Shown: one piece after another, positions 1 to 35,582 of the stretch
How the letters are laid out: every line of letters begins with the position of its first letter
Position numbering within the stretch: the first letter of the stretch is position 1
Origin: a virus
IMG/VR virus record: IMGVR_UViG_3300043466_001463
Coordinates: 1 to 35,582 of that record
DNA length: 35,582 bases
Strand: one strand, 5' to 3'
Notes under the pieces: model-generated
Databases searched by the model: none
The model's input: only the letters and a program-made list of their open reading frames with translations
What the model was told of the DNA's origin: nothing
Translations under genes and position numbers: made by a program

Positions 1-148
1 ACACTGGCGACAGATCAAACCCTTGGGCCACAGGGCTGCTACTCCGCCTTGGGCGCACTCGCTTAGATATGAACTTAAGCCCTTTTTGCATATGGGGCAT
101 TGCCCAAGTTTTGGCCCATTCACGCGAATCCTGATCTGTCCAATCCAT
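1..148 (-). CDS. Partial leftward gene, unknown (cut by window edge)
   Basis: An open frame starts at ATG 148 on the minus strand and runs off the left edge without a stop, giving 49 residues that begin MDWTDQDSREWAKTWAMPHM. It lies 58 bases after the portal stop and follows the same direction, so it probably belongs to the virion operon. The visible part is basic and Ser/Arg-rich near the edge. No family is recognised. The short AT-rich gap 149-205 holds no other gene. Confidence 0.5.
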   Translation of the reverse strand, partial: MDWTDQDSREWAKTWAMPHMQKGLKFISKRVRPRRSSSPVAQGFDLSPV

Positions 149-205
149 TAATAAAGTCTAACTATACGCAGATTCTAACTTTGTCTAGTATAAATATATT
201 AAAAA

Positions 206-2485
206 TTAAGCTGTTTGTGCAGCCATCGGGGGTCGGCCTGCGGGTCTGGCTGTTTTCTCAAGAATAGAACTGCGGGTTTTAAGATCATTGAGAGCCATCT
301 GCTGACGAATAGTCTCCATCTTCTGCTGATGGGTTTCTTGGTTCATCATGCGTTTTTCCTGCATTTCTGCCAACTTAAGTTGCGCTTTTTGCATTTCCAT
401 TTCCATCTTGGGATCAATCTGTCCCTGCGGCTGTTGCCCAGCTTGCATGGCCTGTTCTTGTGCTTGGCTCTGTTGGGCCATCATACGATTGATGACCTGT
501 TGCTCAAGCTCATCGATATAAGCAGTGAGGTTTTGTATTTGGCGTTTGAGTTCGCGGACTTCCTGCGCCCTAAAGCTATTGTTGGAGAAGAAGACAAGGT
601 GTTCGGTCACATGGTCAGAAGCAGGACGCAAGATCTGCATTGCCTGCTCGTCAGGAATTTGTTGTTGGCGATGGGCCTCAATGATTTCCGCAATCATCGG
701 GATATGAGCCTCAATATGCACCGCATGGTTCTGGCTATCGTGAACCATCTGCGGAATGCCCTGACGGAGGTTTCCGTTCTCAAGGTTGGCGATATCAAAG
801 TCCACCACACGGCGCGGGCCTTTATCAGAAACAAAGAGGTTAACCTTCTGCCAACCCACACCAGAGATGCCAGCAATAACGGAACGCAGGGTGTTTTCTT
901 TGCCCTTCTCGTCCATCAAGGAATAAAGCTCCATGAGTTGCTTGCTTGCCATTTCCGTCATAACGGGACTTCCGTCACCCATGGCGCGGAATGCCGTGAC
1001 CTTAAGGAATTGGCGCATACGCTCAATGGAGACTCCTCGACGCGCACAGCGGCGGCGGAACTCAAGGGCAAGCTTTCCCCCCTTGTCATTGGCTGTAAGC
1101 AAGGGATTAACAGCCCTGCGGTATTGCTCGGTCAAAAGCTTGTTGTAAGGAGTGTAGAAAAGTTCCAGTGCTGCGGCGTTGAGCGTTGACTCTTGGCGGG
1201 CTTGCTGGACAACTTCCGTGGCAGAACGGGCTTGGCCGTCTGGAGTAGCCTGACGCGAACGATAGCTACCCGTGTTATTCTGCAACACTTGGCTCATAAG
1301 ATTGTAGACAGGAAGACCCTGAGTAGCAATCGACGGAGGTTGAAGCTGGATCGGGGTCAGTCCGCTAGGGATGAACGTGTAAGGCCCGACTTCGATATAC
1401 TGAAAGTCTTGGATGGCTTCGGCGTCACCCTGCAACTGGATGAGTCCAGAGGTAATGGCGGCTTGTGCCGACTGACACAGAACCCTGTTGGAAATCTGGA
1501 TCTGGTTGTAAATCTTCTGCTTGAGTCCGCGAATCGTATGGAAGGTGCCCTGACCGACTCCATAGGTGAAGATGACAAAGCACTGATTCACGTTTCCGTA
1601 GCGGGAATAACGCTCGTAGAGGAAGTCCGAAGAATCACGGGAACCGATAAGCTGGGTAAACTTGCCGTCGAATTCGCGGTTGTAGCCGTAGATTAGCTGT
1701 GCGCGGTGGTAGGCAGATTCCCCAGCATAGAGGTCATTCTCCTTAATTTCGCGTTCAAAGTCTTCCCAGTGGGCGGTATAGTTCTTCCACTGATCCCGCT
1801 TGGTCGAAGCTTTCCAGATGGCTTGCTTAACCGCATTGAGATTCCACCCCAAGGCTTTGGCGGCTTTAGGATTGCGAATGTAATTGTAAAGCTCGCTTAC
1901 GCTCATAGAACGCTGGACGATAGCTACTTCGATAGCTTCATCTGATACCTTTGTATCACGGGCCACCTTGAAATCTTTCAGCCCACAAGGCTCCCAGAAA
2001 ATGGAGCGTTCGTCGGGCCACATGGCAACCCCAACCCCATCACCCACAAACTCGCGGGAAAGAAGCTGCATGTTATAGGCATGGTCGCTCCACTCCTTAA
2101 GCATCCAGTCAAACTCTTCAGAGATGATTTCGGAGTCCTCGTTAGAATCCCCATCATAGGAATTCATAATGACGTTGGCGATGCGGGGCACTCCGTTCTG
2201 GAGTTCGATGTACGGAGCCAAGGCGGCTTCCATGATGGCATTGGCTTCCCCGAAGTTGGCGTTGACCACATGGGTTAACCCCTTGCTTTTCAGTTCTTCG
2301 GCATCATAGGGGGCTTCGCCGTTGACCAAGGCTTGCGCCCGCGCCCGAAGATATGCCGCATCCTCATCCTGTTCGATATACTTGTTGGCGATTGCAACAA
2401 GGCTATCGGATGATTTGATACGCTTTTTCGGGGGACTACCACTTTCTGGTAGGTTTTCCAGTTCTGCTGATCCTTGAGATGCCAT
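206..2485 (-). CDS. Portal protein (podovirus-like head-tail connector)
   Basis: A 759-residue protein expected to form the dodecameric portal at the capsid vertex through which DNA is packaged by the terminase. The size, the mixed alpha/beta body and the segment around residues 420-460 (RSATEVVQQARQES, then a long helix with YTPYNKLLTEQYRR) are typical of podoviral portals. The C-terminus, from about residue 650, is a Gln/Met-rich predicted coiled coil (QQSQAQEQAMQAGQQ), as in many portal barrels. ATG 2485 is the first in-frame start and lies 38 bases after the preceding gene's stop. It is the last complete gene of the leftward virion block. Assignment rests on pattern recognition, not alignment; another connector-type protein is the main alternative. 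Confidence 0.75.
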   Translation of the reverse strand: MASQGSAELENLPESGSPPKKRIKSSDSLVAIANKYIEQDEDAAYLRARAQALVNGEAPYDAEELKSKGLTHVVNANFGEANAIMEAALAPYIELQNGVPRIANVIMNSYDGDSNEDSEIISEEFDWMLKEWSDHAYNMQLLSREFVGDGVGVAMWPDERSIFWEPCGLKDFKVARDTKVSDEAIEVAIVQRSMSVSELYNYIRNPKAAKALGWNLNAVKQAIWKASTKRDQWKNYTAHWEDFEREIKENDLYAGESAYHRAQLIYGYNREFDGKFTQLIGSRDSSDFLYERYSRYGNVNQCFVIFTYGVGQGTFHTIRGLKQKIYNQIQISNRVLCQSAQAAITSGLIQLQGDAEAIQDFQYIEVGPYTFIPSGLTPIQLQPPSIATQGLPVYNLMSQVLQNNTGSYRSRQATPDGQARSATEVVQQARQESTLNAAALELFYTPYNKLLTEQYRRAVNPLLTANDKGGKLALEFRRRCARRGVSIERMRQFLKVTAFRAMGDGSPVMTEMASKQLMELYSLMDEKGKENTLRSVIAGISGVGWQKVNLFVSDKGPRRVVDFDIANLENGNLRQGIPQMVHDSQNHAVHIEAHIPMIAEIIEAHRQQQIPDEQAMQILRPASDHVTEHLVFFSNNSFRAQEVRELKRQIQNLTAYIDELEQQVINRMMAQQSQAQEQAMQAGQQPQGQIDPKMEMEMQKAQLKLAEMQEKRMMNQETHQQKMETIRQQMALNDLKTRSSILEKTARPAGRPPMAAQTA

Positions 2486-2523
2486 TAAAGTATAAGTTTA
2501 GGTTGATTGTTATATAAAGTCAA

Positions 2524-3858
2524 CTAGGAAGAAAAGTTGGTAAATCCCGAAAGATTTATGGTTTCATAAGTTTGCCCACTTGGGCCAAGTGTATTGATCA
2601 TACCCTGAATAGATGAAAGACAATTAGGATGAAACGGCCCACTATTTCCTGTGGCATGATGGCTAACAAGGACTAAATCATTGTTAATAATAAAAAAACA
2701 AGGACTTCCACTGTCCCCGCCACGAATATTTGATGGATCTCCGTTATAATTTGGCAAGTTATTTGCATATGCTATGAAATTTGCTGAAATATAGTAAATT
2801 ATGTCTAATCCAAATAACGGATTTATGATTTCACCAGTTTCATAAAAATAAGCATATCTGTTGGGTCTCTGTAGGGGCCATTCAGCATCCCATCGGTAAT
2901 GGCTACAGACGACTATCGGAATACCAGAAGATCTTAGTGACCTACTGGTTCCATCAGTTCGATAAATATTTCTATTGATTGGTAGATAGTTTTCAAAATT
3001 TGACGGAAGGGTTTTGTATTTTTTTACAGTTGACGGGAGAGGTTCTGAAAATTTAACCACCACCCCATCAAAATCCATAGAAAGAATCCTGCTTTCAACC
3101 GTCCTTGAAACGAGTTGATTGTTTGTATCGCAAAAATATAACGTATCACCAACTTCTGGGGGATAGTGACCAGCACCAATCGCATGATATGGTGTTATTG
3201 CCGTTACATTTGTAACTCCTGCGCTACCAGACTTATTGACGGTTAAACCAGAAAAATCTAATGGATAAGTCCAGCTTCCTGTATTTCTAACATAAATATT
3301 ATTCGTATAGTCAAATGTGGAATATAGCGGATAATGATTTGGAGGAGAAGTTGATCCATCGGCGTATTGCCTTATCTGATCATAGATGTGACGCCCCAAA
3401 GAACCAGTAAGAAAAGATTGGAAAACCTCTTTTGTGGCCGATTCTGATAACGTGGAAGTTGTTACGGCTTTTGTTATTTTTTCATTAGTACCAAAGGTTA
3501 CCGTTAATGACGTAGTCCCAGTAGATTCATATTCAAATAGATTTGATTCTTCTGATGAATTTGAAAGAATTGATGTGTTTTCACTGGCATAAGACTCAAC
3601 AAAGCCAAACTTTTCTGGTCGAAAATTAACAATAGCTCTCACATTAGTTGCTGATGTTGGATATGTGTCTCTGATAAGATTAGTATCCCCCAACACATCA
3701 GATTGAGATGATCCAGATGATAATGGCGTGTATTCTATAACAAAATCAAGGTCTGCCGTTCTGTCTGCAACGGTTTGCTTGGAAAATTGCCTAGCAAAAG
3801 TAGGAGTTGTGGCAACCCCACAATCAATAGGACAGTTAATAGCTGGCTCAATAGCCAT
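2524..3858 (-). CDS. Virion-block protein with trypsin-like serine protease domain
   Basis: A 444-residue protein. Its C-terminal half looks like a chymotrypsin-fold (S1-like) domain. It has GDSGSP at residues 381-386 (nucleophile Ser383), followed by a beta segment NNDLVLVSHHATG. Upstream are a His-containing strand, ITPYHAIGAGH (about 221-231, candidate His225 or His231), and MDFDGVVVKF (about 261-270, candidate Asp262 or Asp264). The order His, Asp, GDSGSP matches the family. The N-terminal 200 residues are Ser/Thr-rich and unlike a pro-peptide. No signal peptide is seen. It sits between fibre genes and the portal, so it is probably a virion or fibre-associated protein that could self-process fibres or cut host surface proteins (inference). 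Catalysis is unproven because the His and Asp are only inferred by order. Confidence 0.6.
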   Translation of the reverse strand: MAIEPAINCPIDCGVATTPTFARQFSKQTVADRTADLDFVIEYTPLSSGSSQSDVLGDTNLIRDTYPTSATNVRAIVNFRPEKFGFVESYASENTSILSNSSEESNLFEYESTGTTSLTVTFGTNEKITKAVTTSTLSESATKEVFQSFLTGSLGRHIYDQIRQYADGSTSPPNHYPLYSTFDYTNNIYVRNTGSWTYPLDFSGLTVNKSGSAGVTNVTAITPYHAIGAGHYPPEVGDTLYFCDTNNQLVSRTVESRILSMDFDGVVVKFSEPLPSTVKKYKTLPSNFENYLPINRNIYRTDGTSRSLRSSGIPIVVCSHYRWDAEWPLQRPNRYAYFYETGEIINPLFGLDIIYYISANFIAYANNLPNYNGDPSNIRGGDSGSPCFFIINNDLVLVSHHATGNSGPFHPNCLSSIQGMINTLGPSGQTYETINLSGFTNFSS

Positions 3859-3860
3859 GG

Positions 3861-5021
3861 CTATGCAATGTCCATTTCGCAGCCGCGCACAACGGCAAGC
3901 CAGCGAAGAGTTTTAGAGCTATCCCCAGTGACCGAAATCTTCAAGTAATCCGAAGTATTATCAGCGGTAATAGAAACATCATATCCAGCCTGAGATTCAT
4001 GGTCTGTTCCGACAGTTGTCACTGATCCGATCAATGAGGTAGTTCCTCCTAAATTTTGGATGGCAAACTTGCGGATATAGTGTGCTGCTTCTGTGGCCGT
4101 ACCTTCCTCAATAGCGCAAAGTTCTACCTGACCAAATAAAGCAACGCCTATTGGTATGGTAAGATATGTTGCGGTGTGGATGATTAATTCGGTTGGAGTG
4201 GAGTTTGTTGTCCTGCCCTTAAGGATAAACTGAACAGCTTGTGCCCTCTCTGAAAAATCAAAATTTGCTAACGCGCCACTTGATCCATGGGCGAGCATGT
4301 TTCGTCGATCTGCCATACCTGTAAAGGCAACCGACTCATTAGAAGTAATGTTTGAGCGAAATGCAAAAGAACCAGAGCCGCTAACTGTAGTACCACTAGC
4401 TCCAGAAATTAAGCAAGAGGAAGTCCCGCTAACAGTGGAAGTTAAAGAGCCTATAATACACGAATTGTTTGCGCTTGCCGTGCATCTTGAAGAGCCAACA
4501 ATAAGGGAATATGGGCCAGAAGCAACCTGAGTTGCCGCTGTTCTCTCACCCTGTAAATCTACAGCCGATCTACCTCTCGCGTTACCAGCAACAAATGGCC
4601 CGCCTAAAAATGTTCCACCAATGGCCTCTACATCACTACTTATAAACACCGACCCCGCGCCCCTTGAATTTGGCCCTGTGGGAAATGTCATCAGGGTTCC
4701 ATCAAGGGGAAATTTTGAAGCGGGGAATCCACCAACTGTAGACCCGTCACCAACTACAAGCTTTTTAAGATCGGTTTCCCAAATGGGTTCACCCTGTAAC
4801 GGGGTGATTGCCCCTACTTCCGCTGCTGTTCCGCGACGAATCTGAAGGTTGGCGGGCTCTGTGATATCCACCCAGTCAGCATCTTTCCTTCCATAAATAA
4901 CTCCGTCTTCGGGAGCTTCGGCAAGGCCATCTCCAAAGCGCGGATCATCTCCCTCCGCATAGGTTCCTGCGGTAGTTCCAGCTACTACTGGTAATGGGTA
5001 ATATGCAGATAAATTAGCCAT
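3861..5021 (-). CDS. Tail fibre/tailspike-like protein with YadA-like head repeats
   Basis: A 386-residue virion protein. Residues about 60-100 contain LQIRRGTAAEVGA...GEPIWETDLKKLVVGDG, the RRGT/GE..WETD/GDG pattern found at the N-terminus of many phage fibres and tropism determinants. The middle (about 150-225) is Ser/Gly/Ala-rich with short SxxNSCIIGS-type repeats like trimeric autotransporter head repeats. The C-terminal about 130 residues form a compact beta domain ending SKTLRWLAVVRGCEMDIA. It most likely forms a trimeric adhesion protein. ATG 5021 lies 50 bases after the preceding stop; the downstream gene starts 3 bases after its stop. Confidence 0.65.
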   Translation of the reverse strand: MANLSAYYPLPVVAGTTAGTYAEGDDPRFGDGLAEAPEDGVIYGRKDADWVDITEPANLQIRRGTAAEVGAITPLQGEPIWETDLKKLVVGDGSTVGGFPASKFPLDGTLMTFPTGPNSRGAGSVFISSDVEAIGGTFLGGPFVAGNARGRSAVDLQGERTAATQVASGPYSLIVGSSRCTASANNSCIIGSLTSTVSGTSSCLISGASGTTVSGSGSFAFRSNITSNESVAFTGMADRRNMLAHGSSGALANFDFSERAQAVQFILKGRTTNSTPTELIIHTATYLTIPIGVALFGQVELCAIEEGTATEAAHYIRKFAIQNLGGTTSLIGSVTTVGTDHESQAGYDVSITADNTSDYLKISVTGDSSKTLRWLAVVRGCEMDIA

Positions 5022-5071
5022 GGATAGTTAGGGAGTATATCTGAATTCGGGATTCTAGGCTATGATTATAT

Positions 5072-6331
5072 TTACGGAACAGGAGACAGGGCATCCGCCA
5101 ACTGTTGCCCCGTGGACTCTATGGTTGCAGCGTTCTTGAGACGCGCACCGATGCTGCCAGAAGTGGTCATGCCGCTTACCAGAGCATCCCAAACGGCGGA
5201 TTGAGTCAGAACCGCTGTGCCCACCGTATTATCCACGGCTACACCGAGGGCCACCGATCCAACGGCGGGGATACGAAGCGTTCCTGTACGGTTGCCCAAG
5301 GCATAGACCGTTCCGTGGCGGACATTGGATTGGTCGGGCATCCCTGTCGAAGCAGACGGGTCAAACAGGGTTTTTTTCGTTGTTCCTAGGCGATGCACCA
5401 GAAAGACGTTGGTTGTTTTGTCGGGGCAGCTTACTGCTCCCGTAACAGGAGCTTGTCCAAGCGAGCCAAATTCAAATTCGTCCACACGGGTTTGGGAACC
5501 AGCAACCGAGCTAACTACTCCCGCAACAGAAATTATTCCAGTTGTGCCAATTCCCCATCCATTGCCCACTGCGCGTGTGACATTGAGAATTCCCGTGGAA
5601 GCGTTATTAGCTCCAACGGAGTTATTGGAAGCAATGGCGGAGCCGACAATAGTGAGAGTTCCTGTAAGGGCGTTGATAGCTCCAAAAGTACTTGCACTAG
5701 TCCCTCCAGTAACATTTCCAGTGATTGTTACGGTTCCTATTGAACCATTGCTAACTCCTTCTGTCGTACTTGCGCTTCCTCCAGTAACATTGCCTGTTAT
5801 GTTTACTGTTCCAGTAGAGTTATTGGTTATGCCACGAGAGTTTACCGCAGAACCGCCAGTTACATTGCCCGTAATTGTAATAACTCCAGAAAAATTGTTC
5901 AATACTCCTACGGCTGGGTTTACTGATCCACCAGTAATGTTTCCATTTATATTAAGAGTACCAGAAGACGTATTTGATACCGCCGTGACGCCAGCAGTTG
6001 TGCTTCCACTAACATTACCAGTAAGTGTGGCGCTATTCCCAGATACCCCAGCATAGGTAACACAAGTTGCCGTTCCAGTAACTACATTTGCCGTCAGCGT
6101 TACTCCATTGTTAAGAGTAAAACTGCCACCAGCAGTAGCTCCATTCGCATTGTCATTTCTAACTGTTGCTACTGTGGTGGATACGTTGACCGTGATAGCG
6201 AAGTTATTAGCATGTAGAACATCAGTGTTGTTAAATGTAGACCAGACATCAGAAGGCGTTCCGCTGGGGGTTGTGGCCCAGACGTTCGTGGCATTAATGT
6301 TGCCATTCGCTCTTGCAAAGTAGTTAGCCAT
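5072..6331 (-). CDS. Beta-solenoid repeat fibre protein, copy A
   Basis: About 419 residues. ATG 6331 is chosen over an in-frame upstream start at 6370 because it gives the N-terminus MANYFARANGNINATNVWAT, which matches the neighbouring paralogue, and it falls just after that gene's stop. The centre (about 120-260) is a run of imperfect 20-24-residue repeats built on NITGNVTGGS plus an Asn/Ser-rich turn, as in right-handed beta-helix adhesins. The C-terminus (about 270-419) has TRVDEFEFGSLGQAPV and GSIGARLKNAAT segments shared with the next gene. It is probably an elongated fibre or surface-binding virion protein. Ligand unknown. Confidence 0.6.
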   Translation of the reverse strand: MANYFARANGNINATNVWATTPSGTPSDVWSTFNNTDVLHANNFAITVNVSTTVATVRNDNANGATAGGSFTLNNGVTLTANVVTGTATCVTYAGVSGNSATLTGNVSGSTTAGVTAVSNTSSGTLNINGNITGGSVNPAVGVLNNFSGVITITGNVTGGSAVNSRGITNNSTGTVNITGNVTGGSASTTEGVSNGSIGTVTITGNVTGGTSASTFGAINALTGTLTIVGSAIASNNSVGANNASTGILNVTRAVGNGWGIGTTGIISVAGVVSSVAGSQTRVDEFEFGSLGQAPVTGAVSCPDKTTNVFLVHRLGTTKKTLFDPSASTGMPDQSNVRHGTVYALGNRTGTLRIPAVGSVALGVAVDNTVGTAVLTQSAVWDALVSGMTTSGSIGARLKNAATIESTGQQLADALSPVP

Positions 6332-6332
6332 A

Positions 6333-7586
6333 TCAGGTAGAGATTGCGTCAGAGATTGAGTGGAGGACAATATCTGTGGTTGCGGCGTTTTTCAGCCGTG
6401 CCCCGATACTGCCAGATGTTGTCATTGAGCTTGTCAGCGTGTTCCAAACATTTTCGGGGGTGAGAACCGCCGTGCCTGTTGTATTGTCCACAAGAACGCC
6501 GAAAGCCACAGACGAAGTGGATGGAACAGCCATTGTGCCAGTCCTGTTTCCAAGAGCGTAGCTTGTTCCGCTGCGGACATCGGATTCATTAGGCATTCCC
6601 GTGGACGCCGAAGGATCGGAGAGAGTCTTCTTGGTAGTCCCAAGACGACGCACTAAAGCCACGTTGGTCGTAAGATCAGGTGTGCTGACGGCCCCAGAAA
6701 CAGGAGCTTGTCCAAGTGCGCCGAATTCAAATTCTTCGACACGGGTTTGAGAACCAGCCACCGCGCTGACTACTCCAGCAATAGAACTTATTCCAACAGT
6801 TCCAATACCCCACCCGTTTCCTACTGCGCGAGTTACATTTAGAATGCCTGTTGAAATATTGTTTGATCCAGCAGCATTATTGGATGCAGTAGATGTTCCA
6901 ATGATTGTAAGCGTGCCTGTGGAGGCATTTCTCGCCCCATCAGAGCCAGAAACCGATCCACCAGTTACGTTTCCAGTAATTGTCATTGTTCCAGTAGATA
7001 TATTTGTAGCTCCATATGAAGTATTCAGACCGCCACCCGTAACATTGCCTGTAATATTGATTGTTCCAGTGGAACTGTTGTAAGCGCCTTCTCCCACAGC
7101 CGCACTTGAACCAGTAACTGACCCAGTAATATTGATGGTTCCTGATGATGCGTTAAATGCACACCTTGACGATCCCCCAGATCCTCCCGTGCAGTTGCCA
7201 GTAATATTTAGGGTTCCACTGCTTGCATTGGAAGCGCCATTTGCATTTGTGCTAGTTCCACCCGTGAGATTACCTACAATCGTGGCAGAGTTTCCAGATG
7301 TTCCGCTATAAGAAACACACGTTACCCCGCCTGCCACAACATTTGCCGTCAGCGTTACTCCATTGGATAGCGTAAAACTTCCGCCCGCAGTTGCGCTGTT
7401 GGCATTGTCATTTCTAACTGTTCCAACCATAGTAGAGACGTTGACCGTGATAGCAAAACTGTTGCTATGTAACGTGTCGGCACTTGTGAAAGTAGACCAT
7501 ACATCAGCCGCCGTTCCACTGGGCGTAGTTGCCCATACATCAACAGCATTGATGTTGCCCGCTTTTCTGGCGAAATAGTTGGCCAT
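6333..7586 (-). CDS. Beta-solenoid repeat fibre protein, copy B (paralogue)
   Basis: A 417-residue protein closely resembling the downstream gene at 5072-6331. It has the same MANYFAR N-terminus, the same NDNANSATAGGSFTL segment, the same run of GTINITGNVTGG-type repeats (about residues 110-240) and the same TRVEEFEFGALGQAPV and GSIGARLKNAAT C-terminal blocks. The two are a tandem duplication. The number and order of central repeats differ, suggesting slippage or recombination between repeats. It is expected to be a virion fibre-type protein. The two genes are separated by one base. Confidence 0.6.
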   Translation of the reverse strand: MANYFARKAGNINAVDVWATTPSGTAADVWSTFTSADTLHSNSFAITVNVSTMVGTVRNDNANSATAGGSFTLSNGVTLTANVVAGGVTCVSYSGTSGNSATIVGNLTGGTSTNANGASNASSGTLNITGNCTGGSGGSSRCAFNASSGTINITGSVTGSSAAVGEGAYNSSTGTINITGNVTGGGLNTSYGATNISTGTMTITGNVTGGSVSGSDGARNASTGTLTIIGTSTASNNAAGSNNISTGILNVTRAVGNGWGIGTVGISSIAGVVSAVAGSQTRVEEFEFGALGQAPVSGAVSTPDLTTNVALVRRLGTTKKTLSDPSASTGMPNESDVRSGTSYALGNRTGTMAVPSTSSVAFGVLVDNTTGTAVLTPENVWNTLTSSMTTSGSIGARLKNAATTDIVLHSISDAIST

Positions 7587-7589
7587 AGA

Positions 7590-7907
7590 TTAGAGTGCCT
7601 TGGCGGCGATGAAGGTTTGCAGCGCGGTGGTTATGGCCGTGACACAGGCTTGTTCTGCGGGATCTTGCACCTCATGGAGGTATCCGCGCAAAAGCCCGAT
7701 AGCGGCCTGATCTGCGGTTTCTGCATGGGCAGGAATCTCGTTTCCTTCGGCGTCCGTCGAGACGGGAGCAATGCGCGTAGGAATCAGGCGCATGGCGATA
7801 GATGCGTCAGGCGAGCCGTCACCGTTGTATTTGCCAGTGATGGCGAGATTCAGTGACCAGCGGTCATAGGTCTGGCCGTCGATTTCGATAGGATTAGTAG
7901 CAATCAT
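7590..7907 (-). CDS. Small virion-block protein, unknown function
   Basis: A 105-residue protein starting MIATNPIEIDGQTYDRWSLN. The first half has alternating polar and hydrophobic strands (WSLNLAITGKYNGDG, SIAMRLIPTRIAPV). The second half is a predicted helix (DQAAIGLLRGYLHEVQ, ACVTAITTALQTFIAAKAL). No signal peptide or membrane segment. Its place, 3 bases upstream of the MANYFAR paralogue pair and 20 after the long fibre, makes a small accessory or chaperone role for fibres possible, but no family is recognised. Confidence 0.6.
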   Translation of the reverse strand: MIATNPIEIDGQTYDRWSLNLAITGKYNGDGSPDASIAMRLIPTRIAPVSTDAEGNEIPAHAETADQAAIGLLRGYLHEVQDPAEQACVTAITTALQTFIAAKAL

Positions 7908-7927
7908 AGTTTTGTTTGGTTGGTTGT

Positions 7928-10252
7928 TTAAGAGTAAGAAGCTGTCAGTCGGTCATCCCATTCGACACTGGATGCAGTGAGTGTGGCAACATGGGCTCCA
8001 GCCGAATTATATTCGCTGCGGCGGATCGTCCAGCTTGCGGTGGATTCGCTGGTGCCTGCGTTGGCGAGTCCTGTGTAGGTGTAGGGTGATACGAAATCGC
8101 TGCGGACTTCGCCGCTTCCGCCCGCTGCCGAAAGCTCCCCCGCCGAAAGGCTCAAGCCCGACCCGATTTGGATTTCCTCGATGGCACCTGTGCTGCTGCT
8201 TGTCCTTCCGAGTATCCGCGCTGTGGCTTGCGTGAGGCCAGAGGCGGTGATGGAGCCGCTGGCGGCTGCGCCTGTTACGTCTGCGACAACGTGGGTGTGT
8301 CGATTTGTTCCGTCTTCGACCCAGCTATTATTTGAAGTCGAAGCGGCGATGTATGTTGCTCGCTGACCGTTTGTAAGGCTATTGCCCAAAAAACTACCAT
8401 TGCCATTGCGAACGGGCATTTCTCGCCCCGTGAAAGTTGTGAACCGAATTTGCACAACATCGCCAGCCTGCACATTTGTTGTTGGTAGCTGGACGTTTGG
8501 TGTTGGCGTATTAAACGTGTTGACTGTGACCGTGTAAATCTTTGCGCGGGCGGCGGTCAGTGTGACGTTGGCGGTGATGGTTCCGAGGTCTTCAGTGACG
8601 AAGATGGACTGCGCCCCAATATCACTGGGAGCTAAAAAATCACTTCCGCTAATCGCATGGGACTCTTTGTGCGCGAGGGTGCTGCTTGGCGTCCTCGCAT
8701 CCGAAAGCCGCGCATCATTCCCCTCGCAAGCTGTTCCTGCCGAAGATCCGTAGCTGACTGTGAGAGTTCTATTAGCTGTAAGATCTCCTCCACCTGTAAG
8801 CCCTGTTCCCGCGCTGATGGTTCTACTTGTCGGCACACCTCCGATATTAGTTAGTGCGGTTGCGGGATTTGAGACATCAGATAAGTTATTAACCTCAAGC
8901 AATGCTCCTTGCGCCGTCAAAAGCCCGCCAACATTGATCGTCCAAGCTGTGAATGGCCCTCCGCTACCTTCTACGGTATCGACATTAACCACCAACGATG
9001 TTCCAGAATAGCTGGTAACAAAAGCATGCATATGACGGGATGCATCGTATACAATGGTAACGTCTTGTGTCGGGGTGTAGCTAAGTCCTGACTGGACAAC
9101 GAATGTCTTGGAGCCAGTAGTAAGGGAGTGGGATGATGTGCTGGTTGTGAGATATCGGTCTCCGCGATTTGCCAGAGTAAATGCCGTAGTTGCAACCTGA
9201 GTGGTATTGGTTCCAGCAGATGCTGTAGGGGCTGTCGGAGTACCAGTGAGGGCTGGCGATTCCAGATTGGCTTTGAGATCTAGTGCTGTTTGCGTTGCGG
9301 TAGATACAGGCTTATTCGCATCCGAAGTGTTATCGACACTGCCAAGCCCAACCATGGATTTGGTAATCCCGCCAACCGTTCCAGTAAATGTTGGAGAATT
9401 TATTGGTGCTTTTAGATCCAGTGCGGCTTGAGTGGCCGTTGAAATAGGCTTATTAGCGTCTGATGTATTGTCAACATTGCTTAGTCCAATATCAGATTTT
9501 GTGGCAGAAGCTCCAACAGTTGCCCGCCCCTTTGCGTCAACCGTGACCTTGGTGTAGGTACCAGCAACAACCCCACTATTGGCCAGTGTGGCATTTGTAA
9601 TGGCGCTGCCAGTGTTTCCAGATAGCGTTAAATCGCTACCAGTGACGGAGATGCTTCCAGATGGAATTGATACCGCCTGTGTCGAAAGATTGGTGACCCT
9701 ACCTTTTGTGTCTACTGTTACTACAGGTATAGCGGTTGAAGATCCGTAAGTACCAGAGGTTACTCCCGAAGTGATTAGGGTCGGATTTGGGTAAGTTCCC
9801 GTAAGATCTCCGCCTGCTGGGCCAACAGGAGTATTTGAGGTGGCATAACGTGGAAGGATTTGCCATCCACGGGTAGTCCCCGTGTAGACCATTGTAAAGT
9901 ATGCTCCTTCGACATTGCAGACCAAATTCTCTTCAATACCCTCAATTCTTTTTCCGTTTCGGGCAATAGTGAGATTATTGGTGTCAAAAGTTTCGGAGAA
10001 ATCAAGGATGTCTATGGCGTCCCCGTTATCAGGATTTGCTGGCAGCGTAAGAGTGAATGGCCCACCAGATGTGTCTGCGGCTATAAGATCCGCAACTTCC
10101 AGCGTCCTGTTGCTCGATACAACTACATAGTTGATATCTGGCTGCGGGCCAGCGGGCCCACGCTCTATAATCTCAAGAACCTCTACCTCTCTTTCGGTTA
10201 TCTCAACAACTTCTATCTGTTTTTCGATAACCTCAATGACTTCTTGGCTCAT
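7928..10252 (-). CDS. Long tail fibre protein
   Basis: A 774-residue fibre. The N-terminus is a charged Glu/Ile/Val helix ([20 protein letters not shown]) ending in GPAGPQ, a short collagen-like turn. Residues about 60-140 form a beta domain with [15 protein letters not shown], seen in many tail proteins. The middle has two copies of a 46-residue phage-fibre repeat carrying [16 protein letters not shown], whose DNA repeats at about 9311-9356 and 9450-9495. It is followed by [15 protein letters not shown] and a C-terminal region rich in Thr/Ser. It should be a trimeric receptor-binding or spacer fibre. It overlaps the upstream gene by 4 bases, consistent with coupled translation. Confidence 0.75.
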
Positions 10253-10617
10253 CGGGAAATTTCCTGATAGACCTTGGCCTTACCAGTGGCAAATGCGATA
10301 TAAGTATAGCCGAGGTAGAGTTCGATTTCATAGACGTTGTCGCCTGCGGTGAGATTTGCTGCCTGTGTGGCGGTTATTTCGATTTCAATAGTTCCCGCGC
10401 TTCCGCCTAGCGTGATCCCACTTCCAGAGGTTAGCGTGAGCAAGGTAGCGCTATCCTTTGCACATTCCCGAATTACCATATTGGCACCGTAGCCTGAAAG
10501 ATTTACAGGTACATTGGACTTGCCATTACAAGACTTTGCCAGATAACGAAACTTCGCCGTCCAAGTTTTTCCTTGGACGATTTCAATATCTCTCTCAAGT
10601 CTCCAGTAGTTTGTCAT
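10249..10617 (-). CDS. Baseplate upper protein (BppU)-like small virion protein
   Basis: A 122-residue all-beta protein. The pattern is QGKTW near the N-terminus, then [16 protein letters not shown], a glycine-rich [16 protein letters not shown] strand pair, and [10 protein letters not shown] near the end. The same order of elements occurs in the protein at 13262-13624, so the two are paralogues. The pattern matches the N-terminal domain family of phage baseplate upper proteins that link fibres to the baseplate. It overlaps both flanking genes by 4 bases, which points to tight co-expression with the two fibres on either side. Confidence 0.6.
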
Positions 10618-12935
10618 TTATAAAGAGGAACACGGAAGCTAACATTGCTGCCATTAGTCTGAATTGTAACATCCATCCAAGCAACATGGTTGTTGAAATT
10701 TCCAGCATTTGTCGGGTTAGAATTTGTGGCAAACACTGCTGCTTGGAAGTTGGCATTGTTGGTATTTGTTAGGGCTGGAAGACCGAGGCCAAGATTTGTT
10801 CTGCTTACAGCCTTGTCACTTTCTGTATTGGTTCCTGCAAAATAAATAGGCTCCACATAAGACAAATTGTGATCCAAGTTCCAAACGCTGCCGTAATAAA
10901 CAAATTTTACAGCTTCGTTAAATCTAGTGAGTGTAATCAGGTTGTTTGTACTTCCGTCAGACCTAACAATGGTCATGCTGTTTGTCGGGCCTTTGTGTAC
11001 AATTGTGGCGTTATCGCCAGCAAATGCCGTTCCATTGGTTCTAAGCAAAATAACATTTGTTACATTATTGATACTGAAAGCGAGGCTATGAAGGTGAAGG
11101 CTTCTTGATCCAGTAGCAAAATTTGTCGAATTGGTAGTTGGAATACTCTCTTGAAATGTAGATGAAATCGGAGCCTGCTGCCAGAAGTTGGTTGGGCTTA
11201 CTACAGATCCACCTGTATCGACCAATACTGGATTAGTGTTAGATCCAAAAAGTGCAGCTTGGAATGTGGCTGCGTTTGTATTGGTAAGACCAGTCCAAGG
11301 CAATCCAAGGTTAGTTCTGGCTGTGCCAGCATCGAATGCCGTATAAGCAAATCCGCTCCAACCAACAAAAGCTGGTGTTGCGGTGGAAACATTTGTAACT
11401 ACTTTTGAAACTGCTCCACCACTTCCTATCGAAAGAAGACCGCTACCCAAAGATGATACGCCTTCAAAAAGGAGAGGCCCATTAAGATAGATCCCGTTGC
11501 TTGCGTTGACAGCAAACGTGCTGTTTCCTCGCGAAACCGCCGCTGTCCCTCCTTGTGGAACTCCATTGAAAAGAAAAGCACCCCAATTGGTCATTGTTCC
11601 AATTCCGCCCAAAAGAACAGATCCACCAGCTTGATTTCCAAAGTTTGACATGGAGTGACCAAATCCAACAGCAAGACTGTTTTCCACTGTTGAGTCTATT
11701 GTTATCTGTTTTCCAAATGCCGAAGAAGCGTTTGAGACCGTGGAATTATTAGTTATATTAATACCGACCGATAGAGAAGCAAACGCATTATTTGTCGCGC
11801 CAAGCCCGATGGCATTGCGGAAGTTTGTGGCGTTGGTGTTGGTGAGCCAAGTTGCACCGAGGCCAAGGTTGGTGCGGGTAGTAGCGGCGGAAATTCCTGT
11901 AAATTGGATTCCATCAGAAGCAACAGTGGTGCCGTTTGAGCCAGCGGCAACTTCCAAACTGCCAGCAAACAAGTCTGCAAGAATCGTGAGGCCGTCAAAA
12001 ACAGGCTGGGCATTGGTTCCCAACCCAATCGCACTTCGGAAATTTGTGACATTAGTGTTGGTTAGCCAAGTCGCACCGAGACCGAGGTTAGTGCGGGTTG
12101 TAGCAGTCTTTAATACCGCATTTGTCCCCACAATAGAAATTGCACCGTTTTCGACTTGAACGTCTCCAGAAAATGTTTGGGTTTCTGGTTCATAACGAAT
12201 AATGCCAGACCAAAGAATAGCATCATTAGAGATGCTGAGATCACCGCCACCAAATGAAACTCCAGCAAATACAGGAATATTTGTTGCTCCAAGCCCAATA
12301 GCTGTGCGAAAATTAGTGACATTGGTATTTGTTAACCATGTTGCGCCCAATCCTAAATTTGTGCGAGTTGCAGACGCATTTCCCAAAGCGTCACCACCAA
12401 AAGAAATAGGAACATAAAATGTAGAGGTGTTTGTAAGCCACTCTTGATTTTGGATTCCAATAGCCGAACGAAAAAAGCTACTATCTGTATTCGTAAGCCA
12501 TGTAGCACCCAATCCAAGATTGGTTCTGGCTACGCTTGCATTAGTTGCTCCAGTTCCACCATTAACCAAAGCAACGATTCCAGTAATATTGGTTGCTGTT
12601 ATATTTGTTAAACCAGAAGCGTTTCCATTTGTTGCTATTTTGGTATCAAGATTTGACTGAAGACCGACAACTCCAGAGATGGCAATATTCGTCAATGAGG
12701 CACCATTGTTTGTGGAAAGATTGGTAAGATTTGTGCTGGACGACTGAAATGCGGTTGCTGGATTTGTCGCTGCGGTTCCGAGTCCAAGCCCTGAACGAGC
12801 ATTTGAAGCATCGGCGCTCCAAAAGTTGGTCGGCTGGACTACGGTATTGTTAGTCCCAACCAGAACATTGCGCGTTTGCCCGAAGCCAGAAGCAACCAAG
12901 GCTCCACTGATAATAAGTGAGAGAATATATTTCAT
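10614..12935 (-). CDS. Fibre-like repeat protein with N-terminal signal peptide
   Basis: About 773 residues. ATG 12935 is preferred to an upstream in-frame TTG at 12956. It begins MKYILSLIISGALVASGFGQ, a textbook Sec signal peptide with probable cleavage after GFG, which is odd for a phage structural protein. The rest is Asn/Thr-rich with at least five repeats of about 30-70 residues sharing TRTNLGLGATWLTNTN plus FRxAIGLG. A long middle section (SFGGGDLSISN, NAFASLSVGINITNN) looks like trimeric-fibre beta structure, and the C-terminus ends [11 protein letters not shown]. It lies between two baseplate-like genes, so it is probably a fibre. Alternatively it is exported and displayed on the host surface. 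The signal peptide is clear; the destination is inference. Confidence 0.6.
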   Translation of the reverse strand: MKYILSLIISGALVASGFGQTRNVLVGTNNTVVQPTNFWSADASNARSGLGLGTAATNPATAFQSSSTNLTNLSTNNGASLTNIAISGVVGLQSNLDTKIATNGNASGLTNITATNITGIVALVNGGTGATNASVARTNLGLGATWLTNTDSSFFRSAIGIQNQEWLTNTSTFYVPISFGGDALGNASATRTNLGLGATWLTNTNVTNFRTAIGLGATNIPVFAGVSFGGGDLSISNDAILWSGIIRYEPETQTFSGDVQVENGAISIVGTNAVLKTATTRTNLGLGATWLTNTNVTNFRSAIGLGTNAQPVFDGLTILADLFAGSLEVAAGSNGTTVASDGIQFTGISAATTRTNLGLGATWLTNTNATNFRNAIGLGATNNAFASLSVGINITNNSTVSNASSAFGKQITIDSTVENSLAVGFGHSMSNFGNQAGGSVLLGGIGTMTNWGAFLFNGVPQGGTAAVSRGNSTFAVNASNGIYLNGPLLFEGVSSLGSGLLSIGSGGAVSKVVTNVSTATPAFVGWSGFAYTAFDAGTARTNLGLPWTGLTNTNAATFQAALFGSNTNPVLVDTGGSVVSPTNFWQQAPISSTFQESIPTTNSTNFATGSRSLHLHSLAFSINNVTNVILLRTNGTAFAGDNATIVHKGPTNSMTIVRSDGSTNNLITLTRFNEAVKFVYYGSVWNLDHNLSYVEPIYFAGTNTESDKAVSRTNLGLGLPALTNTNNANFQAAVFATNSNPTNAGNFNNHVAWMDVTIQTNGSNVSFRVPLYK
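11815..12533. repeat. Imperfect DNA repeats inside the signal-peptide fibre gene
   Basis: Four imperfect copies of a unit of about 65 bases lie near 11815-11881, 12036-12102, 12305-12370 and 12468-12533. Each carries, on the plus strand, a segment like GAGCCAAGTTGCACCGAGG followed by AAGGTTGGTGCGGGT. They encode the TRTNLGLGATWLTNTN block. The first two copies are the most alike, the last two more diverged. Such repeats allow gain or loss of fibre segments by recombination. Confidence 0.6.
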
Positions 12936-12937
12936 TG

Positions 12938-13261
12938 TTACATTAGTCGTTTCCAAACCCTTTTGGTTCCTGTTTGGCTATCATAGTCATTGGGTCGAAC
13001 TACGAATGGTAGGTTTTCGGCGTCAGTGCCGTTGGCAAGTTGATAGATTGCAGGAAGCCCATCAACAACCAGAAAGATAACAATTCCAACAGCATAAGTT
13101 CCGCTAACTGTATTCAGGCTATCAAGGTTGGTTGAGCCGCCGCCCTCTAAACCAGTAATTGAAGGTTCAACACGAAGAATGTTGACGCTTGGGGTTTGGA
13201 TCGGAGTCGAAGAAACGCCGATAACGCTACTAGAGGGGATGGGGATACAGATCTTGCTCAT
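12938..13261 (-). CDS. Small virion-block protein, unknown function
   Basis: A 107-residue protein starting MSKICIPIPSSSVIGVSS. The N-terminal third is Ser/Thr/Pro-rich. The middle has a Gly-rich turn (GLEGGGSTNLDSLN), then a hydrophobic strand GTYAVGIVIFLVVDGLPAIYQL. The C-terminus PNDYDSQTGTKRVWKRLM resembles the last strand of fibre-attachment domains. The start falls directly on the preceding gene's stop boundary, and the signal-peptide fibre starts 3 bases after it. Likely a fibre-linked virion protein; no family recognised. Confidence 0.55.
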   Translation of the reverse strand: MSKICIPIPSSSVIGVSSTPIQTPSVNILRVEPSITGLEGGGSTNLDSLNTVSGTYAVGIVIFLVVDGLPAIYQLANGTDAENLPFVVRPNDYDSQTGTKRVWKRLM

Positions 13262-13624
13262 TTATCGGGTAACCTCTGGTGAAATGATAACATTGCCTTG
13301 CAGGATTCGGGTTGTGACGGCCCCGTTGTAAAGCTCAAGGTCATATACGGCTTTATCACAGACCGAGAGCGATGCCGTGTCAGATGCCGAAATAAATAGT
13401 CTAATAGATCCCGTAGCTTCATTCAATACGATTCTACCATTACTTGTGGACAATTCAAGAATTAGTGCTTTGGATTCGGGCTTTGACCGAATATGAATCT
13501 TGGCGGTATAGCCCGTAAGATCCACTGGTGCAGATGGTTCTCCAGTCTCGTAAAACAGAGTCTGATTAAACGTGGCACCTTGGAATATACAAATATCCGC
13601 TTCGGCAATCGGTAGTTGAGCCAT
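13262..13624 (-). CDS. Baseplate upper protein (BppU)-like small virion protein, second copy
   Basis: A 120-residue protein. ATG 13624 (MAQLPIAEADICIFQGATF) is preferred to an upstream TTG at 13633. It has FQGATFNQTLFY, PVDLTGYTAKIHIRSK, a NEATGSIRLFIS strand and KAVYDLELYNG. This is the same element order as the protein at 10249-10617, which marks the pair as paralogues of the baseplate-upper N-terminal fold. It is the first gene after the terminase in the leftward direction, 16 bases downstream. Role: probable adaptor for the downstream fibres. Confidence 0.6.
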   Translation of the reverse strand: MAQLPIAEADICIFQGATFNQTLFYETGEPSAPVDLTGYTAKIHIRSKPESKALILELSTSNGRIVLNEATGSIRLFISASDTASLSVCDKAVYDLELYNGAVTTRILQGNVIISPEVTR

Positions 13625-13640
13625 AAATGGCAAATAGAAT

Positions 13641-15482
13641 CTACCAATTCTTCTTTATAGTCAAGGCTTGTTTGAGTTTTTTAAATGTCTCTTTGTTGAT
13701 ACGTTTCTTTTCCTCAATCGCCTCACTTCCCGCCATGGCTCCAAATACCTTGCGGGCCACAAATAATCCTACTGCAAACGAATCAAACAAGTCGGGAGAT
13801 TTTCCGATCCTCTTTTTCATGTCAGTCTTGGACTCAATGATGATCTTGCGGGTTCGGCGCACATACTTTCTCTGGGTCATCTCCCATGCCAAGTCGGGCG
13901 TAATTCCTTTGAGTTGCTCGCATTCAAGAAAGTAGCGAGCAGCAAAGCACAGTTCTGAGGCCATGTTGTGGAACAATTCCTTGCCAACTTGCGGTTTTCC
14001 AGTGACTTCGTTTCTCATGGCGTATTGGGCGCTGACAGGAAGGTCGGATGCCGCTCCTGCAAAACTTACTGCATGCCAACCCTTTAGGAGTTCTCGTTCT
14101 CCGATTGACCAGAAAATACCTCCAGCCGAAGCATCTACGCCCATCCACTGATTTGGAATTCCCAACTTTAGAGAGAGATCGTGGATTTGTTGGATCATCT
14201 CGTATTGGAAGTCCTCTTGAGAGCCCGCCCTTCGGTTGAGGACATACTGTTTTTCGACAGCTATCGCCCACTTGCCGCTAATAAGCTTTCCATACTTGAG
14301 GTGTGTAAACACGAACCTATCGCCGCCTTCGGTATAGCTTGGATCAATGCCAGCAATATCTTTCGGGGTTCCATCCCAGATCGGCCTATCCAATGCCCCA
14401 TGGCGAGCCAATAGGATATCAGAGACAATCGTAGAGTCATCGGCATCGGCAGGGGGCCAGAATCCTCTAAACTTTCTCCAATACTGCGGATTGAGTTCTC
14501 CGAGTTCCTTTTTGGCAAGAGCCACATCATTAGGTTTGGGAAGAAATGGATAGCGCAACCCCTTGCCAGCATCGAAAGACTGTTGGTTCGGATTGTCGTT
14601 CTCTGAATCAAACCTGATACATACCCCCTCGATACCAGCAACCCGTATCTTCCAATTCGGGGTTTGCTCGTCCACACTCATCCATCCCTTGATGGGTTCG
14701 CAGAATTTTCCATGGGGGTCAAAAATGGAGGACGGGTTACCAGCGCCGACAATATAAAGCTCTTGTGCGCCCTTGAAACCCCAGACCGCCTCATTGATTA
14801 CCGAAGCCGAGCAGTCTTGTAACTCGTCAATAATCAACACGATACGACGATTTTTCTTACCCTGAAGTCGCTTCTGGGCATCGTCTTTGTATTCATCGCC
14901 AGCCGCCAAAAGCATGATGGAGGATGCGTCACTCACCCCTGTTTCGGGATCAATAATAGCGCCTTCCTCATCCGAAAGCTTGATGATGTCCATGGACTCA
15001 ATGAGTCTTCCAGAGGCTAACCCCATGTTTCGGGCTTCGCGGTACATCTTGACCAATGCCGCCCAGATACGCTGTTTGGCGTCAATTTTGGACGTAGAGA
15101 CCACAATGGTCATCGTATTGATGGGGTCGCAGAACCAGTTAACCAGCGCAAACGCCGCCATCCCATAGGATTTGCCAGAGTCGGTACCGCCAGCCAGACC
15201 CGTCACACTTCGGACAAATCGGTTTCCTGTAGCCTCATCCACCTCATAGACTTGGTTGCAGAATGCCTGTGCGCTTAGTTCCGCCCACCTGTGCCATTGG
15301 AAGGTTGGCCAGATTGCCGAGACAACATTGCGATAATGTCGGGCCTTGCCAAGCCCTCCTTCTTCGGGGGTAAGCCCCTGCAAGAAGGCGTCCATCTCAA
15401 TGCGGATTGGCGTAATTGCCTGTCCGTCTTTGGGTAACCACAACCTCCCGTATTTCTCTATCCCTTGATCAACTGTTGCCAT
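13641..15482 (-). CDS. terL: Terminase large subunit
   Basis: A 613-residue packaging motor. The N-terminal ATPase has a Walker A motif GGTDSGKS at residues 98-105 and Walker B IVLIIDE at 214-220, with Glu220 as the likely catalytic base. The C-terminal nuclease domain has Asp380 in IAGIDPSY, Asp450 in WMGVDAS and a third acidic site in SPDLFDSFAVGLF near the C-terminus, the usual RNase H-like metal cluster. A Lys-rich tail ends KKLKQALTIKKNW. It translocates DNA into the prohead through the portal and cuts the concatemer. It diverges from the small-terminase-like gene, with only 28 bases between the two start codons, so both promoters must overlap this gap or lie in coding sequence. Confidence 0.92.
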   Translation of the reverse strand: MATVDQGIEKYGRLWLPKDGQAITPIRIEMDAFLQGLTPEEGGLGKARHYRNVVSAIWPTFQWHRWAELSAQAFCNQVYEVDEATGNRFVRSVTGLAGGTDSGKSYGMAAFALVNWFCDPINTMTIVVSTSKIDAKQRIWAALVKMYREARNMGLASGRLIESMDIIKLSDEEGAIIDPETGVSDASSIMLLAAGDEYKDDAQKRLQGKKNRRIVLIIDELQDCSASVINEAVWGFKGAQELYIVGAGNPSSIFDPHGKFCEPIKGWMSVDEQTPNWKIRVAGIEGVCIRFDSENDNPNQQSFDAGKGLRYPFLPKPNDVALAKKELGELNPQYWRKFRGFWPPADADDSTIVSDILLARHGALDRPIWDGTPKDIAGIDPSYTEGGDRFVFTHLKYGKLISGKWAIAVEKQYVLNRRAGSQEDFQYEMIQQIHDLSLKLGIPNQWMGVDASAGGIFWSIGERELLKGWHAVSFAGAASDLPVSAQYAMRNEVTGKPQVGKELFHNMASELCFAARYFLECEQLKGITPDLAWEMTQRKYVRRTRKIIIESKTDMKKRIGKSPDLFDSFAVGLFVARKVFGAMAGSEAIEEKKRINKETFKKLKQALTIKKNW

Positions 15483-15510
15483 TTATGAAATTTATACTAA
15501 ACTAATCCGA

Positions 15511-16281
15511 ATGGAGAAAAAGCGCAAGAGCGGAGAGCGGGATTGGGATACGCCAGAAAACCGCATCAAAAAACAGAATGCATTTAGGCTCTACGCCGCT
15601 GGGAGAGGATTGCCAGAGGTAATGAAAGCCCTAGAAACAAAGCATAAACCAACTCTGGAAAAGCTAATCTATAGCGAAAAGTGGGACGAGTACGTCAAGG
15701 TATGGCAGGAAAATCCCGAAGCAGAAAACCTCTACCCTTGGGATAAAGAACGTCCCGTAGCCTTGGTTACACCTCCCTCCAGAATGGAGGAGATGGATAA
15801 GAAGCGTAGAATGGAATGTATCAAGGGATTCTCCATGTACTGTTCGGGGCGTAGCCTGCGGGATATTGCCGAAGAACTGAAGGTGAGCGAGTCTACTGTT
15901 TGCTTGTGGCGGGATACCCAACGCTGGATTCAGTGTAGGGAGCGTTTGGTAAACGAACAATCTCCCGCTCCTTGGGAAGATGACGGAGTTCCTTCCGTGA
16001 TGTCGGAAATCACAGCTTCATTGGAGACCATGAAGAAATCCATCAAGTTTTTAACTGGCAAGGTTCTGGTGAAAGCCGCTGATGCCGCGCAAGACCTAGA
16101 CGGCATGGAAGCCCTCGGCATGATGAGAAACATCAAGCAGTTGGCAGAAGCCGCATCTATTAACTTCTCCGAGGGCAATAATCAGCAAAATGCAATTCAG
16201 ATCAATATTGCCACCAAGCTGGAGTCGATGAAGATTCCCGAAAACAACACCTATGAAGCGGAGCTAATTATCAATGAGTGA
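15511..16281 (+). CDS. terS: Small terminase-like helix-turn-helix protein
   Basis: A 256-residue protein with a helix-turn-helix at about 115-135 (LRDIAEELKVSESTVCLWRD). A second, weaker copy of the same pattern occurs at about 23-58 (AFRLYAAGRGLPEVMKALE ... SEKWDEY), so the DNA-binding part looks internally duplicated. The C-terminal half is helical (ITASLETMKKSIKFL, ALGMMRNIKQLAEAAS), suitable for oligomerisation. Position beside the large terminase and the architecture fit DNA recognition for packaging. Unlike most phages it is divergent from the large subunit. A general transcription regulator is the alternative. Confidence 0.65.
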   Translation: MEKKRKSGERDWDTPENRIKKQNAFRLYAAGRGLPEVMKALETKHKPTLEKLIYSEKWDEYVKVWQENPEAENLYPWDKERPVALVTPPSRMEEMDKKRRMECIKGFSMYCSGRSLRDIAEELKVSESTVCLWRDTQRWIQCRERLVNEQSPAPWEDDGVPSVMSEITASLETMKKSIKFLTGKVLVKAADAAQDLDGMEALGMMRNIKQLAEAASINFSEGNNQQNAIQINIATKLESMKIPENNTYEAELIINE

Positions 16282-16876
16282 CGCGCCTAAATTTTGCTAC
16301 GAGAGAAAAACGGATGTGCCGCCGCAGGGATGGTGGGTTAAATGCCCAATCGTTGACGAAAAAGTCCAAGGCGGAGATTACTGGGATATGGTAAAAAACT
16401 GCGAGAAGCTTTTGCTCTCCAGAGGAATAACGCCCCCCGTTGATCTTGTGTCACAAATAGACAACAACCTTTGTGACAGACTTGCTGGGAATACCAACTG
16501 CGTTCCGTGTTCAACAGCCAAGCAAACACTTGGATTCGGCGAAATTGTGCGGTGGGTAAGGGCAATGTACCACTTCGCCAAAGACAACAAATTTCAACTG
16601 GTTGATCAGGAAGAAGCGGAACGAAGGGCCAAAATCTGTGCATCTTGTCCGCAGCAGATCCCAACTTCTGGATGTTGGGGGTGTAAAGGAATTGCTGGAA
16701 TGTTGCCCCATATTGCGGGAGCAAAGACAACGTCTTACGACCAGCAACTTAAAGCTTGCGGGGTTTGCGGCTGCTACAATGCCGTCTCAGTCCATCTTCC
16801 AATTGATACACAGGGCGGAGAAGGATTGAACTTCCCATCCCATTGCTGGAAGGCTACGCCACCTCAAATCGGGTAA
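16274..16876 (+). CDS. Cysteine-rich probable metal-binding protein
   Basis: A 200-residue protein with about fifteen cysteines. Pairs and clusters are TNCVPCSTAK (about 74-83), AKICASCPQQ, SGCWGCKGIAG and LKACGVCGCYN, followed by SHCWKA near the end. These look like two or three zinc ribbons, or an iron-sulphur site. The middle has a helix around EIVRWVRAMYHFAKDNKF. It overlaps the small-terminase gene by 8 bases and its last 23 bases overlap the convergent helicase gene. No family assigned; a structural or packaging accessory role is suggested only by position. Confidence 0.6.
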   Translation: MSDAPKFCYERKTDVPPQGWWVKCPIVDEKVQGGDYWDMVKNCEKLLLSRGITPPVDLVSQIDNNLCDRLAGNTNCVPCSTAKQTLGFGEIVRWVRAMYHFAKDNKFQLVDQEEAERRAKICASCPQQIPTSGCWGCKGIAGMLPHIAGAKTTSYDQQLKACGVCGCYNAVSVHLPIDTQGGEGLNFPSHCWKATPPQIG

Positions 16877-18158
16877 TTGCCTTGTTGAAGCTCATGTTGG
16901 CGACACCTGTGGGGCCGTCACGATGCTTGCCGACAATAAACTCCATGGTGGGATTCTGCTCATGGTCTTGGGCGTCTTCGCTGTGAAGCATGATGACAAT
17001 GTCTGAATCCTGTTCAATGGCTCCAGATCCCTTGAGGTCTGAAAGGCTTGGGCGCCCTCCGCGCTTGTCTGGGTCGCGGTTGAGTTGAGCCAGCACCAAA
17101 ACAGGAACCTTGAGGGTTTTGGCCAGATCCTTGATGCCGCCGCTAATCTCTTCCACCTCGCACACGCGATTGTCTTTTCCGCGCTTGCTATCGCCCTTGA
17201 CCAACTGGAGGTAGTCAATGATGATGAGGTCTAGCGGGGTGCGCTGGTGGGCGCGGCGAGCAACCGCCTTGAGATAACCGATAGATTTGGCCGAGCTATC
17301 ATCGCAGATGATTTCGGATGCTTGGATTTCCTGCACGGCCCGCCCGAGAGACTGTTTCTGATGCGGGGTCACCCGACCAGACAGGATGTCAGCGGCACCC
17401 ACACGCGCCCGCGAGCGAATCATGCGCTCCATGAGAGCAACGCTTGTCATCTCCAAAGAGAAGATCAAGACCCGTTTCTTCTGGTTAAGTGCCACGTTTT
17501 CGGCAATCTGAAGGGCGCTGGCCGTCTTGCCAACCGCTGGTCTCGCAGCCAAAACAACCATGTCCCCGCCACGCAAGCCAAACATGAGAAGATCATCTAA
17601 TGGAGTGATGCCAGTGCGAATGCCGATACAGGGCTTTCCAGCAATCGTGGATTCGATGTTCTGGGCAGCGCGATCCAAGGCGTTATTGATCGATAGCTTG
17701 CTACCGTCATCCATCTCGTAGTCAGCCCGCATGACGGTGGTCTCTGACCAGTTCTTAAGTTCTTCAATCTTTAGCTCGCGATCTCTGGCTTTGTGAACCA
17801 TGTCGTTGGCCAAATATTCCAGCGACCTTCTGTAGCGGGCTTCCTCCAACTTGGGGTAGTAACGCTTCCAGTTGTTGTGGGCTACACACGAAGTTGCGAC
17901 TTCTGTGATCTTCTGCTCACCCCCAACGATATCGTATTCGTTGGCGGCTTCGATCTCTCCCTTGACGTTGATGATATCTGCCTGCATCCCCTTGGCGATA
18001 CAGCGCATGACCGCCCGAAAGATGATCTTGTTCTCCTGAAGGTAGAAATGATCTTCCTTTATGGATAAAAGAATCTCACGCTGATCCTCTGATGGGGCAT
18101 GACAGAGGCAGGAAAGGATGGCGGTTTCGGCGGATGGTTCAAAGATGACTTCTTGCAT
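16854..18158 (-). CDS. dnaB: Replicative DNA helicase, DnaB type
   Basis: A 434-residue hexameric 5'-3' helicase. The N-terminal helical domain (about 1-110) starts PSAETAILSCLCHAPSEDQR, the DnaB N-domain pattern. The RecA-like motor has Walker A ARPAVGKT (205-212), then VLIFSLEMT (about 230-238), Walker B LIIIDYLQLV (311-320) and the QLNRDPDKRGGRPSLSDLKG signature. The helicase opens the replication fork. No loader or primase is visible, so these may come from the host or from outside the window. The start ATG 18158 lies 33 bases after the neighbouring stop. Its 3' end overlaps the convergent Cys-rich gene by 23 bases. Confidence 0.92.
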   Translation of the reverse strand: MQEVIFEPSAETAILSCLCHAPSEDQREILLSIKEDHFYLQENKIIFRAVMRCIAKGMQADIINVKGEIEAANEYDIVGGEQKITEVATSCVAHNNWKRYYPKLEEARYRRSLEYLANDMVHKARDRELKIEELKNWSETTVMRADYEMDDGSKLSINNALDRAAQNIESTIAGKPCIGIRTGITPLDDLLMFGLRGGDMVVLAARPAVGKTASALQIAENVALNQKKRVLIFSLEMTSVALMERMIRSRARVGAADILSGRVTPHQKQSLGRAVQEIQASEIICDDSSAKSIGYLKAVARRAHQRTPLDLIIIDYLQLVKGDSKRGKDNRVCEVEEISGGIKDLAKTLKVPVLVLAQLNRDPDKRGGRPSLSDLKGSGAIEQDSDIVIMLHSEDAQDHEQNPTMEFIVGKHRDGPTGVANMSFNKAITRFEVA

Positions 18159-18191
18159 AGGAAGCGTTAGACAGCCTCTTTGGTCATCCGT

Positions 18192-19214
18192 TCAAAGAAT
18201 CTGAACAAGCTTCCCGTCATCGCCAGTCTTCCACATTCCATGTTTAAGGCTATTGGATTTTTTTGTTTCCAGTATTTTAAGCATGGACTGCCTGCGGCGT
18301 TCACGCTCTGATTCCGAGATCACCCGCTTTTTCTTAGCTTTTTTGGGTGATTTACGCACCACTTTTGAAGCCTTATCGCAAACCGTTTCACTTTGTGTAT
18401 CTTTGTTAACGCCTTGATCCAATCCCGTGGAATCTGACGGCATTGGAAATCCCTTTTGTGCCATCTTGTGGAGAGATCCGTCTTTACATCCGTGGATAAC
18501 CACGGCTTGGCTGGAGATAATTCGGTCTGGGCAAGTAACCCCCTGAACCGCTTGAGCCTCTGGATCTGCGGCAAAGAATACAATCTTTCCGTCCTTCCAT
18601 TGGTAGTTGACGCTTTTCCAGTAGGTTCGGATAAGCGGCGTGTCGCGGCCAATCTCCAAGAAGTTCCAACGGCATCGAACGTCCCAAGGCTCTGGAATGT
18701 TTCCTGAGTTCTTGTAGGCCAAGTTGTAAGTCGATAGCGATTGAGCCGAGGCGCAAAAGTCCAAGAAATTGGGAGGATAAACCGCGCTTCCCACAATCAT
18801 CTTGTAAATGTTCCTTCCGTTGGAAGCCATTCCGCCTTCATAGAGGTGACCAATGATACCGACTTGTTTATGGTATTCGGCGTCGAGATCATCAATCCAC
18901 CCTTCTTTCATGGGGACGCAGTCTGGTTCCCAGAAGTAAAATGGAGTCTTGGTTGGATACATCGCAGATGCCACATCGGCAAACATCTGATTCGGGCCAA
19001 GTGGCCAACCATCGAAGCCATCTTGTACAATGAGGTGGTCAACTTCAGGAAAGCCTTTCTTTAGTTCATGAATGATGTCAGAAACGCCAGATGTGTCATT
19101 CTTGGTACACACTGTTGCCTTGTGGCGCATGTTAATCCCCATGGCTGTGATAGCCTTGGCCGACTCCATTGCCAGTTCGGCGTCCCCGTTATGGTAGGCA
19201 AAGACGATATTCAT
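18192..19214 (-). CDS. Glycosyltransferase-like protein with basic C-terminal tail
   Basis: A 340-residue protein. The first 250 residues look like a GT-A glycosyltransferase. The N-terminus is a strand and helix, NIVFAYHNGDAELAMESAKA, followed by DHLIVQDGFDGWPLGPNQMF. Then comes FYFWEPDCVPMKEGWIDDLD (about 92-110), where EPDC takes the place of the usual DxD metal site. The C-terminal 90 residues are highly basic (KSPKKAKKKRVISESERERRR) and may bind nucleic acid. It could add a sugar to phage DNA or to host or virion surface molecules; the substrate is unknown. It starts with an ATGA overlap with the preceding small gene. Confidence 0.6.
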   Translation of the reverse strand: MNIVFAYHNGDAELAMESAKAITAMGINMRHKATVCTKNDTSGVSDIIHELKKGFPEVDHLIVQDGFDGWPLGPNQMFADVASAMYPTKTPFYFWEPDCVPMKEGWIDDLDAEYHKQVGIIGHLYEGGMASNGRNIYKMIVGSAVYPPNFLDFCASAQSLSTYNLAYKNSGNIPEPWDVRCRWNFLEIGRDTPLIRTYWKSVNYQWKDGKIVFFAADPEAQAVQGVTCPDRIISSQAVVIHGCKDGSLHKMAQKGFPMPSDSTGLDQGVNKDTQSETVCDKASKVVRKSPKKAKKKRVISESERERRRQSMLKILETKKSNSLKHGMWKTGDDGKLVQIL

Positions 19215-19399
19215 TGTGCGTCGAAGTTTAGCGGCCAGCTTGGATAGACGGGGTCTTCCAAGCGAATGCGAACGTTGTTACGCCCTTGGCCCGTCAGCTT
19301 TTCGGACTCAAGGGTTGCCTCTTCCTTGCTTAGTCCAAAGGCGTGAAGTTCCACAACTTTGTCCCCGTAGCACACGATGAATGTTTTATCTTTAGTCAT
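19211..19399 (-). CDS. Small hypothetical protein
   Basis: A 62-residue protein beginning MTKDKTFIVCYGDKVVELHA at ATG 19399; a longer in-frame start at 19456 would overlap the upstream gene heavily. The protein has a short beta pair, then a helix LSKEEATLESEKLTGQG, then VRIRLEDP. It is a compact cytoplasmic protein with no recognised family. It overlaps the next gene by 4 bases (ATGA) and the previous stop by 4 bases. Confidence 0.55.
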   Translation of the reverse strand: MTKDKTFIVCYGDKVVELHAFGLSKEEATLESEKLTGQGRNNVRIRLEDPVYPSWPLNFDAQ

Positions 19400-19623
19400 T
19401 TTTTCTTTTTCTTTGCTTCTGATTGATTGATGTACTTTTGAAAGGATTCGGCGCAATCTCTGGCCATCTCGATTTCTGATTCTGGGTCGAAGAAGTAACC
19501 GCCACGTTCAGCGTAGAGTGCTTCCATCGGCATGGGCCCACCCCTACGAAATCTTGGGCCGACAACGAATGGAGAAACGGAGTCTTCATTGATTACCGTA
19601 AGAACTACTTTGAATCGGGCCAT
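19396..19623 (-). CDS. Small hypothetical protein
   Basis: A 75-residue protein from ATG 19623 (MARFKVVLTVINEDSVSPFV); an upstream start at 19632 also exists. The N-terminus is a beta strand, the middle is Gly/Pro-rich (FRRGGPMPMEALYAERGG), and the C-terminus is a helix ending in a Lys run (SEAKKKKK). No family recognised. It overlaps both neighbours, so it is probably co-translated in the leftward operon. Confidence 0.5.
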   Translation of the reverse strand: MARFKVVLTVINEDSVSPFVVGPRFRRGGPMPMEALYAERGGYFFDPESEIEMARDCAESFQKYINQSEAKKKKK

Positions 19624-19793
19624 GGTGTCCAATACTTAATCACACGTTCAAGAATATGTCCAACTCCGCTCCATCCATGGTGGGGATGGTAGTGGCATGC
19701 CCATTTCAATGGAGGATTTGACTCATCGTTTTTGATGAGGTAGATTCCCTCTGCATCAGGTTTTGTATCATTGTAATCGTTCCAAGTGATCAT
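19605..19793 (-). CDS. DUF551-like small protein
   Basis: A 62-residue protein from ATG 19793. It starts MITWNDYNDTKPDAEGIYLI, has a central WACHYHPHHGW segment and ends HILERVIKYWTPWPDSK. The pattern of an early W, 'P(D)xEG-YLI', a mid-protein aromatic strand and a final 'V-x-Y/H-W-x-P-W/L-P' resembles the DUF551 family common in phages, whose function is unknown. Its start codon is 8 bases from the divergent HNH gene start. Confidence 0.5.
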   Translation of the reverse strand: MITWNDYNDTKPDAEGIYLIKNDESNPPLKWACHYHPHHGWSGVGHILERVIKYWTPWPDSK

Positions 19794-19800
19794 AGTAGGT

Positions 19801-20187
19801 ATGACAAGAAAAACTCCACTTCGTTCAAAAACTCCACTTAAACGCAGCGGAAGGTTGCGGTATGCATCCCCCAAGCGCCAGAGTGAATACAAGGAGTATG
19901 CAAAGGTGAAGAAAGCTTACTTGGCACTGCATCCCATGTGTGAGAAATGCAAGAAGTCGAAGAGTCAGGACATCCATCATAAGGCGGGGCGCAATGGGCG
20001 CTACCTTTGCGACTACAGTCTGTTTGCCGCGCTTTGTCGGGGTTGCCATGATTGGTGCCATCAGAATGGACGAGAAGCCCGCAAGCAAGGATGGATCATT
20101 GATACATTTCATGCTCTTCAAGATCCCTCTCCAGAACCTTCATCAGTTCAATCTCATAGCCAAAGTCAGGCTCATACTGCCGAATAA
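19801..20187 (+). CDS. HNH-type endonuclease-like protein, opposite to its neighbours
   Basis: A 128-residue protein. It has a basic N-terminus (MTRKTPLRSKTPLKRSGRLR) then a zinc-bound HNH-like core. CEKC is at 47-50, DIHHKAGR at about 57-64 (His59/His60), and LCRGCHDWCH at about 78-87 supplies the second Cys pair and the final His. This matches small phage proteins with the IHH..GR / CxxCH pattern. It sits alone on the plus strand in a leftward operon, as a homing-type or recently inserted gene would. Its last 92 bases overlap the convergent lipoprotein gene, so the Ser/Gln-rich tail after about residue 100 may be dispensable. Confidence 0.65.
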   Translation: MTRKTPLRSKTPLKRSGRLRYASPKRQSEYKEYAKVKKAYLALHPMCEKCKKSKSQDIHHKAGRNGRYLCDYSLFAALCRGCHDWCHQNGREARKQGWIIDTFHALQDPSPEPSSVQSHSQSQAHTAE

Positions 20188-20386
20188 TTGGATTCCAGAC
20201 CTTACCCTTGGGGGCTGTCCAGTTGCGGAAGGCATCAACGGCATTGATCCAACTAGTTTCCAAGGGTGCATTCCATTCATGTTCTGGTGGGAAGTTCCAA
20301 GGATAGGGGCGTGGCGGATAAGAAACACAACCACTTGCAATAAGTAGTGCGATTACTATCCCTGCTCCTTGAAGTCGTAAAACCAT
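20096..20386 (-). CDS. Small lipoprotein
   Basis: A 96-residue protein with a lipoprotein signal: MVLRLQGAGIVIALLIASGC, where the lipobox is IASGC and Cys20 would carry the lipid. The mature protein starts with a Pro/Tyr-rich stretch (VSYPPRPYPWNFPPEHEW) and ends in an acidic helix. It would be anchored in the periplasm-facing side of a membrane. It overlaps the upstream gene by 31 bases and the convergent HNH gene by 92. The Pro-rich mature N-terminus is reminiscent of outer-membrane spanins, but this is only a suggestion. Confidence 0.6.
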   Translation of the reverse strand: MVLRLQGAGIVIALLIASGCVSYPPRPYPWNFPPEHEWNAPLETSWINAVDAFRNWTAPKGKVWNPIIRQYEPDFGYEIELMKVLERDLEEHEMYQ

Positions 20387-21003
20387 AGCTCCTCCTCGCT
20401 TTCGCTAACCCAACGGCTTCCAGTGCTTTCGCAGCTAAATTCTTGGCTAAACACCTTCCAGTCGGGCTTCTTGGGAAATTTCTTGGCGATAAACGATCCG
20501 CCATCCATCCATAGCACACGATTGTTAGGCTGGATGAAATATTGTCCATTGCCCGCAAACACATGACCACACTTGTGGCCTGCTGCCATTTCCCCGTAGC
20601 CAGAGGTGTATTGCGGCCCCAAACACCAATCTAGCGTGAACATATACTTGGCCTCCTCAAAGCTTTTGTTTTTAAGCATGATGGATGCCGCCCTGTTCTT
20701 GCAGTAATCCAAGATGTTGACAGAGCAATAGTAGCTCATGGAGTCCCATAGCTGTATCCAATCCAAAGGATAGAAAGTCCCACCAGTTTCATCGGTATGT
20801 ATGTAATGGATCGGCACTCTAGCATGTTGACTTCCGTATTCCGTCATCACGCTGAACAATCCACATCTCTGAGGGATAGAAGTATAGGCAAACACTTCTA
20901 CCAGTTGTCTTGGACGAGAAATCTCTGGTTCCAGATCGTAGAAGAACCCTTCGTCTACAAAGGCAAAGAAGGTGGGAATATTAACATTGAGGTAGTTGCT
21001 CAT
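20356..21003 (-). CDS. Hypothetical protein, 215 residues
   Basis: Begins MSNYLNVNIPTFFAFVDEGF and is rich in aromatic residues, with about eight cysteines (QRCGLF, YYCSVNILDYCKN, LDWCLGPQYTSGYGEMAAGH, HKCGHVFAG). The GYGEMAAGHKCGHVF stretch could be a metal site. No signal peptide and no membrane helix. It is coupled to the secreted coiled-coil gene by a 4-base overlap. No family recognised; codon use is like its neighbours. Confidence 0.6.
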   Translation of the reverse strand: MSNYLNVNIPTFFAFVDEGFFYDLEPEISRPRQLVEVFAYTSIPQRCGLFSVMTEYGSQHARVPIHYIHTDETGGTFYPLDWIQLWDSMSYYCSVNILDYCKNRAASIMLKNKSFEEAKYMFTLDWCLGPQYTSGYGEMAAGHKCGHVFAGNGQYFIQPNNRVLWMDGGSFIAKKFPKKPDWKVFSQEFSCESTGSRWVSESEEELWFYDFKEQG

Positions 21004-21281
21004 TGTTCAGCAATCTTGCGAAGAAGTCTTGTCTGCTCTCGTAATTCCGAAAGTTGATGGCTGGCTGCAAGTTCAGCATCCAATCGTGCGTTTGATTCAG
21101 CCAACTCCGCATTGATGCGGCGAAGGGTGGATAGATAGGTGTCTTTAGGCTCTGGGCGACTCACATTTCCATAAATAACCTGTGTGCGCCCCGAATCTAA
21201 ATCATAGATAGCCCCGCTAAACGAACCATCTTGTGCCTGAACGCTGGTAACCAATGTCACTAATAGTAGTAGTAGTTTCAT
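21000..21281 (-). CDS. Secreted coiled-coil protein
   Basis: A 93-residue protein whose true start is most likely ATG 21281, giving MKLLLLLVTLVTSVQAQDG, a Sec signal peptide with probable cleavage after VQA. A longer frame upstream to 21461 crosses a structured non-coding stretch and is not believed. The mature part has a beta stretch (GAIYDLDSGRTQVIYGN), then a long coiled coil (LRRINAELAESNARLDAELA ... LREQTRLLRKIAEQ). It would act in the periplasm. It is the first gene of the leftward middle operon; an inverted repeat ends 8 bases upstream of its ATG. Confidence 0.6.
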   Translation of the reverse strand: MKLLLLLVTLVTSVQAQDGSFSGAIYDLDSGRTQVIYGNVSRPEPKDTYLSTLRRINAELAESNARLDAELAASHQLSELREQTRLLRKIAEQ

Positions 21282-21288
21282 AAAGAGA

Positions 21289-21490
21289 TTGGAAGCGGGG
21301 TGGCGCGACTTCATCGACCCCCCGATCTTTGAAGCTTCCGCATTTTCATGCCGAGTCTCCCCGCTTCCAAAAATTGGGAGAGGACTCAGGTCGCTCAACC
21401 CCGCATTCGCAGTGTTGCCCTCAATGATCCTCTCCGAAGTGTTCATAGATACATAGACCATAGCCCCTTCGGGGCGTTCAATGTTTTTTT
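21289..21490. ncRNA. Candidate structured RNA (or structured 5' leader) next to a terminator-like hairpin
   Basis: A 12-bp perfect inverted repeat, TTGGAAGCGGGG (21289-21300) with CCCCGCTTCCAA (21359-21370), encloses two smaller hairpins: CTTC/ATCG pairing with CGAT/GAAG (21310-21334) and GCAT/ATGC (21340-21351). A second stem, GGAGAGGA (21377-21384) with TCCTCTCC (21428-21435), follows, and then GCCCC-TTC-GGGGC (21463-21475) with seven T at 21484-21490. Read rightward it resembles a small RNA with terminator. Read leftward it is the leader of the gene starting at 21281. No confident rightward promoter is seen. Confidence 0.4.
21463..21490 (+). terminator. Possible rightward terminator
   Basis: GCCCC (21463-21467), loop TTC, GGGGC (21471-21475), then eight bases and a run of seven T (21484-21490). 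The gap between stem and T run is long for an intrinsic terminator, though CAT (21459-21461) and ATG (21481-21483) can extend the stem. There is no gene on the plus strand just before it. Confidence 0.35.
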
Positions 21491-21495
21491 AAGGG

Positions 21496-21512
21496 ATACA
21501 TATTTTATGTAT
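21496..21512. promoter_or_regulatory. Palindrome, possible operator
   Basis: ATACATA (21496-21502), TTT, TATGTAT (21506-21512): a perfect 7-base inverted repeat with a 3-base centre. It lies in an AT-rich stretch upstream of the leftward operon. A DNA-binding dimer site is plausible; the binding protein is unknown. Confidence 0.4.
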
Positions 21513-21939
21513 TATCCTCCATATCTGCGTAACCAAATCATGGTTTTACTCTGTTAAATGGGTTTTTAAAATTTCGGAAACACTCCCAAACGGCGGGCTG
21601 TGAGCCAGTCGCCCGCCTATAGGATTGATTAATTCCTTTGAGCTAGATCCTACCGAATGACCACACCTCGCCCCCGCAGGGGCAAAGGCATGGTCAAAAT
21701 GGATCGGCTCATTCCTTGTGAGTGAGTCCTCCGCTTTATTCCACAGATCACGATCTAGGCTCCGAAGCCGCTAATAGACCTTCAAACAATCGCAATCGAC
21801 CTCCGAGGGTATTATCCCTCGCGCTTACCAGAGTTTCTCTGGATTCCCACGCCGCAATAAGATCAAGCAATGGGACGGATGGCTAACTGTGAGTGCGGCG
21901 GATTTACCCTTGCATACCTCGTCACAGGTTCTAGTGGCG

Positions 21940-21968
21940 TATGTACGCTCCACTTTAGCGACTGTCAA
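21940..21968 (-). promoter_or_regulatory. Possible leftward promoter
   Basis: On the minus strand TTGACA (21968-21963), a 17-base spacer and TACATA (21945-21940). The -35 is a perfect match and the -10 is weak (3 of 6). It would drive transcription through the hairpin-dense stretch toward the leftward operon. The -35 overlaps the palindrome at 21962-21981, so repression by a dimer would be easy. Confidence 0.35.
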
Positions 21969-21981
21969 TCGACGTTGACAG
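21962..21981. promoter_or_regulatory. Operator-like palindrome with TTGACA in both arms
   Basis: CTGTCAA (21962-21968), TCGACG, TTGACAG (21975-21981): a perfect 7-base inverted repeat. Each arm reads TTGACA outward on one strand, so it could serve as -35 for both directions or as a repressor site. It sits in the divergence region between leftward and rightward operons. Confidence 0.45.
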
Positions 21982-22016
21982 CGCGACCCTACAAAACGTT
22001 CAAACAAGAGTCAATC

Positions 22017-22078
22017 AAAAAAAGGGTGCGGCCCCGCAGAGAAGTCAACGTCAGACAGCCGCAAACGGAACCGCACCC
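22017..22078 (-). terminator. Leftward intrinsic terminator
   Basis: On the minus strand GGGTGCGG (22078-22071) pairs perfectly with CCGCACCC (22031-22024), followed at once by seven T (22023-22017). The loop is long (39 bases) but has its own short stems. No annotated leftward gene ends here, which is why a small RNA is proposed. Confidence 0.5.
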
Positions 22079-22093
22079 AGAACTATGCAAACG
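22017..22093 (-). ncRNA. Candidate small RNA with own promoter and terminator
   Basis: A good leftward promoter at 22128-22100 predicts a start near 22093, and an intrinsic terminator ends at the T run near 22017, giving an RNA of about 77 bases. It has no reading frame of note. The RNA is mostly one large hairpin: GGGTGCGG/CCGCACCC closes a loop of 39 bases that holds CCG/CGG and GTC/GAC mini-stems. No known RNA family is recognised. Alternatively this is an antiterminated leader or a roadblock to leftward read-through. Confidence 0.45.
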
Positions 22094-22099
22094 AACGCC

Positions 22100-22128
22100 A
22101 AAATAACTAAGAGTGGCTACTCTGTCAA
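22100..22128 (-). promoter_or_regulatory. Leftward promoter, sigma-70 type
   Basis: Minus strand: TTGACA (22128-22123, perfect -35), 17-base spacer, TATTTT (22105-22100, 4 of 6 to the -10 consensus). Spacing is optimal. It faces the terminator at 22078-22017. Confidence 0.5.
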
Positions 22129-22148
22129 CAAGAGAGTAAGATCTTTCT

Positions 22149-22436
22149 GTGGATAAAGAATCCTACAAAGCCTACTTGCACACCCCCTATTGGCGGGAAG
22201 TAAGCCGACTTGTGAAGAAGCGGTTCGGGTGGAGGTGTGGGGTTTGCAATAGCCCGCTAGAACTTCAGGCCCACCACCGCACCTACGAACACCGAGGGGA
22301 TGAACTCAACCATCTGGATGACCTGATCTGCCTTTGCAAGATCTGCCACAAAATGTTCCACAAAGAACAAAAGAAGGCTAAACCGCGAAAGGCGCGGAAA
22401 CGAAAGTCTCCACGCCTCTCCAATATTAATATTTGA
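22149..22436 (+). CDS. HNH endonuclease
   Basis: A 95-residue HNH nuclease with GTG start at 22149. It has YLHTPYWREVSRLVKKRFGW, CGVC (30-33, first zinc pair), AHHRTYEHRG (about 41-50, His42/His43), DELNHLDDL (about 51-59) and CKICHKMFH (63-71, second zinc pair and last His), then a Lys/Arg-rich tail. This is the common free-standing HNH family with YxH RGDE N. It cuts DNA using one metal ion; in phages such proteins help packaging or act as homing enzymes. It is the first gene of the rightward early block. Confidence 0.8.
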   Translation: MDKESYKAYLHTPYWREVSRLVKKRFGWRCGVCNSPLELQAHHRTYEHRGDELNHLDDLICLCKICHKMFHKEQKKAKPRKARKRKSPRLSNINI

Positions 22437-22481
22437 CGTATATTGAACAACAGCTAGGTTTAAGTGTCAATATATAATCAT

Positions 22482-22793
22482 ATGATCAACACATCTATTC
22501 TACCTACTGAAATTCAAGAAAACCCCGAAATCACCATTGGCGAACTGGCCGTAAAACACGGAGCAAGCTACCATGCCATGGCTTCGGCGTTGAAGCGTAC
22601 TGGCATTCGGGCGCGGCGGAAGAAGACTACCAAGAGACGCTTGTCCAGCGGGGGAAGGTCTTTCAAGATTCTGGGTTTCATTATGAACAACCCCGAAACC
22701 AACTTCACCGCCGTTGCCGAAGTATTCAATTGCACCCGCGAGTATGTGAGCCAGATTGAGGCCATCGCCCGTGAAGAGGGGATCATCAAATGA
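22482..22793 (+). CDS. Double helix-turn-helix DNA-binding protein
   Basis: A 103-residue protein from ATG 22482; an upstream GTG at 22464 would add six residues. Two helix-turn-helix-like units are visible: ITIGELAVKHGASYHAMASA (about 18-37) and FTAVAEVFNCTREYVSQIEA (about 75-94). They are joined by a basic linker (RARRKKTTKRR). It is a probable phage transcription regulator, and the palindromes at 21496 and 21962 are possible sites (inference). It lies close behind the HNH gene, after an AT-rich 45-base gap with a TTGACG..TTTAAG promoter-like pair. Confidence 0.65.
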   Translation: MINTSILPTEIQENPEITIGELAVKHGASYHAMASALKRTGIRARRKKTTKRRLSSGGRSFKILGFIMNNPETNFTAVAEVFNCTREYVSQIEAIAREEGIIK

Positions 22794-22963
22794 CCGTTGG
22801 ACGAGTCTATTCTAACATCAACCCCGTCCATGCGGATGTGTTTGAGGTGTTACTACAGCAGAAAGAAAGGCAATTGGAGAAGGCCCGCCAAGCACTGATG
22901 ATGTGCATCGCCCCCGATCCCGAAGCCGAAAAATTCAAAGAGGAAGTATTGCTTGAGCAATGA
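22790..22963 (+). CDS. Small helical hypothetical protein
   Basis: A 57-residue protein (MTVGRVYSNINPVHADVFEV...). Start ATG 22790 overlaps the previous stop (ATGA), and its own stop overlaps the next start the same way. The C-terminal two thirds are a charged helix (LLQQKERQLEKARQALMM). No family recognised. It is too short for most gene finders but is supported by the perfect stop-start chaining. Confidence 0.55.
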   Translation: MTVGRVYSNINPVHADVFEVLLQQKERQLEKARQALMMCIAPDPEAEKFKEEVLLEQ

Positions 22964-23340
22964 AGGAAATCCCAGCAGGCTATGTGGAAGTGAGCAAAGG
23001 AGTCTATGAGCGAATCGACACAATCCAACGAACCTTTCTTAATCGTAAGAGTGCCAGCAGTAACGCCAAGCCTAAACGCGCTGTTCGCAATGAATCACTG
23101 GCGAAGGGCTGCGGCAAAAAAGAAAATACAGGACGCATTCACATCCGCCTTACGGCAAGAAGGAAACGACTTATTGACCCAGACAATCTCGTTTTCAAAT
23201 ACTTCATTGACTGCCTCCGCTATGCTGGAGCAATTCCAGATGACCGTGCGGAAGATGTCACTATTGAAACGAAGCAAGAAAAAACTCGTCAAAAAGAAGA
23301 GACGATTATAGAGTTGTTCCGTGAATCAAAAGCAGTTTGA
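22960..23340 (+). CDS. Frame-1 reading frame: small N-terminal segment fused to RusA C-terminal half
   Basis: A 126-residue open frame with start ATG 22960 (ATGA overlap). Residues 1-20 read MKEIPAGYVEVSKGVYERID, a short motif seen in small phage proteins. Residues about 21-55 are low complexity. From about residue 58 on, IHIRLTARRKRLIDPDNLVF and YFIDCLRYAGAIPDDRAEDV form the RusA core with the metal-binding Asp residues. The N-terminal half of RusA is not in this frame but in the overlapping frame from 23006. So this product alone would be half a nuclease. See the -1 frameshift entry. Confidence 0.55.
   Translation: MKEIPAGYVEVSKGVYERIDTIQRTFLNRKSASSNAKPKRAVRNESLAKGCGKKENTGRIHIRLTARRKRLIDPDNLVFKYFIDCLRYAGAIPDDRAEDVTIETKQEKTRQKEETIIELFRESKAV
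23006..23340 (+). CDS. rusA: RusA-like Holliday junction resolvase, predicted -1 frameshift gene
   Basis: The gene starts at ATG 23006 with an AAAGGAG ribosome site 3 bases upstream. Residues 1-39 carry the RusA N-terminal pattern VTPSLNALFAMNHWRRAAAKK. At 23116-23122 the heptamer A AAA AAG sits exactly in the frame needed for a -1 slip. After the slip, the frame-1 stretch from 23122 supplies IHIRLTARRKRLIDPDN, FIDCLRYAGAIPDD and the closing strand, giving about 111 residues; Escherichia coli RusA has 120. RusA resolves four-way junctions before packaging. Without the slip, frame 2 runs to 23311 with a Ser/Lys-rich tail lacking the active site. A true frameshift mutation is the alternative. 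Confidence 0.6.
23116..23122 (+). promoter_or_regulatory. -1 ribosomal frameshift site in rusA
   Basis: A AAA AAG, the same heptamer used in bacterial dnaX. The incoming codons GCA AAA AAG are in frame 2 and a -1 slip lands in the RusA C-terminal frame. An internal Shine-Dalgarno-like AAGGG (23104-23108) lies 7 bases upstream, the place where dnaX has its stimulatory site. Only a small hairpin (GCC-TTAC-GGC, about 23147-23156) is seen downstream. Confidence 0.55.
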
Positions 23341-23473
23341 TGATGATCTAAAAGTCGCCTACGATGACACGGGTGTTCTGATGCCATTTCCAGAACAAGA
23401 AGAAGGCTTTTGCGACAATCCTATCAGAAGGCTGTTTGAACAAATTGAGGAAACCGATGTCGAAGAAGAGTGA
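23321..23473 (+). CDS. Small acidic hypothetical protein
   Basis: A 50-residue protein with GTG start 23321, overlapping the rusA end by 20 bases and the next gene by 4. It reads MNQKQFDDDLKVAYDDTGVL and ends EQIEETDVEEE. Very acidic, no cysteine pairs, no membrane segment. An acidic DNA-mimic or protein-binding role is possible but nothing specific can be said. Confidence 0.4.
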   Translation: MNQKQFDDDLKVAYDDTGVLMPFPEQEEGFCDNPIRRLFEQIEETDVEEE

Positions 23474-24048
23474 CGATGGATCAGGCAACAATCAACTTTC
23501 TTGGGCGGTCTATTCTTAAATACCGCCAATTCAAGCTTTCGTTTGTTCCTCAAAAGTATCTCATCACGGGCAAGGCCACATCTGTGGGGTGGGCAGATGA
23601 CAAAGAGCTACGCATAGCCACCAAACGCTCGCTCTCCACATGGCTGGATGTTTTTGTCCATGAAACATGTCACCTAGATCAGCAGCTTCAAAGACCAAAG
23701 TGGCACGATGTCAGGGAGGACGCCCTTGGGAAGTTGGATGACTGGCTTGCTGGCAAGAAGGTGGACTATGTGGACAAGTACATCCGTCTCGTTGTTGAGC
23801 TAGAATGGGATTGCGAGATGCGCTCTGTCCGCAAGATCTCCCGAAACAAACTACCCGTAGATCTTAAACGCTATGCCCAGATGGCCAATGCCTACATCTT
23901 GGGCTACCACTGGATGTTCAACAATCGCAAGTGGTGCAAGAAGAGCTACGAAACCACCCGCATCTGGAGCATGATGCCCGAAAAAATTATCCCCCTAAAT
24001 ACTGCGTTATTCCCCCCTAGCAAACTTACCGATCCGTACTATGATTGA
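23470..24048 (+). CDS. Zinc metallopeptidase-like protein
   Basis: A 192-residue protein with GTG start 23470 (GTGA overlap); ATG 23476 is an alternative. It has HETCH at 64-68 in FVHETCHLDQQ, the HExxH zinc site, and a downstream helix VVELEWDCEMRSV (about 107-119) that can give a glutamate third ligand. The spacing and size suit a minimal cytoplasmic metallopeptidase (gluzincin type, SprT- or ImmA-like). ImmA-like phage peptidases cut repressors. No signal peptide. C-terminal half is basic and Tyr/Trp-rich. Substrate unknown. Confidence 0.6.
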   Translation: MTMDQATINFLGRSILKYRQFKLSFVPQKYLITGKATSVGWADDKELRIATKRSLSTWLDVFVHETCHLDQQLQRPKWHDVREDALGKLDDWLAGKKVDYVDKYIRLVVELEWDCEMRSVRKISRNKLPVDLKRYAQMANAYILGYHWMFNNRKWCKKSYETTRIWSMMPEKIIPLNTALFPPSKLTDPYYD

Positions 24049-24310
24049 CCTAATGAATAACGGGCTCAATGGCAGTAGCGACCACATTCCATGTCCCGCC
24101 TGTTCACAGCTTGATGAAATCAAGCAGCTACTTTCTGAGTACCAGACATTTACAGGCGAAAACCCGATTGTCTCAATTGACCTACTGATTTCGGAGGTCA
24201 AGATGTGGAGATCCAAAGACTCCTACGAGCGGAAACTTAAAACCTCCATGATATCTAATATGGTCAAGAGTATGGAAAAACAAGGACTCCAAATCGATGA
24301 AAACAATTGA
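24041..24310 (+). CDS. Small hypothetical protein
   Basis: An 89-residue protein starting MIDLMNNGLNGSSDHIPCPA. One CPAC motif near residue 18 is followed by helices (LDEIKQLLSEYQTF, IDLLISEVKMWRSK, MISNMVKSMEKQG). It overlaps the previous gene by 8 bases and the deaminase gene by 14. No family recognised; an early regulatory or helper protein is possible. Confidence 0.5.
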   Translation: MIDLMNNGLNGSSDHIPCPACSQLDEIKQLLSEYQTFTGENPIVSIDLLISEVKMWRSKDSYERKLKTSMISNMVKSMEKQGLQIDENN

Positions 24311-24743
24311 GTCCAAGTGGCAGGGGCGGTTTATCAAGTTGGCCGAGGAAGTCTCCACATGGAGTAAAGATCCATCGTCACAAGTTGGCGCTGTCATTGT
24401 CCGACCAGACCGAACCATAGCTTCTGTTGGATTCAATGGCTTCCCAAGGGGTGTGGATGATAGCGAACACCGAATCACCAACAGAGAGGTTAAGCTTCTC
24501 TACACCATCCACGCCGAGATGAATGCCATCCTATCGGCCAAAGAGCCATTAACAGGATATTCCCTTTTTGTCTGGCCATTCCAACCATGTGCCCATTGTG
24601 CGGCGTCTATCATTCAATCGGGAATCAAAGATGTGTATTGCCCGTTCAACGCCCATCTGGATAGCTACGAGCGTTGGGCTGAATCTTTCAAAGCCGCCCT
24701 CCAGATGTTTGACGAGGCCGATGTTAGGGTTATTTTATCTTGA
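24297..24743 (+). CDS. Deoxycytidylate (dCMP) deaminase
   Basis: A 148-residue zinc enzyme that turns dCMP into dUMP, feeding thymidylate synthesis. The zinc ligands are in HAE (His72, Glu74 as proton shuttle) and PCAHC (Cys98, Cys101). The N-terminal part has the family pattern WSKDPSSQVGAVIVRPD and GFNGFPRGVDD. The length fits phage and ComEB-type dCMP deaminases without extra domains. It lies among small early genes; no thymidylate synthase or dUTPase is seen nearby. A broader cytidine/deoxycytidylate deaminase call is the safe fallback. Confidence 0.85.
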   Translation: MKTIESKWQGRFIKLAEEVSTWSKDPSSQVGAVIVRPDRTIASVGFNGFPRGVDDSEHRITNREVKLLYTIHAEMNAILSAKEPLTGYSLFVWPFQPCAHCAASIIQSGIKDVYCPFNAHLDSYERWAESFKAALQMFDEADVRVILS

Positions 24744-24781
24744 CATTGAACGAGTTCCGACATTAAGTGTCTTACTTAACT

Positions 24782-24997
24782 ATGAGCAATGGGCTTACAA
24801 GAGTCTTTGAGTGGTTTAGCGGATGGAGAGAATACTCTCAATTTGAACATGACCATGAGGGCTACATTACTGTTGAGCGAGTCGGAGAACACGGGTCTGC
24901 AATGTTTCTTTGGAGGGTTGACAAAGATCCCGTTCACCTCGATTGTATGTACATGGACGGGAAAACTTTCGTCCGATTCAGCAACAACCACCATTAA
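24782..24997 (+). CDS. Small hypothetical protein
   Basis: A 71-residue protein from ATG 24782; an upstream in-frame GTG at 24767 exists. It reads MSNGLTRVFEWFSGWREYSQ and ends in beta-like segments (SAMFLWRVDKDPVHLDCMYM, FVRFSNNHH). Rich in aromatic residues. No ribosome site is evident. No family recognised. Confidence 0.45.
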   Translation: MSNGLTRVFEWFSGWREYSQFEHDHEGYITVERVGEHGSAMFLWRVDKDPVHLDCMYMDGKTFVRFSNNHH

Positions 24998-25000
24998 TTT

Positions 25001-25255
25001 ATGAGCGAAGAAACCAACCAAACCAAACCATCCGAAGAGCTTACCAAGCGCGTTAACGGCGCTTATGTGGCCAAGGATTATACGCTGCTTAACGGCGGCA
25101 CCGACAACATCGTAATGATTCAAGGAGAGCGCGAAGGCGTTGAACCTGTGGACGTTCTCCTCACCTATGAGGGAATGGAAGAAGTTGTGGCATCCCTGAA
25201 GGAATCCACCAAACCGAAACAAGAAGAAGTCAAAGAAGAGCCTTCTGATGACTAG
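25001..25255 (+). CDS. Small acidic hypothetical protein
   Basis: An 84-residue acidic protein beginning MSEETNQTKPSEELTKRVNG with a central beta part (AYVAKDYTLLNGGTDNIVMI) and a Lys/Glu-rich disordered tail (KPKQEEVKEEPSDD). It overlaps the next small membrane gene by 8 bases. No family recognised. Confidence 0.5.
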   Translation: MSEETNQTKPSEELTKRVNGAYVAKDYTLLNGGTDNIVMIQGEREGVEPVDVLLTYEGMEEVVASLKESTKPKQEEVKEEPSDD

Positions 25256-25406
25256 CATCTGGCTGATTGGGGCGGTAGGTATCTGCTATGGTATTGTTTC
25301 TATGGAGCAGGCCATTCGCGGAAACTACGCCCTGTCGGTCATCTGGGGAGGATATTGTTTTTCCCAGTGGGGACTTTTATGGATAACTCTTTACGGGGGA
25401 AAGTAA
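25248..25406 (+). CDS. Tiny membrane protein, two membrane segments
   Basis: A 52-residue protein from ATG 25248. Hydrophobic stretches MTSIWLIGAVGICYGIVSM (1-19) and YALSVIWGGYCFSQW (about 27-41) plus LLWITLYGGK at the end suggest two membrane helices with a short charged turn (EQAIRGN). A holin-like or membrane-modifying role is possible. Start overlaps the previous stop region, so it is probably translated by coupling. Confidence 0.5.
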   Translation: MTSIWLIGAVGICYGIVSMEQAIRGNYALSVIWGGYCFSQWGLLWITLYGGK

Positions 25407-25454
25407 AACTGGCATAATCTGATCTTCGTTCTTTCACAGAAAGGAGGTGAGGTT

Positions 25455-25598
25455 ATGTGGTACACAATACCATCGGGCATCGTATTCGGCCCCTACGGAA
25501 GCATTGGTTATGTCGGAACATTACAGCGGAAGGATTTGGAACAAATCGCTAAGACTTGTGTCAAATTGTTTCACTGGGCAAAACGTAAGCTTCTGTAG
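25455..25598 (+). CDS. Tiny hypothetical protein with strong ribosome site
   Basis: A 47-residue protein from ATG 25455, preceded by AAGGAGGTGA (25441-25450), the strongest Shine-Dalgarno sequence in the window. It reads MWYTIPSGIVFGPYGSIGYV then a basic helix (QRKDLEQIAKTCVKLF, HWAKRKLL). It is followed 4 bases later by a strong terminator, so it seems to be a highly expressed last gene of a transcript. No family recognised. Confidence 0.55.
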   Translation: MWYTIPSGIVFGPYGSIGYVGTLQRKDLEQIAKTCVKLFHWAKRKLL

Positions 25599-25602
25599 TT
25601 TT

Positions 25603-25638
25603 AAGGGAGGGGGCAAAACGCCTCCTCCCTTTTGTTTT
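25603..25638 (+). terminator. Strong rightward intrinsic terminator
   Basis: AAGGGAGGGGGC (25603-25614), loop AAAAC, GCCTCCTCCCTT (25620-25631): 12 pairs with one G-T, followed by TTGTTTT. It ends the transcript of the tiny gene at 25455-25598. Confidence 0.8.
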
Positions 25639-25658
25639 ATGAAAGGAACACAAACACA

Positions 25659-25742
25659 ATGGAAGCACTAGGATCTATCTACGCAATGCTGGCCTGCTTG
25701 TTTATCGGCTGGTGGAAGATAACTGACAAATACCTTGACTAA
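25659..25742 (+). CDS. Micro-protein with one membrane segment
   Basis: A 27-residue frame from ATG 25659: MEALGSIYAMLACLFIGWWK plus a short polar tail. One membrane helix with aromatic boundary residues. It overlaps the next tiny gene by one base (TAATG). Too short for certain calling; supported by its place in a run of similar micro-genes. Confidence 0.4.
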   Translation: MEALGSIYAMLACLFIGWWKITDKYLD

Positions 25743-25831
25743 TGGTTGACTCATTTACGTCTATTGTTTTCTGGGGAGCCATGCTTATCGTGGCCCTCAA
25801 GGTCATCAAAGACCGCATCAAACCCGAATAA
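25742..25831 (+). CDS. Micro-protein with one membrane segment
   Basis: A 29-residue frame from ATG 25742: MVDSFTSIVFWGAMLIVALK then a basic tail (VIKDRIKPE). One membrane helix with a positive C-terminal end. It is chained to the previous frame by a one-base overlap and to the next by a 2-base gap. Confidence 0.4.
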   Translation: MVDSFTSIVFWGAMLIVALKVIKDRIKPE

Positions 25832-25833
25832 CA

Positions 25834-25929
25834 ATGAAGATAACTACAATTATCGCAGTATCTATCCTAGCCACCATCTTCTGGGGCACATTTTCTTATG
25901 GCGTCTATGCTCTCCTCTACTGGAAATAA
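25834..25929 (+). CDS. Micro-protein with one membrane segment
   Basis: A 31-residue frame from ATG 25834: MKITTIIAVSILATIFWGTF then SYGVYALLYWK. The N-terminus could also be a signal anchor. Its last 32 bases overlap the next gene. Confidence 0.4.
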   Translation: MKITTIIAVSILATIFWGTFSYGVYALLYWK

Positions 25930-26104
25930 GCTGGAAAACTGGATCAAAGTCCGTGACGGCAACGAGGTGGAGATAATGAATCTCCTCCAAGAGTATGGAG
26001 TGGTGAGCGACAATGCTGTCTGGGCCAAGGATGTGGGCAATGATGGGAAGGCCATGCGATGGATGGCAATAAACTTTGAACATTTCAAAGCCCACGCTGT
26101 CTAA
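25898..26104 (+). CDS. Small hypothetical protein
   Basis: A 68-residue protein, MASMLSSTGNKLENWIKVRD..., with a helix-turn-helix-like middle (VEIMNLLQEYGVVSDNAVWA) and a final amphipathic helix (AMRWMAINFEHFKAHAV). The start lies inside the preceding micro-gene. No family recognised; weak DNA-binding look only. Confidence 0.5.
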   Translation: MASMLSSTGNKLENWIKVRDGNEVEIMNLLQEYGVVSDNAVWAKDVGNDGKAMRWMAINFEHFKAHAV

Positions 26105-26111
26105 TATCGCA

Positions 26112-26579
26112 ATGGAAACTTGTTTTGAGGTTGGTCAGAGCGCAGAACGACGATTTTCACAGCACATTGATGGGCCTATCTTTGCCACCAAAGAGCAAGA
26201 TATCCATGAGCATTGGGATGTTAAATCGGTAGTTGGAACAAAATACGATGTTAAGGCCATGAAGAAGTGGAAACGGGCCGACCCCGAACCCACAGACCGT
26301 ATCCACTTTGTCGAATTGCGTAATGTCCAAGGAAAGCTAGGCTGGCTTTACGGAGAGGCTGACTACATAGCCTTTGAGACCCGCGCCCACTGGATCGTGG
26401 TGCCGCGCCAGAAGCTGGTGTTCTTTGTCGAAGGAGCCACAGAAAAGAATGAACGAAGCGAAAAGCCCGCTGTCTATAAACTTTACCAACGCGAAGGCCG
26501 AAAGGATCTAATGACTGTAGTTCCAACCATGGATCTGTTGGCCATTAGCGAGGTAATAATCAACAAAATAAAACTATGA
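26112..26579 (+). CDS. PD-(D/E)XK nuclease-like protein
   Basis: A 155-residue protein from ATG 26112, 7 bases after the previous stop; an upstream TTG at 26076 is less likely. It shows the restriction-endonuclease-like core. Asp36 is in HEHWDV and D46-V47-K48 in KYDVKAMKKWKR, as the (D/E)xK motif. FVELRNVQGKLGWLYGEADY (about 66-85) and AHWIVVPRQKLVFFV follow. This pattern is common in phage nucleases acting on DNA ends or junctions. It overlaps the next gene by 4 bases (ATGA). Confidence 0.6.
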   Translation: METCFEVGQSAERRFSQHIDGPIFATKEQDIHEHWDVKSVVGTKYDVKAMKKWKRADPEPTDRIHFVELRNVQGKLGWLYGEADYIAFETRAHWIVVPRQKLVFFVEGATEKNERSEKPAVYKLYQREGRKDLMTVVPTMDLLAISEVIINKIKL

Positions 26580-26788
26580 GTAATCAACAAAAAGATAATT
26601 CGGGAGCATTGTTCCCAAACAAAAGCGATAACCCCAAAGCCCCAACCCACAAAGGTAAAGTCATTATCAATGGCGTAGCCTTGGATGTGGCTGGCTGGAA
26701 ACAGAAGTCCCAAAAGGGAGTGGACTACATTAGCCTCAAGTTCTCTCCTCCTTACAAGAAGGAAGAAGAAGTAGACGAGGCATTCTAG
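26576..26788 (+). CDS. DUF736-like small protein
   Basis: A 70-residue protein: MSNQQKDNSGALFPNKSDNP, then GKVIINGVALDVAGWKQKSQ and GVDYISLKFSPP. The order 'SGALFxN ... G.i.inG....aGW ... G..y.SLk' resembles the DUF736-type small phage and plasmid proteins, some annotated next to single-strand DNA functions. Function unknown. It ends in an acidic Lys/Glu tail. Confidence 0.5.
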   Translation: MSNQQKDNSGALFPNKSDNPKAPTHKGKVIINGVALDVAGWKQKSQKGVDYISLKFSPPYKKEEEVDEAF

Positions 26789-26795
26789 TAAATTT

Positions 26796-26839
26796 GGGGG
26801 CGGGGGAGCCTTTCTGTGTGTTTTCACTCCTCCGTCCCC
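26796..26839 (+). other. Intergenic hairpin
   Basis: GGGGGCGGGGGAG (26796-26808) can pair with CTCCTCCGTCCCC (26827-26839) over 13 positions with two G-T pairs and an 18-base loop. No T run follows, so it is not a classical terminator; it may protect or separate messages. It lies 10 bases before the next start codon. Confidence 0.5.
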
Positions 26840-26849
26840 ACCTACTTAC

Positions 26850-27047
26850 ATGAATAAAACAATCGAACAGCTTAACGACGATCTGAGCCACGCCGAATCC
26901 ACGTTAAGGTCTCTGTTGGAGTCTGCCCGTGATTGGCTGGATAGCGACATCAAAGAGTCTGGAGATGACTTCGTTAAGGGGCTGCAACGCCGAATCACAG
27001 ACCGCCATCCGCAATTGGGATGGGTTGTTGATCCGTTGGAGTTTTAA
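26850..27047 (+). CDS. Small helical hypothetical protein
   Basis: A 65-residue protein, MNKTIEQLNDDLSHAESTLR..., mainly one long helix pair (LRSLLESARDWLDSDIKE, FVKGLQRRITDRHPQ) with a short hydrophobic end (LGWVVDPLEF). No family recognised. Three bases separate it from the next gene. Confidence 0.5.
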   Translation: MNKTIEQLNDDLSHAESTLRSLLESARDWLDSDIKESGDDFVKGLQRRITDRHPQLGWVVDPLEF

Positions 27048-27050
27048 GCC

Positions 27051-27575
27051 ATGAGTGACACACTTCAGACGTTGGGTGATGCTCGGAAGCAATTCATGGA
27101 ACGTTTAGACAAAGGGGACGAATGCCCCTGTTGTGGTCGATACACCAAGCGTTACAAACGTAAATTAAACAGCGGAATGGCGTGGATGCTCATTCAAATT
27201 TACCAGAAATGTCGCAGCACCAAATCTATGGTTTTGCATGTTACTAATTCCTTTCTGGATGAAAGAAAAAACGCGGTGGCGCAAGAGTATTCCAAACTAC
27301 GTTTCTGGGGGCTGCTTTTGCCAGTAGAATCCGATGATCCAAGAGTGCAACGAGAGCAATCGGGGTCTGGCCTGTGGCGGCTGACTTCCGAAGGGGTCGC
27401 TTTTGTCACGGGGCAAACAACAGTTCCCAAACACGTTTTCCTAGTAAACGGCAAACGCGAAGGATTTAGCGACGAAAGAACATCTATAAGACAGTGCTTG
27501 GGGAGCAAGTTTAATTACGATGAACTGATGGCCCACTCTAACTTTGAAGAAATAAAAAAACGAAATGGCTGGTAA
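27051..27575 (+). CDS. Hypothetical protein with zinc knuckle and winged-helix look
   Basis: A 174-residue protein. Near the N-terminus is DECPCCGRYTKRYKRKL (about 23-39), a CPCCG zinc knuckle followed by a basic arm. The middle (about 43-120) has a helix-rich part, MAWMLIQIYQKCRS, then LRFWGLLLPVES and GLWRLTSEGVAFVTGQT. The last is the wing pattern seen in small regulators. The pattern is common in phage proteins of unknown function. A nucleic-acid-binding role is likely (inference). Confidence 0.55.
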   Translation: MSDTLQTLGDARKQFMERLDKGDECPCCGRYTKRYKRKLNSGMAWMLIQIYQKCRSTKSMVLHVTNSFLDERKNAVAQEYSKLRFWGLLLPVESDDPRVQREQSGSGLWRLTSEGVAFVTGQTTVPKHVFLVNGKREGFSDERTSIRQCLGSKFNYDELMAHSNFEEIKKRNGW

Positions 27576-27723
27576 AGGAGACAAACCAAGGAAAGTGGAT
27601 GGCCCAAAGTATCGGGACAACTACGATTTTATTTATGCGAGCAAAGCAAATAGGAGTCAAGCAAGACCGCAACCCAGCAATCCACACCCCAAAACCCCGA
27701 AACGTGAACCCAAAGATCAATAA
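27565..27723 (+). CDS. Small basic hypothetical protein
   Basis: A 52-residue protein from ATG 27565, overlapping the previous gene by 11 bases. It begins MAGKGDKPRKVDGPKYRDNY, a start motif that recurs in small phage proteins, and ends in a Pro/Lys-rich tail. Highly basic and probably unstructured at the end. Function unknown. Confidence 0.5.
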   Translation: MAGKGDKPRKVDGPKYRDNYDFIYASKANRSQARPQPSNPHPKTPKREPKDQ

Positions 27724-27901
27724 GCTACTCAAGGATGGAAGGCTGCTTCCCATCTACAACGCCCTAGGAGAGACTTTGTGCCTCGTTGGCTATCGTCGCA
27801 AGCCCAGCAGCAGAAAGTCCCACCAGCGGCCCTTTATGCTCAACAAACCCATACCCTTGGGGCCGATTGACGAATGGCCCAGCCCAAACCCCGAATCATG
27901 A
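27704..27901 (+). CDS. Small hypothetical protein, start uncertain
   Basis: The frame runs from 27599 to 27901 but its first third overlaps the basic protein, so a GTG at 27704 is a more natural start: MNPKINKLLKDGRLLPIYNA (65 residues). It has a helix, then a strand LGETLCLVGYRRK and a Pro-rich tail. Its stop overlaps the next start (ATGA), which supports it as a real gene. Confidence 0.4.
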   Translation: MNPKINKLLKDGRLLPIYNALGETLCLVGYRRKPSSRKSHQRPFMLNKPIPLGPIDEWPSPNPES

Positions 27902-28176
27902 AAGTCTCCATACGCACAGCATATAGGATAGTAAAGAAGGTCGAAGACCCCGAATCATGCATCTTCATCCCCCAATACCAAGAAGAGGGAAGCGAGGAAT
28001 GGCACGACTTCAGGGTTCCGCTCAACGGGCGAAGCGGAGGTTATAACACAGTCTACTTCTTCGTCCTCTCCAAAGCCATAGACTACATAGAGCGCCAGAA
28101 GGCCCAAGGAGACGTTGTAGTCCATTATGATGACTTGATAGGTCTCTGGACAGAAAACCCCCCAGAAGAGCTATAG
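27898..28176 (+). CDS. Small hypothetical protein
   Basis: A 92-residue protein from ATG 27898 (ATGA overlap); an upstream ATG at 27874 is less likely. MKVSIRTAYRIVKKVEDPES, then a beta part (CIFIPQYQEEGSEEWHDFRV) and a helix (YFFVLSKAIDYIERQKAQGD). Acidic C-terminus. No family recognised. Confidence 0.5.
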   Translation: MKVSIRTAYRIVKKVEDPESCIFIPQYQEEGSEEWHDFRVPLNGRSGGYNTVYFFVLSKAIDYIERQKAQGDVVVHYDDLIGLWTENPPEEL

Positions 28177-28227
28177 AACGCAATTAAGAGGGCTTCTAGT
28201 CCCAAGATCAGACCAAATCCCGCAACC

Positions 28228-28440
28228 ATGACCTACAAACAACTCTCAGGACTAATAAGGGCAACCCTAACCAAAGAGCAGGAAGACAAGGAAGTAGAGA
28301 TAAGGATAGGAGACAACTCCTACTCCAACCTCTACCTCGTCTCCACAGAAGAAGACCTCTTCCTAAACCCCAATCAGCCCGAACCTGTACACAAAACCCC
28401 GAAACATAGACACGTTCCCCCCAATATGTCTAAGCCGTAA
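28228..28440 (+). CDS. Small hypothetical protein, last gene before the large gap
   Basis: A 70-residue protein, MTYKQLSGLIRATLTKEQED..., with a helix, a short beta hairpin (KEVEIRIGDNSYSNLYLVST) and a Pro/Asn/Lys-rich tail. It resembles small phage proteins with a 'L..L.....kd.eV.i' pattern, but no family is named. It is followed by about 930 non-coding bases. Confidence 0.5.
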   Translation: MTYKQLSGLIRATLTKEQEDKEVEIRIGDNSYSNLYLVSTEEDLFLNPNQPEPVHKTPKHRHVPPNMSKP

Positions 28441-28633
28441 ACATATAGGGTAAAAATATCCGAGACGGGGATAGTTTAAAAGAAGGGGGTAGGGGGTTAT
28501 CTAGAAAGAGAAGAGACGGGGGCGGGGGTGGGAGACAGCAACAAACCAAATAACAGAGTAACCCTGACGGAAATAATGGGGTTTTTTTCTTACAAAACAA
28601 GGGATCTTATTAAAGAAAACGGGCGAAAGTTGA

Positions 28634-28660
28634 AATAAGGCGATTCCTTATTAAAGGAAT
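28634..28660. repeat. Two overlapping, mutually exclusive hairpins
   Basis: AATAAGG (28634-28640) pairs with CCTTATT (28646-28652). ATTCCTT (28643-28649) pairs with AAGGAAT (28654-28660). Both use the same CCTT bases, so only one can form at a time. The site lies in the AT-rich part of the non-coding region. Confidence 0.5.
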
Positions 28661-28754
28661 GCGGGGGTTAAATAAATCTGTTGACGGGTTACTTTTCAGC
28701 AGAAAATTTTCGACATGGGGTATTTTTCCCAGCGCCCGTGCCGCGCCAGTGGAA

Positions 28755-28781
28755 GGGTGGGGGTGAGACGGGTGTGGTGGG
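28755..28781 (+). other. G-quadruplex-type sequence
   Basis: Four runs of at least three G on the plus strand (28755-28757, 28759-28763, 28770-28772, 28779-28781) with loops of 1, 6 and 6 bases, which fits the classic four-stranded pattern. Confidence 0.5.
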
Positions 28782-29203
28782 TGGCTGTGATTTGCGAGCG
28801 GATGCGCTGCTATCGGTGGGGCTGTCCCGTCCTGTCTGGTCTGACACTTGGTTCTCATGTGCTACGCCATCCCGTCCCCATAGCCTGATCTGATAGGCGA
28901 TTCGCCGCTTATACGGCCATATGGCGGGCTTTGATTAGTCGGGTGCTATGTTGGTATGGGGGAACCTACAGAGTAAGCGCACAATGCAAGGCAACGCGAA
29001 CGCACCATCCCCAAGGGGGAACAGCGGGAAAGGATAGGGGGAAATCCCGAAAAGAAAACCATCCCCCCATTACCCGCCTATGGGGAGAGATAATCCGCCC
29101 AACCTTCCCCACCTTGCCAACCATCGGAAGGAAATCCCTCGCGGGAAATCCCCCCGCCCATTTCATACGGACGTTTGACCCACCATTCCGCCTTGGGGCA
29201 TAG

Positions 29204-29241
29204 GACATTCAATGTCTTACCCCCTCGGACATTTCGTGTCC
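29204..29241. promoter_or_regulatory. Pair of palindromes in direct repeat
   Basis: GACATT-C-AATGTC (29204-29216) and GGACA-TTTCG-TGTCC (29227-29241). Each is an inverted repeat and both are followed by a TTACCCCCTC or CTACCCTCTC stretch. They form a two-copy direct repeat about 24 bases apart, a usual layout for a cooperative repressor site, 127 bases upstream of the next gene start. Confidence 0.45.
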
Positions 29242-29272
29242 TACCCTCTCCCGCACTTTGCCAAGGTCTTAT

Positions 29273-29287
29273 TTAGAATTCTTCTAA
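29273..29287. promoter_or_regulatory. Short AT-rich palindrome
   Basis: TTAGAA (29273-29278), TTC, TTCTAA (29282-29287), a perfect 6-base inverted repeat in the AT-rich leader of the gene at 29368. Possible operator or promoter element. Confidence 0.35.
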
Positions 29288-29367
29288 TTAAGGTTTATCG
29301 ATTTGCTAAAAATAGTTTGAAAATTTCCCTTGCCTTTATTTGTCCCCCGCCCGATATTGTCCCCGTT

Positions 29368-29652
29368 ATGAGTCAAAACACCATCACCGAAAACGGGAAC
29401 GGGCAAAGCGCCGTTCGTGAAGTTAAATTCTCCCGAATCCATGTTGCTGCAATCCGCGCAGGATTGAGGGCAAGGCAAGCGGGAATGTTTATCACCTCCC
29501 CCGCAAAGGGTGGAGGCACAAAGAATCTTCTTTCCCTTTTGTCTGAAATCACGGGTTTGCCTTATGTTTCGGGCAAGCGGGGAATTGAGGAAGGAATCCG
29601 CCATTGCACCGAACTGCTTGCAATTACTGAAGATTCTTTTTCCAATTGCTAA
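29368..29652 (+). CDS. Small hypothetical protein, first gene of the right block
   Basis: A 94-residue protein from ATG 29368. A longer frame from 29212 runs through the palindromes and is not believed. It has a polar start (MSQNTITENGNGQSAVREVK), then a basic helix (IHVAAIRAGLRARQAGMF), a Lys/Gly loop (SPAKGGGTKN) and helices (LLSLLSEITGL, IEEGIRHCTELLAITED). Probably a small nucleic-acid or protein-binding early protein. No family recognised. Confidence 0.5.
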   Translation: MSQNTITENGNGQSAVREVKFSRIHVAAIRAGLRARQAGMFITSPAKGGGTKNLLSLLSEITGLPYVSGKRGIEEGIRHCTELLAITEDSFSNC

Positions 29653-29657
29653 TTGCC

Positions 29658-29695
29658 GTCTCCCCGTGGCTTATGTCGCGGGGAGCAGGGGAGAC
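29658..29695 (+). promoter_or_regulatory. Two-state hairpin between genes
   Basis: GTCTCCCC (29658-29665) can pair with GGGGAGAC (29688-29695), 8 pairs. Alternatively CTCCCCG (29660-29666) pairs with CGGGGAG (29679-29685), 7 pairs. The two exclude each other. The element fills the gap between a stop at 29652 and a start at 29710, as a switch or mRNA-processing element would. Confidence 0.45.
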
Positions 29696-29709
29696 AATCC
29701 CGCAACACC

Positions 29710-29907
29710 ATGAAAAAAACCAATCCATCTGTTACACGTTGCAAGCTTCATCTGTCTTGCATTGTTCGGAATCCGTCCCGCTTTGCGTTCTATGCTTGCG
29801 GGATCATTCGGGAATTCAAGGAAGCTTCTCCTTTTGCGCTATGCGTGGGGGGGAGTGTGCTTTTTGTTTTCGGGGTCTCTCTGGTCAACTTCTTTTTTCA
29901 ACACTAA
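29710..29907 (+). CDS. Small membrane protein
   Basis: A 65-residue protein from ATG 29710, preceded by the A/C leader CGCAACACC. It reads MKKTNPSVTRCKLHLSCIVR, a mixed middle (FAFYACGIIREFKEASP) and a strongly hydrophobic end (FALCVGGSVLFVFGVSLVNF). One membrane segment at the C-terminus. An earlier in-frame ATG at 29653 overlaps the hairpin and is not preferred. Confidence 0.45.
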   Translation: MKKTNPSVTRCKLHLSCIVRNPSRFAFYACGIIREFKEASPFALCVGGSVLFVFGVSLVNFFFQH

Positions 29908-29919
29908 CACCTAAACACC

Positions 29920-30168
29920 ATGAAAAACCCAAACGAAACGGGCGCGGGGATTCCTGCTGCGCAAACTGTAACACTTAAAAAAGGCTGGGGATACTGGGAT
30001 GTTACCTTTTATCCTCACGGGGGAAGCTTCCACCGCGCCACGGAAGATATGACGGGGAAAGTTGTCAACGGCCCCGCCAACCTTTACGGGCAAGGGATGG
30101 AATACTCCGTCATTTGGGAAGACGGAAGATCCGCCGTCATTCCCGCCCGTGGAATCCTTAAAGATTAG
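29920..30168 (+). CDS. Small hypothetical protein
   Basis: An 82-residue protein, MKNPNETGAGIPAAQTVTLK..., with beta-rich segments (GWGYWDVTFYPHGGSFHRAT, GQGMEYSVIWEDGRSAVIPA). The leader is CTAAACACC, like other genes here. No family recognised; a small beta-barrel fold is suggested by strand spacing only. Confidence 0.5.
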   Translation: MKNPNETGAGIPAAQTVTLKKGWGYWDVTFYPHGGSFHRATEDMTGKVVNGPANLYGQGMEYSVIWEDGRSAVIPARGILKD

Positions 30169-30173
30169 CACCA

Positions 30174-31031
30174 ATGAAAAAGCAATTCACTCTTTCCCTC
30201 TATGCGGGGGCTCTGCAATGCGTAGAAACGCAATCTGTCGAACCTCTGCGGGATCTCTTTATGTCTCGCGGAATCGGTTGGCAGTCCTGCTATCGGCGGA
30301 TTGATTCGGGGAAGCTTTCGTCAGTCTTTGCGGAAGGTGGCAACTCAAAACTGCCATTCTATGCTTTCTCCAGTCTCGCGGGGATTGATTGCCCCCAAGC
30401 GGGATCATGCCTTTACGGGGCAAATGGTGAGCTAATGGGGGGATTCTGCTACTCTTTCAAGGCTTGGCGCTATCCTGCGGCATTTATGCGTCAACTCATT
30501 AATTCAATCCGCTTACGCACTAAGGCGGGGCGGGATGAGATTGTCGCGGCTTGGATGGCACTCCCGCAAAATTCCATTATCCGTCTTTATGTTGACGGAG
30601 ACTTCGCGTCCACCGAAATCCTCGCATTCTGGATGCGCCTATGCTTTGCCCGTCCTGATCTTCAGGTTTACGGGTATAGCAAATCTTGGGCCCTATTGCT
30701 CGCCTATGCGGACAGCGGAGCCCGTTTCCCGTCTAATTACCTCCTGAACCTTTCAAGCGGGGGGAAGGGGACAGAGGAGGAGAAACAAGCCGTTTCCCGT
30801 CTCCCCATTGCACGGGGCGAATTTATCGCGGTGAATACCTCCCGCGACCACGGGAAAGCCTACCAGAGCAAGCGAAACGAGGGTTTCGCAGACTATGCGC
30901 GGGACGTTCGGGAACAAGCAGGGCGGAGGGTGTTCGTTTGCGCTGGACGCTGCGGCGATTGCACACCATCGGGCCATGCCTGCGGATTAGAGAAGTTTCG
31001 CGGTGTTCCTATTGCTATTGGCGTTCACTGA
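30174..31031 (+). CDS. gp88-like cysteine protein
   Basis: A 285-residue protein resembling the phage 'gene product 88' type. Cysteines in CPQAGSC (73-79) and FCYSF (about 91-95) are followed by RYPAAFMRQ, IIRLYVDGDFASTEI (about 135-149), WMRLCFARPDLQVYGYSKSW and NYLLNLSSG. The order 'C..C...C / aromatic-R / iRlyvDGDF / P....YGYSKS' fits that group. The C-terminus adds CAGRCGDCTPSGHAC (256-270), likely a metal or iron-sulphur site. Function of the group is unknown. It sits 5 bases after the preceding gene and is the longest gene of its block apart from the DUF932 gene. Confidence 0.5.
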   Translation: MKKQFTLSLYAGALQCVETQSVEPLRDLFMSRGIGWQSCYRRIDSGKLSSVFAEGGNSKLPFYAFSSLAGIDCPQAGSCLYGANGELMGGFCYSFKAWRYPAAFMRQLINSIRLRTKAGRDEIVAAWMALPQNSIIRLYVDGDFASTEILAFWMRLCFARPDLQVYGYSKSWALLLAYADSGARFPSNYLLNLSSGGKGTEEEKQAVSRLPIARGEFIAVNTSRDHGKAYQSKRNEGFADYARDVREQAGRRVFVCAGRCGDCTPSGHACGLEKFRGVPIAIGVH

Positions 31032-31050
31032 CGGCGAATTGTTCCCGCCT

Positions 31051-31092
31051 CTGGTCTCATGGTGACATGAGGCCAGCACGGGGAAAATCCCC
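31051..31092 (+). other. Double hairpin between genes
   Basis: CTGGTCTCATG (31051-31061) and CATGAGGCCAG (31066-31076) form 11 pairs (one G-T) closed by a GTGA loop, a GNRA-type tetraloop. A second hairpin, GGGGA-AAA-TCCCC (31080-31092), follows. No T run. Then comes an A-rich leader to the start at 31120. Confidence 0.55.
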
Positions 31093-31119
31093 AAAAGAAA
31101 AACCAAAATAGAAAAACAC

Positions 31120-31455
31120 ATGATCACTAAAAAAGAAGAGTTGGAAATCATAAATCAGACCATTGCCAAGCTTGGCCCGAATTCCTACCTTGGCCCGTGG
31201 CTGTCCTCGGTTCGCTTTGAGTTGGAAGCGGCGATTCGTTCGGATCTTGTCCCCGAAATTAGCCTTAAAGATACACGGGAACAGTGCGAAAGACTGGTCG
31301 CAGACGCTAACAGACAGGCAAATTCCATGCTTGCACGGGCGGAAAATCAGGTTGCGGAAAAAGAAAAAGAGGCGAAAGCCTTAATAAATCGCGCACGGGA
31401 AAGAGTGCTTGAAGCTCACAAGGCATTGGTCGCTCTCGCCATGAATTCCCTTTGA
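31120..31455 (+). CDS. Coiled-coil hypothetical protein
   Basis: A 111-residue protein, MITKKEELEIINQTIAKLGP..., with a helical start, a middle LGPWLSSVRFELEAAIRSD and a long charged coiled coil (REQCERLVADANRQANSMLA ... ENQVAEKEKEAKALINRARE). No membrane segment. It starts behind the repeated A-rich leader with AGAAAAACACATG. Probable assembly or scaffold-like protein; no family recognised. Confidence 0.5.
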   Translation: MITKKEELEIINQTIAKLGPNSYLGPWLSSVRFELEAAIRSDLVPEISLKDTREQCERLVADANRQANSMLARAENQVAEKEKEAKALINRARERVLEAHKALVALAMNSL

Positions 31456-31459
31456 TCCC

Positions 31460-31711
31460 ATGGAACCGCTAACAGAAAAAGAGGCAAGATCGGTCATCAA
31501 TGGCATATGGGGACGGGGGGACAATATGTCTTCGCGACTCTTCAGGGAATTAGAGGAGAGACTCCCCGCAAGTGATCTTCCCATATTGGACAGACTGCTA
31601 TCAGTTTGCAACCTGTTAGAAGAATATAACAGACGGGGACGCCCCGCCTTTGCCAATTTCCGCAATTGGTGGGATTGGCTGAATGCCCCGAAAACCTTTG
31701 GCAACCTCTGA
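31460..31711 (+). CDS. Small hypothetical protein
   Basis: An 83-residue protein, MEPLTEKEARSVINGIWGRG..., largely helical with a Trp-rich end (FANFRNWWDWLNAPKTF). It starts 4 bases after the previous stop. No family recognised. Confidence 0.45.
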   Translation: MEPLTEKEARSVINGIWGRGDNMSSRLFRELEERLPASDLPILDRLLSVCNLLEEYNRRGRPAFANFRNWWDWLNAPKTFGNL

Positions 31712-32006
31712 AGGTGACAAGGTGCGCGGAGTCCGATCCTCCGCCCCGTCCCGCCCGATTTTCGCGCTTTAAATGCCCCGCAAAACGATTTTTATTCCTG
31801 CCCCGCTATGATGACACTCCCGAAAAACGAGGTGACAAGGGGCAAATTCTCCCCCCAAAAAAATTTCATGATCTTTTTTTAAAAAAACCAGTTGACAAAG
31901 TTTTCCCCACTGCTACTTTTACTTTCATCAGACCGAACCTTTCCCCGATAGGGTGACAAGATGAGGAATGAGAAAAACCAAAAACCACATAGAAAAACAC
32001 ACACAT
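31712..32006. other. Non-coding gap with GGTGACAAG repeats
   Basis: About 295 bases without a believable gene. GGTGACAAG occurs three times, at 31713, 31831 and 31952, about 120 bases apart, and a variant GTTGACAAAG lies at 31891. A hairpin GCGGAG/CTCCGC (31726-31744) resembles a tRNA T-arm but no tRNA could be built. The last part is an A-rich leader to the DUF932 gene. Confidence 0.45.
31892..31920 (+). promoter_or_regulatory. Possible rightward promoter
   Basis: TTGACA (31892-31897, perfect -35) with a 16-17 base spacer and a weak -10 (TACTTT, about 31914-31919). It lies 90 bases upstream of the DUF932 gene and would serve it. Confidence 0.3.
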
Positions 32007-33047
32007 ATGAGTCACAAAATCGAACAACCCCATGATATCGTTCTGTCCGTTCAAGGAACCGAATGGCATGGATTAGCGCAACACGTTTCAGCAATTGGAG
32101 ATTCGGAAGTTTCTCCTTTGCTGTTCGATATCATCGAGTCCCCCGCTTACGTTCAGGTGGACGGGGAACAGGCAACCTTGGAAGACTACAAAGTCCTTGT
32201 CGCGGATCACCGCAAAGTTCGTCCCGATCTTTCGGGGCGGGATGCCTTGGTTCCGCTTCACATTCCGAAAGCAGGATACAAAGTCATCAGCAATCGTGAA
32301 ATCTGGAACGTCATGCAAAAATCTTTGCGTGATCTGGATTGCGCCGTCACATCGGTTTGCACCTTGGAACGTGGAAAGAAGTTTTCCATTTCCTGCGACA
32401 TTGGAAACTCTGACATGGTCATCAATGGGGACAAATTCAAAGCTAATTTGAATTTTGTAACCTCGCATGATGGCACGATTGCTATGGAATCTTTCGATTC
32501 CGCCATTCGCATCGTCTGCATGAACACCTTCCAATGGTCGCGCAATGCAGCGGAAAACAAATTCAAGGTTTACCATACCAAAAACGCCGAATTCGCCCTT
32601 GAAGGTCTCGGTGACCTCCTGAACGCTATCCTGAAGGGTCGCGTTGAATTGGTCAAAGTTATGGAATACCTCGCAGACCATGCGTGTGACGCTAATGATG
32701 CACTCGCTATGGCTGCGGGATACTTCTGCATGACAACAGATGCCAAGGAAAACAAACTCGCTACCCGTTCGATGAATGCGGCACGGGAGATTGCTGATTT
32801 GTTCGCCAATGGCATCGGGAACAAGGGGCGCAACCTCTATGACCTCGCCAATGGTGCAACCGAATACTGGACAAGTGGCAACGGCACGGGGCGCAAAGCC
32901 AGCGTGGCCTCGCGTGTCTACCGCTCACAGCTTGGTTCGGCGGCGGAGCATAAGCGCAACTTCATTGCCATGCTCGCTGGCTCTGATCGTGTGACCATGT
33001 TCAATCGTGGCACAGAAGCTGTCAGGCAAGCTGCTCTCGCTAATTAA
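32007..33047 (+). CDS. DUF932 (phage/plasmid-like) protein
   Basis: A 346-residue protein from ATG 32007 (MSHKIEQPHDIVLSVQGTEW); a longer start at 31968 falls in the leader. The family pattern is visible in GTEWHGLAQHV, VPLHIPKAGYKVISNREIWN, RIVCMNTFQWSR (the C-x-N motif), EFALEGLGDLLNAI and GATEYWTSGNGTGRKASVAS. The end has SAAEHKRNFIAMLAG. DUF932 proteins are common on phages and plasmids, are often highly expressed and have no proven function. The A-rich leader suggests strong translation without a Shine-Dalgarno site. Confidence 0.8.
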   Translation: MSHKIEQPHDIVLSVQGTEWHGLAQHVSAIGDSEVSPLLFDIIESPAYVQVDGEQATLEDYKVLVADHRKVRPDLSGRDALVPLHIPKAGYKVISNREIWNVMQKSLRDLDCAVTSVCTLERGKKFSISCDIGNSDMVINGDKFKANLNFVTSHDGTIAMESFDSAIRIVCMNTFQWSRNAAENKFKVYHTKNAEFALEGLGDLLNAILKGRVELVKVMEYLADHACDANDALAMAAGYFCMTTDAKENKLATRSMNAAREIADLFANGIGNKGRNLYDLANGATEYWTSGNGTGRKASVASRVYRSQLGSAAEHKRNFIAMLAGSDRVTMFNRGTEAVRQAALAN

Positions 33048-33061
33048 GCGAGGGTTTCCCA

Positions 33062-33087
33062 TCTGCTCCTTCTTCGGAGGGGGGCAG
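33062..33087 (+). other. Hairpin after the DUF932 gene
   Basis: TCTGC and GCAGA ends enclose TCC/GGA and a TTCTTC loop, with a G-rich bulge (33061-33087). It lies between the DUF932 stop and the next A/C leader. No T run, so a processing or stabilising hairpin rather than a terminator. Confidence 0.4.
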
Positions 33088-33118
33088 AATAAGGAATCTT
33101 CCCCGAATAAACCACACA

Positions 33119-33280
33119 ATGAAAACACCTGAAGAAATCACAAAGCAATTGAATGACGCCGTTTCGGTCATCGTTCTCTCGCCTGAAATCCGAAAGTTCC
33201 TCACCGCATACGATCCCAAGGCACTCGACCAGTGTTTTGCGGCATTCAATGCCTATCGCAACTCCACAAAAAACAAATGA
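33119..33280 (+). CDS. Small helical hypothetical protein
   Basis: A 53-residue protein from ATG 33119 behind the leader ACCACACA. MKTPEEITKQLNDAVSVIVL then a second helix (PKALDQCFAAFNAYRNS). Its stop overlaps the glycosylase start (ATGA). No family recognised. Confidence 0.5.
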   Translation: MKTPEEITKQLNDAVSVIVLSPEIRKFLTAYDPKALDQCFAAFNAYRNSTKNK

Positions 33281-33858
33281 AACCCGTAACGCCTGAACGC
33301 ATCACCGATTTCCATCGGACAGATAGCGAATTGCAGTCATTCCTCATCTTTGCCGTGGCAGTCGCGGGAAAGAATGCCGATTCCGTGGCTCCCAAGGTCA
33401 ACAGGATGCTCGCGGATTGGAATACCGAACCCTTCACCTTCCTTCGCACCTATCGTCGCGATATCGATACGATCATGCGCGAATACCGCATGGGGCCGTA
33501 TGACCAGAGGATGATTCCCGCCATGAACGGGATCATCGATCTCGACCTTCGCACCTGCACCATTGCTGATTTGGAGGCTATCAAAGGGATCGGGCCAAAA
33601 ACCTCGCGGTTTTTCATGCTCCACTCCCGCCCCGATCAGGAATTGATCGTTCTTGATATCCACATTTTGCGCTACCTGAAACGAAGGTTCCGCATGAAGG
33701 TTCCAAAATCCACTCCATCGGGCAAGCGGTATTTGGCGATTGAGGCGGAAGCTATTCGCAAGATCAAGAAGCATATGCCCAACTGGAAAAGCTTCGCAGA
33801 GTTTGATTTGAACGCATGGATTCTGATGCGGTCAAAGGGAAAGGAAAAAAAGAAATGA
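33277..33858 (+). CDS. Endonuclease III-like HhH-GPD DNA glycosylase
   Basis: A 193-residue protein from ATG 33277. The helix-hairpin-helix is LEAIKGIGPKTSRFF (about 99-113). It is followed by ELIVLDIHILRYLKRR, which holds the conserved Asp127. Lys108 aligns with the lyase lysine of endonuclease III, so both key residues are present. The four-cysteine iron-sulphur loop of endonuclease III is absent; only Cys94 remains. The N-terminal helices (LQSFLIFAVAVAGKNADSV) match the family. It may cut damaged or modified bases in host or phage DNA. Confidence 0.75.
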   Translation: MKPVTPERITDFHRTDSELQSFLIFAVAVAGKNADSVAPKVNRMLADWNTEPFTFLRTYRRDIDTIMREYRMGPYDQRMIPAMNGIIDLDLRTCTIADLEAIKGIGPKTSRFFMLHSRPDQELIVLDIHILRYLKRRFRMKVPKSTPSGKRYLAIEAEAIRKIKKHMPNWKSFAEFDLNAWILMRSKGKEKKK

Positions 33859-34031
33859 AAAATCTTACGCTCAACATCGCGGGGGAACAAATTCCTGTTC
33901 TGTTCGACGGGAAGATGGTGACAACACCCGAATTCCCCACTATCCCTATGGATTTCACGGCACGATGCGGTCATCGGATCTCTCAGGAGAATCTGGTGGC
34001 GATCTGCCACAACAAAACAAAAACCAAATAA
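33855..34031 (+). CDS. Small hypothetical protein
   Basis: A 58-residue protein from ATG 33855 (ATGA overlap): MKNLTLNIAGEQIPVLFDGK then PEFPTIPMDFTARCGHRISQ. A beta start and an RCGHRIS segment with a single Cys-His pair. No family recognised. It ends in NKTKTK just before an A-rich leader. Confidence 0.5.
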   Translation: MKNLTLNIAGEQIPVLFDGKMVTTPEFPTIPMDFTARCGHRISQENLVAICHNKTKTK

Positions 34032-34042
34032 AAAACCACACC

Positions 34043-34258
34043 ATGAAAGATACACATTGGGCTAAAAATCCACTTGAAAATAGTATTAGTAGCGCACTCT
34101 GTGACGCATATGACATTCGGAATGTTCTGTCTGCCAAGATTAAGAACAGACCGAAAGACAACGAGGGAACCGAATTTACCATCGGTGACTGCCTTGATGA
34201 TATCATCTCAACACTTGAAGAACTGGAATCCATGTTTCAGGAGGAAGACAATGAATAA
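34043..34258 (+). CDS. Small acidic hypothetical protein
   Basis: A 71-residue protein from ATG 34043, behind the leader AAAAAACCACACC. It has a helix (SALCDAYDIRNVLSAKIKNR), then an acidic helix (DCLDDIISTLEELESMFQEE). No family recognised; overlaps the next gene by 8 bases. Confidence 0.5.
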   Translation: MKDTHWAKNPLENSISSALCDAYDIRNVLSAKIKNRPKDNEGTEFTIGDCLDDIISTLEELESMFQEEDNE

Positions 34259-34430
34259 CCTAATCAACAAATCCAAAGTAAAAAAATACATTCTGGAATT
34301 TGCGGAGGCAAATCGCGCCCACAAGTTTTCCAGAGTGTCACAAGAAACTATCGACAGAGTCGAAGCGGCGGCACGTTCTGCTTGCAAGGCTATCGTGACG
34401 CAAGCCCCATCGAAAGGAAAGACACTGTGA
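34251..34430 (+). CDS. Small basic helical protein, weakly histone-like
   Basis: A 59-residue protein from ATG 34251 with a good ribosome site AGGAGG 7-8 bases upstream. A basic helix (KSKVKKYILEFAEANRA), a loop KFSRVS, a second helix (ETIDRVEAAARSACKAIVTQ) and an end PSKGKTL. The RVS ... KT order recalls the histone fold of archaeal histones but is five residues shorter between the two marks. A small DNA-binding protein is possible. The last four bases overlap the next start (GTGA). Confidence 0.5.
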   Translation: MNNLINKSKVKKYILEFAEANRAHKFSRVSQETIDRVEAAARSACKAIVTQAPSKGKTL

Positions 34431-34591
34431 CTGCCACACTAAAAGAAAATCAGATCAAGGGCATACCAGCAGGAACCTACTGGTTCTTGAATGACCATGC
34501 CACTCGCCTAATCAACAAATCGGTGCTGTCGAATGATTCCTACAAGCTGCCGAAAAACTTCCTTCAACAATTAATAAACAAATCAAAATGA
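34427..34591 (+). CDS. Small hypothetical protein, GTG start
   Basis: A 54-residue protein from GTG 34427 with a 4-base overlap; the longer frame from 34382 overlaps the previous gene. It reads MTATLKENQIKGIPAGTYWF then LNDHATRLINKSVLSND and a basic end. The NKS repeat (INKS) occurs also at the start of the gene before. No family recognised. Confidence 0.45.
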   Translation: MTATLKENQIKGIPAGTYWFLNDHATRLINKSVLSNDSYKLPKNFLQQLINKSK

Positions 34592-34830
34592 TACCGCTAC
34601 ACACTGACAGAAAGATCACTCAACACATGATCGATGCATCTCCTGACATGATGGACGCATTGCTTCGCCTCACTCATCCTATGGCGGATGACGATGACGT
34701 TGAATTCGCCCTGATGACTATCCGCAAGGCACGGGGATTCTCTCCCACTCGCTATGAGGATGTTCGGGAATCATGCCGTGACAAGTGCGCGGCGGATGCC
34801 ATTAGTGGTCACTTCTGGAGCAATCGATGA
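34588..34830 (+). CDS. Small hypothetical protein
   Basis: An 80-residue protein (ATGA overlap), MIPLHTDRKITQHMIDASPD, then an acidic stretch (ADDDDVEFALMTIRKARG) and a Cys/Arg part (YEDVRESCRDKCAADAISGH). No family recognised. Confidence 0.5.
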   Translation: MIPLHTDRKITQHMIDASPDMMDALLRLTHPMADDDDVEFALMTIRKARGFSPTRYEDVRESCRDKCAADAISGHFWSNR

Positions 34831-35096
34831 AGCGCACCTATACCATCACAATAGATGACAAAGTCCTCCTCCCCCGCAAGGGGGAGAGAGGGCCACTTGT
34901 CCATCCCCTCCCTTTCATGCTATCCAAGTTGGAAGTAGGGGAGTCCTTTGCTTGGCCTGATACTGGATTAAAAACTGATTGGAATTTTCTGCGCTCGCTC
35001 GCCTCAAAACAGGGACGCCGCAACGGAAAACGTTACCCTACGCGCATGGTGACAGAGGGCGGGAAGAAGAAACTACGATTCTGGAGAACCGCATGA
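34827..35096 (+). CDS. Small basic hypothetical protein
   Basis: An 89-residue protein (ATGA overlap). MKRTYTITIDDKVLLPRKGE begins with a beta pair. Then MLSKLEVGESFAWPDTGLKT and SLASKQGRRNGKRYPTRMVT form a helix with a basic loop, and the end is KKLRFWRTA. The 'L.vGeSF' plus 'R..g.ky.tR......iRvWR' order is seen in small phage proteins of unknown function. Confidence 0.55.
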   Translation: MKRTYTITIDDKVLLPRKGERGPLVHPLPFMLSKLEVGESFAWPDTGLKTDWNFLRSLASKQGRRNGKRYPTRMVTEGGKKKLRFWRTA

Positions 35097-35338
35097 AAAA
35101 CTATTTGCCTTTTGTTGCCCACTTCTTTTCCCCTGCTCGCCGTCTGGCTCCCCTTCCCTTTCTATCGGGTCGATTCCGCAAGGCCGCAAATCGGATTGCT
35201 TCCTTCTCTTTGCTGGTCAAGGGTGGAGGGACGAAGGGTTTCTCCGCCACTGGAGCGGGAGCCTCGCCTTCTTCAGGCGGGAAATCGTGGATTGACCATG
35301 AAGATTTCATTGAACGTCAGGTGAAGGACAATGTCTAA
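35093..35338 (+). CDS. Small hypothetical protein
   Basis: An 81-residue protein (ATGA overlap), MKNYLPFVAHFFSPARRLAP, with a hydrophobic start, a basic middle (SGRFRKAANRIASFSLLVKG) and a Gly/Ser-rich loop (TKGFSATGAGASPSSGGKSW). Ends in an acidic helix. It is less convincing than its neighbours because of low complexity, but the chaining supports it. Confidence 0.4.
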   Translation: MKNYLPFVAHFFSPARRLAPLPFLSGRFRKAANRIASFSLLVKGGGTKGFSATGAGASPSSGGKSWIDHEDFIERQVKDNV

Positions 35339-35567
35339 CACAATAAGCACACCCATGAAAACAAAAATACAGAAATACAAACTCCCAACCAGTGGCTATA
35401 CAGTTCGGTTGGGTTTCTCGGAAATCACCACCATAAAGATGGCACTGGAGGACAAACTGCGGAAGCATATGTCCAACCGATCATCCTCAAGGATTGCCAG
35501 AAAAGAGGCAAAGCTTACCACTAAAGCCCTTCGCGGCTTGAATGAAAGGGAGATATATGTGGACTGA
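35331..35567 (+). CDS. Small basic hypothetical protein
   Basis: A 78-residue protein from ATG 35331; a second ATG at 35355 (MKTKIQKYKLPTSGYTVRLG) is also possible. Then a helix (FSEITTIKMALEDKLRKHMS), SNRSSSRIARKEAKLTTKAL and the end GLNEREIYVD. Very basic. Its stop overlaps a new ATG by one base (TGATG). Confidence 0.5.
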   Translation: MSNTISTPMKTKIQKYKLPTSGYTVRLGFSEITTIKMALEDKLRKHMSNRSSSRIARKEAKLTTKALRGLNEREIYVD

Positions 35568-35582
35568 TGCCTGTGGCAATGA
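35567..35582 (+). CDS. Partial gene start at the right edge
   Basis: ATG 35567 shares one base with the preceding stop (TGATG) and gives five residues before the window ends. Listed because the coupled start continues the gene chain. Confidence 0.25.

Follow-up and report, generated by a model that had tools for sequence, protein, structure and literature searches.

The window, which is the whole 35,582-nucleotide stretch of viral DNA that was analysed, is a phage fragment. A run of genes on its minus strand consists of the terminase, a phrog_1084-like protein, a 107-aa protein, a fibre-like protein, a second phrog_1084-like protein and a fibre without a signal peptide. These genes and the parts of the fibre-like protein are as follows.

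13641..15482, minus strand: terminase large subunit (phrog_2, 4.7e-14), used as an independent bait
13262..13633, minus strand: beta protein like phrog_1084 / phrog_3304 ('L-shaped tail fiber protein assembly')
12938..13261, minus strand: 107-aa protein
10614..12935, minus strand: fibre-like protein with a Sec signal peptide, 773 aa
12879..12935, minus strand: signal peptide, codons 1-19, with the predicted cut between GFG and QTRN
12777..12878, minus strand: constant mature N-terminus, Q20-G53 (QTRNVLVGTNNxVVQPTNFW...LGLG)
11259..12776, minus strand: variable middle of RTNLGLG / ALTNTN fibre repeats
10836..11258, minus strand: beta domain, residues 560-700 (AF2 mean pLDDT 78.2)
10617..10694, minus strand: C-terminal strand motif WMxVxxxTNG...FRVPLYK, replaced by other tips among relatives
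10249..10617, minus strand: second phrog_1084-like protein, whose start overlaps the fibre stop (ATGA)
7928..10252, minus strand: ordinary tail fibre without a signal peptide (phrog_35419, 7.5e-31), which serves as an internal contrast

The fibre reading frame runs on the minus strand from 12935 to 10614, and the plus strand of the same stretch contains 21 stops. Its ATG at 12935 lies 2 bases past the stop of 12938-13261, and the N-terminus of the product reads MKYILSLIISGALVASGFGQTRN / MKYILSLIISGALVASGFGQTRNVLVGTNN. A sequence-only reading had placed a fibre-like body with a Sec signal at 10614-12935; both are confirmed, and the strand, which it omitted, is the minus strand. The gene is positioned among structural genes, as is expected of a tail fibre. 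The 107-aa protein matched no PHROG or Pfam family. The same was true of a 759-aa gene at 206-2485, whose assignment as the portal is a guess from position alone. PADLOC found nothing on the window.

The tail-fibre homology of the body is seen through its relatives and its family profile. Searched by itself against PHROG, the window protein matched only phrog_17546 (0.008), and the relative at L014 matched the tail-fibre families phrog_11393 (3.7e-26) and phrog_5481 (3.4e-23). The family profile gave one match among solved chains, the 'putative tail fiber' 7z47_D (E 2e-6), via GGTGA..AR.NLGLG repeats. This chain, which we take to be from phage SU10, has a repeat segment like that of the window family and is known as an ordinary virion fibre. 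The full-length AF2 model was poor (pLDDT 46.9). The beta domain gave 15 BFVD matches at E<=0.001, which are mostly phage proteins and, where named, tail or structural ones. Ranked fourth by Foldseek was the phi10:1 structural protein R9ZYK6 (E 2.6e-4, TMq 0.45), which at 317 aa has the length of gp94; a fold search of the domain against the PDB yielded nothing at E<=0.001. The length of complete relatives varies between 312 and 1647 aa. The tips of 55 classed relatives comprise FR[VI]PL[YF] (23), QFWLPVYK (17), RVPYYQ (5), AHLKSLGL (4) and six others. Judged from its sequence, the fibre body is of the phage tail-fibre kind, and its C-terminal tips have been swapped. A Pfam nitroreductase match on the repeat region (24.2 bits, cut-off 23.5) was judged spurious.

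Signal peptides were called by a home-made rule, in a loose and a stricter version. The fibre N-terminus, MKYILSLIISGALVASGFG followed by QTRN, qualifies as a Sec signal peptide, with the positive n-region, hydrophobic core and small -3 and -1 residues of a Sec/signal peptidase I substrate. Under the loose rule, 3 of the 34 window genes were signal-like (the fibre, 21000-21461 and, weakly, 12938-13261), as were 444 of 20000 random 45-mers of the fibre protein's own composition. Because random sequences pass at this rate, the single fibre sequence is only suggestive, and the proof lies in conservation. The family set consists of 83 sequences (the window, 78 fibre-baited loci and four further loci), which reduce to 54 different N-terminal stretches at the DNA level and 31 different signal peptides. 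The signal-peptide prediction proposed in the sequence-only reading as a check was borne out, with 83 of 83 members passing the stricter rule and having Q at +1. All 31 signals have K at position 2 and consist of 19 residues followed by Q. Their -1 residue is G, S or A and their -3 residue G or A, the -2 position is free (F, Y, H, S or G), and +1 is Q in 31 of 31. Moreover, constraint jumps at Q20, with a pN/pS of 0.53 for codons 2-19 and 0.09 for codons 20-48. This shift points to a cleaved signal followed by a conserved mature start, and a structural anchor fits it less easily.

Among viral contigs that were scanned, 120 encoded relatives of the fibre, and 80 were kept, with gene order as in the window. 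The 107-aa gene is directly upstream of the fibre gene in 78 of these 80 loci, and in 78 of 78 the N-terminus of the fibre is a signal peptide; the remaining two (L004 and L042) begin inside the fibre gene. Because fetching by the fibre itself would be circular, a second set was baited by terminase alignment (155 relatives, 80 kept), some of its contigs being common to both sets. Eight of these contigs stop short of the site. All 72 usable loci have the fibre together with its signal, so this is a core gene of the clade, and the patchy presence of a dispensable gene for superinfection exclusion or lysogenic conversion was not observed. Homologues lacking the hydrophobic start had been named as evidence that would count against a signal, and there were none among the 72.

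Sister fibres carry signals of their own. At L056 and L093, the first fibre is followed by another whose signal differs (MKFNK.../QNNIGT, the slash marking the predicted cut), and L097, a 113-kb phage contig, has two tandem fibres with separate signals (...LLYG/QSIK and ...STVSA/QNNQ). The class C fibre in front of the 759-aa gene (...GVYG/QTIK) bears a signal in 16 of its 17 loci and is truncated in the remaining one, and yet another signal is found on a sister fibre of L177. Q directly follows the predicted cut in all of them. Sister fibres that share modules and have unrelated signals were found at L093, L056/L082, both L097 genes, L075 and L018. When six fibres were compared with every ORF of 150 aa or longer in the loci fetched before that comparison, every match outside class A with an intact start bore its own signal; class-A ORFs were removed by the motif QTR[NS]V, L088 and L095 are start-truncated and L096 is frame-broken at a contig end. 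In contrast, the signal-less fibres of the same phages have no modules in common with the window-type fibre at E 1e-8, and no signal is present on the tail fibres of isolates with short modules in common (Cr-LKS3, S-WAM2 and Shigella 2019SD1). In relatives, the same gene module also encodes proteins of 133-139 aa with signals cut before Q (IHA/QLVPQTQ type), at L013 8287-8706, L015 10523-10924 and L030 9398-9799. L026 6387-7526 encodes a 380-aa signal-bearing protein (SYG/QRQTV) with a different repeat body and no Pfam or PHROG match.

Similar signals occur in Cellulophaga phages, whose original genome paper is that of Holmfeldt et al. 2013. In phi10:1, the consecutive gp91, gp92, gp93 (pectate lyase) and gp94 (tail fibre) all have signals cut before Q and are annotated from 'experimental MS/MS proteomics'. 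Their homologues in phi18:3, phi19:1, phi19:3, phi46:3 and Ingeline_1 likewise have Sec signals cut before Q. In phi10:1 and parts of phi18:3 and phi19:1, signals with Q at +1 are carried by 10 of 22 examined virion proteins annotated by MS/MS, a count that includes four phi10:1 proteins noted as 'part of structural virion', leaves out phi19:1 gp96 at the locus edge and takes its MS evidence from annotation notes in sequence records rather than from raw data or mapped N-termini. The 10 are products of tail-fibre and pectate-lyase genes and of tail genes next to them. The 12 that were not called are the portal, capsid, connector, other tail proteins and one borderline fibre-region protein; among them is phi19:1 gp104, which is signal-like by eye but has no Q. 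Look-alikes missed by the rule (gp104, phi10:1 gp95 and the phi19:3 homologue gp90) were counted as negative. Where the phage annotation rested on similarity, 9 of 21 proteins were called, as were 3 of 8 neighbours without support. By the same rule, lom was the only call among 24 CDS of lambda, and spanin 18.5 the only one among 15 CDS of T7. Lambda J and stf and T7 gp17 have no signal, and the window fibre departs from these classical fibres in this respect. The usual view is that tailed phages assemble entirely in the cytoplasm, and the sequence-only reading started from this premise. The idea that virion proteins never pass through Sec does not hold, because the MS/MS-annotated Cellulophaga proteins bear Q-rule signals. 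The generality among Bacteroidota phages is limited, and no signal-bearing fibre was found in phi17:2 (0 of 10 proteins), phi12:1, phi38:1 (part), crAss001 (part) or FCL-2.

Across Assiduviridae, Pachyviridae and Duneviridae, the gp94 signal and the first ~57 residues hardly vary, in proteins 33-37% identical to the first. Additionally, the signal and the first 42 residues are 88-93% common to proteins with different bodies (phi18:3, phi13:2 and Nekkels_1). From this distribution, the gp94 N-terminus is apparently an adaptor traded between phages. The Cellulophaga fibres are like the window family in having a constant signal and mature N-terminus with exchanged bodies. They differ in that their phages are marine and have a known Bacteroidota host. 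Three of these phages have MS/MS virion annotation. There is no significant sequence homology between the two groups (hhalign prob 0.1%). Because this test failed, the window gene is filed as a predicted Sec/SPase I-type tail fibre and not as a member of the gp94 family.

Signals cut before Q follow the Q-rule of Bacteroidota (Bacteroidetes) secretion (PMC5837995; PMC10653852). The Q at +1 thus points to a Bacteroidota host, and the phylum is hinted at rather than fixed because PMC5837995, in its accessible text, does not cover Verrucomicrobiota. In the phage collection, the fibre has no relative among isolate phages, the terminase has one weak 26% match and the 759-aa gene has none. A single pattern-based scan covering 84,980 species genomes found no bacterial homologue of the fibre, and no host genome was matched.

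Phage genes of unknown function that carry Q-rule signals are already on record. Phages of Porphyromonas gingivalis (Nixviridae) have five such genes, whose signals expose Gln as here and which are not described as fibres in the accessible part of that report (PMC10367356). One or two signal peptides are noted in rumen Bacteroides phages in the part of the source that was available (PMC5723332). For North Sea flavophages, pectate lyases and structural proteins are reported as core genes, and the words 'signal peptide' are absent from the accessible text (PMC8776804). The targets of phage DGRs are variable receptor-type proteins, as here, but are reported, in the available portion of the source, to be without signal peptides (PMC6199706). 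Lambda Lom bears a signal and adjoins tail-fibre genes but, unlike the window protein, is not a fibre; it is a dispensable outer-membrane protein. In a literature search conducted mostly outside subscription papers, no description of signal-bearing virion fibres as such was found.

The predicted export of the fibre is well supported by the anatomy of the signal, the selection on it, its presence in the terminase-baited loci and the unrelated signals on sister fibres. From its core status, its fibre body and the Cellulophaga precedent, we infer by analogy that it also attaches to the virion in this uncultured clade. On balance, the protein is somewhat more probably than otherwise a tail fibre with which an uncultured tailed phage binds its receptor, synthesized in the form of a secretory precursor and joining the particle outside the cytoplasm. 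It would be synthesized late, alongside the other structural genes, exported by the host Sec machinery and cut by signal peptidase I before Gln20, which a host glutaminyl cyclase would probably cap as pyroglutamate. The fibre would then fold outside the cytoplasm and, once the envelope opens at lysis, dock via its constant N-terminus onto the particle or a partner fibre. The earlier suggestion that the protein is exported is upheld by the Sec signals of the family, and the protein may also be displayed on the infected cell. Counting against attachment to the virion, Sec alone reaches only the periplasm, and a periplasmic protein could stick to Cellulophaga virions; the failed homology test with the Cellulophaga fibres and the Bacteroidota phages lacking such fibres weigh on the same side. 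A broader proposal, which is tentative and for which the chances are a little below even, is that some tailed phages generally use this route of Sec export, SPase I trimming, pyroglutamate capping, periplasmic folding and docking at lysis, and that it is used independently by the window clade and by several families of Cellulophaga phages. If this is true, host-range proteins can mature in a compartment other than the cytoplasm, a course that involves processing by the host and docking when the cell lyses. For uncultured phages, an N-terminal signal cut before Q together with a fibre body becomes a search rule, which also hints at the host phylum.

The main rival is that the fibre is exported but never enters the particle. 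It would remain in the envelope or be freed at lysis, and by binding receptors it would block superinfection or competitors and keep progeny off debris. The export signal and the hypervariable tips are consistent with such receptor masking, and a free receptor-binding protein, gp38 of SD286, can block adsorption according to the accessible text of PMC12946066. Nevertheless, the gene is never lost in the 72 loci, unlike a typical accessory gene, and it sits among structural genes. Moreover, since no modules are shared with the signal-less fibres at the threshold given above, there is no sign that it copies the virion's own tip, and the signal-bearing Cellulophaga fibres are annotated by MS/MS as virion proteins. 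A protein that never joins the particle thus appears unlikely, though it deserves serious consideration.

Considerably less probable is that the hydrophobic N-terminus is an uncut membrane anchor or packing segment, located inside the virion or serving genome delivery. A hydrophobic helix at residues 2-16 of the low-confidence AF2 model is compatible with this, but small residues at -3 and -1 with a free -2 and an invariant +1 Q are not what an anchor predicts. The sequence of the segment is relaxed while its physico-chemistry is kept, constraint begins abruptly at Q20, and the sister fibres have unrelated signals.

Host surface proteins typically bear Sec signals, and no homologue of the window protein was found among isolate phages, which would suit the earlier idea of a vestigial signal on a recently captured host adhesin. 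This origin is very improbable: the signal is under selection, being maintained across 31 variants, and has been re-created on sister fibres, the body is that of a phage fibre, and the pattern-based scan found no bacterial relative. Least credible is translation from an upstream TTG that hides the signal, for although the window, as the sequence-only reading had noticed, and 33 of 82 relatives have a TTG 7 codons upstream of the ATG, another 36 of the 82 have no in-frame start between the preceding stop and the ATG, so the ATG at 12935 is the start common to all. In any case, a signal would survive the addition of seven polar residues ahead of MK. In four relatives, an ATG lies 11 codons upstream of the fibre ATG.

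Several other minus-strand genes of the window were of note. The product of 3861-5021 has an Mtd_N domain (PF18454, 2.7e-10), the N-terminal domain of major tropism determinants. In the fibre module, 2524-3858 resembles a trypsin-type protease by eye (TPYHAIGAGH, DFDGVVVKF, GGDSGSP), with no Pfam or PHROG match. The genes at 5072-6370 and 6333-7586 encode tandem overlapping paralogous repeat proteins (MANYFAR..GNINA..) with no family match. The protein of 20356-21003 matches phrog_3704, 'ferredoxin' (4.9e-38), a label that is odd for the sequence. Finally, 21000-21461 encodes a small protein in which an internal ATG gives a second signal peptide, MKLLLLLVTLVTSVQA followed by QDGSF, and contig G001 has a homologous layout at 37184-37579 (...LSNTLA/QDGSFN), beside the same neighbour.
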